Source: Alishewanella agri BL06 (GTDB taxonomy: Bacteria; Pseudomonadota; Gammaproteobacteria; Enterobacterales; Alteromonadaceae). Taken from it: a DNA stretch of 64,000 nucleotides. This document shows positions 1 through 64,000 of this stretch, piece after piece (the stretch's first letter is position 1; every line of letters begins with the position of its first letter). Position numbers and translations under genes: made by a program. The notes under the pieces are model-generated. The model had not been told where the DNA came from. It saw only the letters and a list, made by a program, of their open reading frames with translations, and searched no databases. The DNA lies in assembly GCF_000272005.1 (NCBI RefSeq), contig NZ_AKKU01000021.1, forward strand, positions 27,570-91,569. The letters are read 5' to 3'.

Positions 1-2288
1 TGGCTCAGGGTGGCAAACAGATTCTTGTCGTAATATTCCGGTGCGTTAATGCCATGCAAAGTCAGCAACCGCTGTGCAAGTTGTTGGCTTTGCTGCTCCA
101 GCTCACTGCGCTGCAGTGGTCCATGCGCGTGCAGCAGGTTAAATACCATGGCATAGCGTTGCAAGGTGTGTTCGGCATTATGTGCCAGCAGATCCAGCAT
201 AAAGTACTCACGGCTATGTTGCGGCGGCACCAGAAAGCGTTGCTCCTGCTGCTGTAACATTCCAGCCTGCACTAACTGTTGTAACAGTTGTTTGCTGTAG
301 TTGCTAATTGATGGCACATATAAAAACAGTTCATGACGCAGTAAACCATAAAGCTGTTCAACCATCGCCAGTAGCTGTTGTTGTGATTGTTCCTGCTGCC
401 GTAGCACGGCTGAGGCTAACAGCGCCGGGATGATAAACAGATGCAAAATGTTATTACGGTAATAACTCATCTGCACCGCATGTTGCGGGCTCAGGCTCAC
501 CAGTTCACCAAAACTGTCTGTGGCTAACTGAATTTTCTGCATCTTGGCGGCATGTGCAATCATTTGGGCTGGCGTTTGCTCTGGCAAACTGACATTCGCG
601 TGATATGGCACCATACGCTGTAAGTTCAAATAGACTTCGAGTTGCCGCTCTAACTCCTGCCGAGTCAAACTTTGCTTGTCACTGGCTAATAAGCACAATG
701 CAATCAGGTTAATGCTGTTTAACGCCGCCGCCTGGTTAATATGACGCATAATCTGCTCTGACAGTTTAGCGACCACCGGATTTAGCCATTGCGGTTTTGG
801 CGCTTCTAACGGGTTAATTTCGGTTTTCCAGTCCGGTGCCTGCTGATTCAGATAATGGTTCAGCGAAATCGGTTCACCAAAATTGACATAGCCATAACCA
901 TAATCGCGCAAATTGCGAATGGCTTTCAGCACGCCAAATACCGACTCTTTCTGCTTACCCGAGCCCTGCAATTCGCTGAGGTAAGTATTCACCTCCATAA
1001 CGTGCTCATAGCCCAGATACACCGGCACCAGGGTGACGGGGCGGTCAATACCGCGCAGCATCGACTGCACGGTCATCGCAAGCATGCCGGTTTTTGGCTG
1101 TAACAACCGACCGGTGCGGCTGCGACCGCCCTCAGTGTAGTATTTCACGGCGTAGCCTTTCATAAACAACAGGCTGAGGTATTCGCGAAACACCGCCGAA
1201 TAAAGCTTATTACCGCTAAAGCTGCGGCGGATAAAAAAGGCGCCTCCGCGGCGAAAAATGGTCCCGGCGGGCCAGAAGTTCAGGTTAATACCGGCGGCGA
1301 TATGCGGTGGTACCAGACCCTGGTGGTAGATAATGTAGCTTAACAGCAGATAATCCATATGGCTGCGATGGCAGGGTACATACACGATTTCGTGACCTTT
1401 CTGCGCCAGATCGCGTAACTTGTCGGCATTGGTAACCTTAATGCCGTAATACAATTTCTGCCACAGCCAGCTGAGAATACGGTCGCCAAAGCGCAGAGTC
1501 GAGGTGCGATAGTCGGCAGCGATTTCCTGCAACAGTTTACGTGCTTCCTGTTGCGCTGCCTGATAGCTGATTTTTTTACTACTGGCCTCGTCGGCAATGG
1601 CTTGCTTTAACGCCGGTGACGCCAGCAGGGCATTGAATAACTGCGCTCTGCCGATCAGTTTCGGACCCGTTGCGGCCAACCGCTGCCGGTAAAAATGGAT
1701 CCGCGACATGCGCAGCAATTTGCGGGCAATCTCCTGTTCGGCACCAAACTGCGCCGCCATTTGCTGCAGGTCGACCGGCTTACTTAACCGTACCAGAGTA
1801 TGGCGGCCAGAAATCAGTACGATTAACAGCTTTGCCAGCCAGTTCGGGGCATGAGCTTCGCCAAGCAACCATTTTATACTGTTTTCTTTCCCCGGCGCCC
1901 GTCCCCAGAGGATGGCTGCGGGTATTAACTGCGCCTGCAACTTTGGATTAGCCAGATGAGCGGCCAACAGCTGCTGGCCTTGTTGTAATGCCCGGGTTTT
2001 GCCTCGACCGCCAATCAATTGATGCGGCTGTTCCAGAAACAGCGTGCGTGGCAGTGATTGCTCATCCAGCCTGACCCGGCTTAATGGGTCAGGTAAGTCC
2101 AGGACGCGGCAAACCCGGCGCAGTGTCGCCAGATCAGAGGCGGACTCAGTATGGCAAATATAGAATAATGGCCGGTCAGTGCAGATCTGCAGCTCATGGA
2201 TTGGATTATCCGGTACGATTTTAAACTTTACCAGTAGCCGGATCGGCCAACTTAACAGTTTGGTAAACAGCGACAAGCCTGACAACAT
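1..2288 (-). CDS. plsB: Glycerol-3-phosphate 1-O-acyltransferase PlsB (3' end outside window)
   Basis: The frame is open from an ATG at 2286-2288 down to the window edge, giving about 762 codons; E. coli PlsB has 807, so roughly the last 40-50 codons lie outside. The protein begins MLSGLSLFTKLLSWPIRLL, and the acyltransferase HxxxxD box reads HRSHMD at 1353-1370. Downstream come the glycerophosphate-binding stretches YYTEGGRSRTG and LVPVYLGYE, all typical of PlsB. The enzyme acylates sn-glycerol-3-phosphate at position 1 on the inner membrane, the first step of phospholipid synthesis. It is divergent from lexA, as plsB is in many gammaproteobacteria (plsB-dgkA-lexA region). No frameshift was seen. 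Confidence 0.95.
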   Translation of the reverse strand, partial: MLSGLSLFTKLLSWPIRLLVKFKIVPDNPIHELQICTDRPLFYICHTESASDLATLRRVCRVLDLPDPLSRVRLDEQSLPRTLFLEQPHQLIGGRGKTRALQQGQQLLAAHLANPKLQAQLIPAAILWGRAPGKENSIKWLLGEAHAPNWLAKLLIVLISGRHTLVRLSKPVDLQQMAAQFGAEQEIARKLLRMSRIHFYRQRLAATGPKLIGRAQLFNALLASPALKQAIADEASSKKISYQAAQQEARKLLQEIAADYRTSTLRFGDRILSWLWQKLYYGIKVTNADKLRDLAQKGHEIVYVPCHRSHMDYLLLSYIIYHQGLVPPHIAAGINLNFWPAGTIFRRGGAFFIRRSFSGNKLYSAVFREYLSLLFMKGYAVKYYTEGGRSRTGRLLQPKTGMLAMTVQSMLRGIDRPVTLVPVYLGYEHVMEVNTYLSELQGSGKQKESVFGVLKAIRNLRDYGYGYVNFGEPISLNHYLNQQAPDWKTEINPLEAPKPQWLNPVVAKLSEQIMRHINQAAALNSINLIALCLLASDKQSLTRQELERQLEVYLNLQRMVPYHANVSLPEQTPAQMIAHAAKMQKIQLATDSFGELVSLSPQHAVQMSYYRNNILHLFIIPALLASAVLRQQEQSQQQLLAMVEQLYGLLRHELFLYVPSISNYSKQLLQQLVQAGMLQQQEQRFLVPPQHSREYFMLDLLAHNAEHTLQRYAMVFNLLHAHGPLQRSELEQQSQQLAQRLLTLHGINAPEYYDKNLFATLS

Positions 2289-2384
2289 AACCTTACTGAC
2301 CTGAAAAAATGGGCGCTAAGAATAGCATAGCTGATCGGTGAGGCAAATTTTGCTGCGGCAGAAAACTTGGCAAGCTGAAAAAGA

Positions 2385-2400
2385 CTGTATATACTCACAG
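2385..2400 (+). promoter_or_regulatory. SOS box 1 (LexA operator)
   Basis: The 16-mer CTGTATATACTCACAG fits the gammaproteobacterial LexA operator (CTGT, eight AT-rich bases, ACAG) with both half-sites perfect. It lies 24 bases before the lexA start, as expected for autorepression. Confidence 0.93.
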
Positions 2401-2406
2401 TAAATA

Positions 2407-2422
2407 CTGTATGGGTAGCCAG
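2407..2422 (+). promoter_or_regulatory. SOS box 2 (LexA operator, weaker)
   Basis: CTGTATGGGTAGCCAG has one mismatch in the right half-site (CCAG for ACAG). It starts 22 bases after the first box, about two helical turns, like the tandem operators of E. coli lexA. It ends one base before the start codon and covers the only plausible ribosome-binding bases (GGGTAG), so bound LexA would sit over the translation start region. Confidence 0.75.
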
Positions 2423-2423
2423 C

Positions 2424-3047
2424 ATGATTAGACCATTAACGCCACGTCAGGCAGAAATTCTGCAACTGATTAAAGATTATCAAAGTGAAACCGGGATGCC
2501 GCCAACCCGCGCTGAGATTGCTGTGCGTCTGGGTTTTAAATCGGCGAATGCCGCCGAAGAGCATTTAAAAGCGTTGGCAAAAAAAGGCGTGATTGCGATG
2601 TTGCCCGGTACGTCCAGAGGGATCCGGCTGATTGAAGATGACACTGCACCGGAACAGTTGGGATTACCCTTAATCGGTAAGGTCGCTGCTGGTCAGCCGA
2701 TTTTAGCGGCAGAACATGTACAGGATCACTATCAGATTGATGCAAACCTGTTTAAGCCGCATGCGGATTTCCTGCTACGGGTGCAAGGGATGAGTATGCA
2801 GGATATCGGCATTCTGGATGGTGATTTACTGGCCGTACATAAAACACATCAGGCGCAGCCTGGGCAAGTGATCGTGGCCCGCGTTGATGACGAAGTCACC
2901 GTGAAACGTTTTCAGCGCGATGGCCATCAAGTATTGTTGTTACCGGAAAATCCGGATTTTCAGGTGATAAAAGTCGATTTACGGCAGCAGCATTTCGCCG
3001 TGGAAGGCCTGGCAGTTGGCGTGATCCGTAACGGCAGCTGGTTATAA
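2424..3047 (+). CDS. lexA: SOS repressor LexA
   Basis: A 207-residue repressor and self-cleaving peptidase of the SOS response. The N-terminal winged helix-turn-helix (about residues 1-70) contains [11 protein letters not shown] and [16 protein letters not shown], nearly identical to E. coli. The cleavage site is Ala89-Gly90 in VAAGQP. The S24 peptidase half carries the nucleophile Ser124 in GMSMQDIG and the general base Lys161 in DDEVTVKRF, and the protein ends with the conserved [10 protein letters not shown]. Length matches the family (E. coli 202). Two SOS boxes overlap its promoter and start, so it should repress itself. The gene stands alone and is divergent from plsB. Confidence 0.98.
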
Positions 3048-3078
3048 TTCCACCTGTTCTCAATAAGTTATTTTCCCC

Positions 3079-3117
3079 AAAGCACTGGTATGACCATTTG
3101 GTTTTATCGGTGCTTTT
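3079..3117 (+). terminator. Possible lexA terminator
   Basis: AAAGCAC (3079-3085) and GTGCTTTT (3110-3117) can pair around a 24-base loop that itself contains TGGT/ACCA, 32 bases after the lexA stop. The T run is short, so this is a weak candidate. Confidence 0.35.
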
Positions 3118-3285
3118 GCATTTTAGGGGTTTACATAATTCAATTCCTGGACAATTCTTAGACGGTAGCTGGTGAAAAAATAACAACAGGTGTGCCACTA
3201 CTGATTTCAGCGCTAGCCTCGAAATCAACCCAAAAAACAATAACAAGAATAAAATTGCGAAACTTATTTACCCAATAGCATTGAC

Positions 3286-3392
3286 GATGCGGGTAGGCGG
3301 CAACTGAATGCATCCTCAGGAACATAGTAGTCCTATGTGACTGGGGTAAGTGAAGGCAGCTAACACCCCCGTATCTTCAAGGAAGAAGGGTA
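3286..3392 (+). ncRNA. Structured leader element upstream of coxB (candidate cis-acting RNA)
   Basis: The 443-base gap between lexA and coxB holds no convincing gene but does hold a foldable element. A closing helix pairs 3286-3293 with 3368-3375 (eight pairs, one G-T). Inside it, CCTCAG (3314-3319) pairs with CTGGGG (3341-3346), then a symmetric GA/GA internal loop (3320-3321 and 3339-3340), then ACATAG (3322-3327) pairs with CTATGT (3333-3338) around a five-base loop. An alternative helix GGGGT (3343-3347) with ACCCC (3365-3369) excludes both. The 3' part to about 3392 is purine-rich. It does not match the conserved cores of the c-di-GMP, TPP, cobalamin, glycine or ZTP riboswitches as I know them. 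Folding was done by eye. Confidence 0.5.
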
Positions 3393-3490
3393 TAGCACAT
3401 AGATTCGGTTGGGTGGGTAGTAAAAAAACCGTGTAGTTCTGTGTACTTAGTTTCTGCAATTTGCTTTGCAAATGACAGAGGAGAAGTACA

Positions 3491-4636
3491 GTGACAAACG
3501 CGCGTTGTCTGCTTTGGTCGCTGCCGACCCTGCTTTTTGCCGCATCGGCAAACGCATCAAAATCCATGCCTTTAAATATGACCAAAGGCGCCACTGAAAT
3601 CAGTCAGCAGGTTTACGACCTGCATATGACCATATTTTGGATTTGCTGTGTTATCGGTGCTGTGGTGTTTGGGATCATGTTCTGGTCCATCATTCGCCAT
3701 CGTAAAGCCAGGGGAGTGCAGCCAGCTCAGTTCCATGAGAGCACTAAGGTTGAAATTCTATGGACTGCCATTCCGGTAGTCATCCTGATCGGTATGGCGA
3801 TTCCCGCGACTAAAACCCTGATTGCGATGGAGGATACCTCTGCGGCAGATGTCACGGTATTGGTGACTGGCTCGCAGTGGAAGTGGCATTACAAATACCT
3901 GGAACATGACCTGGAGTATTTCTCACTGCTGGCCACCCCGCGCGAACAAATCGCAAACAAATTAGCGAAAGGTGAAAACTACCTGCTGGAAGTTGACCGG
4001 CCGCTGGTGATTCCAACCGGTAAAAAAGTGCGTTTTCTGATGACCTCGGATGATGTGATTCACTCCTGGTGGGTACCTGCCTTTGCCATAAAAAAAGATG
4101 CCAATCCTGGCTTTATTAACGAAGCCTGGACCCGGGTCGATGAACCGGGCATTTATCGTGGGCAATGTGCCGAGTTGTGCGGTAAAGACCACGGCTTTAT
4201 GCCAGTGGTGGTGATTGCCAAGACCCCCGAAGATTATCTGGCATGGGTGGCACAGGAAGAGAGCCGGATCGCTGCCGAAAAAGCGGCCGAGCGCGAATTG
4301 CTGGCGATGAATATGGATATGGCGGAGCTGATGGCAACCGGTGAAAAAGTTTATCAAGGTTGGTGTGTCGCTTGCCATCAACCGACTGGTGGTGGCTTAC
4401 CCGGTATCTTTCCGGCGCTGAAAGGCAGTCAGTTAATTTTGAATGACCGCCAGGCGCACATTGAAATCATCGTCAACGGCAAGGCTGGTACCGCAATGCA
4501 GGCTTTTGGCAAACAGCTGAGTTTAAAAGAGTTGGCGGCGGTTATTACTTACACCCGTAACGCTTTTGACAATAACACCGGGGATGCCGTGCAAGCTGCC
4601 GATGTCTACGCCGTACAGCAGGGCAAGGGAGAATAA
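3491..4636 (+). CDS. coxB: Cytochrome c oxidase subunit II with fused cytochrome c domain (caa3 type)
   Basis: This 381-residue protein starts at a GTG preceded by AGAGGAGAAG. A signal peptide (about 1-22) is followed by two membrane helices (about 47-68 and 89-108). The periplasmic CuA domain has ligands His191, Cys226, Glu228, Cys230, His234 and Met237 (QCAELCGKDHGFM). A C-terminal class I cytochrome c domain follows with haem motif CVACH at 292-296 and a likely axial Met near 337. It accepts electrons from a soluble cytochrome c or donor and passes them via CuA to subunit I. It is the first gene of the oxidase locus, three bases ahead of coxA, behind a structured leader. Confidence 0.97.
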   Translation: MTNARCLLWSLPTLLFAASANASKSMPLNMTKGATEISQQVYDLHMTIFWICCVIGAVVFGIMFWSIIRHRKARGVQPAQFHESTKVEILWTAIPVVILIGMAIPATKTLIAMEDTSAADVTVLVTGSQWKWHYKYLEHDLEYFSLLATPREQIANKLAKGENYLLEVDRPLVIPTGKKVRFLMTSDDVIHSWWVPAFAIKKDANPGFINEAWTRVDEPGIYRGQCAELCGKDHGFMPVVVIAKTPEDYLAWVAQEESRIAAEKAAERELLAMNMDMAELMATGEKVYQGWCVACHQPTGGGLPGIFPALKGSQLILNDRQAHIEIIVNGKAGTAMQAFGKQLSLKELAAVITYTRNAFDNNTGDAVQAADVYAVQQGKGE

Positions 4637-4639
4637 CCA

Positions 4640-6220
4640 ATGTCAGCTATTACACATGATCATGACCACGAGCATGACCACAAACCCAGCGGTATAAAAC
4701 GCTGGCTGTATACTACCAACCATAAAGACATCGGTACCATGTATCTGGTGTTTGCACTGCTGATGTTCTTTATCGGCGGCAGTATGGCGATGGTGATCCG
4801 CTTAGAGTTGTTCCAACCTGGTATGCAGTTCGTCGAGCCACAGTTTTTTAACCAGATGACCACAGTACATGGTCTGATAATGGTATTCGGTGCTGTGATG
4901 CCGGCCTTTACCGGCCTGGCGAACTGGATGATTCCGATGATGATTGGCGCGCCGGATATGGCGTTGCCACGGATGAATAACTGGAGCTTCTGGATCCTGC
5001 CTTTTGCCTTCCTGATCCTGCTGCTGAGTTTATTTATGCCAGGCGGCGGGCCGGACTTCGGCTGGACCTTCTATGCACCACTGTCTACAACCTATAGTAA
5101 CGACAGCACTGCCTTGTTTGTATTCTCAGTGCATATCATGGGTATTTCGTCGATTATGGGCGCGATTAACGTGATCGTAACCATCTGGAATATGCGGGCA
5201 CCCGGTATGACCTGGATGAAGATGCCGCTGTTTGTCTGGACCTGGTTTATTACCGCTTTCCTGCTAATTATGGTGATGCCGGTGTTGGCTGGCGCCGTTA
5301 CCATGGTGCTGACAGACAAGTATTTTGGTACCAGTTTCTTCGATGCCGCCGGTGGTGGCGACCCGGTACTGTTCCAGCATATTTTCTGGTTCTTCGGCCA
5401 TCCTGAAGTTTACATTATGATTTTGCCGGCCTTTGGGATTGTCTCAGCAATCATCCCTACCTTTGCCCGCAAGCCTCTGTTTGGTTATGCTTCGATGGTG
5501 TATGCCACCGCCAGTATTGCCATTCTGTCGTTCCTGGTATGGGCGCACCATATGTTCACTACCGGGATGCCGGTATTTGCCACCCTGTTCTTTATGTACT
5601 GTACGATGCTGATCGCAGTGCCGACCGGGGTGAAGGTGTTTAACTGGGTAGCAACGATGTGGCGCGGTGCTATGACCTTTGAAGTGCCGATGATGTTTGC
5701 GCTGGCTTTTATTGTGCTCTTTACCATCGGTGGTTTCTCCGGGCTGATGCTGGCGATTACACCGGCAGACTTCCAATATCACGACACCTATTTTGTGGTG
5801 GCGCATTTCCACTATGTGCTGGTAACCGGCGCGGTGTTCTCGATTATCGCTGCGGCCTATTACTGGTTGCCGAAATGGACCGGGCATATGTATGACGAGC
5901 GCCTCGGACAATTACATTTCTGGTGTTCACTGATTTCGGTCAATCTGCTGTTCTTCCCGATGCACTTTGTCGGTCTGGCTGGTATGCCAAGACGGATCCC
6001 GGATTATGCGCTGCAGTTCGCTGACTTTAACGCCTTTATCAGTGTGGGTGGCTTCCTGTTCGGGTTGTCACAACTGATTTTCGTCTGGGTATTGGTGAAA
6101 TGTGCCCGTGGCGGTGAGAAAGCGACGGCTCAGGTATGGGAAGGTGCCGAAGGTCTGGAGTGGCAGGTGCCATCGCCGGCACCTTATCACACCTTTGAAA
6201 CGCCACCGGAAGTGAAATAG
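4640..6220 (+). CDS. coxA: Cytochrome c oxidase subunit I
   Basis: This 526-residue polytopic subunit carries low-spin haem a, haem a3 and CuB. Visible ligands: His77 (TVHGLIM), CuB His254 with the cross-linked Tyr258 in GHPEVY, His303-His304, and the haem-bearing pair in VAHFHYV (His389, His391). The Glu256 of GHPEV and the Asp106/Asn113-114 region of the D channel place it in the A1 family of haem-copper oxidases. It reduces O2 to water and pumps protons. The N-terminus has an unusual His/Asp run (HDHDHEHDH, residues 6-14). Its start is three bases after coxB, indicating translation from one mRNA. Confidence 0.98.
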   Translation: MSAITHDHDHEHDHKPSGIKRWLYTTNHKDIGTMYLVFALLMFFIGGSMAMVIRLELFQPGMQFVEPQFFNQMTTVHGLIMVFGAVMPAFTGLANWMIPMMIGAPDMALPRMNNWSFWILPFAFLILLLSLFMPGGGPDFGWTFYAPLSTTYSNDSTALFVFSVHIMGISSIMGAINVIVTIWNMRAPGMTWMKMPLFVWTWFITAFLLIMVMPVLAGAVTMVLTDKYFGTSFFDAAGGGDPVLFQHIFWFFGHPEVYIMILPAFGIVSAIIPTFARKPLFGYASMVYATASIAILSFLVWAHHMFTTGMPVFATLFFMYCTMLIAVPTGVKVFNWVATMWRGAMTFEVPMMFALAFIVLFTIGGFSGLMLAITPADFQYHDTYFVVAHFHYVLVTGAVFSIIAAAYYWLPKWTGHMYDERLGQLHFWCSLISVNLLFFPMHFVGLAGMPRRIPDYALQFADFNAFISVGGFLFGLSQLIFVWVLVKCARGGEKATAQVWEGAEGLEWQVPSPAPYHTFETPPEVK

Positions 6221-6228
6221 GAGGCCTT

Positions 6229-6783
6229 ATGCAGTTACATCGGACCCTGGTAACGAAATTACTGTTGGTTACGGCGCTGATGTTCGGTTTTGGCTTTGCG
6301 CTGGTACCACTGTATGACGTGTTCTGTGAGGTAACCGGGATCAACGGTAAAACGTCAAATGTGCCGGCAACGGCACTGGTTGATGGTGTTGATACCAGCC
6401 GTGAAATTACTATCGAATTTCTGGCGCGGCCGAATAAGGATATGCCGTGGATTTTTAAACCGGAGATCCGTCGTCTGACGGTGCATCCGGGAGAAGTTCA
6501 TGTGATGAATTATTTTGCTGAGAATCCGACCGCGCAGATGATCGTGGGCCAGGCGGTACCTTCAGTATCGCCTGGGCAAGCCGCACTGTACCTGCATAAG
6601 ATTGAATGTTTCTGTTTTACCCAGCAGCAACTGGCAGCCGGCCGTAATATGCTGATGCCAGTGCAGTTTTACGTTGACCCGGCGCTGCCTGCCCAATTCA
6701 GCACTATTACGCTGAACTATACGCTGTACGATGTGACCGCGAATTGGCAGGGCAACGCCGCTACCGAAAATCTTGGGGAATAA
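6229..6783 (+). CDS. ctaG: Cytochrome c oxidase assembly protein CtaG/Cox11
   Basis: A 184-residue copper chaperone that delivers CuB to subunit I. One N-terminal membrane helix (about 7-27) leads into a periplasmic immunoglobulin-like domain. The family signature CFCFTQQQL is present, with the paired cysteines of the copper site, plus the conserved FYVDP segment. It begins eight bases after the coxA stop, preceded by AGGAGG. Length and domain match the COX11 family. Confidence 0.95.
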   Translation: MQLHRTLVTKLLLVTALMFGFGFALVPLYDVFCEVTGINGKTSNVPATALVDGVDTSREITIEFLARPNKDMPWIFKPEIRRLTVHPGEVHVMNYFAENPTAQMIVGQAVPSVSPGQAALYLHKIECFCFTQQQLAAGRNMLMPVQFYVDPALPAQFSTITLNYTLYDVTANWQGNAATENLGE

Positions 6784-6784
6784 G

Positions 6785-7663
6785 ATGAGTAAAACGTACG
6801 AAAGATATTATGTGCCGGCACAAAGCCCCTGGCCGATTGTCGGCGCCATTGCTCTGTTTTGCATTGCTTTTGGTGCGGGTCACCTCGTTATTGATATGAG
6901 CAAGCAACAAAGCGGTTTTGGCGGTTGGTTACTACTGGCTGGCTTTGCCATTTTAGTTTTTATGTTAGTCGGCTGGTTCAGAAACATCATTGAGGAATCG
7001 ATGTCGGGTCTGTACAGCAGTCAGATGGACCGGTCATTCCGTCAGGGGATGAGCTGGTTTATCGTGTCGGAAGTGATGTTCTTTATGGCGTTTTTCGGCG
7101 CACTGTTTTATGGCCGGGTGATCGCGATGGAATGGCTGGGCGGGGCCAGTAATAATGCCATGACTTTCGCCATCCTGTGGCCGGATTTCGAACCGGTATG
7201 GCCACTGGTGAAAACCCCGGGTGGTATTGAGACCCAGGCGATGCCGGCTTGGGGCTTACCGGCGATTAATACCGCTATCCTGCTGATTTCCTCTGTCACT
7301 CTGCACTTTGCTCACACGGGTTTGGAACAGAACAAGCGCGGGCAGCTAAAAGGCATGTTGTTTCTGACTTTAGTGCTTGGCGTGATCTTCCTGTGCCTGC
7401 AAGGCTACGAATATGTGCATGCCTACCGTGACCTGGGGCTGCGGCTTGACTCGGGTTTCTATGGCAACACCTTCTATCTGCTAACGGGTTTTCACGGTTT
7501 GCACGTGACCCTGGGGGCGCTAATCTTGTTCTTTGTGTTCCTACGGGTATTAAAAGGCCACTTTACGCCTGAAAAGCACTTTGCGTTTCAGGCGGGTGCC
7601 TGGTACTGGCACTTTGTTGATGTGGTTTGGCTGTGCCTGTTTGTGTTTGTTTATGTGCTTTAA
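6785..7663 (+). CDS. coxC: Cytochrome c oxidase subunit III
   Basis: This is a 292-residue, seven-helix subunit with the CoxC landmarks SSQMDRSFRQGMSWFIVSE, TGFHGLHVTLG and the C-terminal WYWHFVDVVWL. It stabilises subunit I and its proton pathways. I chose the ATG at 6785, which has GGGGAA six bases upstream, over an in-frame TTG at 6773 that would overlap ctaG by 11 bases. The gene directly follows the ctaG stop. Confidence 0.96.
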   Translation: MSKTYERYYVPAQSPWPIVGAIALFCIAFGAGHLVIDMSKQQSGFGGWLLLAGFAILVFMLVGWFRNIIEESMSGLYSSQMDRSFRQGMSWFIVSEVMFFMAFFGALFYGRVIAMEWLGGASNNAMTFAILWPDFEPVWPLVKTPGGIETQAMPAWGLPAINTAILLISSVTLHFAHTGLEQNKRGQLKGMLFLTLVLGVIFLCLQGYEYVHAYRDLGLRLDSGFYGNTFYLLTGFHGLHVTLGALILFFVFLRVLKGHFTPEKHFAFQAGAWYWHFVDVVWLCLFVFVYVL

Positions 7664-7668
7664 ATCTT

Positions 7669-7878
7669 TTAGTAAGGCCGTGGGTTGGGCGTAATCAAGC
7701 CCAGCGCCATGGCCACTAAAATCAGCACCAAAATCACCGCCGAGTACAACACACGGCGACCAAGAAAATGAGACATGGGCAAGGTGCTGTCTTGCTGCCG
7801 CAGCATCGCCACCCCCGCCCTGACCAGGTTAATGACGATAAAGAGCAGTAGTGCGCAAATAATGATTTTAATAAGCAT
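7669..7878 (-). CDS. DUF2909 twin transmembrane protein
   Basis: A 69-residue protein on the opposite strand of the oxidase operon, between coxC and surf1. It has two hydrophobic helices (about 2-22 and 45-63) joined by a short polar linker with LGRRVLYSAVILVLILVAMA. This fits the DUF2909 family, repeatedly found inside oxidase loci of gammaproteobacteria. Its function is unknown; location suggests a role in oxidase assembly or stability. Stop falls six bases after the coxC stop. Being antisense inside the operon, it could be read only from its own promoter in the gap before surf1. Confidence 0.8.
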   Translation of the reverse strand: MLIKIIICALLLFIVINLVRAGVAMLRQQDSTLPMSHFLGRRVLYSAVILVLILVAMALGLITPNPRPY

Positions 7879-7900
7879 AAGGTACTCCGGAGTCTGACTG

Positions 7901-8638
7901 ATGCAGTTTAAGTTGTTCGGTCAATTATTTAAGGTTAATCGGGTCTGGCTATTAATTACTCTGACCGCTTTTGCCATTTTGATCAAGTTGTCCCATTGGC
8001 AGTGGCAGCGGGCTGCCGAAAAATCGCTGCAATTGCAGCAGATCGCTGCTATTCAGCAACAGGGTGCGCTCAGTGGTCATCAACTGTTGGCGCAGGGAGC
8101 CGCTCAACTGGATGGCGCCATGCTGGTGGATACCGCTTACTGGCTGCCACCCTATATTTGGTTGCTGGATAATCAAATCCTTAATGGCCGGGTTGGCTAT
8201 GATGTGATAATACCGATGCAGTTTGCTGACAACAGTACACTGGTATTGGTTAACCTCGGCTGGCTGGCTGCCGGCGACAGCCGCCAGCTGTTGCCGGAGC
8301 CGCAGATCCCCGCGCAGCTTGAACTTGAAGCCCTGGTACGCAGTGAGCCGGCCAACACCTTATTGCTTGGCCAGAATCTGGAGGGCAGCAGCAGTTACCC
8401 GATGCGGATGCAGCAAATTGACTATGCTCTGCTGCAGCAACAATTACCCTTGTCTCTGTATCCGGCCGTGCTGTATCAGCAGCGAGCCTCTGATTTTATG
8501 CCACATTACCAGCCAGTGGTGATGCCGCCACAAAAACATCGTGGTTACGCCTTACAGTGGTTTGGTTTAGCTGTCGCCGTATTAATGGTCGCGCTGGCGG
8601 CCAGTTGGCACCGGGAGAATGAAAATGAACAAGAATAA
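7901..8638 (+). CDS. SURF1 family cytochrome oxidase assembly protein
   Basis: A 245-residue protein with the family's two terminal membrane helices (about 15-32 and 219-236) flanking a periplasmic domain. Conserved features are the N-terminal LSHWQWQRAAEK, the central VGYDVIIPM and VLVNLGWLAAG, and the C-terminal HRGYALQWFGLA. SURF1 proteins aid haem a insertion into subunit I. RBS TCCGGAG is eight bases before the ATG. Its 3' end overlaps the next gene. Confidence 0.93.
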   Translation: MQFKLFGQLFKVNRVWLLITLTAFAILIKLSHWQWQRAAEKSLQLQQIAAIQQQGALSGHQLLAQGAAQLDGAMLVDTAYWLPPYIWLLDNQILNGRVGYDVIIPMQFADNSTLVLVNLGWLAAGDSRQLLPEPQIPAQLELEALVRSEPANTLLLGQNLEGSSSYPMRMQQIDYALLQQQLPLSLYPAVLYQQRASDFMPHYQPVVMPPQKHRGYALQWFGLAVAVLMVALAASWHRENENEQE

Positions 8639-9131
8639 ATTTCTGCTGTTGTTTGTATTGTGTTGCGCCTTGCCGTTAGTGCTGGCGAAACTGGTGCTGG
8701 AGTTTGGCTGGTTTAATGCCGGTTCTTCCAGTCGCGGTGCTTGGTTAACTGAAGAAGTGTATTTACTGCCCGATGCCAGCAAGGTACCAAAACACTGGCG
8801 TATTGTCGTGGTGGCTGAAGACTGCAGTCAGCCTTGTCAGCAGGCATTGCATACGGTGAAGCAGCTTTATGTCGGGTTGGGACGCAAACAAACTCAGGTG
8901 CAGCCAGTCTATCTGGGGGCGACCAGCCTGGCGGATTATCCGATGTTTACCCAGCCGAAGCCGTTAACTAGCCTGACAACTTTGCAGCAAAAAATTGTGC
9001 TGGTTGACCAGCGTGGCCTGGCGTTACTGACTTACCCGTTGCCGGAGCAGGCTGCCCAGATGGCCGATACGGCTAAAGCGATCCGTGCCGATTTAATGAA
9101 ACTGATGAACTACGATAGGACCAGCGTATGA
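8625..9131 (+). CDS. Membrane-anchored CxxxC thioredoxin-like protein in oxidase locus
   Basis: A 168-residue protein with an N-terminal membrane anchor (about 5-24) and a periplasmic domain. I chose the ATG at 8625 (GGGAG seven bases upstream) over 8619. The domain begins with a strand-like RIVVVAEDCSQPCQQAL, in which the CSQPC spacing equals the CxxxC copper motif of SCO proteins, and later has KIVLVDQRGLALLTYPL, like the SCO/thioredoxin core. The distal copper-ligand histidine of SCO is not evident (LVDQR instead of DHSAS). It overlaps surf1 by 14 bases and ctaA by 4. Role inferred: redox or copper-handling assembly factor. I do not recognise a named family. Confidence 0.75.
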   Translation: MNKNKFLLLFVLCCALPLVLAKLVLEFGWFNAGSSSRGAWLTEEVYLLPDASKVPKHWRIVVVAEDCSQPCQQALHTVKQLYVGLGRKQTQVQPVYLGATSLADYPMFTQPKPLTSLTTLQQKIVLVDQRGLALLTYPLPEQAAQMADTAKAIRADLMKLMNYDRTSV

Positions 9132-10120
9132 CACTACAAAAAAAATTAATCACGCTGACGTTAGTCTGGACCATGCTGGTGATTATTCTGGGAGCCTATA
9201 CCCGGTTAACCGATGCGGGTTTAGGGTGCCCGGACTGGCCAGGTTGCTATGGTTTTCTGAAGGTGCCGCATAAGCCGGAGAAAATGCAAATTGCCGCCGA
9301 GCGCTTTCCGGAGCGGCCGCTGGAGCACGCCAAAGCCTGGAATGAGATGATTCACCGTTATCTGGCCGGTACCCTGGGTCTGTTGATTGCAGCCCTGGCC
9401 GTAATGCACTGGCGGCGGCAACAAAGTGGCCGCTTGTTACCAAGCGCTTTATTGTTAATTGTGATCTTTCAGGCCACGCTGGGGGCCTGGACCGTGACCA
9501 TGGGCTTATTGCCGATCGTGGTGCTGGCACACCTGATGTTTGGCTTTACGTTATTCAGTTTGCTGGCGCTATACTGGCTGCAGCAAAGGCCGGCCTGGCG
9601 CAGTCAGGATCAGCGCTTAAAACCCCTATTACCGCTGGCACTGCTCAGCTTATTGGTCGTCACCTTACAAATTGCTCTGGGCGGTTGGACCGCCGCCAAT
9701 TATGCAGCCCTGGCCTGTATTGATTTACCGTTTTGTGAAGCGGGTTGGAGTAACCGGCTGGCTTTTACCGAAGCCTTTGATTTACATCTGGGGCATGATG
9801 ATTATGAATATGGCGTGATGTCGCAGGATGCACGGGCGACGATCCATGTGCTGCACCGCTTGGGTGCCATCGTCACCACTCTGGTAGTGGCCAGCTTTGC
9901 CTGGCGGCTTTACCGGCAGGCGCAAGAGCAACTGATGCGTCGTTTGGCGCTGGCGTTAGCAGCGGTGTTGGCATTACAACTGACGCTGGGTTTACTCAAT
10001 ATCGTGCTGCACTTACCTTTACTAAATGCCGTGGCACATAACTTTGTTGGTGCGAATTTACTGATGCTTTCGGTGGTAATTTGCTACCAGATCGCTTACC
10101 CCAAGCCGCAGGAGGCATAA
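9128..10120 (+). CDS. ctaA: Haem A synthase CtaA (COX15)
   Basis: This 330-residue inner-membrane protein converts haem O to haem A by oxidising the C8 methyl group. It has about eight membrane helices in two four-helix halves and the COX15 hallmarks [21 protein letters not shown] at its start, [12 protein letters not shown] and [13 protein letters not shown], giving the haem-ligand histidines. The internal cysteine pair [12 protein letters not shown] is also present. It overlaps the upstream gene by ATGA, so translational coupling is likely, and is followed by ctaB, the preceding step in the pathway. Confidence 0.95.
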
Positions 10121-10121
10121 G

Positions 10122-11033
10122 ATGGCAACCGCAATTTTAACAGGACAGTTTAGCCGGCGCTGGCGTGATTACCTGGAGTTAACCAAGCCAAAGGTGGTCG
10201 CGTTATTAGTACTAACGGCCTGGGTGGGCATGGTGTTAGCGAGTGAACAATTAGCGGATTGGTCGTTGCTACTGAGTGCGACTATTGGCATTGGCCTGCT
10301 TTCTGCAGCGGCGGCGGCGTTAAATCATGTTGTCGATCAACAGATTGATGCCAAAATGGCGCGCACCCATAGCCGGCCGGTAGCGCGGGGTCGCATTAGC
10401 AGTAAGCAAGCGATTATTTTTGCGACGAGTCTGGCCGCCTCGGGCTTTACCTTGCTGTACCTGGCGGTAAATCCACTGACTGCCTGGTTAACGCTACTGA
10501 GCTTATTTGGTTATGCCGTGGTCTACACCATGTTTCTGAAGCGGGCTACGCCACAAAATATCGTGATCGGTGGTTTAGCAGGTGCCATGCCGCCCTTATT
10601 GGGTTGGACTGCCGTAACCGGTGAGTTGCATGGCTATGCGTTGTTATTAGTGATGATTATTTTTACCTGGACACCGCCGCATTTCTGGGCGTTAGCGATT
10701 CACCGGCGGGATGATTATGCCAGGGTGAATATGCCAATGTTACCGGTCACCCATGGTATTGAATTTACCAAGAGCGCTATCTTGTTGTATACCTTGTTAT
10801 TATGCCTGGTATGCTTGTTACCTTATATCGTGGGTATGACCGGAGCTATCTATTTGCTGGGAAGTACTTTGCTGAATCTGCGGTTTTTGCAATATGCCTG
10901 GAAACTGAAGTTTGCCGCCGGACCAGAGACAGCAATGGCAACCTTTAAGTTTTCTATTCTGCATTTAATGGTACTCTTCCTGCTACTACTGGTCGACCAT
11001 TACTTTAAGGTGTTAGCTCTGTATGTGGCGTAA
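10122..11033 (+). CDS. ctaB: Protohaem IX farnesyltransferase CtaB (COX10)
   Basis: A 303-residue UbiA-family prenyltransferase that makes haem O from haem B and farnesyl diphosphate. The aspartate-rich motif is [19 protein letters not shown], and the second conserved loop contains [15 protein letters not shown]. About nine membrane helices are visible. It begins one base after the ctaA stop with AGGAGG upstream, and its 3' end overlaps the SCO gene by 11 bases. Confidence 0.96.
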
Positions 11034-11667
11034 GTTGATTTATCTGTTATTGGCGGTAGTAGCAATATTGGCAGGGAGTTTTAGCTATCTGTTATGGCAA
11101 AAGCCGGCCGAGCCAGCAATGGCGCTGGTGTATCCGCAGGCCCGTAATCTGCTTGAGTTTCAATTGATCGATCAACACGGTCAGCAAGTCGGGCGTGAAC
11201 AGTTATATCAACAGTGGACACTGGCGTTTGTTGGTTATACCTATTGCCCGGATATCTGCCCGCTGACATTGGCTAAATTGGCCGGGGTACAGCCTGAACT
11301 GGCGGCCATGGTTAGGGAGCCGTTAAAGATATGGTTTATTTCTGTCGATCCGCAGCGGGATACACCAGAGCAAATCAATAATTATGTTAATTATTTTCAG
11401 CAACCGGCGGTACTGGGTCTGACCGCAGGTCATGATCAGCTATTTCCTTTTGTACGGCAACTCGGTTTGATGTATGCCCTCAATACTAATGCTGAGGGCA
11501 ACTATCTGGTTGATCACAGTGCGTCAGTGGTGTTGATAAACCCGCAAGGCCAAATTGCAGCGATGTTTAAACCGGATATCGCGGTCGGCCAGGTGCCGGT
11601 GATTGATACCGAACAGCTGCTGGCCGATTTTCCGCTGGTGCTGGTGCAGTTAGGCTATCAACCCTAA
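11023..11667 (+). CDS. SCO1/SenC family copper chaperone
   Basis: A 214-residue protein with one N-terminal anchor (about 4-24) and a thioredoxin-fold domain. Copper ligands are seen in [10 protein letters not shown] (CxxxC) and the distal His of [10 protein letters not shown]. Also conserved is [16 protein letters not shown] proteins deliver copper to, and reduce, the CuA site of subunit II. It overlaps ctaB by 11 bases and is the last gene of the oxidase operon; it ends convergently, overlapping the deacetylase gene by four bases. Confidence 0.94.
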
Positions 11668-12671
11668 TTTAACCAGGGCTGGGAATACCAGTAAAAGTAA
11701 CCTTTTTTGCTAAGCGAGGGCGCGGTGCAATTGTAGCGGCTGCGTCCGCGATTCAGCGCTTTACTGGCTTTCACTTCAAAAGTATTGTCATTTAACCAGA
11801 CCGGCTCCAAGACCTCAGCGCCGGCGAAACAACGTAATTGTTGTTTACGGAAATCGGTGATATCAAGTTGCAGGCGTAAGGTTGGCGGGTTGGCGCTAAT
11901 CACCTGGTCAGCTGCTAGATAATCCGTGATCGGGAAGGCCAAAGTCCTTAGCTTTTGTGCCAGATCTTTTAAATCGGCATACTGACCGGCCGCTGGATAG
12001 CGCGGGATACGGGTCAGTTTGGTTAAAGGCCCAATGGCGCCGGACTGCTGGCCGATACCAATAAAGCCTAACTCTTGTACCAGCTGCTCCAGCTTGGCGC
12101 TAAATTCGCCATAGGGGTAAGCCAGCCACTGATGATTTTGGCCCGTCTCTTCTTTGATCCGTCGTTCGGCATCCAGAATACTTTGCCGCATCCGCTTTAA
12201 CCAGTCCGCTTCGGACTCACCAGGCTCAGGTCGGGCCATATGCTCGTGCCACATCGCATGATTAGCGACCAGCACGCCATCTTCAGACATTTGTTTGATT
12301 TGTTGCCAGTTCATTACCGGGCCGGTACCTTTATCAATGTCACCCGGGCTGATAAAGATGGTGTACGGATAACCGAACTCCTGCAGGATCGGATGGGCGG
12401 TTGTAAAATTATTTTCGTAGCTGTCATCAAAGGTAATGACGACTGCATTATCCGCAATCGGTTTGCCACTTTTGAGCTGGTCTATCAGGACGTCGAGGCC
12501 TATGACCTGGAAATGATTATCACGCAGATACTGCAGATGACCACGAAACTCTGCAGCGGTTACGGAGCTGACTCTTGGCGTATCCTCTGCCACGTGGTGA
12601 TAAATTAACATCACAGCCGCTGACGCAGGCAGACTTAATAATAGTAAACAGCAGAGCAGTAACACGCGCAT
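11664..12671 (-). CDS. Exported polysaccharide deacetylase (NodB homology domain)
   Basis: A 335-residue protein with a signal peptide (about 1-18). The NodB domain shows TFDDSYENNF (Asp82-Asp83) and the metal-binding pair in NHAMWHEH (His138, His142), then LAYPYGEFS. The layout resembles the N-terminal deacetylase half of PgaB-like proteins. A further 120 or so residues contain no motif I recognise. Likely removes acetyl groups from a cell-surface or exopolysaccharide in the periplasm; substrate unknown. It converges on the sco gene with a four-base overlap, so it is not part of the oxidase operon. Confidence 0.85.
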   Translation of the reverse strand: MRVLLLCCLLLLSLPASAAVMLIYHHVAEDTPRVSSVTAAEFRGHLQYLRDNHFQVIGLDVLIDQLKSGKPIADNAVVITFDDSYENNFTTAHPILQEFGYPYTIFISPGDIDKGTGPVMNWQQIKQMSEDGVLVANHAMWHEHMARPEPGESEADWLKRMRQSILDAERRIKEETGQNHQWLAYPYGEFSAKLEQLVQELGFIGIGQQSGAIGPLTKLTRIPRYPAAGQYADLKDLAQKLRTLAFPITDYLAADQVISANPPTLRLQLDITDFRKQQLRCFAGAEVLEPVWLNDNTFEVKASKALNRGRSRYNCTAPSLSKKGYFYWYSQPWLN

Positions 12672-12770
12672 AAGCTAACCCCGGAATTGCGTTTGATTAC
12701 ACCTCTGACCGGTAACTTAGTCAGAGGTGCAGTTTATCGGGGCAGTTATAGCATAAAAGCAGGATGGTTT

Positions 12771-13349
12771 TTAGTAGTAAGAGTGCTCACCACGCTGATG
12801 CTCGGTGATATCCTTCACGCCGGCCAGCTCGCCGCTGAAGCGGTTTAACAACTCTTTTTCGATCCCTTCTTTTAAGGTCAGATCAACTTGTGAACAGCCA
12901 TTACAACCACCACCGAATTGCAGCACGGCAACGCCACTATCGGTAATTTCCATCACACTAACCCGGCCGCCATGATTAGCCAGCTGCGGGTTGATCTCAC
13001 TGTCGATCACATACTGGACGCGCTCCATCAGCGGGGCATTGTCACTCACCTTGCGTACTTTGGCATTCGGCGCTTTTAATGTCAGCTGTGAACCCATCTG
13101 ATCGGTCACAAAGTCGATTTCGGCGTCCAATAAAAACGGCTTGCTTTCTTCATCAACGATGGCATCAAAGCCAGTGAAGTTTAACCGGATGTCAGTATCC
13201 TCAACGGCATCTGCCGGGCAGTAAGAAACGCCACATTCCGCTTGTGCCGTGCCCGGATTGACCACGAATACCCGGATGTTAGTGCCTGCCGGTTGCTTCT
13301 CCAGCAGTTTGGCAAAGTGTGCCTGAGCCTGTTCTGAAATCGTAATCAT
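12771..13349 (-). CDS. nfuA: Fe-S biogenesis protein NfuA
   Basis: A 192-residue cytoplasmic Fe-S carrier with an N-terminal degenerate A-type domain ([16 protein letters not shown]) and a C-terminal NifU-like domain with the cluster-binding motif [15 protein letters not shown]. Length equals E. coli NfuA (191). It receives 4Fe-4S clusters and passes them to apo-proteins, mainly under oxidative stress or iron limitation. It sits near comF and bioH as in E. coli, though the M14 peptidase gene is inserted between. Confidence 0.97.
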
Positions 13350-13475
13350 CGTAGTACCTGACTAAATTACTAGGTTATGTTGCTATCATACTCCTCCTAC
13401 CGCGGCGATGCCAGCCCTGCTTGAGTTTTGTAACAGTTTCTGGCTAACTTAGCCGCGGATCCGGGGAGAGTGTTA

Positions 13476-16022
13476 ATGAGAAAATTGTTAGCTGTTGTCC
13501 TGCTTTGCAGCATTTGGCAAGCGCAGGCAAACTATTTTAATGAAACGGTCGCGACCAATGTACCCACGCCAGAGCAAGTGTTTGGCTTTGAGGTGGGAGA
13601 GTGGCATGCCCGCCATGATCAGATTCAGCGTTACTTCGAACAATTAGCCAGCCAGTCTGAACGCGCTCAGTTGGAAGTAATAGGGTACAGCCATGAACAG
13701 CGGCCTTTACTGCAATTGGTGGTGTCATCACCCGAAAATCTGGCCAGGCTGGACCAAATTCGCAGCCAGCACTTAGCCCAGGTTCGGGGCAGTGCTGCGG
13801 TCAGCGATAACAGTCCGGTGGTGATTTGGTTGGGTTATGGTGTGCATGGCAATGAACCCAGTGCAGCCAATGCAGCAGTGGTGCTGGCGCACTACCTGAC
13901 CGCCAGCAATAACCCGGAAGTGCAGCAGTGGTTACAGCAGGCCGTTATTCTGATTCAGCCCAGTTTAAACCCGGACGGCCATGATCGTTTTGCGCTTTGG
14001 GCCAATATGCATCGTGGCAAAATGCCGGTTGCCGATCCGCAACACCGCGAACATATTGAGCCGTGGCCAAATGGCCGGCCAAACCATTATTGGTTTGATT
14101 TAAATCGCGACTGGCTGTTGTTGCAGCATCCGGAGAGTCAGGCCCGGATCGCCCAGTTCCATAAATGGCAGCCGAATATCGTCGGTGATTTCCATGAAAT
14201 GGGCACCAACTCCAGCTATTTTTTCCAACCCGGGATCCCGAGCCGTAATTATCCGCTGACACCGGAGCGTAATTTCGAACTGACCCGAATTCTGGCGGGC
14301 TTCCATGCTGAAGCCTTTGATCAACGTGGCCAGTTGTACTACACCGAAGAAAGTTTTGATGATTTTTATGTCGGTAAGGGCTCAACTTACCCCGATATTA
14401 CCGGCAGTGTCGGGATTCTGTTTGAACAGGCCAGCAGCCGCGGCCACGTGCAGGAATCGATCAATGGTTTGTTGACTTTTGCTGCAACGATAAAAAACCA
14501 GTTTGACGCATCCTTATCTACCATTCGCGGTGCGGTTGCGAATCGCCGGGCATTGCTCAGTTATCAGCAGGAGTTTTTTCAATCCGCCGCTCAGCAAGCA
14601 AGAGCGGAGCGCGCCAAAGGCTATATTCTGACTGAGAGCCAGGACCGCAGTCGTCTGGAGTCGCTGTTGCAGTTGCTGAATCAGCACCAGATTGCGGTCT
14701 ATCCGCTAACCGCTGACTGGCAATATGAACAACGTACCTTCCGCGCCGGCCAGAGCTATTATGTGCCATTACAACAAACCCAGTACCGGTTGTTAAAAGC
14801 GGCATTTAGTACCGATAAAAACTTTAATGATAATACCTTTTACGATGTCTCGGCCTGGACCTTGCCCTATGCCTACAATATTGACTTTACTGAGATAAAT
14901 CGTGAGCCTGCCCGGGCAGCCTCTGAGCAGCCCTGGCAACCACAACCGCGGGTGCGCAGCCAGAATCTGCAGGCCGGTGGTTATGCATATGTCATAAATT
15001 GGCAGGATCAGCTGGCACCGGTGATGTTGCAGGCGATGCTGGCTGACGGGCTGGTGGTGCGGGCAGCCCTGGGTGATTTTACCGGCACCACGCCACAAGG
15101 TAGTCGTGGCTTTAAAGCGGGTGCTATGGTGGTACCAGCCGGCTTGCAGCAGCATCCAGACTGGTTTTTCCGGTTACAAAAAGTACAGGAGCGTTTTAAT
15201 CTGCCGGTGTATACCCTGACCACCGGCCTGACCAACCGTGGCAGTGATCTGGGTAGTAATAATTTTACCCCGGTGAAAATGCCACAGGTCTTGGTCGTCG
15301 CCGGGCCGGGGGTTAACTCTACAGAAGCTGGCGAACTCTGGTATAACCTGGAGCGTCTGGCTGGTATTTCGCCTACGTTGGCTGAGCCGGAGCGCTTGTC
15401 GCGATTAAACCTGAGTCGTTATACCCATATTGTTCTGCCGGACGGTGATTATCGTGGTTGGAAAGAGGCGGAAGTGACACAGCTGCGGCAGTGGGTGCAA
15501 CAAGGTGGGGTGCTCTGGGGGCAAAAACGTGGCGCAGCCTGGCTGGTGGACGCTAAGCTATTACAGGCTGGGGTTTGGTCGACACAGGAGATGAACAGGC
15601 TGATCCCACAAAATGAGTTGCGCTACGCTGATAAAGAACAACTGGCCGGTCAGCAACGTATTGCCGGGGCGATTTTTAGTGCGGAATTGGATCTGAGTCA
15701 TCCCTTGACGTTCGGTATTCCACGCCGCGAGTTACCGGTATTTAAAAACAGTAATCTGCTGCTGCAACCGAGTCAGGCGCCTTTTGTCAATGTCGCGACC
15801 TACAGTGCTCAACCACATTTAGCGGGTTACACCGCTGGCGAGTATCTTCCTCGCATTGCCCAGGGGGCGGCTTTAGTCGCACACAATCTGGGGCAGGGCC
15901 GGGTTATTGGCATGACGGATAATCCGGTATTTCGTGGTTATTTCAAAGGTTCCAGTCGTTTACTGATTAATGCGATGTATCTGAGTCATGGTTTTAGCGC
16001 CAGTAGTCAAACTGAGGAGTGA
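13476..16022 (+). CDS. Large exported M14-family zinc carboxypeptidase
   Basis: An 848-residue protein with a signal peptide (MRKLLAVVLLCSIWQAQA). The ATG at 13476 has GGGGAG seven bases upstream; an in-frame GTG six bases earlier is less well placed. The M14 domain (about 40-350) has the zinc motif GYGVHGNEPSAANA (HxxE), SLNPDGHDRF and WFDLNRDW, GDFHEMGTNSSYFF with the third zinc His, and a likely catalytic Glu in FEQASSRG. The C-terminal part (about 580-840) resembles a glutamine-amidotransferase-like fold often attached to these peptidases. It likely degrades peptides in the periplasm. It overlaps comF at the 3' end by 16 bases. Confidence 0.88.
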   Translation: MRKLLAVVLLCSIWQAQANYFNETVATNVPTPEQVFGFEVGEWHARHDQIQRYFEQLASQSERAQLEVIGYSHEQRPLLQLVVSSPENLARLDQIRSQHLAQVRGSAAVSDNSPVVIWLGYGVHGNEPSAANAAVVLAHYLTASNNPEVQQWLQQAVILIQPSLNPDGHDRFALWANMHRGKMPVADPQHREHIEPWPNGRPNHYWFDLNRDWLLLQHPESQARIAQFHKWQPNIVGDFHEMGTNSSYFFQPGIPSRNYPLTPERNFELTRILAGFHAEAFDQRGQLYYTEESFDDFYVGKGSTYPDITGSVGILFEQASSRGHVQESINGLLTFAATIKNQFDASLSTIRGAVANRRALLSYQQEFFQSAAQQARAERAKGYILTESQDRSRLESLLQLLNQHQIAVYPLTADWQYEQRTFRAGQSYYVPLQQTQYRLLKAAFSTDKNFNDNTFYDVSAWTLPYAYNIDFTEINREPARAASEQPWQPQPRVRSQNLQAGGYAYVINWQDQLAPVMLQAMLADGLVVRAALGDFTGTTPQGSRGFKAGAMVVPAGLQQHPDWFFRLQKVQERFNLPVYTLTTGLTNRGSDLGSNNFTPVKMPQVLVVAGPGVNSTEAGELWYNLERLAGISPTLAEPERLSRLNLSRYTHIVLPDGDYRGWKEAEVTQLRQWVQQGGVLWGQKRGAAWLVDAKLLQAGVWSTQEMNRLIPQNELRYADKEQLAGQQRIAGAIFSAELDLSHPLTFGIPRRELPVFKNSNLLLQPSQAPFVNVATYSAQPHLAGYTAGEYLPRIAQGAALVAHNLGQGRVIGMTDNPVFRGYFKGSSRLLINAMYLSHGFSASSQTEE

Positions 16023-16726
16023 TGTTCGGTAGGCGTTACAGCCAGAGTCCAGAGGCTGATCTGCTGCACGCCATGCCGTTTTAACAACCGACAGAGTTGA
16101 TTTGCGGTACTGCCGGTCGTCACCACATCGTCAACCAGCGCCAGGTGTTTCGGCAAGGGAGCCGCAGTGGTAACACGAAATGCCTGCTGCAAGTTCAGCA
16201 GGCGTTGCTGCCGGGTTAAACCCAGTTGCGGCCGGGTGAAACGGCTGCGCTCTAAACAATGCAGTAGCGGGAGTTGCAGGGTGCGTGCCGCTGACTCGGC
16301 AAGTAAACGCGCTTGATTAAAACCACGCTGCCGCTCTCTGCTGGTGGCCATCGGTACATAGGTTATGGCATCAGGCAAAGGATGTTGTTGCTGATAACGC
16401 TGTAATAGCGCGCTGAATTCTTGTTGTAACAATAAACCGGCAAAGGGGTCCTGCTGGAATTTCCAGCGACTGATCCAGTATTGATATGGTTGCTGATACC
16501 AACTCAGGCTGAGCAGGTGCTGAAAGTCGGTTTGACCAAGCCCGGCACTGACGGCCGGTAGAAATAGCAAATTGAAGTGGCATAGCGCGTAAGGGAAATC
16601 CGGCAGTGCGGAACGGCATGCCTCACAGAGCATAAAATGATGTTGCCGGACAGGCAGACTACACCAAAGACATGGCGACGGTAAGAGTTGTTGCCAGGCC
16701 CGGCGGCACAGTTCTATAAGGTTCAT
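16007..16726 (-). CDS. ComF/GntX family phosphoribosyltransferase-like protein
   Basis: A 239-residue protein with an N-terminal four-cysteine zinc site (CLWCSLP and CEACRSALP) and a C-terminal phosphoribosyltransferase fold with the PRPP loop LALVDDVVTTGST. E. coli GntX is the closest named relative and is likewise divergent from bioH. In naturally competent bacteria ComF acts in DNA uptake; in others the role is unclear. 23 bases separate its start from that of bioH. Confidence 0.9.
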   Translation of the reverse strand: MNLIELCRRAWQQLLPSPCLWCSLPVRQHHFMLCEACRSALPDFPYALCHFNLLFLPAVSAGLGQTDFQHLLSLSWYQQPYQYWISRWKFQQDPFAGLLLQQEFSALLQRYQQQHPLPDAITYVPMATSRERQRGFNQARLLAESAARTLQLPLLHCLERSRFTRPQLGLTRQQRLLNLQQAFRVTTAAPLPKHLALVDDVVTTGSTANQLCRLLKRHGVQQISLWTLAVTPTEHHSSV

Positions 16727-16749
16727 TTTTCACCTTTCGTTTACATGAG

Positions 16750-17511
16750 ATGAGTATGGCAGAGCAGCAACAGAACCCCAAACCGACACTAGTGTTATTG
16801 CATGGCTGGGGACTTAATCAGGGGGTTTGGTCGGATATCAAACAACAACTGGCTGCGGATTTCCGGATACTGACACCTGATCTGCCCGGATTCGGCCAGA
16901 ATCAGCAATTTCCGGCAGATTACCAGTTGTCGGCAGTCGTTAGACAGTTGGCGGCGCAGATCCCCGAGCAAAGTTATGTTTTTGGCTGGTCGCTGGGTGG
17001 GTTAATCGCGATTGCACTGGCGGCTGCGTTTCCGCAACAAGTGCGGCAGTTGGCGCTGATTGCGGCTACACCGAAGTTTCTTGCTACGCCGGACTGGCCA
17101 GGGATGCGCGCTGAGGTTATGCAACAATTCTCCAGCGCGCTAATGGTGAATTTGCCACAAACAATCCAGCGATTTCTGGCGATTCAGGCAATGGGGTCTG
17201 AGCATGCGAGGCACGATATTCTAAAGTTGCGCGAGAGTATTGCGGCCTATCCGCCACCGCAAGCACAAGCTGTAGCTCTGGCTCTAACCTTGCTGGCGCA
17301 GACTGACCTGCGGCAGACATTCGCGGAACTAACGCTACCGATAGTTGGTTGTTATGGTCGCCTCGATTCATTGGTGCCTGTGTCGGTGGTGCAAATGCTG
17401 CAAGCATTACAACCGCAGGCCCGTTTTACTGTCTTACCGAAGGCATCGCATGCGCCTTTTATTTCACATCCGGCTGAATTTTGCAGCTGGTTACGCAGTG
17501 TTGTGCAATAA
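16750..17511 (+). CDS. bioH: Pimeloyl-ACP methyl ester esterase BioH
   Basis: A 253-residue alpha/beta hydrolase that frees pimeloyl-ACP from its methyl ester in biotin synthesis. It has the oxyanion segment LLHGWGLNQGVW, the nucleophile elbow FGWSLGG, an acid residue in GRLDSLVP and the catalytic His in KASHAPFISHP. Length is like E. coli BioH (256). Two start codons, 16750 and 16756, are possible. The divergent comF neighbour repeats the E. coli bioH-gntX layout. Confidence 0.92.
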   Translation: MSMAEQQQNPKPTLVLLHGWGLNQGVWSDIKQQLAADFRILTPDLPGFGQNQQFPADYQLSAVVRQLAAQIPEQSYVFGWSLGGLIAIALAAAFPQQVRQLALIAATPKFLATPDWPGMRAEVMQQFSSALMVNLPQTIQRFLAIQAMGSEHARHDILKLRESIAAYPPPQAQAVALALTLLAQTDLRQTFAELTLPIVGCYGRLDSLVPVSVVQMLQALQPQARFTVLPKASHAPFISHPAEFCSWLRSVVQ

Positions 17512-17593
17512 AACGGCGGGATTGCTTTTCTTTTGGGTGGAACTGGTCGATAATTAAGCACTCTAATAAGCAAATTCCTAAGAGGGCTTGGTT

Positions 17594-17908
17594 ATGCAAA
17601 TTCAATCTGCATTTGGCGCCGGCCTGCAAGGCTTACAACGGGCGTCCAATGGTATTAGCGAAGAAACGCTAAATATTAACCGGCAGACTACACTAAACCG
17701 CCAACAGCAACAGCAGCAAGTTGACGCCGCGCAGGATCAGCAGGCCCAAGTTGACGCGACAGCGCGGCCACAGCAAGCAGCACCGGCAACTGATGTGACT
17801 CAGTCATTGGTTCGTTTAGAACAGCAGGAACTGTCGGCACAGGCTAATGTTCGTAGTTTACGCACGGCAGACGAAATGCTCGGTAGTATCATCGATATTC
17901 GGGTGTAG
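17594..17908 (+). CDS. Small flagellar rod/hook-like helical protein of unknown function
   Basis: A 104-residue protein; ATG 17594 follows AGAGGG. Its ends resemble the D0 helices of flagellar rod and hook proteins: the N-terminus has SAFGAGLQGLQRASNGI, and the C-terminus has ANVRSLRTADEMLGSIIDI, close to the usual NxxxLKTADEMLGxLLDI ending. The middle (about 35-65) is Gln/Ala-rich low complexity, and no globular domain is present. There is no signal peptide. It is followed after five bases by the PF12118 gene, so the two are probably co-transcribed. Function not known to me; the flagellar resemblance is by eye. Confidence 0.7.
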   Translation: MQIQSAFGAGLQGLQRASNGISEETLNINRQTTLNRQQQQQQVDAAQDQQAQVDATARPQQAAPATDVTQSLVRLEQQELSAQANVRSLRTADEMLGSIIDIRV

Positions 17909-17913
17909 CGTCG

Positions 17914-18789
17914 ATGCAAATCACCTCCTACTATCCCAATGTCAGTATTAACACCGCGAACCCGGCAACGGAGCAGGCGCGGCGGGAAATGCTGCGCCGG
18001 GAACCGGTGGAGCCAATCAGAGAGTTGGAAAAGGGCGCGGCCGAGCGTCCGTTAAGCACAGATGATCGGCAGCGTAGCGCGCCGAACAATACCAACGTAC
18101 CCTTGTACGATGCTAACGGTAAGGAAACCGAAACCCAACAAGCGGTTAGTGGTGAACAGGGAGAACGTGGCGAGCGGGAGGATAGCCCGGAGCGTCGTCA
18201 GCAATCCGAGCAGGAACAACAGCAGCAACAGGCTGAGCAGCGTGAGATCCGTGAGTTACAAGCCCGGGATCAGGAAGTGCGTACTCATGAACAGGCACAC
18301 GCGACAGTGGGTGGCCGTTATGCCGGTGCGCCAAGTTATGAGTATCAACAAGGTCCGGATGGCAAACGCTATGCCGTTGGTGGCGAGGTGCAGATTGATG
18401 TAGCGCCGATACCCGGCGATCCAGCTGCAACCATTCAAAAAATGCAGCAGGTTAAAGCAGCAGCCCTGGCACCGGCAGAACCCTCAGCGGCAGATCGTAG
18501 TGTTGCCAGTACGGCGCAGCAGCGTTTAATAGCAGCACAAGCTGAGCTGATTGCCAGTAAGGCACCGCAAGCTCAGCAAAACGAAACGCGCCCAGTTGAT
18601 AACGATAATAAGCAACAATTGCAGGACGCTGAGGCAGCGGGAACCGCAAGCCCAGACGCCGCTATTGTATTACCGCAACGTGAACGTCTGGAATTGCCGC
18701 CGCTGATGGCCAAACGCAGCCAGGTGATTGAGAATTTTTATCAGCTGGCAACTGAACCGGCACAGCGGCCATTACGGCTGCAGGTTTAA
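17914..18789 (+). CDS. Putative metalloprotease, SprA-related (PF12118) family
   Basis: A 291-residue protein with long Gln/Glu/Arg-rich stretches (about 60-115) and a compact conserved core, RTHEQAHATVGGRYAGAPSY (HExxH-like HEQAH at about 128-132), then YAVGGEVQIDVAPIPGDP. This core is the signature of the SprA-related family, annotated as putative metalloprotease. Peptidase activity has not to my knowledge been shown. No signal peptide. It is five bases downstream of the flagellar-like small gene and shares its Q-rich composition, so the two likely act together. Confidence 0.8.
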   Translation: MQITSYYPNVSINTANPATEQARREMLRREPVEPIRELEKGAAERPLSTDDRQRSAPNNTNVPLYDANGKETETQQAVSGEQGERGEREDSPERRQQSEQEQQQQQAEQREIRELQARDQEVRTHEQAHATVGGRYAGAPSYEYQQGPDGKRYAVGGEVQIDVAPIPGDPAATIQKMQQVKAAALAPAEPSAADRSVASTAQQRLIAAQAELIASKAPQAQQNETRPVDNDNKQQLQDAEAAGTASPDAAIVLPQRERLELPPLMAKRSQVIENFYQLATEPAQRPLRLQV

Positions 18790-18833
18790 TCCAGCCGCAG
18801 CAGCCATTCCGGTTTTTCCTGCGCAGACTTACC

Positions 18834-21155
18834 CTACTTTTTAAATTTCGCTAAGGCAGCCGCCAGGGCATTACCCATGGCCGCATTGCCTTGTTCCTGT
18901 TTTGGCGTCTGGCTGGCTTTATTGCTGCCCGAGCTGCGCTCTGGCCGACCCTTGCCAGCAGTCGAAACATTGCTGTCGCCGTTGCTGCGGGCCAGTTCAT
19001 CCATCCGCATGGTCAGGGCGATACGTTTTCTGGCCTGATCGACTTCCAATACTTTCACTTTAACAATATCGCCGGCTTTGACCACCTGATGCGGATCGCT
19101 GACAAACTTATCGGCCAGCGAGGAGATATGGACCAGGCCATCCTGATGCACGCCGATATCAACAAAGGCACCAAAGTTGGTGACGTTAGTGACCACCCCT
19201 TCCAGCAACATACCGGGTTTGAGATCGGCCAGGGTTTCCACCCCGTCTTTAAAGTTCGCCATTTGAAATTCCGGCCGTGGATCGCGACCGGGCTTGTCCA
19301 GCTCTTTTAGAATGTCGGCGATAGTCAGTAAGCCAAAATGGTCATCGACAAATTGCCGGGCATCGATTTGTTTCAGGAAGCTGCTGTTGCCAATCAGCTG
19401 CTCGACACTTTTCTGATGCGCGGCAACAATTTTCTCGACCAGTGGGTAGGCTTCGGGGTGCACACACGAGGCATCCAGTGGGTTAGTGCCGTTATTAATG
19501 CGTAAAAAGCCGGCGGCCTGCTCATAGGCTTTCGGCCCCAGACGCGGTACCTTTAACAACTGGCTGCGACTGGTAAAGCGGCCATGTTGATCGCGATACT
19601 GCACAATATTTTGTGCCAGCGTTTTGTTCAGGCCGGCCACCCGGGCCAGTAATGCCGCTGAAGCGGTATTCAAATCGACACCGACGGCGTTTACGCAGTC
19701 TTCTACTACGGCATCCAGCGATTTGGTTAGTAAGCTCTGGTTCACATCATGCTGATACTGGCCAACGCCAATGGCTTTAGGTTCAATTTTTACCAGCTCG
19801 GCCAACGGGTCCTGTAAGCGGCGACCAATCGAGACGGCGCCCCGCAATGATACATCCAGCTGCGGAAATTCCAGCGCCGCCAACTCCGATGCCGAATACA
19901 CCGAGGCGCCGGCTTCGGACACCATTACCTTGCTGATCCGCTGACCGGGCAGCGTCTTAATCACCTCAGCAGCCAGTTTATCGGTCTCCCGCGAGGCGGT
20001 ACCATTACCCACGGCAATCAGCTCAATCTGGTAGGCCTTGCACAAGGCCGACAGGACCTGAACGGATTTATCCCATTGATTCTGGGGCGCATGCGGGTAG
20101 ATGGTGGTGTGATTTAACAGCTTGCCGGTTTCATCAATGGCCGTGACCTTTACACCGGTACGCAGTCCCGGGTCCAGCGCCAGAGTCGGGCGCATGCCGG
20201 CTGGCGCGGCCATCAGCAAATCTTTCAGGTTACGGGCGAATACCCGGATCGCTTCGGCTTCTGCCCGTTCCCGCAGTTCGCTCAATAAATCATTTTCCAG
20301 ATGCAGCTGTAGTTTTACCTTCCAGGTCCACTGTACAACGGTGCGCAGGAAGGCATCAGCAGGACGGTCCAACTGCCGGATCTGAAATTGCTCAGCGACC
20401 ATTTGTTCACAGACGGCGTGTGGTTGTTCACTCAGTTCAGGCAGTAACTGCAGGTTAAGTATGCCTTCGTTGCGCCCCCGGAACATGGCCAGCGCCCGGT
20501 GCGAAGGCACCTGTTTCAGTGCTTCGCTGTGTTCGAAGTAGTCGCTGAACTTGGCACCTTCCTGCTCCTTACCAGCAACAACCCGGCTTTGCAGCACAGC
20601 ATGCTGACTCAGATGGGCGCGCAAACGGGCCAGCAAGTCGGCGTCTTCAGCGAATTGCTCCATCAGAATATATTTGGCGCCCTCTAATACGGCTTTGACA
20701 TCGGCATAACCGGCCTCAGCGTTCAGATAGGCGAGTGCTTCCTGTTCCGGTTGCCGTGTTGGCTCTGAGAGCAACAGCAGTGCCAGCGGCTGAATGCCGG
20801 CCTCAATAGCTAACTGGCCCTTGGTACGTCTTTTGGTTTTATAGGGTAAATACAAGTCTTCGAGTCGGGTTTTATTATCCGCGGCGCGAATTTGCTGTTC
20901 CAGTTCGGTAGTGAGTTTGCCCTGCTCGGCGATGGTATTTAAGATCACCTGGCGCCGCTCTTCCAGTTCTCGCAAATAGCTCAGGCGCTGATCCAGGGTA
21001 CGCAGCTGGGTGTCGTCCAGGGCGCCGGTGACTTCCTTACGGTAACGGGCAATAAAAGGCACAGTGGCGCCTTCATCCAGTAAGGCAATGGCCGCGGCAA
21101 CCTGCTCCGGGCGGGCGGCGATTTCAGTAGCAATTTGATTAATCAGCATAGACAT
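18834..21155 (-). CDS. tex: Transcription accessory protein Tex
   Basis: A 773-residue RNA-binding protein (E. coli YhgF). N-terminal helical region with [13 protein letters not shown] and [16 protein letters not shown], the YqgF-like nuclease fold near [13 protein letters not shown], helix-hairpin-helix segments ([20 protein letters not shown]), and a C-terminal S1 domain ([19 protein letters not shown], about 650-720). The tail (about 725-770) is low complexity. It is implicated in transcription and RNA metabolism. Next to greB as in E. coli, though separated by 48 bases. Confidence 0.96.
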
Positions 21156-21203
21156 AACACTAAATTCCTGTAACGGTTTGGCGCAGCGATTGAGTTTAAA
21201 GCC

Positions 21204-21707
21204 TTAACTAGGCTGGGTTGGCTGCGGATAGTCGATAGCCACAATGTACCAGTCTTTTGGGCCATTTGGGGTGGAAACCGTGGCCACATCATCGACCTGT
21301 TTTTTCAGTAAGGCGCGGGCCATAGGGGCGTCGATCGAGATATAGTCTTTGCGGCCGTAGATTTCATCCGGGCCGACAATGCGAAATTTCAGGCTATTGC
21401 CATCATCATCTTCCAATTCGACCCAGGCGCCAAAGAACACCCGGCCGGCTTGCTGTGGTGAGTAATCGACAATATTCAGCTCCTCCAGCCGTTTGCGTAA
21501 AAAGCGCAGCCGACTGTCAATTTGCCGAAGTAATCTCTTATTGTAGGTGTAGTCGGCATTCTCAGAGCGATCGCCAAGGCTGGCGGCCCAACTGACAATA
21601 CGGGTGATCTCCGGCCTTTTTTTAAACCAGAGCTCATCATGCTCTGCTTTCAGTTGCTGGTAGCCTTCGCGGGTAATCAGCAGAGTTTTACTGTTACTGC
21701 GTTTCAA
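21204..21707 (-). CDS. greB: Transcription elongation factor GreB
   Basis: A 167-residue RNA polymerase secondary-channel factor that stimulates transcript cleavage in backtracked complexes. The N-terminal coiled coil carries the acidic tip SLGDRSENADYTYNKR; the GreB-type C-terminal domain follows (RVFFGAWVELED, DYISIDAPMARALLKK). Spacing and length fit GreB rather than GreA. It is divergent from the lipoprotein and ompR-envZ, echoing the E. coli greB/ompR arrangement. Confidence 0.95.
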   Translation of the reverse strand: MKRSNSKTLLITREGYQQLKAEHDELWFKKRPEITRIVSWAASLGDRSENADYTYNKRLLRQIDSRLRFLRKRLEELNIVDYSPQQAGRVFFGAWVELEDDDGNSLKFRIVGPDEIYGRKDYISIDAPMARALLKKQVDDVATVSTPNGPKDWYIVAIDYPQPTQPS

Positions 21708-21887
21708 TGGTGTTTAACATTCCTGCGCCTAAAGCTATGACTGATTATCAGCTATAGTCCGGCGCAGCGTAAAGCTTTTTAGCCAGTAACTGGATTTTGC
21801 TGTTTGAAATTCAAACAAGTTTCGTTGGCGTCTTGCCGGAACCTGGTTAAACTTTAATCGGGGTAGCTCAGCATGAGAGAAACTGTG

Positions 21888-22088
21888 ATGAAAATGCGCA
21901 ATAAAATTTTGGGTTTACTGTCACTACTCGTCGTGACCGGGTGTAGTACTACACCACACCAGACCACACGGGCACAGGTCGATGAGAACTATATTAATCA
22001 GGTTGAAGCGGCAGCGAAGAAAAATAGCTTAAGCCCACGGATTTACTGGGTGAACCCGCCATTAAAAAAGGAACCCGCTGAACAATAA
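21888..22088 (+). CDS. Small predicted lipoprotein, unknown function
   Basis: A 66-residue product with a lipoprotein signal ([19 protein letters not shown]) whose lipobox VTGC predicts lipidation at Cys19. The mature part is about 48 residues, polar, with YINQVEAAAKKNSLSPRI and VNPPLKKEP. I use the ATG at 21888, preceded by GAGAG; the frame extends to an ATG at 21873. It probably lies in the outer membrane. I do not recognise the family. Confidence 0.65.
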   Translation: MKMRNKILGLLSLLVVTGCSTTPHQTTRAQVDENYINQVEAAAKKNSLSPRIYWVNPPLKKEPAEQ

Positions 22089-22131
22089 GCCTAGGTCGCT
22101 TAACGCTGAAAAATTTTGTAACACTGTTTAT

Positions 22132-22161
22132 ACCGCCAGCGTGATGCATCGGCGGTTTTTT
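22132..22161 (+). terminator. Rho-independent terminator after the lipoprotein gene
   Basis: ACCGCC (22132-22137) pairs with GGCGGT (22151-22156), followed by a run of six T. The loop holds the self-complementary GATGCATC. It separates the lipoprotein from ompR-envZ. Confidence 0.8.
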
Positions 22162-22204
22162 CGTTTATAGTGACCTGAATATCATCAGGAATAAGGATAG
22201 TGCT

Positions 22205-22927
22205 GTGGTCACTGAAACAACCAAAATTCTGGTCGTCGACGATGACTTGCGTCTACGTTCATTATTAGAGCGCTACCTGGTCGAACAAGGCTATCAGGTG
22301 CGCAGCGTTGCCAATTATGAGCAGATGCAGCGGTTGATGGAGCGGGAACATTTTCACTTGCTGGTGTTGGATTTAATGCTGCCCGGCGAGGACGGTTTAT
22401 CGATTTGCCGAAAGTTGCGGCAACAGGACAATGAAATTCCGATTATTATGCTAACCGCCAAAGGTGACGAGGTAGATCGGATTATCGGATTGGAAATGGG
22501 AGCTGATGATTATCTGCCCAAGCCATTTAATCCGCGGGAGTTATTGGCCAGGATCCGTGCCGTACTGCGGCGTAAAACCAAGGAAGCCCCCGGCGCACCC
22601 AGTCAGGAAGAAAGCATTATTGAATTTGGTCCCTTTCGCTTCAATCTCGCAACCCGTGAAATGTTCCGGGGGCAACAGCAGCTGCCGTTAACCAGTGGTG
22701 AATATGCGGTACTAAAGGTCTTAGTCAGTCATCCAAGAGAACCCTTATCACGTGATAAACTGATGAATCAGGCGCGAGGTCGCGATTATTCAGCGATGGA
22801 ACGCAGCATTGATGTTCAGGTATCACGCTTGAGAAGAATGTTGGAAGATGATGCTGCCAATCCACGGTATATTCAAACCGTTTGGGGATTGGGCTATGTG
22901 TTTGTGCCAGATGGTAATCTTGGCTGA
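22205..22927 (+). CDS. ompR: Response regulator OmpR
   Basis: A 240-residue regulator with an N-terminal receiver domain (acidic pocket VVDDDLR, phospho-Asp in [12 protein letters not shown], Lys in LPKPFNP) and a C-terminal winged helix DNA-binding domain ([33 protein letters not shown]). It starts at GTG with AAGGAT six bases upstream. With EnvZ it controls porin and osmotic-response genes. The ompR stop and envZ start share one base. Confidence 0.95.
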
Positions 22928-24234
22928 TGAGGCTGTTACCGCGTAGCGCTTTTGGGCAAACAGTTTTTTTAATCGGTATTATGTTACTGATTAATCAGGT
23001 TGTATCTTACCTTTCTGTGGCATTTTATGTCATCAAACCCAGCACACAGCAAATTAGTCATTTGATTGCCAAGCAAGTGGAGTTAGCCCTACCTGCTGAA
23101 CTTGAACCACCCTTAGCCGCTGCCTTGTCGGCGCAACTGCAGCAGAGAACCGGAGTTAAGCTCTATGATGAAGCCGAAGCTCTGCAGCATGGCCTGGCTG
23201 AGGCAACCTACTATGGCTACTTCTCGCAGCAACTTTCCGATGCGCTGCAACGACAGGCTGAGGTCAGAATTTCACAGACTGACAATTTCGTGTTTTGGGT
23301 GAAACCGCAGCCAGAGTCAGAATTCTGGGTGCGTGTGCCACTGGCTGGGCTGGATGAAGCCAGTTTTCCGCTGTTAACCTTTTATTTGCTGATGATTGGT
23401 GCGCTGAGTGTGCTCGGCGGCTGGACATTGGCGCGGCATTTAAACCGACCGTTACAAAAACTACAGCAGGCAGCATTGCAGGTCGGTCATGGTGAGTTTC
23501 CCCCACCGTTACCGGAGCATGAAGGTGCGACTGAGATTTTAGCCGTAACCAAGGCCTTTAATTATATGTCGCAGGGAATTAAACAATTGGAAGAGGATCG
23601 GGCTCTGTTGATGGCTGGAGTATCGCATGACTTGCGGACACCGCTAACCCGTATCCGGTTGGCTTCTGAGATGATGAGTGAGCAGGATAGTTGGATCCGG
23701 GATGGCATTATCAATGATATTGAGGATATGAATGCCATTATTGACCAATTTATTGATTACCTGCGGCACCACAAACAAGAAGAACCGCAGTGGTTAAGTT
23801 TGAATGAGTTGGTAAGTGACGTAGTACAAGCTGAACAGGTGCAACAACGGCAGATTGCTACCCATTTTGCCCCGGATTTGCCGCTAATTGCTTTACGGCG
23901 CCTGGCGATAAAACGGGTGTTGAATAATTTGCTGGAAAATGCCCTACGCTACAGTGATGGTGACATTGAGATCCGTACCGGTTTTGATAAAGCCGGCAAA
24001 CGTATTTATCTGGAAGTGCGGGACCACGGTCCTGGTATTCCTGAGCACCGGATGCAAGCGATGTTTACCCCCTTTGTTCAGGGCGATGAGGCGAGGGGCA
24101 GCGGTGGTTCTGGCCTCGGACTGGCAATTATCAAAAAAATTATCAGTACTCACCGTGGCGAGGTGAAATTGCACAATCACCCGCAAGGTGGTTTGGTTGT
24201 TACTGTAACTTTACCGCTTAAAACTGAACTTTAA
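22927..24234 (+). CDS. envZ: Osmosensor histidine kinase EnvZ
   Basis: A 435-residue membrane sensor kinase. Two membrane helices (about 10-35 and 148-170) enclose a periplasmic domain of about 110 residues. A HAMP domain follows, then the dimerisation helix with phospho-acceptor His234 in [17 protein letters not shown], and the ATPase domain with N box [12 protein letters not shown]1 DHGPGIP and G2 [11 protein letters not shown]. It phosphorylates and dephosphorylates OmpR; the genes overlap by one base. Confidence 0.95.
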
Positions 24235-24514
24235 CCAAGCCGCAAGGATTCACTACTCATACACAAATGTAAAAATTAAATTACACCTGGTGTTGATTGG
24301 TGTCATTAAATTTTACAGTCACCTGATTTTTCTGTATCACCTTTAGCCAAAGCTGTGTTAAAAACAGGGAATGAGACGTTGTCTCAGTGGGGTTCAGGCT
24401 CTCACCCTGACTCTGGCTGTTCGATGCTGAAGCATCAGATTTAAAGCGGCCGTTCAAAAAAATAAGCCCTTGTCCCGGGTAAAACAATAAGAGTTTTGAA
24501 GGAGTAACACTTTG
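24235..24514. other. Intergenic region with two inverted repeats
   Basis: A 280-base gap with no convincing gene. It contains TGAGAC-GTT-GTCTCA (24372-24386) and GATGCT-GA-AGCATC (24423-24436), both perfect six-base-arm inverted repeats, and GAAGGAG (24498-24504) as the subtilase RBS. The repeats could be operators or leader hairpins; no matching T run is seen for a terminator. Confidence 0.4.
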
Positions 24515-27500
24515 GTGAATATGAAAAAAACAATGCTAGCCTCCGCAGTGGGTCTGGCAATCTCCGGCGCTGCGCATGCCGGTATTGAACAAATCAGAGC
24601 CGCTCACGGCCAAAGCGTACACGAAATTTATGCCAATCAAGTCGCGGTTAGTCTGGATGAGCAAACTGAGCAACCCAGCGCCTGGTTAATTTTATTAAAT
24701 GCCCCGGCATCCAGCGATGCCTTACAAGGCGAAGTATTTAATCAACAGCTGGCAGCACAGAATGTGGCAACCGCGGAAACCCTGCAACGGGAAGTGAGTT
24801 ATCAGCTGCGTACTTTAGATGCCGATGCAGAGGTATTGTTACAGACTAAACATTTAGCTGCTGGTTTAGTTGTGACGGCATCACCCCAGGCGCTAGATGC
24901 CCTGCGGCAAAGCGCTGCTGTTAGCAAAATTCTACCGATCTATGACAGCAAGCCAATGGTCGCCGACAGCGCAGAATATATTCGCGCAGTACAAACGGTT
25001 GAATCAGGCAAAGCGACTGGTGAAGGTATTAAAGTTGCTATTCTGGACTCTGGTGTCGATTATACTCATGCTGCCTTAGGTGGTCCGGGCACTGCCGAGG
25101 CTTATGCAGCAGCCTTATCAGACCAAACCAGCACTCCGGCTTGGCCGATTGGTCAGGTGATCGGTGGTTACGATTTCTTACGCAACGACCCAAATCCTAT
25201 TGATGATGTCCGTTTAGCAGGTGCTGGTCACGGTACTTCGGTAGCGCACTCGGTTGCCGGTATTGCCCCGAAAGTGGCGTTTTATGCCTATACCGTCTGT
25301 ACTAACACTTGTCCTGGCGTGGCGCAATTACGCGCTTTAGAAGCGGCCATGGATCCAAATGGTGATGGTAATCTGGAAGACCGCGTTGATATTATAAATA
25401 TGTCATTGGGTGGCCAGTTCGGCTCGACCCAAGCCATGTCTGGCACACAGTTCTTGATTCAACGTGCTGTTACACTGGGTACCAATATGGTGATCTCAGC
25501 CGGTAACGACGGTAATGTGCCGTTCCGTGTGGGTGGCCCTAGTACTACGCCGAATGCGCTGTCAGTTGGTGCCATGACGCATCCGGCAGCCGCTGTCGGT
25601 GTATTTGAAGAAGCAACCATTGACGGTGAAACTGCTGTAATGGTTGCCGCCGCGTTTAATCGTACTCTGAATTTAGAGTTTAGCTCAGCAACCACGCCGT
25701 TGGTGGTGGTTCCGGGTGAATATATCGCCTGTGAAGCCTTAGCAGAAGATGTTGACCTGACTGGTAAAGCGGTTTTAGTGTCGCGCGGTGTTTGCGCCTT
25801 TACCGAGAAAGTTAAAGTTGCTCAGCAACGTGGTGCGGCTTTTGTGATTATTGCTAACAGTAACCCGGGTGAAGCTCCAATCATTGCCGGCGGTGAGGAC
25901 CCTGAGGTTACTATTCCGGCGGTAATGATTACCAAAGAAGTCGGTGATGCTATTAAAGCTAAGCTGGAGGCAGGTGATGTAGTCAGTTATAGCATTCGTT
26001 CCGTTGGCAAGTCTGGTGCCGGTGCTATTGCTAACTTTACCTCTCGCGGCCCGGCAATGGATGGCTTATTGAAGCCTGAAATTACTGCACCGGGTGTCGA
26101 CATCGACGTTGCCCGCGTTGGTACTGGTACGGGCTCTGCTCTGGTTAATGGTACTTCGTTCTCGGGTCCGATAACAGCCGGTGCCGTGGCGCTGGTTCGC
26201 GGTGCCTTGCCAGACCGTAGCGCGCTGGAAGTTAAAGCAACCCTAATGAATACTGCCAATTTAACCGTGCATCGTGAGCCAATTGCTATTAATCCAAATG
26301 CCAAGCTGGCTTCAATCAGCCAAATCGGTGCTGGCTTAGTTGATGTGGAAAAAGCAGTGAACTCGCCGGTGGCGGCCTGGGTTAACGAGCCGCAGTTTGA
26401 TACTGGCCAGGCAGCATTGTCTTTTGGTTTGCAATCGCTAAGCGAAGTGAGCAGTATGACCAAAACGGTTACACTGAAAAACTTTAGTAGTAGCAATAAA
26501 ACTTATAATCTGCGTGTGCAGGACCGCTATTCGGATAAAACCGCCACAGGTGCGCTGAGCTGGAATTTCCCGGCTTCTGTTACGGTACCGGCAAATCAGA
26601 CAGTACAATTTGATGTAACCCTGACCGTTGATCCAGCTAAGCTACCTGATTTTGTGCTGACAAATGGTGTCTACTGGGCACCTCTGAACGCAGCAACACA
26701 AATGGATGCGGTGGAGTTTGACGGTGCGCTGGTCTTTAACGATCCGAGCACCAGTGGCGATCACGATTTACATCTGGTCTATCATTTGATTCCAAAAGCT
26801 GTTGGCCAGCTACAACTATCTGGTGAGATGGTAAATGATCAGATTGCTACTAAGGTTAACAACGTAGGGGCAATTCCGGTTGCGCCGTTCGCTTCAACAC
26901 TAGTTGCAACGTCTTCCGCCAATCCAGCCATTAACCCAATTCACGATATCCGGGCCGTGACCTTTGATATCGCTGAAGCAGACTTCTGTGCCTCGGGTTA
27001 TGCACTGTATCCAACGATCCATCTGGCAGAAGGGGTGACGCATCTGCTACAGGGTAACTATGCGATTGATATCGATATCGATAATGACGGCGTATATAAC
27101 CATACTATGAATACCTTGTTATTGACGCGGTTGGGTGCTGCCTATGCCGGCAGCCCGGGTGTAATGGTGTCGTTTAATACTGTGTATAACACCACCAGCG
27201 GTTTCTTTGGTGACGTGTTACATTTCTCTGGCAGTAAACAAGTCACACTGGAAGCTTGTTTTAACCATGTTGGTTTAACGGCTGCCGATCTTGGTCGTAC
27301 GATCAGTGCACGTTTCCGGACCAATCCTGACTCGTTCTCTTTAAGTTACAACCCGGCACTGACTGCGGATCAGGTTACTGCAGCGGTGACTTTGTTACCG
27401 TCCCCGGCCGTAACACTTACCCGCTCTTTAGCGGATAACCAAGGTCCTGCTAACGAGGCGGAAGATGATAACAACGTGACGGAGTTGGCACCGGGTGAGT

Positions 27501-28264
27501 CTGCTTACCTGCAGCGTCCTGCCGGTGATAATCGCAGTTTCGTGCTGTTATCTGCACAGGCTGAAGCTGCTGCTGTGGCAAACTATGCTGCGCCATTGGC
27601 ACAACCGGTCGTACATGCAGATGGCAATTTCAACGTGAATGAAAATACGGCTGCCGGTACGGTCATCGGTCAAATCGGTGCGACGGCGGATTTCCGTACG
27701 GCTATCACCGAGTTTGTGGTACTGGCAAGTTCTACGTCTGCCATTCGGGTTGAGACTGATGGCCGTATCGTGGTCGCCGACGGAGCAACGCTAAACTATG
27801 AAGCCGGCATGACTGGTGCCAGCTTTGAAGTGGCTGTTTTAGATAGCAGCGGTCAGGTGTCAGCTCCGGTAACTATTAATGTTGCAGTTAATAACGTGCC
27901 TGATGAAACGCCGGTACTGACGTCTACAGTTACCATGAGCAGTCTGGCTTCAGGTACTGCTGCTGGCACTGTCGTAGGTACGGTCTCGGTTCAGGTACGT
28001 GAAGCTGGGGCAACCTTGGTTGGTGTTACGTCCAGCAACCCACTGTTTGCGGTACAAAATGGCCAGATTATCCTGACACGTTCACCCTCTAAAGCCGATG
28101 CAGGTACGCAAAGCTTTACTTTGACAGCTCGCGACTCAGCAGGTTTACAGGCTACAGCGACTGGTCAGGTGACCTTTACGCACAAGTCAAGTGGCGGTAG
28201 TGCAGGTTGGTTAGGTCTGCTGCTATTACCATTGCTGTGGTTACGGCGCCGGACTAAAGCCTGA
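24515..28264 (+). CDS. Exported S8 subtilisin-like serine protease with PA domain and GlyGly-CTERM tail
   Basis: A protein of about 1249 residues with a signal peptide (KKTMLASAVGLAISGAAHA). After a propeptide-like region come the catalytic Asp (VAILDSGVDYTH, about 178), His (GAGHGTSVAHS, about 239), oxyanion Asn (ISAGNDG) and Ser (VNGTSFSGP, about 548). A PA domain is inserted at about 390-490. Fibronectin-like and two cadherin/Ig-like repeats (about 1030-1220) precede SSGGSAGWLGLLLLPLLWLR, a GlyGly-CTERM signal processed by rhombosortase in organisms that have it. Such proteins are usually type II secretion substrates; the operon is just downstream. Start is uncertain: GGAG lies 7, 10 and 16 bases before TTG 24512, GTG 24515 and ATG 24521. 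Confidence 0.93.
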   Translation: MNMKKTMLASAVGLAISGAAHAGIEQIRAAHGQSVHEIYANQVAVSLDEQTEQPSAWLILLNAPASSDALQGEVFNQQLAAQNVATAETLQREVSYQLRTLDADAEVLLQTKHLAAGLVVTASPQALDALRQSAAVSKILPIYDSKPMVADSAEYIRAVQTVESGKATGEGIKVAILDSGVDYTHAALGGPGTAEAYAAALSDQTSTPAWPIGQVIGGYDFLRNDPNPIDDVRLAGAGHGTSVAHSVAGIAPKVAFYAYTVCTNTCPGVAQLRALEAAMDPNGDGNLEDRVDIINMSLGGQFGSTQAMSGTQFLIQRAVTLGTNMVISAGNDGNVPFRVGGPSTTPNALSVGAMTHPAAAVGVFEEATIDGETAVMVAAAFNRTLNLEFSSATTPLVVVPGEYIACEALAEDVDLTGKAVLVSRGVCAFTEKVKVAQQRGAAFVIIANSNPGEAPIIAGGEDPEVTIPAVMITKEVGDAIKAKLEAGDVVSYSIRSVGKSGAGAIANFTSRGPAMDGLLKPEITAPGVDIDVARVGTGTGSALVNGTSFSGPITAGAVALVRGALPDRSALEVKATLMNTANLTVHREPIAINPNAKLASISQIGAGLVDVEKAVNSPVAAWVNEPQFDTGQAALSFGLQSLSEVSSMTKTVTLKNFSSSNKTYNLRVQDRYSDKTATGALSWNFPASVTVPANQTVQFDVTLTVDPAKLPDFVLTNGVYWAPLNAATQMDAVEFDGALVFNDPSTSGDHDLHLVYHLIPKAVGQLQLSGEMVNDQIATKVNNVGAIPVAPFASTLVATSSANPAINPIHDIRAVTFDIAEADFCASGYALYPTIHLAEGVTHLLQGNYAIDIDIDNDGVYNHTMNTLLLTRLGAAYAGSPGVMVSFNTVYNTTSGFFGDVLHFSGSKQVTLEACFNHVGLTAADLGRTISARFRTNPDSFSLSYNPALTADQVTAAVTLLPSPAVTLTRSLADNQGPANEAEDDNNVTELAPGESAYLQRPAGDNRSFVLLSAQAEAAAVANYAAPLAQPVVHADGNFNVNENTAAGTVIGQIGATADFRTAITEFVVLASSTSAIRVETDGRIVVADGATLNYEAGMTGASFEVAVLDSSGQVSAPVTINVAVNNVPDETPVLTSTVTMSSLASGTAAGTVVGTVSVQVREAGATLVGVTSSNPLFAVQNGQIILTRSPSKADAGTQSFTLTARDSAGLQATATGQVTFTHKSSGGSAGWLGLLLLPLLWLRRRTKA

Positions 28265-28288
28265 TTAGGCTGACGCACAGCCCACTGT

Positions 28289-28308
28289 CAGCCCACTGTC
28301 GTGGGCTG
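28289..28308 (+). repeat. Eight-base-pair hairpin after the subtilase gene
   Basis: CAGCCCAC-TGTC-GTGGGCTG forms a perfect eight-pair stem. The left arm is duplicated just upstream (CAGCCCACTGT at 28279-28289 and 28289-28299). No T run follows, so it is not itself a terminator; it may protect the mRNA 3' end. Confidence 0.5.
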
Positions 28309-28317
28309 TAGCAAAGC

Positions 28318-28348
28318 AAAAAACCACCGCTTCGACGGTGGTTTTTTT
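28318..28348. terminator. Bidirectional-looking terminator between the subtilase gene and hslO
   Basis: AACCACCG (28322-28329) pairs with CGGTGGTT (28336-28343) around a six-base loop, followed by a seven-T run on the plus strand and preceded by six A, so it could also end the hslR-hslO transcript from the other side. Confidence 0.85.
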
Positions 28349-28400
28349 ATAGCTCGTTTTTAGCTTTTCACACTTAAGTCAGAATAATTAAGTGTAGACT

Positions 28401-29243
28401 TTAAAGTTGGTCGTAAATCAGTTGTAAGTCATTCGCACTAAAGTGATATGACGCATTACAATATTCACAGGCCATGTCTAAGCCACCCAGAGCCAGTTGT
28501 TCAGCCACTACAGCCCGTCCCAGACTAAATAACGCCGATTCACATTTTTGCTTGGAGCAACCGCAGACAAAGCTAATGTTTTGCGCTGGAAACACTTCAA
28601 CCGATTCCTGATGGAACAAGCGGTGCAGCACGACCTCGGGTTCCAGATCCAGCAACTCTGCCGCAGTGATGGTATCGCTTAGTACCACCAAATCCGCAAA
28701 ATCCTGCCGGGCTTTTTCCTGCTCTACCGGCAACACCTGCAACATCAAGCCTGCAGCGCGGTTATGTTGTTGGATGTCAGTGAAAATGTATAAGCGGGTC
28801 GGTAGCTGTTCTGATTGCGCGAAATACGCTTCCAGCGTTGAGGTCAGACTATCACCGGTTAACGGAATAATCCCCTGGTAGCGCTCACCTTGATTTGGCG
28901 TAATGGTCACCACCAGATAGCCATTACCGACCAGCTCACGAAAACTTTCCCCCGTCAGCTCGGCTTGCAAGCGAACCACGCCCCGGAAAGCCTGAGCGTG
29001 AGTACCATTTACCGCAGCAAAGCGTACCGGACCATCGCCTTGTAATTGTACTGCTATTTCGCCTTCAAACTTCAGGGTAGCGGTAAGCAGACTGGTTGCA
29101 ACCACTAACTCAGCGAGTAGTTGTTTCACCGGTAGCGGATATTGGTGATGTTCAAGCATTTGATTCAGGCTTTGCTGCACATAGGCCAGCTCGCCCCGGA
29201 CATGCTTTTGCTGAAATAAAAAACGGATTAATGCATCTGACAT
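28401..29243 (-). CDS. hslO: Redox-regulated chaperone Hsp33
   Basis: A 280-residue cytoplasmic holdase activated by oxidation. The N-terminal substrate domain has the family segments DALIRFLFQ and GDGPVRFAAVNG; the C-terminal zinc redox switch carries the four cysteines in CGCSKQKC and CEYC. Length matches E. coli (292). It follows hslR by ten bases on the same strand, as in E. coli. Confidence 0.96.
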   Translation of the reverse strand: MSDALIRFLFQQKHVRGELAYVQQSLNQMLEHHQYPLPVKQLLAELVVATSLLTATLKFEGEIAVQLQGDGPVRFAAVNGTHAQAFRGVVRLQAELTGESFRELVGNGYLVVTITPNQGERYQGIIPLTGDSLTSTLEAYFAQSEQLPTRLYIFTDIQQHNRAAGLMLQVLPVEQEKARQDFADLVVLSDTITAAELLDLEPEVVLHRLFHQESVEVFPAQNISFVCGCSKQKCESALFSLGRAVVAEQLALGGLDMACEYCNASYHFSANDLQLIYDQL

Positions 29244-29253
29244 GCTGAAGTTC

Positions 29254-29667
29254 TCACTGCTGTGATTTTAATAAAAGTAATTGTCGGCGTTCTTTTTTAT
29301 CCGGTTTCGTTTCCGGATGGGGCGCATACAGGGAGTTGGTTTTCCGTAACTCGGCGCGTTTTTGTCGCTCGGCAAGGCTTTCGGCGGTTTCCTGATACAA
29401 CTGTTGTGCCAGCGGTGCAGCAAGCCGTTTGTCGCTGAGCGCCAATACAACGACAATCTTTTCGTCTGACCCCTGTGCCAAACGGATCGTCGCGCCGGGT
29501 TCCACCACCTTACTCGGCTTGCATCGCTGGCCGTTATAATGCACCTTACCGCCTTCAATCATGTCTTTGGCCAGGCCTCGTGTTTTGTAGAAGCGGCAGG
29601 CCCATAGCCATTTATCGAGGCGAATACCTACTGTCGAGCCCTGTGCAGGGGTTGCTAAAACTGTCAT
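29254..29667 (-). CDS. hslR: Ribosome-associated heat shock protein Hsp15
   Basis: A 137-residue S4-domain RNA-binding protein (IRLDKWLWACRFYKTRGLAKD, then HYNGQRCKPSKVVEPG) that recycles free 50S subunits carrying nascent chain. The C-terminal part is basic (KPDKKERRQLLLLK). Upstream of and co-directional with hslO; divergent from gspC. Confidence 0.95.
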   Translation of the reverse strand: MTVLATPAQGSTVGIRLDKWLWACRFYKTRGLAKDMIEGGKVHYNGQRCKPSKVVEPGATIRLAQGSDEKIVVVLALSDKRLAAPLAQQLYQETAESLAERQKRAELRKTNSLYAPHPETKPDKKERRQLLLLKSQQ

Positions 29668-29834
29668 AGTTTTCCTGTAATATGCCCAGACCCTGCATTA
29701 TAGTGCAAAAGTACGTTTTGGCTTACAGTTCCCGGGCTTTTTATCGTTAGTTTGTTGTAAAAGGCTTGAGCAAAGCTTGTTGTACTTAGCGTTCCTAAGT
29801 AAGATGCTTTTAAGCTTGGATAAAGATTATAACT

Positions 29835-30788
29835 ATGAGCGTTACCTTATCGCCAAAATTGGCAGCATTCTGGATCTCATTACAACAGCTGCCGGTATTG
29901 GCGTTAATTAGACCTTTGCAATGGTTGCTGGTGATACTAGCAGCATTTATGTTAGCGCGTCTGAGCTGGCAGGTGTTGCCGTTGCCGGCGCAGCAAGCAT
30001 TGCCGGCTATTACGTCAGTCAGTCTGACGACGAACAGAACGGCAGGCGTTCAGCTTAACGACCTGCTACAACATGCATTATTCGGTACGCTACAGGCAGA
30101 GCCGGTTGCCAGTACCAGTACTGTCGCCATTACCGAAGCGCCGAAAACCCAATTAAATGTTAAGTTGACCGGGCTGGTGGCTGTACCTAACCGGCCGGAT
30201 GCCGGCAGCGCTATTATCGAGCATCGCGGTGCCGAAGCGACCTATGCAGTCGGCGATACGCTGGACGGTACCCGTGCTAAATTGCATCAGGTATTAGAGG
30301 ATCGCGTACTGCTAGAGCAAAATGGCCGTTTTGAAACCCTGATGCTGGACGGTGTTGAATTTACCCGTATTGCCCAGGCGAATGCCGGTTTGGGTCAGAG
30401 CGATAACCCGGGTGATGTGGTTGCCGCGGAAGAACCTATCGTGCTGGCTGAACCTATCGCCAGTGGGGTCATTAATCCTGACGTGCAGGCCAGACGGGAT
30501 GAAATTCTGGCTGAACCAATGAAATTTTTCGACTATGTCAGAGTCTCACCGGTACAGCGTGATGGCCAGTTGGTGGGTTATCGGCTGATGCCTGGTAAAG
30601 ATGCAGCTGTCTTTGCCCAGATGGGATTGCAGCAAAATGATCTTGCCATCGAGATCAATGGTATACCCCTGAATGATATGCAGCAGGCGATGCGGGTAAT
30701 TAATGATCTGCGTGAAGCCACCGAAGCGACATTAAAGATTGAACGCGATGGCGAAATCAGAGATATTCTGTTTAGTCTGTCACAGTAA
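29835..30788 (+). CDS. gspC: Type II secretion system protein GspC
   Basis: A 317-residue inner-membrane protein and first gene of the T2SS operon. It has a membrane helix (about 24-42), the periplasmic HR domain (LNVKLTGLVAVPNRPDAGSA, about 108-170) and a C-terminal PDZ domain (about 225-315, YRLMPGKDAAVFAQMGLQQND). GspC links the inner-membrane platform to the secretin GspD and helps select substrates. The 167-base region upstream contains the hairpin ACTTAG-CGTTC-CTAAGT (29784-29800) and probably the operon promoter. Confidence 0.93.
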   Translation: MSVTLSPKLAAFWISLQQLPVLALIRPLQWLLVILAAFMLARLSWQVLPLPAQQALPAITSVSLTTNRTAGVQLNDLLQHALFGTLQAEPVASTSTVAITEAPKTQLNVKLTGLVAVPNRPDAGSAIIEHRGAEATYAVGDTLDGTRAKLHQVLEDRVLLEQNGRFETLMLDGVEFTRIAQANAGLGQSDNPGDVVAAEEPIVLAEPIASGVINPDVQARRDEILAEPMKFFDYVRVSPVQRDGQLVGYRLMPGKDAAVFAQMGLQQNDLAIEINGIPLNDMQQAMRVINDLREATEATLKIERDGEIRDILFSLSQ

Positions 30789-30816
30789 TATAACGATAAG
30801 AATTGGTTAATCTCTC

Positions 30817-32913
30817 ATGAAATCAGCTTTTCTCTCTGTTGCGAAGCCGCGTACTCTGGCCAGCCTGTTGCTGGCAGCACTACTTAGCTTCAGCGTGCTG
30901 GCAGACAACGAAGTCCGCTACTCTCCGAATTTCAAAGGCACCGATATTAATGAATTTATTAATATCGTCGGTATGAACCTGAAAAAAACCATTATCGTTG
31001 ATCCTCAGGTGCGCGGCCGGATTAATGTCCGTAGCTACGATATGCTGACCGAAGAGCAGTATTACCAGTTTTTCCTTAACGTATTACAGGTGTACGGCTT
31101 TGCAATTGTCGAGATGGACAGTGGTATTTTAAAAGTGGTGCGTGATAAAGACGCCAAAACGTCAAATATTCCGGTGGTCGGCGATGACGCACCGGGTTAC
31201 GGTGATGAGATGGTGACCCGGGTCGTTCCGGTGCGCAATGTCTCGGTACGTGAACTCGCGCCGTTATTACGTCAGTTTGTTAACCAGGGTGGTGGCGGCC
31301 ATGTAGTGAACTACGACCCGTCCAACGTCATTATGATGACCGGTCCGGCCGCCCTGGTAAACCGCTTGGTAGATATTATCCAGCGCGTAGACAAAGCCGG
31401 CGACCAGGAACTGGAAATTTTAAAACTTAACTTTGCGTCTGCGGCAGAAATTGTTCGTATCCTGGAAAGCATCTACCGTGGTCAGAGTCGGGGCGAGCAA
31501 CCTGATTTTCTGGTGCCGCGGATTGTCGCCGACGAACGCACCAATAGCGTGATCGTCAGCGGTGAAGCCCAGGCGCGGCAGCGGGTCATCGAATTAGCCC
31601 GTCGTCTGGATGCCGAATTGCAAACCAATGGTAATACCCGGGTAATGTACCTCAAATACGCCAAGGCAGAAGATTTGGTGCCGGTATTAAAAGGGGTCAG
31701 TGACTCTATCGCTGCCGAAGCTCAGGGTGCACAGCAGGCCGGCGGTCAGCAAGCACCACGGCGTAATGCTGGCCGGGCGATTAGTATCGAAGCGCATCCG
31801 GACAGTAACTCCTTAGTGATTACTGCCCAGCCGGATATGATGCGTTCGCTGGAAGAAGTGGTGCGCCAGTTAGATATCCGCCGCGCTCAGGTTCTGGTCG
31901 AGGCGATTATCGTTGAAGTCTTTGATGGCAATGGTACAGACTTTGGTGTGCAGTGGCTGAATGAAAATGGTGGCGGTACCAACTTTACCGGCGGTAATAC
32001 CATTCCTATTCTAAACGTTGCCGCTGGGGCAGCTGCCGCGTCGCAGGTTACCCGCGGCACCGAGACCATAGTAGCTAACCCGAGTGGCGGACAAACCACA
32101 ACGGTCACACCTGACTCTAACCGGGATTATTCTAAACTGGCAGACGCGCTACAGGGGCTTAATGGTGCGCTGTTAGGGTTTTACAACGGTAATTGGGCCG
32201 CGATTTTGCAAGCGGTTCGCACCAGTACCAACTCAAACGTACTGGCAACACCCCATATCACCACTATGGATAACCAGGAAGCGATTTTCCTGGTCGGTCA
32301 GGAAGTGCCAATCATTACCGGCTCGTCATTGGGCTCAGACAATACCAACCCATTCCAGCAGGTACAGCGGCAGGAAGTAGGTATCAAGTTAAAAGTCACA
32401 CCGCAAATTAACGAAGGCGATGCGGTACAACTGGTGATCGAGCAGGAAGTCTCCAGCATTGGCGGTGCCACCGCAGTTGATATCACGATCAATAAGCGTG
32501 AAATTAAAACCACAGTGATGGCGGATGATGGTGCGACCATCGTACTGGGTGGCCTGATTGACGAGGACGTTCAGGAAAGTGAATCTAAGGTGCCATTGCT
32601 GGGTGATATTCCGGTATTGGGCCATCTGTTTAAATCTACCAGCGTCAGCAAACGTAAGCGTAATCTGATGGTCTTTATTAAAGCCAGTATCGTGCGTGAC
32701 GGCAGTGCAATCAGTGGTATTAGTAAACAAAAGTATAACTATATCCGGGCAGAACAGCTGAAACGTGACGAAGAAGGCATTCGGTTGATGCCAAACACGC
32801 CGCAGGCAGTATTGCCGGAGTGGGACGATACACTGAAGTTGCCGCCAAGTTTTGAAGAGTTTATGCAACAGCAAGAGCCGCAAGTGCAGCCGCAGGGGCA
32901 GCAGCAACCATGA
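30817..32913 (+). CDS. gspD: Type II secretion secretin GspD
   Basis: A 698-residue outer-membrane secretin with signal peptide (about 1-29), N0 domain ([19 protein letters not shown]), N1-N3 repeats and the secretin core with [20 protein letters not shown] and a typical [15 protein letters not shown] gate/barrel ending. The C-terminus (about 640-698) is the pilotin-binding or S-domain region and ends in a Q-rich tail. It forms the multimeric export channel. It overlaps gspE by ATGA. Confidence 0.96.
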
Positions 32914-34433
32914 TCGACAGTGCAATGAGCGAGAGTGCAGAGCAACCGATTCAGCCGGTGAGCCCGCGGATTCGCCTGCCTTTTGGCTTCGCCAAACGTT
33001 TTGGTGTGTTGTTACAGCAGCAGGCTACAGGCTGGATGCTGTACACTCAGCCGGCAACCTCAGCACAAGCACTGCTGGAAGTTCGGCGTTTACTTGCCGA
33101 GCCGTTTCAGGTACAGCGGTTAGATGCCCAGGCATTTGAGGCGCTGTTAGAGGCTTCTTATCAGCGTGATTCCAGCGAAGCGCAGCAGTTGATGGAAGAT
33201 ATCGGCAACGAAGTCGACTTAGTGTCGCTGGCGGAGGATATCCAGGAAACCGAAGATTTGCTGGAAAACGAGGATGATGCGCCGATTATTAAGCTGATCA
33301 ATGCCATGCTCGGTGAAGCCATCAAGCTTGGGGCCTCGGATATTCATGTCGAAACCTTTGAAAAGGCATTAGTCGTCCGCTTCCGGGTCGATGGTCTGCT
33401 GCGGGAAGTGCTGCGGCCGAATCGTCGCTTATCCAGCTTACTGGTATCGCGGATTAAGGTCATGGCGAAGCTGGATATCGCCGAGAAGCGGGTGCCGCAA
33501 GACGGCCGGATCAGCCTGCGGATAGCGGGTCGCGCTGTCGATGTGCGGGTCTCAACTATGCCATCCAGCCATGGTGAGCGGGTAGTGCTGCGCTTACTGG
33601 ATAAAAACAATTCACATCTGAATTTGGCCGATCTGGGTATGACCAGTGGCGTCCAGCAGCAATTCTCGCAACTGATTTTAAAGCCACATGGCATTATTCT
33701 GGTCACTGGCCCTACCGGTTCCGGTAAAAGTACCACTTTGTATGCCGGCCTGACCGAGATTAACACTAAAGATCGCAATATTCTGACGGTCGAAGATCCG
33801 ATTGAATATGAATTAGAAGGCATTGGCCAGACGCAGGTCAATACCAAGGTCAATATGACCTTTGCCCGTGGCCTGCGGGCTATTTTGCGACAGGATCCGG
33901 ACGTGGTTATGGTTGGTGAAATCCGTGATCTGGAAACCGCGCAAATTGCGGTGCAGGCCAGTTTAACCGGCCACCTGGTGTTATCGACCTTACACACCAA
34001 CACCGCTGCCGGCGCAATAACCCGCTTGGAAGATATGGGCGTCGAAGCCTTTCTGTTGTCGTCGAGTTTGCTCGGTGTATTGGCGCAACGTTTAGTCAGA
34101 ACTCTGTGTCCGCACTGCAAAGCCGCCCATGAACCCGATAAGGAAGAGCGACACCTGTTGGGGATCACTAAGAAAGAGGGTGGCCTGATTTATCGTGCGG
34201 TGGGCTGTGAGCAGTGTAATTATACTGGCTATCGTGGCCGGACAGGTATTCACGAGCTGATCGTGGTAGACGAACAAATGCGCGAAATGATCCACAACGG
34301 TAAGGGTGAGCAGGCGATAGAAAAATACGCCCGTGCGCAGTGTCCCAGTATCAGAGCGGATGGTTTTAGTAAGGTGCTGGCGGGTTTTACCACGCTGGAG
34401 GAAGTATTACGGGTCACCCGTGAGGATCTGTAA
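32910..34433 (+). CDS. gspE: Type II secretion ATPase GspE
   Basis: A 507-residue cytoplasmic AAA+-like secretion ATPase. The N1E domain contacts GspL. Walker A is [10 protein letters not shown], the Asp box [13 protein letters not shown], Walker [21 protein letters not shown], and a tetracysteine zinc motif is present (CPHC and CEQC). It powers pseudopilus assembly. Stop and the gspF start overlap by one base. Confidence 0.97.
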
Positions 34434-35653
34434 TGGCAGCCTTTGAATTTCAGGCTCTGGATAGTCAGGGGAAAAAAAACAAAGGCGTGTTAGAGGCAGA
34501 TAATGCCCGGCATGCCCGGCAAATCCTGCGCGAACGTAAGCTAACACCGCTCGCCGTAGAGCTGGCGTCACAACAAGAAAAGCGCCTGGCCACTCAGTCG
34601 GTGTGGTTACGCCGGCGAATTTCTGCGGCTGAGCTGGCGCTCATTACCCGGCAATTAGCTACGCTCGTTGAGGCGGCCCTGCCGATCGAAAGTGCGATTT
34701 TGGCCGTGGCCGAGCAATGCGAAAAGCCGCGGCTGAAAAATATGCTGATGGCTGTTCGTTCTAAGGTCGTGGAAGGCTACAGTCTGGCTGAAGGTTTGGC
34801 AGAGTTTCCCCACGTGTTTGATCATTTATTCCGCTCAATGGTTGCCGCAGGTGAGAAAGCCGGGCATCTGGAGCAAGTACTGAACCGCCTGGCCGATTAC
34901 ACCGAGCAGCGGCAATATATGCGCAGCCAGATCCTGCAAGCTATGCTGTATCCGTTAATCCTTACCGGTTTTGCAATATTGGTGATCAGCATTCTACTGG
35001 CTGCTGTTGTGCCTAAGATTGTCGTGCAGTTTGAGCATATGGGCGAGTCGTTACCCGGCTCAACACTATTCTTAATCGCCGCCAGCGATTTTTTACGCCA
35101 ATATGGTGTCTTAGTACTGATTGCTCTGTTGTTGGCGCTGGTGTTTTGGCAACGGGCGTTGCAAAAACCCGCATTGCGCTTGCACTGGGACCAGCTGATA
35201 TTGCGCAGCGGTCTGTTTGGCAAGGTCGCAAGAGGCTTAAATACCGCCCGCTTTGCCCGCACCTTAAGTATTCTGAATGCCAGCGCAGTGCCGCTATTGG
35301 AAGCGATGCGGATCAGTTCAGACGTGTTGAGTAATAGTTATATGCGGCAGGCTCTGGCAGAGGCAACAGCCAGGGTGCGGGAGGGGGCTTCTTTAAAAAG
35401 TGCACTGGAGCAAAGTCGACTGTTTCCACCAATGATGCTGCATATGATTGCCAGCGGTGAAAAAAGTGGCCAGCTCGATGCAATGTTAGAGCGGGCCGCC
35501 AATGCCCAGGACACAGAATTTGAAACACTGGTTAAGGTATCGTTGAAAGTGTTTGAACCAGTATTAGTCGCAGTGATGGCCGGGATGGTGTTATTTATCG
35601 TCTTAGCGATTCTGCAGCCGATTTTAGCGTTAAACAATATGGTAGGTGGTTAA
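34433..35653 (+). CDS. gspF: Type II secretion platform protein GspF
   Basis: A 406-residue polytopic inner-membrane protein with the twin GspF domains (about 70-195 and 272-395), three membrane helices (about 170-192, 220-240, 375-397) and segments such as AGEKAGHLEQVLNRLADY and ASGEKSGQLDAMLERAA, one in each repeat. Works with GspE to drive the pseudopilus. Confidence 0.96.
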   Translation: MAAFEFQALDSQGKKNKGVLEADNARHARQILRERKLTPLAVELASQQEKRLATQSVWLRRRISAAELALITRQLATLVEAALPIESAILAVAEQCEKPRLKNMLMAVRSKVVEGYSLAEGLAEFPHVFDHLFRSMVAAGEKAGHLEQVLNRLADYTEQRQYMRSQILQAMLYPLILTGFAILVISILLAAVVPKIVVQFEHMGESLPGSTLFLIAASDFLRQYGVLVLIALLLALVFWQRALQKPALRLHWDQLILRSGLFGKVARGLNTARFARTLSILNASAVPLLEAMRISSDVLSNSYMRQALAEATARVREGASLKSALEQSRLFPPMMLHMIASGEKSGQLDAMLERAANAQDTEFETLVKVSLKVFEPVLVAVMAGMVLFIVLAILQPILALNNMVGG

Positions 35654-35654
35654 A

Positions 35655-36098
35655 ATGTTAAGGCAGAAACAACAGGGTTTTACCTTACTGGAAGTGATGG
35701 TCGTTATTGTAATCCTGGGTATTATTGCCAGTATGGTGGTACCTAACTTGATGGGTAATCAGGAGCAGGCTGCCCGGCAGAAAGTGGTGGTGGATATTCA
35801 GCAGCTGGAAAGTGCCCTTGATATGTACCGCTTACGCAATAGCTTCTACCCAACTACTGAGCAGGGCCTGGAAGCTTTGGTGACAGCACCCAGCTCTCAG
35901 CCGGTACCACGGGTATTCCCGGAAGGCGGTTTTATCCGTCGCTTACCAAAGGACCCTTGGGGTGAAGAATATATTCTGGTCAGCCCAGGGCAGATGGGCC
36001 GTATTGATGTGTTCAGCAAAGGTCCTGACCGGGTCGCTGGTACTGATGATGACATCGGCAACTGGAACCTGGACGCGGAAGGCTCAGGTGCGAATTAA
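35655..36098 (+). CDS. gspG: Major pseudopilin GspG
   Basis: A 147-residue pseudopilin with prepilin cleavage site QQGFTLLEVMVVIVILGI (cleaved after the Gly), conserved YPTTEQGLEALV and the calcium-loop ending GTDDDIGNWN. I use the ATG at 35655, which has GGTAGGTGG upstream and follows the gspF stop by one base; an in-frame GTG nine bases earlier is possible. Confidence 0.97.
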   Translation: MLRQKQQGFTLLEVMVVIVILGIIASMVVPNLMGNQEQAARQKVVVDIQQLESALDMYRLRNSFYPTTEQGLEALVTAPSSQPVPRVFPEGGFIRRLPKDPWGEEYILVSPGQMGRIDVFSKGPDRVAGTDDDIGNWNLDAEGSGAN

Positions 36099-36664
36099 TG
36101 CAGAGAGCTCGGGGCTTTACGCTACTGGAGGTGATGTTAGTGCTGCTACTGGTTGGGATCCTAGCCAGTGCAGTCGTCATTAATTTTAGCGGTAATAGCC
36201 CCGAGCAACGTCTGGAAAAAGAGGTATTGCGTTTTTCGCAAGTGTTTCAGTTTATTGCCGACTCCGCACAATTAAGGCAGCAGGAATGGGGGCTGGTGGT
36301 TGCCGCCGGTCAATACGCTTTTGTCTACTATCAGGCCGATGGTTGGCAATGGGCACAGCAACCTGCCGCAGCCAAAGCCTATACCTTACCTGAGGGTATT
36401 ACCCTGACAGTGGAACTGGAGGGGCTGCCAGGTGAGGAACAGAGTTTATTGAGCCAGCTCGAGTGGGAAGATGCAGCCGAAGACCTTGCAACATCACCCG
36501 AAGCCTCCTCACCGCCACCGCTACCACAGGTATTTATTTTGTCATCCGGCGAAGTCAGCCCCTTTCGTTTAACCTTCAGCACCGAGCAGTCACTGTCGCC
36601 AGTGCAGGTAACACTGGGTACCGACTTTAGCCTGCCATTGCAGCGTTATAGTGAGGCGGATTGA
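36098..36664 (+). CDS. gspH: Minor pseudopilin GspH
   Basis: A 188-residue minor pseudopilin. Prepilin motif GFTLLEVMLVLLLVGILAS is at the N-terminus; the globular domain includes the GspH segment RQQEWGLVVAAGQYAFVYYQ. A Glu/Ser/Pro-rich stretch (about 108-148) is longer than in many homologues. Its start shares one base with the gspG stop. Confidence 0.92.
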   Translation: MQRARGFTLLEVMLVLLLVGILASAVVINFSGNSPEQRLEKEVLRFSQVFQFIADSAQLRQQEWGLVVAAGQYAFVYYQADGWQWAQQPAAAKAYTLPEGITLTVELEGLPGEEQSLLSQLEWEDAAEDLATSPEASSPPPLPQVFILSSGEVSPFRLTFSTEQSLSPVQVTLGTDFSLPLQRYSEAD

Positions 36665-37044
36665 TGCGCAAAATCTGCCGCGGCTTTACGTTACTTGAGG
36701 TGCTTATTGCATTGGCTATTTTTGCTACCGCCGGTGCCGCCATCTTGCAAGCCAGTGGCAGCCATTTACGCGCCATTGCCCAATTGGAAGAACTGACACT
36801 GGCGAGTATGGTGGCGAATAATCAACTACAGCTGGCGCAGATAAATCGCAGCTGGCCACCGCGTGAGCTGGAGCAGGGCGAAGTCCGCTTAGGTGAACGC
36901 GACTGGCAATGGCAACTGCGGGCTAATGTGGTACCGGATCAGGATTTGCGCGAATTAGTGGTGACAGTCAGAGCAGCAGAAGCTCCGGAGCAGATTGTCT
37001 ATCAGCTGAAAACTTACGTCGGGCGGCCAGATGCAGCGAATTAA
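36664..37044 (+). CDS. gspI: Minor pseudopilin GspI
   Basis: A 126-residue minor pseudopilin with GFTLLEVLIALAIFATAGAA and the conserved TLASMVANNQLQLAQ. ATG at 36664 overlaps the gspH stop by one base; a TTG three bases earlier is in frame. Forms the pseudopilus tip with GspJ and GspK. Confidence 0.93.
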   Translation: MRKICRGFTLLEVLIALAIFATAGAAILQASGSHLRAIAQLEELTLASMVANNQLQLAQINRSWPPRELEQGEVRLGERDWQWQLRANVVPDQDLRELVVTVRAAEAPEQIVYQLKTYVGRPDAAN

Positions 37045-37648
37045 CGGCTTTACCTTTCTGGAAATGTTGTTGGCGACGGCAATTTTTGCGATGGTTGGCT
37101 TAGCTTCAGTTGGCATTTTATCGAATGTGACTCAGAGCGATGAGGTATCACAACAGCGGTTAACAAACTTACGTCAGTTACAACAAACCATGTTGCTATT
37201 AGAGCGGGATTTGATGCAAATCAGCGCCAGACGGGTACGTATTGAAGGTGATCCACCAAAACAAGAGCGTTTATGGGGTGAGCCCTTTTTGCTCGATAGT
37301 GAAGACCATGGTCTGAGTTTTACCCGTCAGGGTTGGCGCAATCCAGGAATGTTATTACCGCGTAGCGAACTGCAAGCGGTTGCTTATCGTTTGCAGGATG
37401 GTCAATTACAACGGCTGTTTACGCTTTATGTGGATGCGGTGAATGACAGTACGCCGCAACAACAAATTTTGCTGACCGATGTCGAGTCCTTTGTGGTGTC
37501 TTACTGGTACAACGATAAATGGGAAGAGCGTTGGCATCATCAATATTTTCCGCAAGCGATCCGTATCCAACTGACCCAGCTGGGTAGCGGTGAATATGAG
37601 CGGGTTTTTATACTGCCTGATGCGTTATGGCGTGGAGTTGAGGGATGA
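37031..37648 (+). CDS. gspJ: Minor pseudopilin GspJ
   Basis: A 205-residue minor pseudopilin with the prepilin motif GFTFLEMLLATAIFAMVGLA and the GspJ segments LERDLMQISARRVR, LSFTRQGWRNPG and SYWYNDKWEERWHH. It overlaps gspI by 14 bases and gspK by four. Confidence 0.94.
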   Translation: MQRINGFTFLEMLLATAIFAMVGLASVGILSNVTQSDEVSQQRLTNLRQLQQTMLLLERDLMQISARRVRIEGDPPKQERLWGEPFLLDSEDHGLSFTRQGWRNPGMLLPRSELQAVAYRLQDGQLQRLFTLYVDAVNDSTPQQQILLTDVESFVVSYWYNDKWEERWHHQYFPQAIRIQLTQLGSGEYERVFILPDALWRGVEG

Positions 37649-38643
37649 ACACAAGCCCGCCTCCGATCCGCACTCAAGCTGGTGCAGCCTTAATTACGGT
37701 GCTGATGATTGTAGCGATAGTCGTGGTATTAGCTGTCGAAATGAGTGGCCGCTTACAATTGCAACTACAACGGCAGCAAAATATTCAGCAACAGCAACAG
37801 GCATTTTGGTACGCCATGGGCGCCGAGGCTTTTGCCCGGGTGTTATTACAACGCTCGTTAGCGGGGCAGCAGGTGGTGCATTTGGGGCAGGATTGGGCGC
37901 AACAGGGTGCCAGTTTTATGGTAGAAGATGGCCAGATTGCGGGTGAAATTAATGACCTGAACAGCTGTTTTAATTTAAACGCCTTGCAAAAACAGCCCGA
38001 CCGCAGCAAGGGTCAGCAACAAACGTTGGCACAGCAAAGTTTTCAGCGGTTATTGGAGCAAATAGGTAGCGAGCTCAGTATGCCGGCTGAGTACCTGACA
38101 GCCAGGCTCAGCGACTGGTTGGATGAAGATGGCATATTGAATTCAGCCGGTGGCGCTGAACAAGATGATTATGCCTCGCTGCAGTTTCCGTATTATACCG
38201 CTAACAGTTTAATGGTATCAGAGACTGAACTGCGTTTGATGCTGGATCTGACGCCGGCAGACTACCAGTTGTTACAACCTTATATCTGTGTGCTACCGGA
38301 AACAGACAGTTGGCTGTTGAATGTGAATACGCTGACGGAGCAGACAGCGGTATTGTTGCAAGCACTGATACCTGAGCTGACCGAAGCGCAAGCTCAGGAG
38401 CTGGTGTTGGAAAGGCCCGAAGAAGGTTATGCCGATGTAGAAAGCTTTCTGCAAAGCACAGCACTTTCCGGTATAACAGTAACAGATGAAGCCAAGGCAA
38501 TACTCAGTGTCCGTTCCAACTATTTTCGGTTGCAGGCAACAACCGCTTATCTGGAAGCCGGGTTCCGGCAGACGACGCTGTTTAAACGAGAAGAAAATGA
38601 TGCAATCAAGGTGTTGGCACGGCGTTTTGGAGGCCAGGGGTGA
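37645..38643 (+). CDS. gspK: Minor pseudopilin GspK
   Basis: A 332-residue pseudopilin, the largest and the cap of the tip complex. The N-terminus is GAALITVLMIVAIVVVLAVE, lacking the usual Glu5-type FTLLE start as is normal for GspK. LSDWLDEDG, INDLNSCFNLNAL and the helix-hairpin-helix-like NVNTLTEQTAVLLQALIP follow. Overlaps gspJ and gspL by four bases each. Confidence 0.94.
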   Translation: MNTSPPPIRTQAGAALITVLMIVAIVVVLAVEMSGRLQLQLQRQQNIQQQQQAFWYAMGAEAFARVLLQRSLAGQQVVHLGQDWAQQGASFMVEDGQIAGEINDLNSCFNLNALQKQPDRSKGQQQTLAQQSFQRLLEQIGSELSMPAEYLTARLSDWLDEDGILNSAGGAEQDDYASLQFPYYTANSLMVSETELRLMLDLTPADYQLLQPYICVLPETDSWLLNVNTLTEQTAVLLQALIPELTEAQAQELVLERPEEGYADVESFLQSTALSGITVTDEAKAILSVRSNYFRLQATTAYLEAGFRQTTLFKREENDAIKVLARRFGGQG

Positions 38644-39830
38644 ATGAACAATTAATAATCCGGCTTGGTAGTCAGCCACAACAAAGCATTAGTTGGTTGG
38701 TGTGGGCACCGTTGACGGCAGAAGTGATCGCCAGTGGCGAAGTGGCTGCAGTTGAACAATTACCTGCATTAGCCGAACGCTTGGGGCGTAGAGCGGTCAT
38801 TGCCCTGGTGCCAGCCGCAGATGTGGTATTAAAAACTATCGCTTTGCCGGCCAAGCCAACTAAGCAACTGTTGCAGGCATTACCCTTTATGCTGGAGGAG
38901 GAGCAGGCCGAAGATATTGATCGGCTCTTTATCGCCGTCGGCCAGGTTGAACAGCGCGAAGGACAGTATTGGCAGCAAGTGGCGATTTGTCAGCGGCAAC
39001 GATTGGAACAGTGGCTGGACTGGCTGCAGCAAGCAGGCTTTAATGTCAGCCGGCTGATTCCGGATGCCTTGTTGTTACCCGCAGAGTCACTACCTGCCTG
39101 CATTGAACTGCAACAGCAATGGTTATTGCGTTTAGATGCGTGGCAGGCAACGGCTGTTGATAGTAGTTGGTGGCCAGACTACCTCAGTTTAGCGGCTTTG
39201 CCAGAAATGACCAGTTACAGTCCGTGGCCAGAACAGCTCGCCCATCCGGTCAAACCCGGTTCACCTGAGTTACCGCTGGCATTATTGGCCCGGGGGTTAG
39301 CCACTACCAGTTTTAACCTGCTGCAAGGCACCTACACGCCGAAGAAACCGCAGAATAAAACCTGGCAGCAATGGCGCTCAACCGCACTGCTCAGCGGCGC
39401 TGTGCTGATATTGTATTTAGCACAATTGACCGCGGAAGTCTGGCAGCAACAGCGGGCTCTGGCTGAGACCCGTGCCAATTTACAAAATGAGTATTTGCAG
39501 CTCTACCCCGGCGAGCGGATTATTAATTTAAGCCGTCAGTTGCAGCAAAAGCTGCAGGCTGTCGGCGCCGGAGGTAGCGAGCAAAGCTTCTTTGTGCAGT
39601 TACAGGCATTACAACAACGATTACAAAGCATGCCAGATATTAAGCTGGATTCTTTGCGTTACGATGCGGCAAGGCAGGAGCTGCGTTTTTCGGCGAGTGC
39701 CGGTGGCTTTCAGAGCTTTGAACAGTTGAAAAATGCTCTGGAACAAGCTGGCTACGTGGTTGAACAGGGTGCCTTGAGTAATGACGGCAGTCGTGTGCAG
39801 GGTACAGTAGTCATGCGGGGTAAAGTATGA
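38640..39830 (+). CDS. gspL: Type II secretion protein GspL
   Basis: A 396-residue bitopic protein with an actin-like cytoplasmic domain (VALVPAADVVLKTIALPAK is recognisable), a membrane helix (about 247-266) and a small periplasmic ferredoxin-like domain. It recruits GspE to the membrane and binds GspM. Overlaps gspM by four bases. Confidence 0.92.
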   Translation: MNEQLIIRLGSQPQQSISWLVWAPLTAEVIASGEVAAVEQLPALAERLGRRAVIALVPAADVVLKTIALPAKPTKQLLQALPFMLEEEQAEDIDRLFIAVGQVEQREGQYWQQVAICQRQRLEQWLDWLQQAGFNVSRLIPDALLLPAESLPACIELQQQWLLRLDAWQATAVDSSWWPDYLSLAALPEMTSYSPWPEQLAHPVKPGSPELPLALLARGLATTSFNLLQGTYTPKKPQNKTWQQWRSTALLSGAVLILYLAQLTAEVWQQQRALAETRANLQNEYLQLYPGERIINLSRQLQQKLQAVGAGGSEQSFFVQLQALQQRLQSMPDIKLDSLRYDAARQELRFSASAGGFQSFEQLKNALEQAGYVVEQGALSNDGSRVQGTVVMRGKV

Positions 39831-40297
39831 AACAACGGCTCTTGATTTGGTGGGGTCAGCTGGCGCAACGTGAGCAGCGGCTGTTGCTGATTTGTATTCC
39901 GGTGTTAGCGTTGGGGATGTTTTATTGGCTAATCTGGCAGCCACTTCATCAGGCGCGGCAACAAAATAGTCAGGCCTTACAGCTGGTACAGCAGCAATTA
40001 GCGGCACTGCAGCAAGCTAAGCCCATCTTATTACAAGCGGGCAATGAGTTGCAGCGAACCGGTGGTAGTCTGGCACAAATTGTCAGTAACAGCGCCAGGA
40101 CCTTCAATATTCGCGTTAGCAGAATGCAGCCGCAAGGCGAACAGTTGCAACTGGTGTTAGAAGATATTGCTTACGAGCAATTACTGCCATGGTTGCACCA
40201 ATTGCACTATCAGAATGGCGTACGGCTGGTGCAGGTCGATTTGGCGGCGACAGATAAAAGCGGTATGGTCAGAGTTCGCAGAATGGTGATTGAGTAG
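39827..40297 (+). CDS. gspM: Type II secretion protein GspM
   Basis: A 156-residue protein with a short cytoplasmic N-terminus, membrane helix (about 20-40, LLLICIPVLALGMFYWLIW) and a periplasmic ferredoxin-like domain (SLAQIVSNSARTFNI, LPWLHQLHYQNGVRLVQVDL). Partner of GspL. It overlaps gspL by four and gspN by eight bases. Confidence 0.9.
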   Translation: MKQRLLIWWGQLAQREQRLLLICIPVLALGMFYWLIWQPLHQARQQNSQALQLVQQQLAALQQAKPILLQAGNELQRTGGSLAQIVSNSARTFNIRVSRMQPQGEQLQLVLEDIAYEQLLPWLHQLHYQNGVRLVQVDLAATDKSGMVRVRRMVIE

Positions 40298-41048
40298 TAT
40301 GAAGAAGTATTGGAAGTTCGCGCTGCTGGGTAGTCTGGCTTATCTGGTATTTCTGATTATCATGATGCCCGCAGCCTGGTGGTTCAGGTTGTTACCCTTG
40401 CCCGCCGCCATCCAGCATGGTCCGGTAACCGGTACCTTGTGGCAGGGACAGATCCAGCAAGTGCAGTATCAACAGTTGCAGTTAGCAGAGTTACGCTGGC
40501 AGTTGCAACCCTGGTCATTGTTGTTATTACGTGCCGAGTTGCAGTTGGATTCTGGCTCAATGCAACAACAGCACCTGCCTTATCTGCAAGCGCAGTTGCG
40601 TTTATCGCCGGTGGCAGTCGAGGTCCGTGACGCTCTGTTGCGGCTGCCTGTGCCGGCGGTGCTGCCATTACTGGAACTGCCGTTACCGGTACAGGCAGAA
40701 GGTAATTTGCTGTTTGATGTCAGTCGCTTGGTTATTCGGGAACAACAATGCCACGAGCTTACGGGCAGTGCGAGTTGGTTAGATGCGCGTTTACAGCCAC
40801 CAACTGGTACCTGGCTGAACCTGGAGCATTTTCATGCCAGCCTGCGTTGTGAAAATAATCAGCCGCTGTTGACTACTGATCCGGCTAACATTTTAGCCTT
40901 GGCAATAGAAGCTACCGTCAATCAGCAAGGGCAGCTTACAGTAAGCGGCACGCTACAACCCTCTGCACAACTGCCAGATGAGGTGCATCAGGCGATGCGT
41001 TTTGTCGGTACACCTGATGCACAAGGGCGTTATCGGCTAAACTTCTGA
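40290..41048 (+). CDS. gspN: Type II secretion protein GspN
   Basis: A 252-residue protein with an N-terminal membrane helix (about 9-30) and the GspN features GPVTGTLWQGQI and LRWQLQPWSLLLLRAEL. GspN is present in some T2SS operons and is often dispensable. It is the last gene of the run; its end overlaps the convergent yrfG by 12 bases. Confidence 0.9.
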   Translation: MSSMKKYWKFALLGSLAYLVFLIIMMPAAWWFRLLPLPAAIQHGPVTGTLWQGQIQQVQYQQLQLAELRWQLQPWSLLLLRAELQLDSGSMQQQHLPYLQAQLRLSPVAVEVRDALLRLPVPAVLPLLELPLPVQAEGNLLFDVSRLVIREQQCHELTGSASWLDARLQPPTGTWLNLEHFHASLRCENNQPLLTTDPANILALAIEATVNQQGQLTVSGTLQPSAQLPDEVHQAMRFVGTPDAQGRYRLNF

Positions 41049-41729
41049 AGCAGGGAGCTGATTGCGGCTTTGATAAATGTCTGACAGCAAAGTGCGGTAA
41101 TCGGTAATCATGCTAAAACCATGGTAATGATTACCCGGTTTCTGGCTATCCGGGTTCGCCACGCCGAGTAGGTGTTTAATGCCAAACTCGCGGGCGGCTT
41201 CCAGAATGGGTAGGCTATCATCGACAAACAGCGTGCGTGCCGGATCGAAATTCAGTCGCTGCTGTAATTTATGCCACAACTGCTGGCTTTCTTTGGTGAC
41301 GCCAAATTCGTGGGTTGAAATCAGCTGTTCAATATATTTCGCCAGATCCGTACGTTCCAGTTTTAACGACAAACTGTCCGGATGAGCATTAGTGACTAAA
41401 GCGACATGCCGGCCGGTAGCCTTTAAGGCTGTCAAAAATGCCGGTACATCGTCGCGCATCTGAATTTTATGGATTATTTCACGTTTCAGTTCGGTGATCG
41501 GTAACTGTAATCGTTTACCCCAATAATCCAGACAATACCATTCTAGTTTGCCTTGCAGATGGTCGTATTCAGCCATCAGCTCAGCACTGGCTTCCGCCGC
41601 GCTCTTGCCTGACAACTCGGCCCAGCGCTGTGGCAAATGTACTTGCCAGAAATAATTGTCAAAATGTAAATCCAGCAGGGTACCGTCCATATCCAATAGT
41701 ACGGTATCGATTTCTGACCATTGCAGCAT
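41037..41729 (-). CDS. yrfG: GMP/IMP nucleotidase YrfG (HAD family)
   Basis: A 230-residue HAD phosphatase with motif I DTVLLDMDGTLLDLHFDNYF (almost the E. coli YrfG sequence), motif II VALVTNAHPDS, a conserved Lys in VTKESQQLW and motif IV TLFVDDSLPILEAA. Dephosphorylates purine mononucleotides. It converges on gspN and is divergent from nudE, as yrfG is near nudE in E. coli. Confidence 0.93.
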   Translation of the reverse strand: MLQWSEIDTVLLDMDGTLLDLHFDNYFWQVHLPQRWAELSGKSAAEASAELMAEYDHLQGKLEWYCLDYWGKRLQLPITELKREIIHKIQMRDDVPAFLTALKATGRHVALVTNAHPDSLSLKLERTDLAKYIEQLISTHEFGVTKESQQLWHKLQQRLNFDPARTLFVDDSLPILEAAREFGIKHLLGVANPDSQKPGNHYHGFSMITDYRTLLSDIYQSRNQLPASEV

Positions 41730-41801
41730 AGGCTTTTCCCGTTAATCGCTTTATAGTAGCTAACCAAGTAGAGTGATAAGCAGTTTAACAGAGAGCAGCC
41801 G

Positions 41802-42413
41802 ATGACGCAGCGCACAGACGATAAACAAAAACCGGAAATTCTGTCGCAACAAATTGTGGCGCAAAGCCGGCTGTTTAAAGTGGAGCAGCTGGAGCTGCGA
41901 TTTAGCAACGGTGAAGAGCGTATTTACGAGCGTATGCGCGGTAGCAACCGCGGCGCGGTAATGATTATCGCCTGTCCGGATCCGGAACACCTGTATCTGG
42001 TACGCGAATACTGTGCCGGCACCCACGATTATCAATTGGGTTTTCCGAAAGGGTTAATTGACCCGGGCGAGGATATTCTGACTGCGGCCAATCGCGAGTT
42101 AAAAGAGGAAATCGGCTTCGGTGCCAGGCGTTTTGTACAGCTGAAATCACTGGCTTTAGCGCCTGGCTATTTTAATGCTACAATGCATCTGGTGCTGGCC
42201 TTTGATCTTTATGCTGAGCAACAGGCTGGTGACGAACCTGAACCTTTGGAGCTGGTGCGCTGGGCGCGGCAAGAGTCAGCCGCTTTATTGCAACAGGCAG
42301 ATTTTACCGAAGCGCGCAGCGTGGCAGCCTTGTTGCTGGCACAACACTATTTGGAAGCCAACCCGGATGTTTTTAAGCAAACTGCTGGAGCCAGTGAAGA
42401 CCACCGCCCGTGA
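41802..42413 (+). CDS. nudE: ADP compounds hydrolase NudE (Nudix)
   Basis: A 203-residue Nudix hydrolase active on ADP-ribose, NADH and Ap3A type substrates. The Nudix box is GLIDPGEDILTAANRELKEE followed by IGFGA. Length matches E. coli NudE (186) with a slightly longer C-terminus. It overlaps cysQ by 47 bases, an unusually long overlap. Confidence 0.92.
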   Translation: MTQRTDDKQKPEILSQQIVAQSRLFKVEQLELRFSNGEERIYERMRGSNRGAVMIIACPDPEHLYLVREYCAGTHDYQLGFPKGLIDPGEDILTAANRELKEEIGFGARRFVQLKSLALAPGYFNATMHLVLAFDLYAEQQAGDEPEPLELVRWARQESAALLQQADFTEARSVAALLLAQHYLEANPDVFKQTAGASEDHRP

Positions 42414-43191
42414 GGCCGGTGCGATTTTATGGGAGCTTTACCAAAGCGGTGACTTTAGCCAGCAACAAAAGCAGGATACCAGCCCGGTCACTACGGCTGA
42501 TCTGGCCGCTAATAAGCATATTATTGACCGGCTCAGTGAGCTGACGCCGGACATTCCGATTATCTCCGAAGAAACTCACTTAGTTCCTTTAGCCCAGCGT
42601 TATGACTGGCCGCGTTATTGGTTGATCGATCCGATGGACGGTACCCAGGAGTTTGTTGCCCGTAGTGGCGATTTTGCCGTTAGTATTGCGTTGGTGGAAC
42701 ATGGCTGGCCAGCGCTGGGCGTGATTTACTGGCCTCAGGAACAGTTGTTGTATTACGCCATTCGCGGCAATGGCGCCTTTAAACAACAACGTAATCTGCT
42801 ACAACGTATTCAGGTTCATCAGTATCAGCCTGAGCAACCCTTGCGTATCGCCGTAAGTCGGCGTCAGCCCCGGCTGCTTATCAGTGAGTTATTACAGCAA
42901 CCCGAACATGCTGAATTTATTGCTTTAGGTAGCTGCTCGTTAAAAAGTTGTCTGGTGGCGGAAGGCAAAGCAGATTGTTATCTGCGCTTAGGACCCACTG
43001 GTGAATGGGATACCGGCGCGGTGCAGGTCATTGTTGAAGAAGCCGGCGGTAAAATCCTCGATAGTCAGTTTGCACCCCTTAGTTATAACCAAAGGGAAAC
43101 CCTCGGTAATCCTGATTTTATGGTAATAGGAGCTGCAGTACAGCCCTGGCCGGAGTTAATTAAAGCCCGGCAAACTGCGCGCGAATTGTAA
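42367..43191 (+). CDS. cysQ: 3'(2'),5'-bisphosphate nucleotidase CysQ
   Basis: A 274-residue inositol-monophosphatase-fold enzyme that removes PAP produced in sulfate assimilation. Motifs: SPVTTADLAANK, ISEETH, the metal-binding WLIDPMDGTQEFV, and GPTGEWDTGAVQVIVEEAGG. The start ATG 42367 is set by homology; the frame is open upstream but that part overlaps nudE and makes no sense. The nudE-cysQ order is conserved in related bacteria. Confidence 0.93.
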   Translation: MFLSKLLEPVKTTAREAGAILWELYQSGDFSQQQKQDTSPVTTADLAANKHIIDRLSELTPDIPIISEETHLVPLAQRYDWPRYWLIDPMDGTQEFVARSGDFAVSIALVEHGWPALGVIYWPQEQLLYYAIRGNGAFKQQRNLLQRIQVHQYQPEQPLRIAVSRRQPRLLISELLQQPEHAEFIALGSCSLKSCLVAEGKADCYLRLGPTGEWDTGAVQVIVEEAGGKILDSQFAPLSYNQRETLGNPDFMVIGAAVQPWPELIKARQTAREL

Positions 43192-43287
43192 TAAAATTAC
43201 CAACTTTAGTAATTAAGTAACTGGCCACAAGCCGCGCAATCAGTGGCGCTTAGCCAAATCCCAGTATCTTTTATCGTGAAAAAACGC

Positions 43288-43400
43288 TATGATGCGCGGG
43301 TGTTTTTTGAACAGAGAACCGCCCTTTGTTCAAAGAGCAACATTAAATTAAGTCCGTCAGAGACTGCACCCTTACCTACAGTACCCTTAGGAGTTAACAA
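43288..43400 (+). promoter_or_regulatory. pckA leader: possible -10 and an eight-base inverted repeat
   Basis: TATGAT (43288-43293) is a fair -10 hexamer with no good -35. The leader that would follow contains TTTGAACA (43306-43313) and TGTTCAAA (43327-43334), a perfect eight-base inverted repeat with a 13-base spacer, and the pckA RBS TTAGGAG (43388-43394). Confidence 0.4.
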
Positions 43401-44999
43401 ATGTCCGATCTGGATTTGGGCCAATACGGCATCACAGATGTCACGGAAATCGTATATAACCCATCTTACGAGCTGCTGTTCGCTGAAGAAACCCGCAGTG
43501 ACCTACAAGGCTATGAAAAAGGTAAGCTGACCGAACTTGGCGCGGTATCAGTTGATACTGGTATCTTTACCGGTCGTTCTCCGAAAGACAAATACATTGT
43601 GCGTGATGACACCACCCGGGATACCGTTTGGTGGTCTGATCAAGGCAAAAACGACAACAAAGCTATCACCCCGGAAGTTTGGGCTGATCTGAAAACACTG
43701 GTAACCCGCCAGTTATCTGGCAAAAGACTCTTTGTCGTCGACACCTTTTGTGGTGCTAATGCCGACACCCGCTTAGCGGTACGTTTTATTACTGAAGTCG
43801 CCTGGCAGGCGCATTTCGTAAAAAATATGTTTATCCGGCCTACCAATGAAGAGCTGAAAAGCTATAAGCCAGACTTTATCGTGATGAACGGTGCCAAATG
43901 CACTAACCCGGATTGGCAGAAACATGGCCTGAATTCAGAAAACTTCGTTGCCTTTAACCTGACCGAGCGCATTCAACTGATCGGTGGTACCTGGTACGGC
44001 GGCGAAATGAAGAAGGGTATGTTCTCAATGATGAACTACTTCCTGCCACTGCAAGGCATCGCTTCGATGCATTGTTCTGCTAACGTCGGTAAAGACGGCG
44101 ACGTGGCGGTATTCTTCGGTCTGTCGGGTACCGGTAAAACTACCCTGTCGACCGATCCAAAGCGGCAGTTAATTGGTGATGACGAGCACGGCTGGGATGA
44201 TGATGGCGTGTTCAACTTCGAAGGTGGTTGTTACGCCAAGACCATTAACCTGTCGAAAGAAAACGAGCCGGATATCTATAACGCGATCCGTCGTGACGCC
44301 CTGCTGGAAAACGTTACCGTGCTGGCAGATGGTAAAATTGATTTTAACGATGGCTCGAAAACGGAAAATACCCGGGTGTCGTACCCGATTTACCATATCG
44401 ACAATATCGTCACCCCAGTGTCGAAAGCCGGTCATGCCAAGAAAGTCATTTTCCTGACTGCTGATGCCTTTGGGGTATTACCGCCGGTATCGAAGTTAAC
44501 CAAAGAGCAGGCTAAATACCACTTCCTGTCTGGTTTTACGGCCAAGCTGGCCGGTACTGAGCGTGGTATTACTGAACCTACGCCAACCTTCTCCAGCTGT
44601 TTTGGCGCCGCCTTCTTAAGCCTGCACCCAACCAAGTATGCGGAAGTGTTAGGTAAGCGGATGGAAGCCGCTGGTGCTGAAGCTTATCTGGTCAATACCG
44701 GTTGGAATGGCACAGGTAAACGTGTATCCATTAAAGCCACCCGTGCCATTATTGACGCCATCCTGGACGGTAGCATCGAGAACGCCGAATTTGTGCAGCT
44801 GCCGTATTTTAACCTGGCAATCCCAACTCATCTGCATGATGTCGATGACGGTATCCTGGATCCGCGTGCAACATACGCCAACGCAGCAGACTGGGAAGTC
44901 AAAGCCAAAGATCTGGCCAAACGTTTTATCGATAACTTTGTTAAGTTTACCGATAATGACGAGGGTAAAGCTCTGGTTGCGGCCGGGCCTCAGCTGTAA
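43401..44999 (+). CDS. pckA: Phosphoenolpyruvate carboxykinase (ATP)
   Basis: A 532-residue gluconeogenic enzyme that converts oxaloacetate and ATP to PEP. Landmarks: [14 protein letters not shown], the PEPCK signature [20 protein letters not shown], and kinase-1a [11 protein letters not shown]. Length is close to E. coli (540). RBS TTAGGAG lies six bases upstream. Monocistronic with its own terminator. Confidence 0.98.
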
Positions 45000-45022
45000 G
45001 TTAAAAGCGAGCCCTGCATAGC

Positions 45023-45052
45023 AAAACGCCCCGCTGAGTCGGGGCGTTTTTT
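45023..45052 (+). terminator. Strong terminator of pckA
   Basis: AAAACGCCCCG (45023-45033) pairs with CGGGGCGTTTT (45040-45050) around CTGAGT, followed by further T. Confidence 0.93.
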
Positions 45053-45072
45053 ATAGGTGTTTATTGCCATAT

Positions 45073-45861
45073 TCAGGCGACTTTTTTACTGAGTAACGGC
45101 TGCAGCGGCAGCGCGGCAAGACATTCGGCTTGCTCGGCCCAATGATACAGCGCCAGGCTGCCATCGCTGTGCTCCAGCAGGGCAGTGCAGCTATCAATCC
45201 AGTCACCGTCATTACAGTAAATAATGCCATCTTCCAGGGTCAGCTCCGGGTGATGGATATGACCACAGACCACGCCATCGTAGCCGCCCCGTTTGGCCTT
45301 TTTTATCGCAGCCTGGCGGTAACGGCCGATGGCTTTTAAGGCTCCCGGTACCCGGCTTTTAATATAGGCCGCCAGACTAAAATAACGACCACCGGTTACA
45401 CGGCGTACTCTGTTGTACCAGCGGTTCAGAAACAGCAACAAATCATAGAGGTTATCACCGAGCCAGCTTTGCAGCGGACCAAAGCTGACCTCTTTATCGA
45501 ATTCGTCACCGTGGAGCAGTAATAGTTTTTTACCCAGCGCCGTGGTATGTTCGCCTCTGAGTTGCACTTTAATATTGCCAAACAACTTGCCACGATATAG
45601 GCGCATCGCCTCATCATGGTTACCGGGAATATATACGACCTTAGTACCTTGCTCGGCTTTTTGCAGCAGCAGTTGTACCACCTGATTCTGCGCCTGTGGC
45701 CAGTGTACCTGACGCTGCATGGCCCAAAGATCAACAATATCCCCCAGCAGATAAATGGTGTTGGCTTCAGTTTGCTGCAAAAAATGCAGCAGATACTCGG
45801 CCTGACAATCTTTACAGCCCAGATGAATATCAGACAGGAAGATGGTATTGCAATTTAACAT
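45073..45861 (-). CDS. UDP-2,3-diacylglucosamine diphosphatase-type metallophosphoesterase (COG2908)
   Basis: A 262-residue calcineurin-like phosphoesterase with motifs FLSDIHLGCKDCQ (DxH), GDIVDLW (GDxxD), YIPGNHDEAMR (GNHD), LLLHGDEFD and CGHIHHPEL. This subgroup is related to LpxH but longer than E. coli LpxH (240), so the exact substrate is uncertain; it may act in lipid A synthesis. RBS GGGGAT lies upstream of the ATG. Single gene downstream of yheT on the same strand. Confidence 0.85.
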   Translation of the reverse strand: MLNCNTIFLSDIHLGCKDCQAEYLLHFLQQTEANTIYLLGDIVDLWAMQRQVHWPQAQNQVVQLLLQKAEQGTKVVYIPGNHDEAMRLYRGKLFGNIKVQLRGEHTTALGKKLLLLHGDEFDKEVSFGPLQSWLGDNLYDLLLFLNRWYNRVRRVTGGRYFSLAAYIKSRVPGALKAIGRYRQAAIKKAKRGGYDGVVCGHIHHPELTLEDGIIYCNDGDWIDSCTALLEHSDGSLALYHWAEQAECLAALPLQPLLSKKVA

Positions 45862-45951
45862 TGGCTATCCCCGGCAGCTGAATGCACTGATAGCATCGGC
45901 CGGGTAGATGTCCGGGGTATGACAGCCAGATGAAGCTTATTTGACTAACGG

Positions 45952-46962
45952 TTACGCCCATTGCTGCAGATAGTCACAGATCTGTTGATTCAGCCAAAAC
46001 TCAGTACGAAACGGATGCTTGCCGCCGACAAAGCCGACATGGCCACCGTGGCGGCTGAGCCGGTATTCCACCTGCGGGCTCAGCTCAGCCGGGGAGGGGA
46101 TCACGGCATCGCTTAAAAAGGGATCGTCACTGGCATGAATAATCAGCGTTGGGATGGTGATCGCTGTTAACCAGGCTTTGCCGCTGGCGCGTTGGTAATA
46201 GTCAGCGGCATCGCGAAAGCCATGGATCGGCGCAGTATAATGCTGGTCGAATTCGGCAATACTGTTAAATTGCCGCACCTGAGCTGGCGTCAGCTGGAGC
46301 GGAAAATCCGGGAACTGTGCCAGCTTGGCCAGGGTTTGCCGTTTTAAGCGCTCCAGCAAGTAGCGCTGGTAAATTTTACTCAGGCCCTGATTAATGCGTT
46401 TGGCACAGGCAGCCAGATCCAGTGGCGGGCAGATGGCGACGGCGGCGCGTAGCGGATTAGCACTAGCTTGCTCACCACAGTATTTTACCAGCACATTACC
46501 ACCCAGGGAAAAACCAACTGCGGTCAGAGGCATCGCCGGAAAACGCTGTTGTAGTTGGCTTAGCAAATAGCCAATATCGGCAGTATCACCGCTGTGATAG
46601 GCCCGTGGCAGCTTGTTCGGTTGGCCATGGCAACCACGAAAATGCATCACTACCGCTGGCAGCTTACGGCGCGTTACTTCGGCCAGCAGCCCCTGAATAT
46701 AGTGGCTGTGCAGATCACCGGCCAGCCCATGCAGGATCACCAGCAGCGGTCTTTGCTCAGTGGCTGGCAGTTGTTCGGTCCAGTTGAGCTGCAGTTCATC
46801 ACCATCGGGCAAGGCTAACATTTCCGGGTAGGTTGGCACCTGTTGCTTTGGACTTAAATACTTAGCAAAAATAGTTTGCAGATGAGCATTACGTAGCCAC
46901 CACGGCGCGCTAAAGCTGGTGGCATGAAGATGATGACTGGCTGGTCCGAGCTGTGCTTGCAA
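45952..46962 (-). CDS. yheT: YheT-family alpha/beta hydrolase
   Basis: A 336-residue AB-hydrolase-4 family protein. A TTG start at 46962 is chosen because AGGAG (plus-strand 46971-46975) lies eight bases upstream and the next residues match the family start (WWLRNAHLQTIF); the frame runs on to 47031 but would cross into the divergent gene. Conserved features: LVILHGLAGDLHSHY, HFRGCHGQPNK, nucleophile AVGFSLGGNVLVKY, acid IHASDDPFL, and His in SRHGGHVGFV. E. coli YheT has 340 residues. Substrate unknown. Confidence 0.9.
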   Translation of the reverse strand: MQAQLGPASHHLHATSFSAPWWLRNAHLQTIFAKYLSPKQQVPTYPEMLALPDGDELQLNWTEQLPATEQRPLLVILHGLAGDLHSHYIQGLLAEVTRRKLPAVVMHFRGCHGQPNKLPRAYHSGDTADIGYLLSQLQQRFPAMPLTAVGFSLGGNVLVKYCGEQASANPLRAAVAICPPLDLAACAKRINQGLSKIYQRYLLERLKRQTLAKLAQFPDFPLQLTPAQVRQFNSIAEFDQHYTAPIHGFRDAADYYQRASGKAWLTAITIPTLIIHASDDPFLSDAVIPSPAELSPQVEYRLSRHGGHVGFVGGKHPFRTEFWLNQQICDYLQQWA

Positions 46963-47016
46963 AATAACCGCTCCTGAGAAAGAATGTGGCCTAAGGCTTC
47001 CAAAAAAAGAATAACG

Positions 47017-47508
47017 ATGAATCGCCGCCAATTTATCCTGTCAGGCCTGGCGCTTGGCACCACCGCAACGCTGGGAGTTAACGGTTATCAGCTGCTAAAC
47101 AGTGATGACACGGCTAATTCTGAGCTGGTCCTCGCCGCCTTGCTACCGGCCTTATTATACGGTGCTTTACCCACAGCGCCGGCAGAGTCTGACGCCGCCA
47201 TTAGCCGGACTATCGCGGCGGTGCACGACAGCCTGGCATTTTTGCCGCTACGCCAGCAGCAAGAACTACAACTGCTATTTAATTTACTGGCACAGCGACT
47301 GGGCCGGCTGGCGCTAAGCGGCCACTGGTTGCCGCTGGCTGAGCTGAGTCTGCCACAACGGCTGACGTTATTTGCCCGCTGGCGTGATAGCTACCTTGGC
47401 GTATTGCAGCAAGCTTACCATGGTTTACGCGAATTGTTATTTGCTGCCTACTACAGTCAGCCTGAGCACTGGGCCACCCTCAATTATACTGCACCGAGGT
47501 TCCGTTAA
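47017..47508 (+). CDS. Tat-leader small subunit-like protein of a GMC dehydrogenase
   Basis: A 163-residue protein with a twin-arginine leader (MNRRQFILSGLALGTTATL). The mature part is mainly helical, Leu/Ala-rich, with no cysteine-based cofactor motif. Small Tat subunits of this kind (gluconate 2-dehydrogenase subunit 3 type) escort and bind GMC flavoproteins. Its stop overlaps the GMC gene start by one base. Assignment to that family rests on size, leader and neighbour. The ATG has only a weak purine stretch upstream, 54 bases from the divergent yheT start. Confidence 0.7.
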   Translation: MNRRQFILSGLALGTTATLGVNGYQLLNSDDTANSELVLAALLPALLYGALPTAPAESDAAISRTIAAVHDSLAFLPLRQQQELQLLFNLLAQRLGRLALSGHWLPLAELSLPQRLTLFARWRDSYLGVLQQAYHGLRELLFAAYYSQPEHWATLNYTAPRFR

Positions 47509-49076
47509 TGGCTAAGCAGTCACCGCAACATCTGGACGCCAGTCAATTTACCGCCGATCAGCAATTTAGCGCCGATGTAGTCATCATTGGTAGCGGCGCC
47601 GGTGGCGGTATTGCCGCGGAGTTACTGGCTAAGGCCGGTTTGCAGGTATTGTTACTGGAAGAGGGCGCCTACTATGATCGCGATGATTTTGTCATGGAAG
47701 AGCGCTGGGCCTATCCGCAGCTGTATCAGGAAGCAGCGGGGCGTAAAACCCGCGATCAGGCGATTGGTATTCTGCAGGGCCGCACTGTAGGTGGCTCAAC
47801 CACCGTGAATTGGACAACCTCAATCCGCACCCCTCAGCCAACACTCAGCTACTGGCAAACGGAGTTTGGCCTCGACTTTAGCGGTGACAATAGGTTAAGT
47901 CCTTATTTTGCTTTGGCTGAGCAGCGGTTAAATATCCACCGCTGGCCGGTGCCGCCCAATGCAAACAATGCCAAATTACAGCAAGGTTGCGAGCGTCTGG
48001 GATGGGAATATACGGTGATCGACCGTAATGTCAACGGCTGCGCCAACCTTGGCTATTGCGGCATGGGCTGCCCGATCAATGCCAAGCAATCGATGTTAGT
48101 CAGTACCATTCCCAGTGCGTTGACGCAGGGCGCCCGGCTGATCTCGCGGCTTTCGGTGCGGCAGCTACACTGGCAGGGCAATCAGGTGCAAAGTCTTACT
48201 GCGGTGCCGGTCGATCGCTTTTTCCATCCGCGCGCTGAAATACAGGTCCGTATTCAGGCCAAACACTTTATTGTCGCCGCCGGCGCCATCGGCTCGCCGG
48301 CGTTACTGTTACGCTCCAAAGTACCGGATCCTTCAGGCCGTCTGGGTAAACATACCTATTTGCATCCGACAGTGATCTCCGGCGCGGTCTTTAATGAGGA
48401 CATTAACGGCCATGCCGGTGCGCCGCAAAGTATCTATTCCGATCAATTTGTCTGGCCCAGCGACGGGCAGGCGGGTTACAAGCTGGAAGTGCCCCCGCTG
48501 CACCCGGTACTGATGGCAACCAAGCTGACTGGCCAGGCTCAGGCCCATGCTGCCTTGATGCAGCAGTTCAATCAGTTACAAGTTACTATCGCTTTACTGC
48601 GCGATGGCTTTCATCCACAAAGTCAGGGCGGCAGTGTTAGCCTGGATGCGCAGCAGCAACCGCTGCTGGATTATCCGATCAGTGACTATTTATGGCAGGG
48701 TATGCGTCGTGCGCTGTTATCGATGGCTGAGCTACAATTTGCTGCTGGTGCCAAAGCGGTATTGCCCATTCATCATCAGGCGCAGCAATACCAAAGCTGG
48801 GCCGAGGCAAAAAGCGCGATCGCCCAGCTAGCAATGCGTCCGTTATTACAAACGGTGGTGTCGGCTCATGTGATGGGGGGCTGTAATATGGCGGCTAATG
48901 AGCGGCTGGGCGTAGTGAATGCCGATGGTCAGCATTATCAACTGCAAAACCTGTCGATTTTTGATGGCTCGGTATTGCCAACCAGCCTGGGGGCTAACCC
49001 GCAGCTGACGATCTACGCTTTAGTGTGGCGCAATACTGAACGGCTGATTAGTCGTTTACGACACGGCTCCCGTTAA
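47508..49076 (+). CDS. GMC-family oxidoreductase (FAD-dependent alcohol/sugar dehydrogenase type)
   Basis: A 522-residue flavoprotein. FAD-binding GxGxxG segment VVIIGSGAGGGIAAELLAKA with EEG acidic strand, GMC segment LQGRTVGGSTTVNWTT, a cysteine-rich segment GCANLGYCGMGCP, and the C-terminal SAHVMGGCNM and TSLGANPQLTIYAL with the catalytic His/Asn region. No own Tat leader is visible, so export would rely on the preceding Tat protein. Electron acceptor unknown; no cytochrome gene follows. Substrate unknown. Confidence 0.88.
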   Translation: MAKQSPQHLDASQFTADQQFSADVVIIGSGAGGGIAAELLAKAGLQVLLLEEGAYYDRDDFVMEERWAYPQLYQEAAGRKTRDQAIGILQGRTVGGSTTVNWTTSIRTPQPTLSYWQTEFGLDFSGDNRLSPYFALAEQRLNIHRWPVPPNANNAKLQQGCERLGWEYTVIDRNVNGCANLGYCGMGCPINAKQSMLVSTIPSALTQGARLISRLSVRQLHWQGNQVQSLTAVPVDRFFHPRAEIQVRIQAKHFIVAAGAIGSPALLLRSKVPDPSGRLGKHTYLHPTVISGAVFNEDINGHAGAPQSIYSDQFVWPSDGQAGYKLEVPPLHPVLMATKLTGQAQAHAALMQQFNQLQVTIALLRDGFHPQSQGGSVSLDAQQQPLLDYPISDYLWQGMRRALLSMAELQFAAGAKAVLPIHHQAQQYQSWAEAKSAIAQLAMRPLLQTVVSAHVMGGCNMAANERLGVVNADGQHYQLQNLSIFDGSVLPTSLGANPQLTIYALVWRNTERLISRLRHGSR

Positions 49077-49173
49077 CAATTTTTCTTTGGCTTAGGTAGT
49101 TAAAGCTGGATTCTACTAGTAAAAATGGACTATTGTTAAGTTCTGACACTTCTTAAATTGTAAAAATACAGTC

Positions 49174-50484
49174 ATGCCAGCTTCGTTATGCCACGCTTTA
49201 GGCGAATACATAGATGTGTTACTGGATGCAGTTTGTGCTGTGGATCGCGATGGGCATTTTCAGTTTTTAAGCTCAGGTGCAGAGCGGATCTTTGGTTACC
49301 CGGCCAGTGAGATGCTTGGCCGGAGTATGCTGGACTTTATCCATCCGGATGACATTCCTAAGACGCTGGCCGCGGCGCAGGCCATCAATACCGGGCAAAT
49401 CAAGACCGATTTCGAAAACCGCTACCTACGCAAAGATGGCCAGATTGTACATTTGCTATGGTCAGCACGCTGGTCGGCAGATAAGCAGCAGCGGGTCGCC
49501 GTGGCGCGTGATATTACCAGGTTAAAATTGGCGGAGAGCCGCCAGCATGCGCTCTATGCTATTTCCGAGGCGGCTTTTGCTGCCGAGAATTTGCAGGATC
49601 TATACCGGCAGCTGTTGCAAATTGTACAGCAGTTAATGCCGATCCAGGCCTGTGTCATTGCCCGCCGCACGGTTGCCGGCAGTATCAATTTAGCTTATCA
49701 GTATCTACCTGAGGGGGATACGCAGAGTGCTGCGGAAGCAACCGAGCTTTGTAATCAGCTGTTGCAGGACAGGGGACCAGCCTCATTGCCGCTGATCCGT
49801 AAACGTGCAGACCATAATTTATGGTTGGGGGTGCGGCTGATCTCGCACACCAACGTGCTAGGCGCTATGGTGATCTTAGTTTCAGCACAAACTGCCGTAT
49901 CACATCATGCGGATGCCGATTTACTGGATTTCGTGGCACAGCATATGGCGGTAGCGATTGAGCGGAAAGAGTTGCTGGCGCGGCTGCAACATTCCGCATT
50001 GTATGATGAGCTAACCGGCTTACCCAAGCGGGAGCTGTTTTACGATCGTTGCCGGCAAGCCATGGCACAGGCACAGCGGCATCAGTGTCAGTTGGCCATT
50101 TGTTATCTCGATCTGGACGGTTTTAAACCGGTGAATGATCAGTTCGGTCATAGCGTTGGTGATGATTTATTACAACAGGTTGCGCAACGCTTAATCCAGA
50201 ATGTACGTCAGGCCGACACTGTCGCGCGCTTTGGTGGCGATGAGTTTGTGATTTTGTTGAGTGAAGTTGACTCGGCAGAGCAGGCCGCCGTAGCGGCGGA
50301 AAAGATCCGTCAGAGTTTTAGCACCTCCTTTCAATTACCGTCGCACAGCCTGACGATCACGGCAAGTATCGGTGTGGTATGTGCTGCAGCGGCGACACTA
50401 AACACAGAGCCGTTACTTGCAATGGCCGATCAGGCGATGTATCGCGCCAAGCAGCTCGGTGGTAACCGCTGTATTCAGGGCTAA
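49174..50484 (+). CDS. Soluble PAS-GAF-GGDEF diguanylate cyclase
   Basis: A 436-residue protein without membrane helices. PAS domain (about 8-120, FGYPASEMLGRSMLDFIHPDD), a GAF domain (about 130-265), and GGDEF domain (about 275-436) with the active site RFGGDEFVILL and an RxxD inhibitory site (RQAD) five residues before it, which predicts product feedback. It should make c-di-GMP in response to a cytoplasmic signal. Single gene; its end overlaps the convergent CLCA_X gene by four bases. No strong RBS is seen at the ATG, so the start is less certain. Confidence 0.93.
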   Translation: MPASLCHALGEYIDVLLDAVCAVDRDGHFQFLSSGAERIFGYPASEMLGRSMLDFIHPDDIPKTLAAAQAINTGQIKTDFENRYLRKDGQIVHLLWSARWSADKQQRVAVARDITRLKLAESRQHALYAISEAAFAAENLQDLYRQLLQIVQQLMPIQACVIARRTVAGSINLAYQYLPEGDTQSAAEATELCNQLLQDRGPASLPLIRKRADHNLWLGVRLISHTNVLGAMVILVSAQTAVSHHADADLLDFVAQHMAVAIERKELLARLQHSALYDELTGLPKRELFYDRCRQAMAQAQRHQCQLAICYLDLDGFKPVNDQFGHSVGDDLLQQVAQRLIQNVRQADTVARFGGDEFVILLSEVDSAEQAAVAAEKIRQSFSTSFQLPSHSLTITASIGVVCAAAATLNTEPLLAMADQAMYRAKQLGGNRCIQG

Positions 50485-51269
50485 ACGGTTTGTAGTTGTT
50501 GCCCTAATAGACGGAAATAACCCAGCCATAATTGTCCGAGCTCAGCGGTTAATTGCGGTTCAGGGTAAACCCCTGCGCGGGCAGCAGCAGTTTGCTGGGT
50601 GCCCGCTACCAGAAAACTATTTTTCAGTGACTGGCTCTGTAATACTTTCTCGAATGCTCTGGCCGTCATCTCTTCCGGCAAGCTGAAATAAAGTCGCGCT
50701 GCGGCTTGGTCCAGACTTCGGCAATGCTGAAAAAAGTCGCTGACATCACAACCATCATCACTAACAAAGAGTTTTGTAAAAGCCTGGTCTAACAAAGCAT
50801 TGAGGGGATGCGCTTTTATTGGCTGCTGTGTTAGCCAGGTGCGGCTGGCAAATTGACCGGTGCTAACCTCGCCCTGAAACATTTTCTGCGCAATATAATG
50901 ATCAAAAGCATGCATCCACTCGTGAGCCAGGCTGCCGCCGCCGGCATTTTTGGCCAGCGCCAGGATCCGCCCTTTGGGTTGATAAAATGCGCAAACTCCG
51001 GGTTGGCCACCAATACCAAAAGTTAACGCCAGATTACCGCGCAGTGAAATCACCTCGGCCGGGACTTGCAGCAATTGTTGCAAATCGGCAAAGGCATCAA
51101 AGAATAAATTAGCCGCTTGTTGTTGTTCTGCTGCGGTCACCCAGCGACCAATATGAATGCTGTTAAAGCCAAAAATCGTTACCAAATCGGCAAAGCTGAC
51201 GTCGGCACCACTGCGATGCGGTGGACCATTTCGATAGTATTGGCGTGGGGGGCGGGAAGTGTGCTGCAT
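50481..51269 (-). CDS. CLCA_X family zincin-like protein
   Basis: A 262-residue protein with zincin motif LAHEWMHAFDHYI (His116, Glu117, His120) preceded by AFYQPKGRILALAKNAGGGS. This is the signature of the CLCA_X family, seen also as a domain in large phage-encoded polyvalent proteins. No signal peptide; likely cytoplasmic metallopeptidase. Substrate unknown. It converges on the diguanylate cyclase. Confidence 0.8.
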   Translation of the reverse strand: MQHTSRPPRQYYRNGPPHRSGADVSFADLVTIFGFNSIHIGRWVTAAEQQQAANLFFDAFADLQQLLQVPAEVISLRGNLALTFGIGGQPGVCAFYQPKGRILALAKNAGGGSLAHEWMHAFDHYIAQKMFQGEVSTGQFASRTWLTQQPIKAHPLNALLDQAFTKLFVSDDGCDVSDFFQHCRSLDQAAARLYFSLPEEMTARAFEKVLQSQSLKNSFLVAGTQQTAAARAGVYPEPQLTAELGQLWLGYFRLLGQQLQTV

Positions 51270-51304
51270 GCCGCTATAATAGCGAGAGCTTTCAGCTTAG
51301 GGCA

Positions 51305-51348
51305 ACAAAAAAGCGGGCCACCATGCTCGGAGTAACACAGCAGCCCGC
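51305..51348 (-). terminator. Terminator of the CBS-domain gene
   Basis: On the minus strand GCGGGC (51343-51348) pairs with GCCCGC (51313-51318) across a 24-base loop, followed by six or seven T (the A run 51307-51312 on the plus strand). Confidence 0.6.
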
Positions 51349-51360
51349 AGACCTGAAAGG

Positions 51361-51921
51361 TTAAGCGGTTAAACTATCGAAGATCCGCAAAAAAGTCGGT
51401 TGCTGGCGGATAGCTAACGGCATATGTAAGCGCCGTGCCAGCTCCTGCGCATGGATCACGCCACGGATCTGATGGTTATCGCGGTCCACCACCAGACAAA
51501 AGGCCTCGCCATTCGATTGCAGGGTATTGACCACGTCGGCGATGGTGCAGTTTTGTAGTTGCTGATAAGCCAGCGCCTTGATGCGCTCACGTGGCCGCAT
51601 CAGATCCCGTACCTTGATTTCATCACGGCTATTACCCTGAATAACCTGCCGCAATAATGCCTGTTCAGACAGTTGCTCGATATGGATTAGACCGAGCATC
51701 CGCTCGTCGGCATCGACTACCAGTTTTAACTGACAGTGTTCCAGCTGCATCATTTGCAGCGCCTGCGTGGCCGAGGTATTGCCCTCGATCATCGTTGGCT
51801 GGTTATGTTTGAAGTCACTTAACACGCTTAGCGCCGGTGAATTCAGCGAGGTTTCGGTAAAATCGGTTGGTTGGATTAATTGATCAACAGCATCTAAATT
51901 AAATAATGATAAAGTTTTCAT
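51361..51921 (-). CDS. CBS-domain pair protein
   Basis: A 186-residue soluble protein with two CBS motifs (about 45-110, with MIEGNTSATQALQMMQ and RMLGLIHIEQL; about 110-175, with CTIADVVNTLQSNGEAFCLVVD and QIRGVIHAQELARRL). CBS pairs bind adenine nucleotides and regulate partners. There is no attached effector domain and the partner is unknown. Has its own terminator. Confidence 0.85.
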   Translation of the reverse strand: MKTLSLFNLDAVDQLIQPTDFTETSLNSPALSVLSDFKHNQPTMIEGNTSATQALQMMQLEHCQLKLVVDADERMLGLIHIEQLSEQALLRQVIQGNSRDEIKVRDLMRPRERIKALAYQQLQNCTIADVVNTLQSNGEAFCLVVDRDNHQIRGVIHAQELARRLHMPLAIRQQPTFLRIFDSLTA

Positions 51922-51997
51922 AATAGCTTCTCACACTAATAGGCACGCAGAGGCCGCGCCGGAATTAACAAATAAAACGAGCTGATGTTAAGTGCGA

Positions 51998-52309
51998 TTA
52001 AACTACGGGTGGTGCGCGGGCGCTATCCGGGCTGCTACGATGTGATAACCAGGGAGTTTGATACAGCGAGTTAAGAGTAGGTAGCAGACTTTGGCCAGGC
52101 ACTTTTACAGTTGCGTTCAGGCTGTCGGGTTCATCTGGCTCCTGCTCATTACTGCTCTTGCTTTGACCCAGATGACTACTTTCAGCATGTAATGCCTGAT
52201 AAGGACTATCAGCTAACGGCGATAATCTGCTGTCATGGGTAATACCTGCGTCTGTTGTCACCAACAGGCTCAGATAAAACACCGCGATAAACAGATTAAA
52301 CCAACGCAT
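51998..52309 (-). CDS. Predicted exported protein, unknown
   Basis: A 103-residue protein with a likely signal peptide (MRWFNLFIAVFYLSLLVTTDA). The mature part is Ser/Pro/Asp-rich and without recognisable motif. 76 bases upstream of the CBS gene on the same strand. I do not recognise the family; it is the least certain gene of the region. Confidence 0.45.
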   Translation of the reverse strand: MRWFNLFIAVFYLSLLVTTDAGITHDSRLSPLADSPYQALHAESSHLGQSKSSNEQEPDEPDSLNATVKVPGQSLLPTLNSLYQTPWLSHRSSPDSARAPPVV

Positions 52310-52423
52310 AGTCTATACGACGACCCTTTTACTACTACTAAAGTGATAATGGCCAGTTTTGCAGCAATTAACAAGAGGGCGAATAAAAAATATTTACCGC
52401 CCTAATTCTTACTTAAATCCGAA

Positions 52424-54049
52424 TCAGGCTGATGCGGTACTTTGCTGCAGTAAATCCAGTGCCAGCGCTTCGGCTACCTTTATGCCGTCAATGCCGGCAG
52501 ATAAAATACCGCCAGCATAACCGGCGCCTTCACCGGCGGGGTAGAGGCCGCGCACGTTCAGGCTCTGGAAATCTTTGCCGCGTTTAATACAAATCGGTGA
52601 TGAGGTGCGGGTTTCCACGCCGGTCAGTAAGCCATCCGCTTTGGCAAAACCTTTAATCTGCTTATCAAAAGCCGGGATGGCTTCGCGGATGGCGGCGATA
52701 GCAAAGTCGGGCAATACCGCAGACAGATCGGTAAGCCGGATCCCCGGCGTGTAAGAGGGCTTAACCTCACCTAACTCGGCAGAGGATTTACCCGCAAGAA
52801 AATCGCCAATCAGCTGTGCCGGTGCATGGTAGTCGGCCCCGCCTAACTCAAAGGCTGCACGTTCCAGTTTACGTTGTAAATCGATACCAGCCAGCGGGTG
52901 GCCCGGATAGTCACGTTCCGGATCAATGCCCACCACTATTGCGCTATTGGCATTACGCTCGTGGCGGGAATACTGACTCATTCCATTGGTGACCACGCCG
53001 CCCTCTTCGGACGCAGCAGCAACTACAGTACCGCCCGGGCACATACAGAAACTGTAGACAGTACGGCCATTCTGACAATGATGCACCAGCTTATAATCGG
53101 CAGCACCGAGAATAGGGTGGCCGGCATTTGGCCCCCAGCGGCATTCATCAATCAGGGATTGTTCATGCTCAATCCGAAAGCCAACCGAAAAGGGTTTGGC
53201 TTCAATATAGACGCCGGCATCGTACAGCATCTGAAAAGTATCGCGGGCACTGTGGCCAACGGCCAGCACCAGATGCCGGCAGGGCAGGTAGTCGCCGTTA
53301 TGCAGCGTCACCCCTTCCAGTTGCTGGTTATTGATATGCAGCTGATCGACCCGGGTACTAAAGCGAATTTCACCACCCAGCTCGGTGATTTTGGCGCGCA
53401 TCTTTTCAATCATCGACACCAATTTAAAAGTACCGATATGCGGCTTACTGACATAGAGTATTTCGTCCGGTGCCCCGGCGGCAACGAACTCGGTCAGCAC
53501 CTTGCGGCCATAGTGTTTCGGATCCTTAACCTGGCTATACAGCTTGCCATCGGAAAAGGTACCGGCGCCGCCTTCGCCATACTGCACATTGGATTCGGTA
53601 TTCAAAGCCTGGCCACGCCAAAAACCAAAGGTATCTTTGGTTCTCTCGCGCACGGCTTTACCGCGCTCTAACACTATAGGTTTTAAGCCCATTTCGGCAA
53701 GGATCAGTGCGGCAAACAAACCACAGGGACCAAAGCCGACCACGACTGGTCTCTCAGCTGCGGCGGCAGGAATTGGCGCGACATATTTATAACGGGTATC
53801 CGGCGCAACCGACACATGCGGATCTTTCTGAAAACGTTTTAGCAGTGCCGCTTCGCCGGCAACGTCCAGATCCAGGGTATAAATCAGTTGAATATCAGAT
53901 TTTTTACGGGCGTCAATGCCACGTTTAAACACGCTGAAATGGTTTAAATCACTGTCGCTGATGCCCAGTTTGGCCAGAATGGCTGCGCGCAATTCAGCCT
54001 GTTCATCCTGATGCTGCAGCGGTAATTTAATTTCGGTTAAACGTAACAT
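52424..54049 (-). CDS. FAD-dependent NAD(P)-type oxidoreductase (COG2509)
   Basis: A 541-residue protein. An N-terminal domain (about 1-90, LRLTEIKLPLQHQ) precedes the FAD-binding VVVGFGPCGLFAALILAEMG, then VLERGKAVRERTKDTF, YGEGGAGTFSDGKLYSQVKD and the C-terminal AGEGAGYAGGILSAGIDG. This is the COG2509 group of uncharacterised FAD-dependent dehydrogenases. Reaction unknown. Upstream of and divergent from fdxA, which suggests but does not show an electron partner. Confidence 0.9.
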   Translation of the reverse strand: MLRLTEIKLPLQHQDEQAELRAAILAKLGISDSDLNHFSVFKRGIDARKKSDIQLIYTLDLDVAGEAALLKRFQKDPHVSVAPDTRYKYVAPIPAAAAERPVVVGFGPCGLFAALILAEMGLKPIVLERGKAVRERTKDTFGFWRGQALNTESNVQYGEGGAGTFSDGKLYSQVKDPKHYGRKVLTEFVAAGAPDEILYVSKPHIGTFKLVSMIEKMRAKITELGGEIRFSTRVDQLHINNQQLEGVTLHNGDYLPCRHLVLAVGHSARDTFQMLYDAGVYIEAKPFSVGFRIEHEQSLIDECRWGPNAGHPILGAADYKLVHHCQNGRTVYSFCMCPGGTVVAAASEEGGVVTNGMSQYSRHERNANSAIVVGIDPERDYPGHPLAGIDLQRKLERAAFELGGADYHAPAQLIGDFLAGKSSAELGEVKPSYTPGIRLTDLSAVLPDFAIAAIREAIPAFDKQIKGFAKADGLLTGVETRTSSPICIKRGKDFQSLNVRGLYPAGEGAGYAGGILSAGIDGIKVAEALALDLLQQSTASA

Positions 54050-54186
54050 AACACTCGAGTCTCAGATTGCGGGCCGGTTTGCCGGTAAAGCCAGTATTTT
54101 ACGCGATCTGACGCCGGCTGTCCGCTTTCCTGTTGTGTTTCACGTTTGCTTCAGTATGATCGCGCAAAATAGCGGAGGAAGTTGCC

Positions 54187-54510
54187 ATGGCCTTTGTAGT
54201 AGGTGAGAACTGTATCAAATGTAAATATACCGATTGTGTGGCGGTATGCCCGGTTGATGCGTTCTTTGAAGGGCCAAATTTTCTGGCTATTGACCCGGTG
54301 ATTTGTATTGATTGTGGTTTATGCGAGCCGGAATGTCCGGCCACGGCGATTTTTCAGGAAGATAAACTGCCGCCAGGTCAGGAAGGCTTTGTCGCGTTAA
54401 ATGCCGAGCTGGTTAAGCTGTGGCCGAACATCCGTGAAGTCAAACCGGCACCCGCCGATGCGGATGCCTGGAATGGTGTGGCCGATAAACTCCAGCATCT
54501 GGAGTATTAG
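54187..54510 (+). CDS. fdxA: 7Fe ferredoxin FdxA
   Basis: A 107-residue ferredoxin with two cluster sites: [16 protein letters not shown] (3Fe-4S region) and [13 protein letters not shown] (4Fe-4S). The C-terminal extension (about 65-107) is typical of Azotobacter-type FdxA. RBS GCGGAGGAAG precedes the ATG. Stands alone, divergent from the COG2509 flavoprotein. Confidence 0.95.
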
Positions 54511-54543
54511 GGCATCTGCCCGACCTGTTAAACCGTCTGGCTA

Positions 54544-54684
54544 TTACTTGGTTTGCTCCTCAGCATTACCGACTTTGTACATAAAATATACGGCGTAGAA
54601 AATGCACAGGCCAATCACAATGGCCAGGCCGGTAAAAGAAATAAAGATCACCGGGTCGTTTAAAAACTCATGCCATAGGTTCAT
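54544..54684 (-). CDS. DUF3149 small membrane protein
   Basis: A 46-residue protein with one membrane helix (about 12-38, FISFTGLAIVIGLCIFYAV) and charged tail (KVGNAEEQTK). The ATG at 54684 has a very strong Shine-Dalgarno sequence AGGAGGGAA upstream. It fits the DUF3149 family, function unknown. The frame extends to 54756 but the RBS fixes the start. Confidence 0.8.
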   Translation of the reverse strand: MNLWHEFLNDPVIFISFTGLAIVIGLCIFYAVYFMYKVGNAEEQTK

Positions 54685-54762
54685 AGGATTTCCCTCCTGA
54701 AGTTGCTTGAGGGAAGTGTAGGCAAGGGCAGTAGGCGCTGATATGACCTGGATCAAAGTTAC

Positions 54763-55275
54763 TCAGCTGGCCGCGGCAAAGCGGGCGGCAGCTTGACGCA
54801 GATCAAATAATGCCCGTTGCAACGCTTCGTTAGTTGCGGCTAACTGCTGGCAGTATAGGCTCAGGTTGTCCGGGTTGCTGGCCGGGGTGAAGCGCAGGTA
54901 GTGACACAGCAGTTGCTGCTCCAGCCGCTCTGCCACCAACTCGGTTTGTAAAAGTCCCTGTTTTAGTTCCGTTTGCTGGTTACTATCCAGCGGCAGTTTA
55001 GGCAGCTCTCGCCGGCACTGGCGTAATACCTGAGTAATATGCTGACTTAACGGCGCCAGTTGCTGTAAGCCCTGCGTCAGACTAGCAGCATCCAGCTGCC
55101 AGCCCAGCTGCTCGGTATAGCTGAGTAGCAGCAGCAGATTAACATTGGCCTGCCAATTGTCCTGTAACTGCAGGCAAAGCGGCTGCACCTGTGGGTAAAA
55201 CGCCAGGCTGACTTGCCAGAAGGCGTCGGCATTAAGCTGCTGTATTGTCATTTGCTGCGCTGTCATCTGCTGCAT
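54763..55275 (-). CDS. TIGR02444 family protein
   Basis: A 170-residue helical protein matching the TIGR02444/DUF2390 group by FWQVSLAFYPQVQPLCLQLQ and DNWQANVNLLLLLSYTEQLG. Function unknown. Lies 14 bases after yheS on the same strand, so likely co-transcribed with it. Start could also be one of two nearby internal ATG codons. Confidence 0.85.
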   Translation of the reverse strand: MQQMTAQQMTIQQLNADAFWQVSLAFYPQVQPLCLQLQDNWQANVNLLLLLSYTEQLGWQLDAASLTQGLQQLAPLSQHITQVLRQCRRELPKLPLDSNQQTELKQGLLQTELVAERLEQQLLCHYLRFTPASNPDNLSLYCQQLAATNEALQRALFDLRQAAARFAAAS

Positions 55276-55289
55276 AGATTGCTTTGTCC

Positions 55290-57200
55290 CTACTGATTTT
55301 GCTGCCAGAAAAGTTGGCTTTGTTGTTCCAGCGCCTCTTGCGCCTCAAACCAGCTTTCTTCTACTTGCGCCAGTTCGCTGCTGGCCTGGGTTTGTTCTGT
55401 CAGCAGTTTAGTTAGCTGGGCTTTGTTAGCGGCTTCGTAGATGGCCGGTTCCGCCAGTTGTTGCTCCAGGCTGGCCAGCTGAGTTTCCAGTTGTTGCTGC
55501 CGCAGCTCCAGCTTGTCAATTTTCTGTTTCAGTGGTCGCAGCAGATTGCGCAGCTCCGCCTCCAAGCGTTTTTGATCTTTGCGCACTGCAGCACTATTGC
55601 TACTGACGGTTTCCGGTGCCGCACTCTGCTGACTTTGCCGGGCATCTTGTTGCAGCCACTGGTAATAGTCCTGCAAGTCACCGTCGAAGGGTGCGACTTT
55701 GCCATTCGCCACTAAATAAAATTCGTCAGTGGTGCTGCTCAGCAAGTGGCGGTCGTGCGATACCACTACTATGGCACCGGCAAAATCCTGTAGCGCCATT
55801 ACTATGGCTTCGCGCATTTCCAGATCCAAATGGTTAGTCGGTTCGTCCAGCAAAAGCAAATTCGGACGCTGATACACCAATAACGCCAGCACCAGGCGAG
55901 CCTTTTCGCCGCCGGAGAAAGGCGCACAGGGTTCCAGCGCTTTGTCGCCGTGAAAACCAAAACCACCAAGAAAATCACGTAGCTTCTGCTCAGGAACCTG
56001 CGGGTCCAGTCGTACCAGATGCTGCAGTGGCGAATCTTGCGGTCTGAGGGTTTCCAGTTGGTGCTGGGCAAAATAACCAAGACTAACGCCACTGGCATAC
56101 CAGAGTTCACCAGCCAGTGGCGGTAGCTCACCACTGAGTAATTTGATTAGTGTGGATTTACCGGCGCCGTTACGCCCGAGTAAGCCGATACGACTACCTG
56201 GCAGCAACTGAAAGTTAATATTGCTTAGAATGGGCTTGCCGCTGTAGCCGGCCTGGACCTGTTCCAGTTTTAACAGTGGGTTGGGTAAGGCCCGTGGCTC
56301 GCGGAAACTGAAGTTAAACGGCGAATCAACGTGCGCCGGTGCCAGTAAGGTCATCCGCTCCAACGCCTTGATCCGGCTCTGTGCCTGCCGGGCTTTGGTG
56401 GCCTGGGCTTTAAAGCGGTCGATAAATTGTTGCAAGTGCGCCACCTGGCGCTGTTGCTTTTCAAAGTTTGCCTGATGTTGTGCCAGTTGTTCTGCGCGCT
56501 GGCGCTCGAACTGGCTGTAATTGCCTTTATACAGCGTCAGACACTGGCGTTCGATATGGACAGTATTGTCGGTTACTGCATCAAGAAAATCCCGATCATG
56601 GCTAATCAGCAGTAAGGTGCCCGGATAGTTACTGAGGTACTTTTCCAGCCAGAGTACCGCATCCAGATCCAGGTGGTTGGTTGGCTCATCGAGCAATAAC
56701 AGCTCGGCTTTTTGCATCAGCGCCCGTGCCAGGTTCATCCGCATCCGCCAGCCACCGGAAAACGACTTCACGGTCTGTTGCTGCATCTCGCCACTAAATC
56801 CCAAACCCGCCAGCAGGGTACCGGCCTTGGCTTCGGCACGGTAGCCATCCAGCGCTTCAATTTGCTGATGTACCGCTGCCAGATCGCTGTCGCTGCATTG
56901 ACTGCGGGCTTTTAGCAGCAATGGGTAAAGTTCAGGCTCGCCTTGTAACACATAATCCAGGGCGGAACAGTCCAGGGCCGGCGTTTCCTGGGCCACTGTT
57001 GCGATCACCCAGGCAGCAGGAATGCTGACATTACCGGCATCGGCATGTAATTTACCTTGCAGCAGCGCAAATAAGCTGGATTTACCACAACCGTTGGCGC
57101 CGACAATTCCCACCTTTTGCCCCGGAAATACGGTAAGATCGGCCCCTGTAAACAGCGCCTGGATACCGCGTCTTAATTCTACCTGCTGAAGCTGGATCAT
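55290..57200 (-). CDS. yheS: ABC-F family ATPase YheS
   Basis: A 636-residue ribosome-associated ABC-F protein without membrane domain. Two ATPase domains: first Walker A GANGCGKSS and signature SGGWRMR, second Walker A GRNGAGKST and signature SGGEKAR, each with LLLDEPTNHLDL. The linker between (PtIM, about 240-310) and a C-terminal coiled coil (about 540-630) match YheS. ABC-F proteins act on the ribosome to modulate translation. Gene pair with TIGR02444 and neighbours yheV, slyX as in E. coli. Confidence 0.95.
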   Translation of the reverse strand: MIQLQQVELRRGIQALFTGADLTVFPGQKVGIVGANGCGKSSLFALLQGKLHADAGNVSIPAAWVIATVAQETPALDCSALDYVLQGEPELYPLLLKARSQCSDSDLAAVHQQIEALDGYRAEAKAGTLLAGLGFSGEMQQQTVKSFSGGWRMRMNLARALMQKAELLLLDEPTNHLDLDAVLWLEKYLSNYPGTLLLISHDRDFLDAVTDNTVHIERQCLTLYKGNYSQFERQRAEQLAQHQANFEKQQRQVAHLQQFIDRFKAQATKARQAQSRIKALERMTLLAPAHVDSPFNFSFREPRALPNPLLKLEQVQAGYSGKPILSNINFQLLPGSRIGLLGRNGAGKSTLIKLLSGELPPLAGELWYASGVSLGYFAQHQLETLRPQDSPLQHLVRLDPQVPEQKLRDFLGGFGFHGDKALEPCAPFSGGEKARLVLALLVYQRPNLLLLDEPTNHLDLEMREAIVMALQDFAGAIVVVSHDRHLLSSTTDEFYLVANGKVAPFDGDLQDYYQWLQQDARQSQQSAAPETVSSNSAAVRKDQKRLEAELRNLLRPLKQKIDKLELRQQQLETQLASLEQQLAEPAIYEAANKAQLTKLLTEQTQASSELAQVEESWFEAQEALEQQSQLFWQQNQ

Positions 57201-57296
57201 GTTTTACCTTGTACCAGTGAACTAAGTGGGCGATTTTACGCTATATCCGGCTGAAACTAAAATTTCGTCCGGCTTTTTGTGCCCGTTGGAGCCTGT

Positions 57297-57503
57297 ATGA
57301 CCATCCGTAAGAAAAAGCGTTTTATCGCTGGCGCGACCTGCCCTCAGTGTAAAGCCACCGATACCATGAGTTTGTTTATTGAAAACAATGTTGAGAAGGT
57401 GGAATGTGTGGCCTGTGGGCATCAGATGGCGCAGCCAGAGCAGCAAGTGGTGCAATCGACCCGCGAGAAGGAATTGGTGATTGGGGTCTTTAAACCAGAA
57501 TAA
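57297..57503 (+). CDS. yheV: YheV family zinc-ribbon protein
   Basis: A 68-residue protein with a zinc ribbon (CPQCKATDTM and CVACGHQM) and an N-terminal basic KKKRFIAGA. Length and sequence match E. coli YheV. RBS TTGGAG precedes the ATG at 57297. Function unknown. Confidence 0.9.
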   Translation: MTIRKKKRFIAGATCPQCKATDTMSLFIENNVEKVECVACGHQMAQPEQQVVQSTREKELVIGVFKPE

Positions 57504-57536
57504 GCCAGCATTGTTGCTGACTTGATCGGAGTGACC

Positions 57537-57764
57537 TCAATAGTGCGGCGGTGGCGGTTCTTCTTCCGGTCGCAAAATACCGCTGTCTTCCGGTAATTGT
57601 TGTAACTTTTGCGCCATCAGCAGAATTTGCCGTTGCAGTTGCTCAATCTTGCGTTGATGAGCCAGCAGCTCCTCGTGCAGGCTGTGCATTGTATCTTCCT
57701 GAAAAGCAATTTTGCTTTCCAGCTCAATCAAATGTAGTTCTATTGCTGAGGGTTGCTCAGTCAT
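57537..57764 (-). CDS. slyX: SlyX family coiled-coil protein
   Basis: A 75-residue coiled-coil protein (IELHLIELESKIAFQEDTM, LAHQRKIEQLQRQILLM) ending in the family's Pro/Glu-rich EEEPPPPHY. ATG 57764 lies inside the last codons of the upstream WD40 gene (overlap eight bases), giving coupled translation. Function unknown; near fkpA and yheV as in E. coli. Confidence 0.92.
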   Translation of the reverse strand: MTEQPSAIELHLIELESKIAFQEDTMHSLHEELLAHQRKIEQLQRQILLMAQKLQQLPEDSGILRPEEEPPPPHY

Positions 57765-58734
57765 AACGGATTTCCCATACTTCGGCCAGGCCACTGGAGC
57801 TTTCGCTAATTATACGGTTTTCATCCAGAAAAGCGACGGCATGTACCACTGCACTGGGTGGGCGACTGCCAACTCTGGGGGAAACCCGCCAGCGTTGCAG
57901 CTCCCGGCCACTTTGTACATCCCAGAGTACCAGGTTGCGGGTTGGGGCGCCGGTGAGTAAAAAGCGGCCATCCTGACTGAAACGCACAGCACTAAAAATT
58001 TGTTGTCTGGCCAGCATTTGCAATGAGCTCACCCGTTGCCCGGTTTGAATATCCCAGATTTGCGCTAATTGCTGACTATCAGCGGTAAACGCATAACGGC
58101 CCTGTGGGTCAAAGGCGACTTTGGTCACCCGGCTTGGATGTGGGAAACTATATAGGATTTGTGCGGTCTGAGTGTCCCAGAGGTAAGCCTGATAATCATT
58201 GCTACCGGTCAGGGCATAGCGGCCATTTGGCGACAACGCCACGCTGTTAATGCGTTCGCTATGACCCAGAAAGTCCAGGCGCCGGCCGCTGCTAAGCGTA
58301 ATATGTTGTACCACGTTATCGCTGCGCCCAACCAGAATATGGGCGCCGTTATTAGACAGGGCAATATCGCGGATACTGCTGTTATCGGTTTGCCAATAGC
58401 CGACGTTCTGGCCATCTGCGGTGCGCCACAGGGCAAAGGTACTGTGATCGGCGGTTACAACATGACTGTTGTCGTCACTAATGGCCAGCGTAAAGACCAG
58501 ATTATCGCTACTGTCCTGGTGCCGCCATTGATAGAGCAGGGCATTGTTTTGCAGATCCCACAGCGCAACCCCATCCTGAATGGATGAGACGGCGGCGTAG
58601 CGGGCATCTGCTGAGATGGCTGCCGCATAACTACCTTGTGCCACATGCGGCCAGCTGGAAACCGGTTGCGTTTCCGGCTTGTTGCAGGCGGTCAGCAACA
58701 GGCTGCCGAGCAGCAAAAGTACAGGATATTTCAT
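57757..58734 (-). CDS. WD40-repeat lipoprotein
   Basis: A 325-residue protein with a lipoprotein signal (MKYPVLLLLGSLLLTAC, lipobox LTAC). About six or seven WD40 blades follow, e.g. GHSERINSVALSPNGRYALT, then DYQAYLWDTQTAQIL and QLAQIWDIQTGQ. The protein forms a beta-propeller at the envelope, for protein-protein contacts. The chosen ATG 58734 places Lys2 before the hydrophobic core; an ATG at 58752 is an alternative. It overlaps slyX by eight bases. Specific function unknown. Confidence 0.85.
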   Translation of the reverse strand: MKYPVLLLLGSLLLTACNKPETQPVSSWPHVAQGSYAAAISADARYAAVSSIQDGVALWDLQNNALLYQWRHQDSSDNLVFTLAISDDNSHVVTADHSTFALWRTADGQNVGYWQTDNSSIRDIALSNNGAHILVGRSDNVVQHITLSSGRRLDFLGHSERINSVALSPNGRYALTGSNDYQAYLWDTQTAQILYSFPHPSRVTKVAFDPQGRYAFTADSQQLAQIWDIQTGQRVSSLQMLARQQIFSAVRFSQDGRFLLTGAPTRNLVLWDVQSGRELQRWRVSPRVGSRPPSAVVHAVAFLDENRIISESSSGLAEVWEIRYD

Positions 58735-58838
58735 GACAGGTGTTAACCTCATCAACACAAAGCGTTAGTATAGCTAAGCGAGCTAACCTTTATTAAAACA
58801 TACTTTCGCAGTCTTAAGGCTGCACTATGGAGAAAAGA

Positions 58839-59570
58839 ATGCGCTTAAAAACCAAATTTACCCTGATCGCGGTCGCTTTGCTGACCCTGACAGCCTGTCA
58901 AAAAGAAGAAAAAGCCGCACCAGCACCGGTATTAGAAACTGAACAGGCGAAACAAGCCTATAGTCTGGGTGTGTCAGCAGGTCGTTATTTACAAAGCACT
59001 GTTGATGAATACGGTAAAATTGCGGTTGACTTAAACGCTGAGCTGATTTTACGTGGTGTGCAGGACGGCATGGCCGGTAAGTCGGAAGTGTCTGAAGAAG
59101 ATATTCAGCAGTTACTGTCCGCGTTAGATGAAACCTACCGTACTGAGCAAGCTAAGCTGGCAGAAGCCGCAGCGGCTTCCGCCAAAGCTGCTGGTCAGGC
59201 TTATCTGGATGAAAACGCCAAAAAAGAAGGTGTTTCAGTGACGGAATCGGGTCTGCAGTATGAAGTACTGCAAGCGGCAGAAGGTGCTAAACCTGCTGCC
59301 ACTGATACCGTAAAAGTGCACTACACCGGTACCCTGACTGATGGCACTAAGTTTGATAGCTCTGTCGATCGTGGCGAACCGGTTGAGTTCCCTTTAAACC
59401 GCGTGATCCCGGGCTGGACTGAGGGTGTACAGCTGATGAACGTCGGCTCGAAATTCCGCTTCACTATCCCGTCGGAGCTGGCCTATGGTGAACGTGATAT
59501 GGGTACCATACCACCAAACAGCGTGCTGGTGTTCGAAGTTGAGCTGCTAGATATTGTTAAAGCAGAGTAA
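58839..59570 (+). CDS. fkpA: FKBP-type peptidyl-prolyl isomerase FkpA-like lipoprotein
   Basis: A 243-residue protein with signal MRLKTKFTLIAVALLTLTAC; the LTAC lipobox predicts a lipidated form, unlike soluble E. coli FkpA. An N-terminal helical dimerisation domain (about 25-130) precedes the FKBP domain (about 140-243) with VHYTGTLTDGTKFDSS, FPLNRVIPGWTEGVQLM, and PPNSVLVFEVELLDI. It isomerises proline bonds and acts as a chaperone in the periplasm. ATG 58839 follows GGAGAAAAG; ATG 58827 is in frame. Confidence 0.93.
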   Translation: MRLKTKFTLIAVALLTLTACQKEEKAAPAPVLETEQAKQAYSLGVSAGRYLQSTVDEYGKIAVDLNAELILRGVQDGMAGKSEVSEEDIQQLLSALDETYRTEQAKLAEAAAASAKAAGQAYLDENAKKEGVSVTESGLQYEVLQAAEGAKPAATDTVKVHYTGTLTDGTKFDSSVDRGEPVEFPLNRVIPGWTEGVQLMNVGSKFRFTIPSELAYGERDMGTIPPNSVLVFEVELLDIVKAE

Positions 59571-59586
59571 TTCGTTACTTAAATAT

Positions 59587-59613
59587 AAAAAAGCGGCAAG
59601 TTGCCGCTTTTTT
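59587..59613 (+). terminator. Terminator after fkpA
   Basis: AAAAAAGCGGC pairs with GCCGCTTTTTT (59587-59613), a near-symmetric stem that could act in both directions, between fkpA and the convergent rsd. Confidence 0.9.
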
Positions 59614-59655
59614 ATTGATCATCTAAACCGGCATCGTGCGTGACTGGTGCTCTGA

Positions 59656-60141
59656 TCACGCCATAGTCTGAGTGGGCTGATGCTTGGCGTGTAAGGTGTC
59701 GATCAGCTTATCTTCCAGCGCGAACCGTTCTTCCAGAGCTTGCCCCAGTGCCGAAAGCTCTAAATCAAAGGAACCGCTTCTGCGGGTACTCAGATGATCG
59801 GCATATTTGTCGTTAAACTCCAGTGCTAAGTCAGTAGAGACCGAAATTTTCGGATAAAGCGAGTCGGCAAGTTTGCGACTGTCGGTACCGTTTACCGCAC
59901 ATTGGGCTACGATTTGCTCGTACACCTCAAAGTGGCCTGCCGATAAATAATCCATCAGTAACTGACAGAACTCTTTAATTTTGTCCTGCGAGGGCATGGT
60001 ATGGCGATCCTTTTCGAAGGGCGGTAATCCCGCCAGACGGCAATAACAAACAATCAGCTCGCGTCTCTCCTGCAACCAATTGTCTATCGCATTCAGGCTG
60101 CCGCCCCACTTCTGTTGCGCTTGCTGTACGCGGGTGTACAT
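59656..60141 (-). CDS. rsd: Sigma-70 anti-sigma factor Rsd
   Basis: A 161-residue member of the Rsd/AlgQ family with W-rich N-terminus (QQKWGGSLNAIDNWLQERRE) and CQLLMDYLSAGHFEVYEQ, typical of the family. It binds sigma-70 region 4 and favours alternative sigma factors in stationary phase. RBS GGAGAGG precedes its ATG. Divergent from nudC, the same neighbours as in E. coli (rsd-nudC-hemE). Confidence 0.93.
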   Translation of the reverse strand: MYTRVQQAQQKWGGSLNAIDNWLQERRELIVCYCRLAGLPPFEKDRHTMPSQDKIKEFCQLLMDYLSAGHFEVYEQIVAQCAVNGTDSRKLADSLYPKISVSTDLALEFNDKYADHLSTRRSGSFDLELSALGQALEERFALEDKLIDTLHAKHQPTQTMA

Positions 60142-60295
60142 TTGCCTCTCCTTAGATGCAGTAACTTTGCTGCAATACTGCTAATTAAAAGAATTTCCAA
60201 CAAAAGATCAACCGTTTTTTTATTGGTCAGCTCAGCGGTGCAGAGTATGATGCTGCCATTCTTGCTAAAACCTCCGCATTAAAACAGAGGCTGTA

Positions 60296-61096
60296 ATGAT
60301 TGAACATAGTGTAAAAGTATCATCCGGGCAGTTGGCTTACTGGTTTATTGTTAGTCAGGGTCGGTTATTTCTGACCACAGATGGCACTGTACCCTTTGCG
60401 GAGCTGGCAGCTCTGCCGTTGCAGCTGGCAGACGCGATGATCTGTAAACTTGGCGAATACCAGCTGCAGCCATGTTATCTGGTGGTGTATGACGACCGAC
60501 CGGCGAATGAGGCGGATTGGCATTCCGCCCGTGCCTTATTGGAGCAGGGCGAAGCGCTGTTTCAGCTTGCTGCCCGGGCGACCCAGGTCGCGTTGTTTTT
60601 GCAAACACACCGTTTTTGCGGTCAATGTGGCAGCGCCATGCGTTTGGTTAACTGGGAACTGGCTACGCTTTGTCACCGCTGTGGTCACCGCTGCTACCCT
60701 CGTATCGCCCCCTGCGTATTAGTCGCGGTAGTAAAAGACGAACAGATTTTGCTGGCGCGCTCAACCCGCCACAAAGCAGGATTTTTTTCGGTGCTGGCGG
60801 GTTTTGTCGAGTCGGCCGAAACTCTGGAGCAGGCAGCAGTAAGGGAAGTAAAAGAAGAGGTTGGGGTCGATATCACCAATTTGCACTATGTCGGCAGTCA
60901 GCCGTGGCCTTTTCCCCATTCTTTAATGACCGGCTTTTTGGCTGATTATGCCGGCGGAGAGATCCAGTGTCAGCCAGAGGAAATAGCTGAGGCCTACTGG
61001 TGTCCGCTTGATCAGTTACCAGAAACGCCAGGCTTGCAAACCCTATCCGGGCAGTTGATTGCGTTGGCGCAAGCGAAACGCCTGGCGAAAAACTGA
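60296..61096 (+). CDS. nudC: NAD-capped RNA hydrolase NudC
   Basis: A 266-residue Nudix enzyme that removes NAD caps from RNA and cleaves NADH. Four-cysteine zinc site (CGQCGSAM and CHRCGHRCYP), Nudix box GFVESAETLEQAAVREVKEE and the family SQPWPFPHSLM signature. E. coli NudC has 257 residues. Upstream of hemE as in E. coli, but 266 bases apart with a small-RNA-like unit in between. Confidence 0.95.
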   Translation: MIEHSVKVSSGQLAYWFIVSQGRLFLTTDGTVPFAELAALPLQLADAMICKLGEYQLQPCYLVVYDDRPANEADWHSARALLEQGEALFQLAARATQVALFLQTHRFCGQCGSAMRLVNWELATLCHRCGHRCYPRIAPCVLVAVVKDEQILLARSTRHKAGFFSVLAGFVESAETLEQAAVREVKEEVGVDITNLHYVGSQPWPFPHSLMTGFLADYAGGEIQCQPEEIAEAYWCPLDQLPETPGLQTLSGQLIALAQAKRLAKN

Positions 61097-61123
61097 AAAT
61101 AAAAAAGCCACTCAAGGTGGCTT
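61097..61123 (-). terminator. Minus-strand intrinsic terminator
   Basis: AAGCCAC (61105-61111) and GTGGCTT (61117-61123) form a seven-pair stem around five bases. On the minus strand it is followed by TTTTTTATTTT (61095-61106), on the plus strand by CAAATTGG. No annotated minus-strand gene lies upstream before hemE, so it implies a separate minus-strand transcript. Confidence 0.75.
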
Positions 61124-61184
61124 CAAATTGGAGCTTTAGGTCTCGTAGATCGAGCTTCTTCGTTGTTAGAACTTCACTAGCGCA
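61097..61184 (-). ncRNA. Candidate small RNA between nudC and hemE (about 85 nt, minus strand)
   Basis: A minus-strand unit with a complete promoter (61190-61218) and a terminator (61097-61123) and no room for a gene. The predicted transcript starts near 61183. On the minus strand it contains the hairpin CTCG-ATCTA-CGAG (at about 61143-61155), an A/C-rich single-stranded stretch with ACCTAAAGCTCC, then the stem AAGCCAC-GTGGCTT ending in six T and ATTTT. This is the layout of an Hfq-type regulatory RNA. I do not recognise a known family. On the plus strand the same stem has no T run, so it is not a nudC terminator. Confidence 0.55.
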
Positions 61185-61189
61185 GTAGT

Positions 61190-61218
61190 GTTATAACAGA
61201 TGCGTTTTACTGACACAA
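61190..61218 (-). promoter_or_regulatory. Minus-strand sigma-70 promoter of the candidate small RNA
   Basis: Minus strand: -35 TTGTGT (61213-61218), 17-base spacer, extended -10 TGTTATAAC with hexamer TATAAC (61190-61195, 5 of 6). Start is expected near 61183. Confidence 0.6.
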
Positions 61219-61362
61219 GGGTGAAATTGAAAAAAATGAACCTAAGCTGAATATTTTTTGCAGTTGACGTAAAGGTAAAGCGTGCGGCTTTTAGCGCCAG
61301 ATCATAGAGCTGCTGCCCGCAAGCTGTTAGAATGCGACAAAAGGTGTTATGGCGGATAAATT

Positions 61363-62442
61363 ATGCAACTAAAAAATGATCGTTACCTGCGGGCGTTACT
61401 GCGGCAGCCGGTTGATAGAACCCCAATTTGGATGATGCGGCAAGCCGGACGTTATTTACCAGAGTATCGTGCCACCCGTGCTCAGGCCGGTGATTTTATG
61501 TCACTTTGCAAGAATCCGGAATTAGCCTGTGAAGTGACGTTGCAACCCTTGCGCCGTTACCCGTTAGATGCTGCCATTTTATTTAGCGATATTCTGACCA
61601 TCCCTGACGCCATGGGCTTGGGTTTAAGCTTTGGTGTCGGCGAAGGCCCTAAATTTAGTAAGCCGATCCGCGATTTTATGGATGTTGTACATTTACCCAT
61701 TCCGGATCCGGAACAGGAGCTGCGTTACGTAATGGACGCAGTCCGTACTATCCGTCGTGAGTTGCAGGGTAGTGTGCCGTTAATTGGCTTTTCAGGTAGT
61801 CCCTGGACGCTAGCGACCTATATGGTTGAGGGTAGTGGTAGTAAAACCTTTAGTATCATCAAGAAGATGATGTACAGCGAGCCAGAAGTGCTACATATGC
61901 TGCTGGATAAGCTGGCGCAAAGCGTGACCCTGTATCTGAATGCGCAAATTGCAGCCGGCGCTCAGGCCGTGATGATCTTTGATACCTGGGGTGGGGTGCT
62001 GACCCCGCGCGATTACCAAGAATATTCGCTCAGTTATATGCAACAAATTTTGAACGGATTAACCCGTGAAGCGGATGGCCGTAGAGTGCCGGTGACTTTA
62101 TTCACCAAAAACGGTGGCCAGTGGCTGGAAATGATGGCTGCAACAGGCTGTGATGCCTTAGGTTTAGACTGGACGACTGATATCGCCAATGCCCGTGCCC
62201 GCGTAGGGCATCAGGTGGCGTTACAGGGTAATATGGACCCTTCGATCCTACTCGGTACACCTGAGCGGATCCGTCAGGAAGTGCAAACTATTCTGGATGG
62301 CTTTGGCCAGGGTTCAGGTCATATCTTTAATCTGGGACATGGCATTACACCGGATGTTGATCCTGAGCATGCCGGGATCTTTATCGAGGCGGTGCAGGAC
62401 CTTAGTCCGATGTACCATATGAATGCAGAGATCGCCGAGTAA
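61363..62442 (+). CDS. hemE: Uroporphyrinogen decarboxylase
   Basis: A 359-residue cytoplasmic enzyme that decarboxylates uroporphyrinogen III to coproporphyrinogen III in haem synthesis. Signatures [16 protein letters not shown] and [16 protein letters not shown], catalytic Asp in [17 protein letters not shown] and FDTWGG, and final [15 protein letters not shown]. Length close to E. coli (354). RBS is GGCGGA; -10-like TAGAAT at 61328-61333 lacks a good -35. Confidence 0.97.
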
Positions 62443-62497
62443 GTTTTAGGTGAAGCTGATAGCGCAGTAGTGAGCTACTGCGCTAAGACTCAGAACA

Positions 62498-63919
62498 TCA
62501 GAACAAGCGGTTTAACCCGTTGAGCGCTGCAACCCGATAAGCCTCGGCCATCGTTGGGTAGTTAAAGGTGGTATGCACAAAGTAATTCAGATTATTACCA
62601 CCGTTCTTTTGCATCATAATGGCTTGGCCGATATGGATAATCTCCGCCGCCCGCTCCCCAAAACAATGAATCCCCAGAATTTCTAATGTATCGCGGTGAA
62701 ATAACACTTTCAGGCTACCGGCGCTGGTATTGGCGATTTGCGCTCTGGCCAAATGCTTAAATTGCGCCCGGCCGACCTCGTAAGGTATTTTGGCGGCGGT
62801 GAGTTCCTGCTCGGTTTTGCCGACTGAGGACATCTCCGGAATGGTGTAAATACCGGTCGGAATATCGGCAATCAAATGCCCGTCCAGATTGCCTTTAACA
62901 ATAGCCTCTCCCGCTAACCGGCCCTGGTCATAGGCAGCGCTGGCAAGACTGGGATAACCAATTACATCACCGACGGCATAGATATTATCAACCGCTGTCT
63001 GATACTCACTATTTACTTTTAACAGGCCGCGACTATCAGCGGCCAGACCTACCGCCTCCAGATTCAGCATTTCAGTATTGCCGGTGCGGCCGTTAGCGAA
63101 CAGGAAGCAGTCAGCTTTCATCCGTTTACCCGATTGCAGGTGTAAAACTACGCCATCATCACGGCCTTCAACATGCGACAGTTCTTCACCGTGGCGGATG
63201 GTCATGCCGGAATTCCAGAAGTGATAACTCAGCGCATCTGAAATTTCGGTATCCATAAATGACAGGAGGCGATCACGGGTATTGACCAGATCGACCCGTA
63301 CGCCAAGACCTCTGAAAATCGACGCATATTCACAGCCGATAACCCCGGCACCAAAAATAATAATATGCCGCGGGTCGTGATCCAGTGACAAAATAGTATC
63401 GCTGTCATAAATACGCGGATGATTAAAATCAACTTGCGGTGGCCGGTACGGGCGGGATCCGGTTGCAATGACGATAGTCTCAGCGCTAAGTGTGTAGCTA
63501 CTGCCATCGGTATGGGTGATTTCGAGGGTATGATTATCTATAAAACGCGCTTCGCCCTGATAAATCTTTACCAGATTACGATCATAAAAGCCGCTGCGCA
63601 GCCGCACTTGCTTGCGAATTACCCCGGCCGCATGCTTCAGGATCTGTGAAAAGGTTAACCCTTTCATCTGCTCTTCGACCTGAAATAGCGGGTTTTCGTT
63701 AAATTCAATTAAGCGGCTGACCGAGTGCCGTAATGCCTTAGACGGAATGGTACCCCAATGGGTACAGCCGCCACCCACTGCCTGGTAGCGCTCGATAGCC
63801 GCAACGCGTTTGCCGCTTTTTGCCAGATACATAGCAGCACCTTCACCGCCGGGGCCGGTACCTATTACAATGGCGTCATAATCATAACTGGGTTGTTTTT
63901 TCGATGCTTTTACTGACAC
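62498..63919 (-). CDS. sthA: Soluble pyridine nucleotide transhydrogenase SthA
   Basis: A 473-residue flavoprotein (E. coli 466) that transfers reducing equivalents between NADPH and NAD. FAD motif [19 protein letters not shown], the SthA variant of the redox site [18 protein letters not shown] (one Cys only, no disulfide), NAD domain [18 protein letters not shown], and dimerisation segment. The start is a GTG at 63919 with AGGA nine bases upstream; the open frame runs to 63976 but adds unrelated residues. Confidence 0.96.
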
Positions 63920-63973
63920 GCTAGCCAATCCTGTCAAATTCCTAATGGAAATTAGCATAACAGTTATCGAACA

Positions 63974-64000
63974 CAAAAAAAGAGGCGTTAGCCTCTTTTC
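63974..64000 (-). terminator. Terminator at the window edge
   Basis: AAAGAGGC (63979-63986) and GCCTCTTT (63991-63998) form an eight-pair stem. On the minus strand it is followed by seven T (63974-63980), so it probably ends a minus-strand gene lying to the right of the window, upstream of sthA. Confidence 0.7.

Follow-up and report, generated by a model that had tools for sequence, protein, structure and literature searches.

An ERIC repeat within a conserved coxB leader predicted to switch Shine-Dalgarno exposure

Does the structured sequence that precedes the cytochrome oxidase gene coxB in Alishewanella agri BL06 belong to that gene, or is it a mobile repeat that came to rest there? We analysed a stretch of 64,000 nucleotides (the window; NCBI RefSeq assembly GCF_000272005.1, contig NZ_AKKU01000021.1, positions 27,570 to 91,569) in which 443 bases separate lexA from coxB, whose product is assigned by Pfam as cytochrome c oxidase subunit II with a C-terminal cytochrome c domain. 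An earlier note had read positions 3286-3392 as a coxB-specific sensor RNA, composed of two nested helices and a third helix competing with both, with a dispersed intergenic element as its fallback. The features concerned are as follows.

2424-3047, + strand: lexA, the upstream neighbour (LexA_DNA_bind and Peptidase_S24).
3286-3293/3368-3375, + strand: outer helix of the earlier note, 8/8 pairs; the inner part of the ERIC dyad described below.
3314-3346, + strand: hairpin of the earlier note; the ERIC central hairpin, its loop side overlapping the ERIC-PCR primer sites.
3491-4636, + strand: coxB, with a GTG start (Pfam COX2, COX2_TM and Cytochrome_CBB3).

All of the helices that had been described are present at these positions and fully paired. 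The hairpin forms 12/12 pairs (3314-3319/3341-3346 and 3322-3327/3333-3338) around a symmetric GA/GA loop (3320-3321 and 3339-3340), and the competing helix (3343-3347/3365-3369) forms 5/5 pairs in the window sequence. The fold of 3280-3400 (121 nt) is computed at -39.5 kcal/mol against a shuffle mean of -31.3 (z -2.23), an only moderate advantage over chance, with 6/200 shuffles folding as well or better.

By its sequence, the element that contains these helices is a copy of the ERIC repeat.

3267-3394, + strand: ERIC/IRU element, 128 bp, TTTACCC...GGGTATA; encloses all of the helices above.

In an Rfam search the model V_AS5 (RF02818, Vibrio RNA AS5) matched 3266-3390 on the + strand over its full length (E 3.7e-9), yet with 49 bits where the curated gathering cut-off is 96 bits. 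The same model gave 95.3 bits and 46.4 bits (the latter for the ybhJ-ybhI copy) to two ERIC copies of E. coli, one of which carries both ERIC-PCR primer sequences exactly, and the window element and the E. coli ERIC both match model positions 1-129. The joined ERIC-PCR primer sequence is present in 5375 of 5426 E. coli genomes. Rfam lists V_AS5 as an antisense RNA gene, yet because it matches both canonical E. coli ERIC and dispersed multicopy repeats, it appears in fact to be a model of the ERIC repeat, and we flag RF02818 as such; a literature search on V_AS5 yielded nothing useful. Where the earlier note had recognised no riboswitch core, Rfam 15 likewise returned no riboswitch or leader family at E ≤ 5 in 2500-4500, this sub-threshold V_AS5 match being the sole exception, and none at gathering level in the window.

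Direct comparison leads to the same assignment. The E. coli ybhJ-ybhI ERIC aligns end to end with the window element, and an E. coli copy is 75.4% identical over 88% of the window-element query (in an E. coli sequence search at E ≤ 10, a place covering at least 80% of the query was found in 2 genomes only). The ERIC-PCR primer sites (primer letters from PMC3696847) are diverged but in place, with 14/22 matches to ERIC1R as its reverse complement and 16/22 to ERIC2. The ends differ from TATACCC...GGGTATA by one mismatch, at the left; among 59 aligned copies (window copy included), 35 have the exact TATACCC start and 24 the exact GGGTATA end, and the flanks of these copies are unrelated to each other. 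The closest copies to the window ERIC, at 85% identity, sit in two genomes of the same genus. ERIC (IRU, RU-1, MITEEc1; in Photorhabdus MITEPlu5) measures 127 bp against 128 bp here, and the two have in common TATACCC...GGGTATA-type ends, a central primer-homologous hairpin, an intergenic and dispersed distribution, and a terminal TA. The accessible text of an ERIC review names Enterobacteriaceae and Vibrionaceae, whereas the window element lies in an Alteromonadaceae-type genome.

A BLAST search of its own genome places the element at a single real position, itself (next best E 0.311). Among 60 related genomes (own included), V_AS5 at E ≤ 0.001 finds matches in 29 (26 of the 31 same-genus genomes plus three more), with up to 18 copies in one genome; the E. 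coli control was also positive with this model. A sample of the order gave V_AS5 matches in 26/148 genomes and 14/66 genera. At 38 ERIC loci with longer flanks, 0/38 copies fall inside a called ORF of at least 100 aa (crude calls), and relative to the copy the neighbouring genes run both forward in 16 cases, both reverse in 12 and mixed in 5 and 5. Head-to-tail ERIC-type copies are also seen in other genomes, two in a row at G004:C11:34466-34711 and three at G174:C5:8899-9281.

Covariation was examined in alignment A2, which keeps 49 ERIC rows out of the 59 aligned, 10 near-duplicates or rows with extra sequence being omitted. Together the two nested helices are paired in 90.6% of cells, with 10/20 pairs changed on both sides (0/500 shuffles). 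The outer helix contributes most of this (91.6% paired cells; 7/8 pairs changed on both sides) and the central hairpin the rest (89.9%; 3/12), one hairpin pair (alignment columns 53/76) being formed in only 3/49 copies. The covariation that the earlier note had proposed as a check on these helices is thus found, but across a dispersed repeat and not specifically at coxB, as would be expected of a conserved dyad element. Because a mobile repeat imports a ready-made covarying fold, covariation among its copies is no evidence of local regulation. The competing helix is paired at shuffle level over the ERIC copies (66.9% vs 67.2%), with no compensatory change, and we discard it as a regulatory switch on account of this lack of conservation.

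The history of the insertion can be read from relatives. A coxB search yielded 31 same-genus genomes (30 loci aligned, the 31st read separately), whose lexA-coxB intervals comprise 1 with a full ERIC (the window genome), 2 with decayed right ends and 28 that are empty. The two remnants, of ~36 bp from the ERIC right end, occur in the genomes with the closest CoxB (93%), and the empty site in the three nearest empty relatives reads GAAACTTA-N-CACATAG. From this distribution of one full copy, two remnants and 28 empty intervals, we infer a recent insertion: ERIC was acquired by a common ancestor of three species and is by now decaying. With the element a dispersed ERIC copy, and the orthologous leaders empty (28/31) or decayed (2), the proposal of a coxB-specific sensor at 3286-3392 falls; it is the fallback, a dispersed intergenic element, that holds, with ERIC as its family.

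3265-3266, no strand: TA at the left junction, paired with TA 3393-3394; putative, from comparison with the empty sites of relatives.

TA stands on either side of ERIC, and the left side has two bases more than a clean TA duplication; TA 3265-3266 and TA 3393-3394 are a possible target-site duplication.

The more general idea of a switch-like RNA with exclusive helices in the coxB leader fails for ERIC and finds support in the native sequence on either side (3253-3264 and 3397-3490).

3253-3264, + strand: P1 5' strand AATTGCGAAACT, core GAAACT 3259-3264; pairs with 3449-3461.
3397-3444, + strand: P2 domain, ACATAG 3397-3402 with CTGTGT 3439-3444, 6/6 pairs.
3449-3461, + strand: P1 3' strand AGTTTCTGCAATT, which doubles as the strand pairing with the Shine-Dalgarno region (the anti-SD strand).
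3451-3481, + strand: P3, the Shine-Dalgarno-hiding hairpin, 3451-3456/3476-3481 and 3460-3464/3468-3472.
3477-3483, + strand: Shine-Dalgarno (SD) sequence AGAGGAG of coxB, identical in the 30 aligned same-genus leaders.

P1 joins sequence upstream of P2 to the anti-SD strand, and in the window it forms 6/6 core and 6/6 outer pairs with one bulged base. The P2 helix encloses a lineage-variable loop, and its motif CATRG/CTRTG is also found in Shewanella, Ferrimonas and Alkalimonas leaders. In P3 the upstream anti-SD strand binds the Shine-Dalgarno region CAGAGGAG; this hairpin belongs to the inverted repeat I1 (3442-3464/3468-3490) and is present in the minimum free energy fold, although the plain fold of 3393-3510 is unexceptional (z -1.11). 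Since both use the same anti-SD strand, P1 and P3 are mutually exclusive, and they overlap in the window sequence (3449-3454 and 3451-3456, respectively). ERIC sits in the P1-P2 junction, with the P1 5' strand upstream and P2 (3397) downstream, and the pairs of P1, P2 and P3 are all intact in the window genome despite it.

Mean pairwise identity over 28 same-genus sequences, computed with our own flanks joined across ERIC and the two remnant rows omitted, is 0.93 at 3445-3490, 0.77 at 3395-3444 and 0.80 at 3252-3266, against 0.48 at coxB fourfold sites; on this measure the native coxB leader is under strong conservation. Three smaller observations concern the same interval. In one same-genus clade (L047-L053, L055) the P2 loop is longer by ~20 nt. 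A hairpin TGATTTC...GAAATCA at 3202-3227 reads GGTTTC...GAAACC or GGCTTC...GAAGCC in relatives, changes that look compensatory by eye. Just past lexA, an inverted repeat whose 3' side is T-rich (3079-3116), conserved in the genus, is likely the lexA terminator, though a scan gave no call.

How far does this leader extend beyond the genus? Model R1, built from 30 same-genus leaders, matches the window at 3396-3490 (E 1.8e-18); the complementary strand of this palindrome also gives a weak match (E 0.02). It matches 10/147 genomes of the family, six of the same genus and four of one other genus, these four all preceding coxB. At E ≤ 1 it matches 19 of 80 named coxB loci, every one on the coding strand and just 5' of coxB, in Rheinheimera, Arsukibacterium, Alkalimonas (8.2e-6) and 12/13 Shewanella (0.0081-0.31). 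Model R2, for which ten leaders, all from Shewanella, served as training set, matches 42/98 sources at E ≤ 1, all before coxB: 13 Shewanella (10 used in training and 3 sequence-identical to training rows) and 29 others, including Ferrimonas (E 2.4e-7 and 3e-7) and the window (E 0.0098). Over 295 genomes of the order, R2 finds 22 genomes in three genera, with one place each and 22/22 before coxB; at E ≤ 0.001 it misses both same-genus genomes of that sample. The weaker R2 matches to Rheinheimera-like leaders, such as that of the window (E 0.0098), depend mostly on the SD hairpin. The R2 alignment A6 threads Rheinheimera-like rows unlike the proposed P1 and is fitted to the structure, and we therefore set aside its counts over mixed genera (0/500) as evidence. 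The genus labels of some relatives were taken from their nearest named CoxB neighbours. By eye, Idiomarina-type coxB leaders (L134, L135, L150) also seem to hide the SD in a hairpin, of unrelated sequence.

We found no description of a coxB leader RNA in the literature searched: 'cox' and 'cytochrome' are absent from the main text of the Shewanella cis-RNA paper PMC2659441, and PMC2864571 mentions neither coxB nor cytochrome c oxidase. Eight related coxB loci gave no Rfam match at E ≤ 5 except a chance one to sR32.

Inside the genus the leader is too conserved for a covariation test, with 0/21 predicted pairs compensated in alignment A1 and 1/11 in A7, a value that 46/500 shuffles reach. MAFFT alignments between genera (A3, A4) misplaced the 5' part and were not used for counting pairs. 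The P1 core was compared directly between groups. It reads GAAGAG/CTCTTC in Shewanella-type leaders (24/31 rows), GGGAGC/GCTCTT and variants in Ferrimonas, GAAATG/CGTTTC in Alkalimonas and its sister genus (5/5) and GAAACT/AGTTTC in the genus of the window (14/27 rows), in a table of 66 parsed leaders out of 69 (among the 66, two Shewanella rows and one Rheinheimera-like row are misparsed, and the g38 leader L228 is counted with Shewanella). Because these core registers were chosen by us, duplex energies in free register provide the fair test of P1. With 20-nt flanks, the own partners of six representatives are equalled by 3/720 relabellings, and with seven representatives 18/5040 relabellings equal the own pairing, the representatives being anchored by hand. 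Own-species P1 duplexes are stronger than cross-genus duplexes in 5/5 groups (mean -11.42 vs -8.13 kcal/mol; one row, L048, is misanchored), and the SD helix has no such species-specific pairing (own -10.47 vs cross-genus -10.43 kcal/mol).

A further 22 leaders outside the R2 training set (20 distinct, and aligned to R2) have P1 100% paired with 4/6 pairs changed on both sides. Over all helices they have 10/22 pairs changed on both sides (0/500 shuffles), and slid versions are 33.6-66.1% paired, in an alignment (A9) that is itself fitted to the structure under test. The ten R2 training rows alone give 4/22 pairs (18/500 shuffles). Taken together, these comparisons of leaders show P1 to covary between genera. 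A short upstream ORF noticed by eye in Shewanella leaders was dropped, its TTG being TTA in some species.

The reading that we prefer, with a probability of roughly 0.7, is that 3267-3394 is an ERIC inserted in the junction of a conserved coxB leader predicted to switch SD exposure. We infer that the leader is transcribed, folds as drawn and acts at the level of translation. In the SD-free state, P1 (3253-3264 with 3449-3461) and P2 would hold the anti-SD strand; in the SD-hidden state, this strand would pair with the Shine-Dalgarno sequence as P3, and coxB translation would be blocked. Translational riboswitches and other SD-sequestering leaders form the general class with which such an arrangement is to be compared. 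Like its members, the native coxB leader has a P1-like helix excluding an SD-hiding hairpin before the start codon; it differs from them in matching no Rfam family. At the sequence level it thus has the two exclusive helices of a translational switch, one of them hiding the SD, and both states were computed.

The SD-hidden state is computed to be the more stable in 14/17 natural leaders of the genus. With that state usually favoured, the P1 state would therefore need a ligand, a protein or co-transcriptional order. Being self-complementary, ERIC would form an extra arm of the RNA between P1 and P2, so that P1 would not be destroyed; it may weaken the leader switch or add a nuclease site. The SD-hidden advantage of the window leader is 7.0 or 3.0 kcal/mol depending on the stretch folded, and 1.3 with ERIC removed and the flanks joined. 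In 14 empty relatives the same gap runs from -1.6 to 5.0 kcal/mol, three of them favouring P1. Since the predicted cost is small and within this natural spread, no effect of ERIC can be claimed from the energies. As a tentative extension, which we would back at well below even odds, an undescribed class of translational leader would govern the A-type oxidase in Shewanella, Ferrimonas, Rheinheimera-like genera and Alkalimonas, with a P1/P2 sensor set against the SD hairpin, a respiratory signal (plausibly haem, copper or a dedicated protein) and, in the window, ERIC in the P1-P2 junction.

Several other explanations deserve consideration. The leader could be no switch at all, the SD hairpin serving as a constitutive damper of translation or as the target of a protein or an sRNA, with P1 a by-product. 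The SD strand is indeed conserved without species-specific pairing, covariation within the genus is slight and the SD-hidden state is usually favoured; between genera, however, P1 does covary, and in the groups examined the P1 3' strand shares bases with the anti-SD strand, which leads us to consider this account unlikely, though a serious one. Conservation of the leader could also reflect promoter or regulator sites in the DNA and not an RNA. The accessible part of PMC4728554 reports predicted RpoS, PrrA and Fnr sites for Shewanella oneidensis cox, and an upstream block in our locus (3121-3177) is likewise conserved among the same-genus sequences (0.79). Conservation peaks, however, in the 46 nt that immediately precede the start codon (0.93), and compensatory changes are seen in P1, so that DNA sites are an improbable explanation.

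We regard it as quite improbable that the ERIC hairpin has itself been co-opted as a coxB regulator in this lineage, for instance as a site of RNase processing or mRNA stability. ERIC would supply a stable sense-orientation hairpin within the predicted coxB transcript, and reviews, in their accessible text, describe Yersinia ERICs that, when in one orientation, provide an RNase E site and thereby alter how stable the co-transcribed mRNA is. The Yersinia effect so described concerns transcripts upstream of ERIC, however, and depends on orientation, and only ~36 bp of the element is left in the two nearest relatives, with none in the other 28. Finally, a ligand-sensing riboswitch for coxB at 3286-3392, for which its helices and their covariation among ERIC copies might speak, is scarcely credible and in effect refuted because 28/31 orthologous sites are empty, in addition to the dispersal of the family and the unconserved competing helix.

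The preferred reading, an ERIC within a native switch-like leader, removes a false riboswitch lead at 3286-3392 and moves attention to the leader around it. According to the accessible part of PMC4728554, detection of the A-type oxidase of S. oneidensis was limited to stationary cells that were starved of carbon and highly aerated, and an RNA element for cox is not mentioned there. As coxB opens an oxidase operon with such restricted expression in S. oneidensis, translational control via the switch-like leader is directly testable.

As to how ERIC may move, we searched eight genomes for the end pattern common to the copies. Among the matches listed is a 1.1-kb element of another genome with the ends TATACCCATCCCACTTCAAGATGCAG and TATACCCGTGATCAATGAAGATGC, which encodes a transposase of the IS630 family (NCBIfam NF033545, 231 bits against a cut-off of 100).

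About 200-1300 of locus L113, reverse strand: IS630-family element with TATACCC ends that resemble ERIC ends.

IS630 elements of this kind are ~1.1 kb long and have a transposase, whereas ERIC has no gene; the element is a candidate autonomous partner of ERIC, which was probably mobilised in trans by a transposase of the IS630 family. The likeness has been published already: in its accessible text, PMC6267812 reports for Photorhabdus that an ERIC-related repeat resembles CCC-type IS630 ends, and that the ends of IS630 sequences with TATACCC termini (e.g. ISPlu3/8/19) resemble those of ERIC. The IS630 ends found here are support for that likeness and not a discovery. Repeats of ~270 bp with TATACCC...GGGTATA ends were also seen in two other genomes (L114-L116, L117, L119), one of them enlarged by an internal insert.
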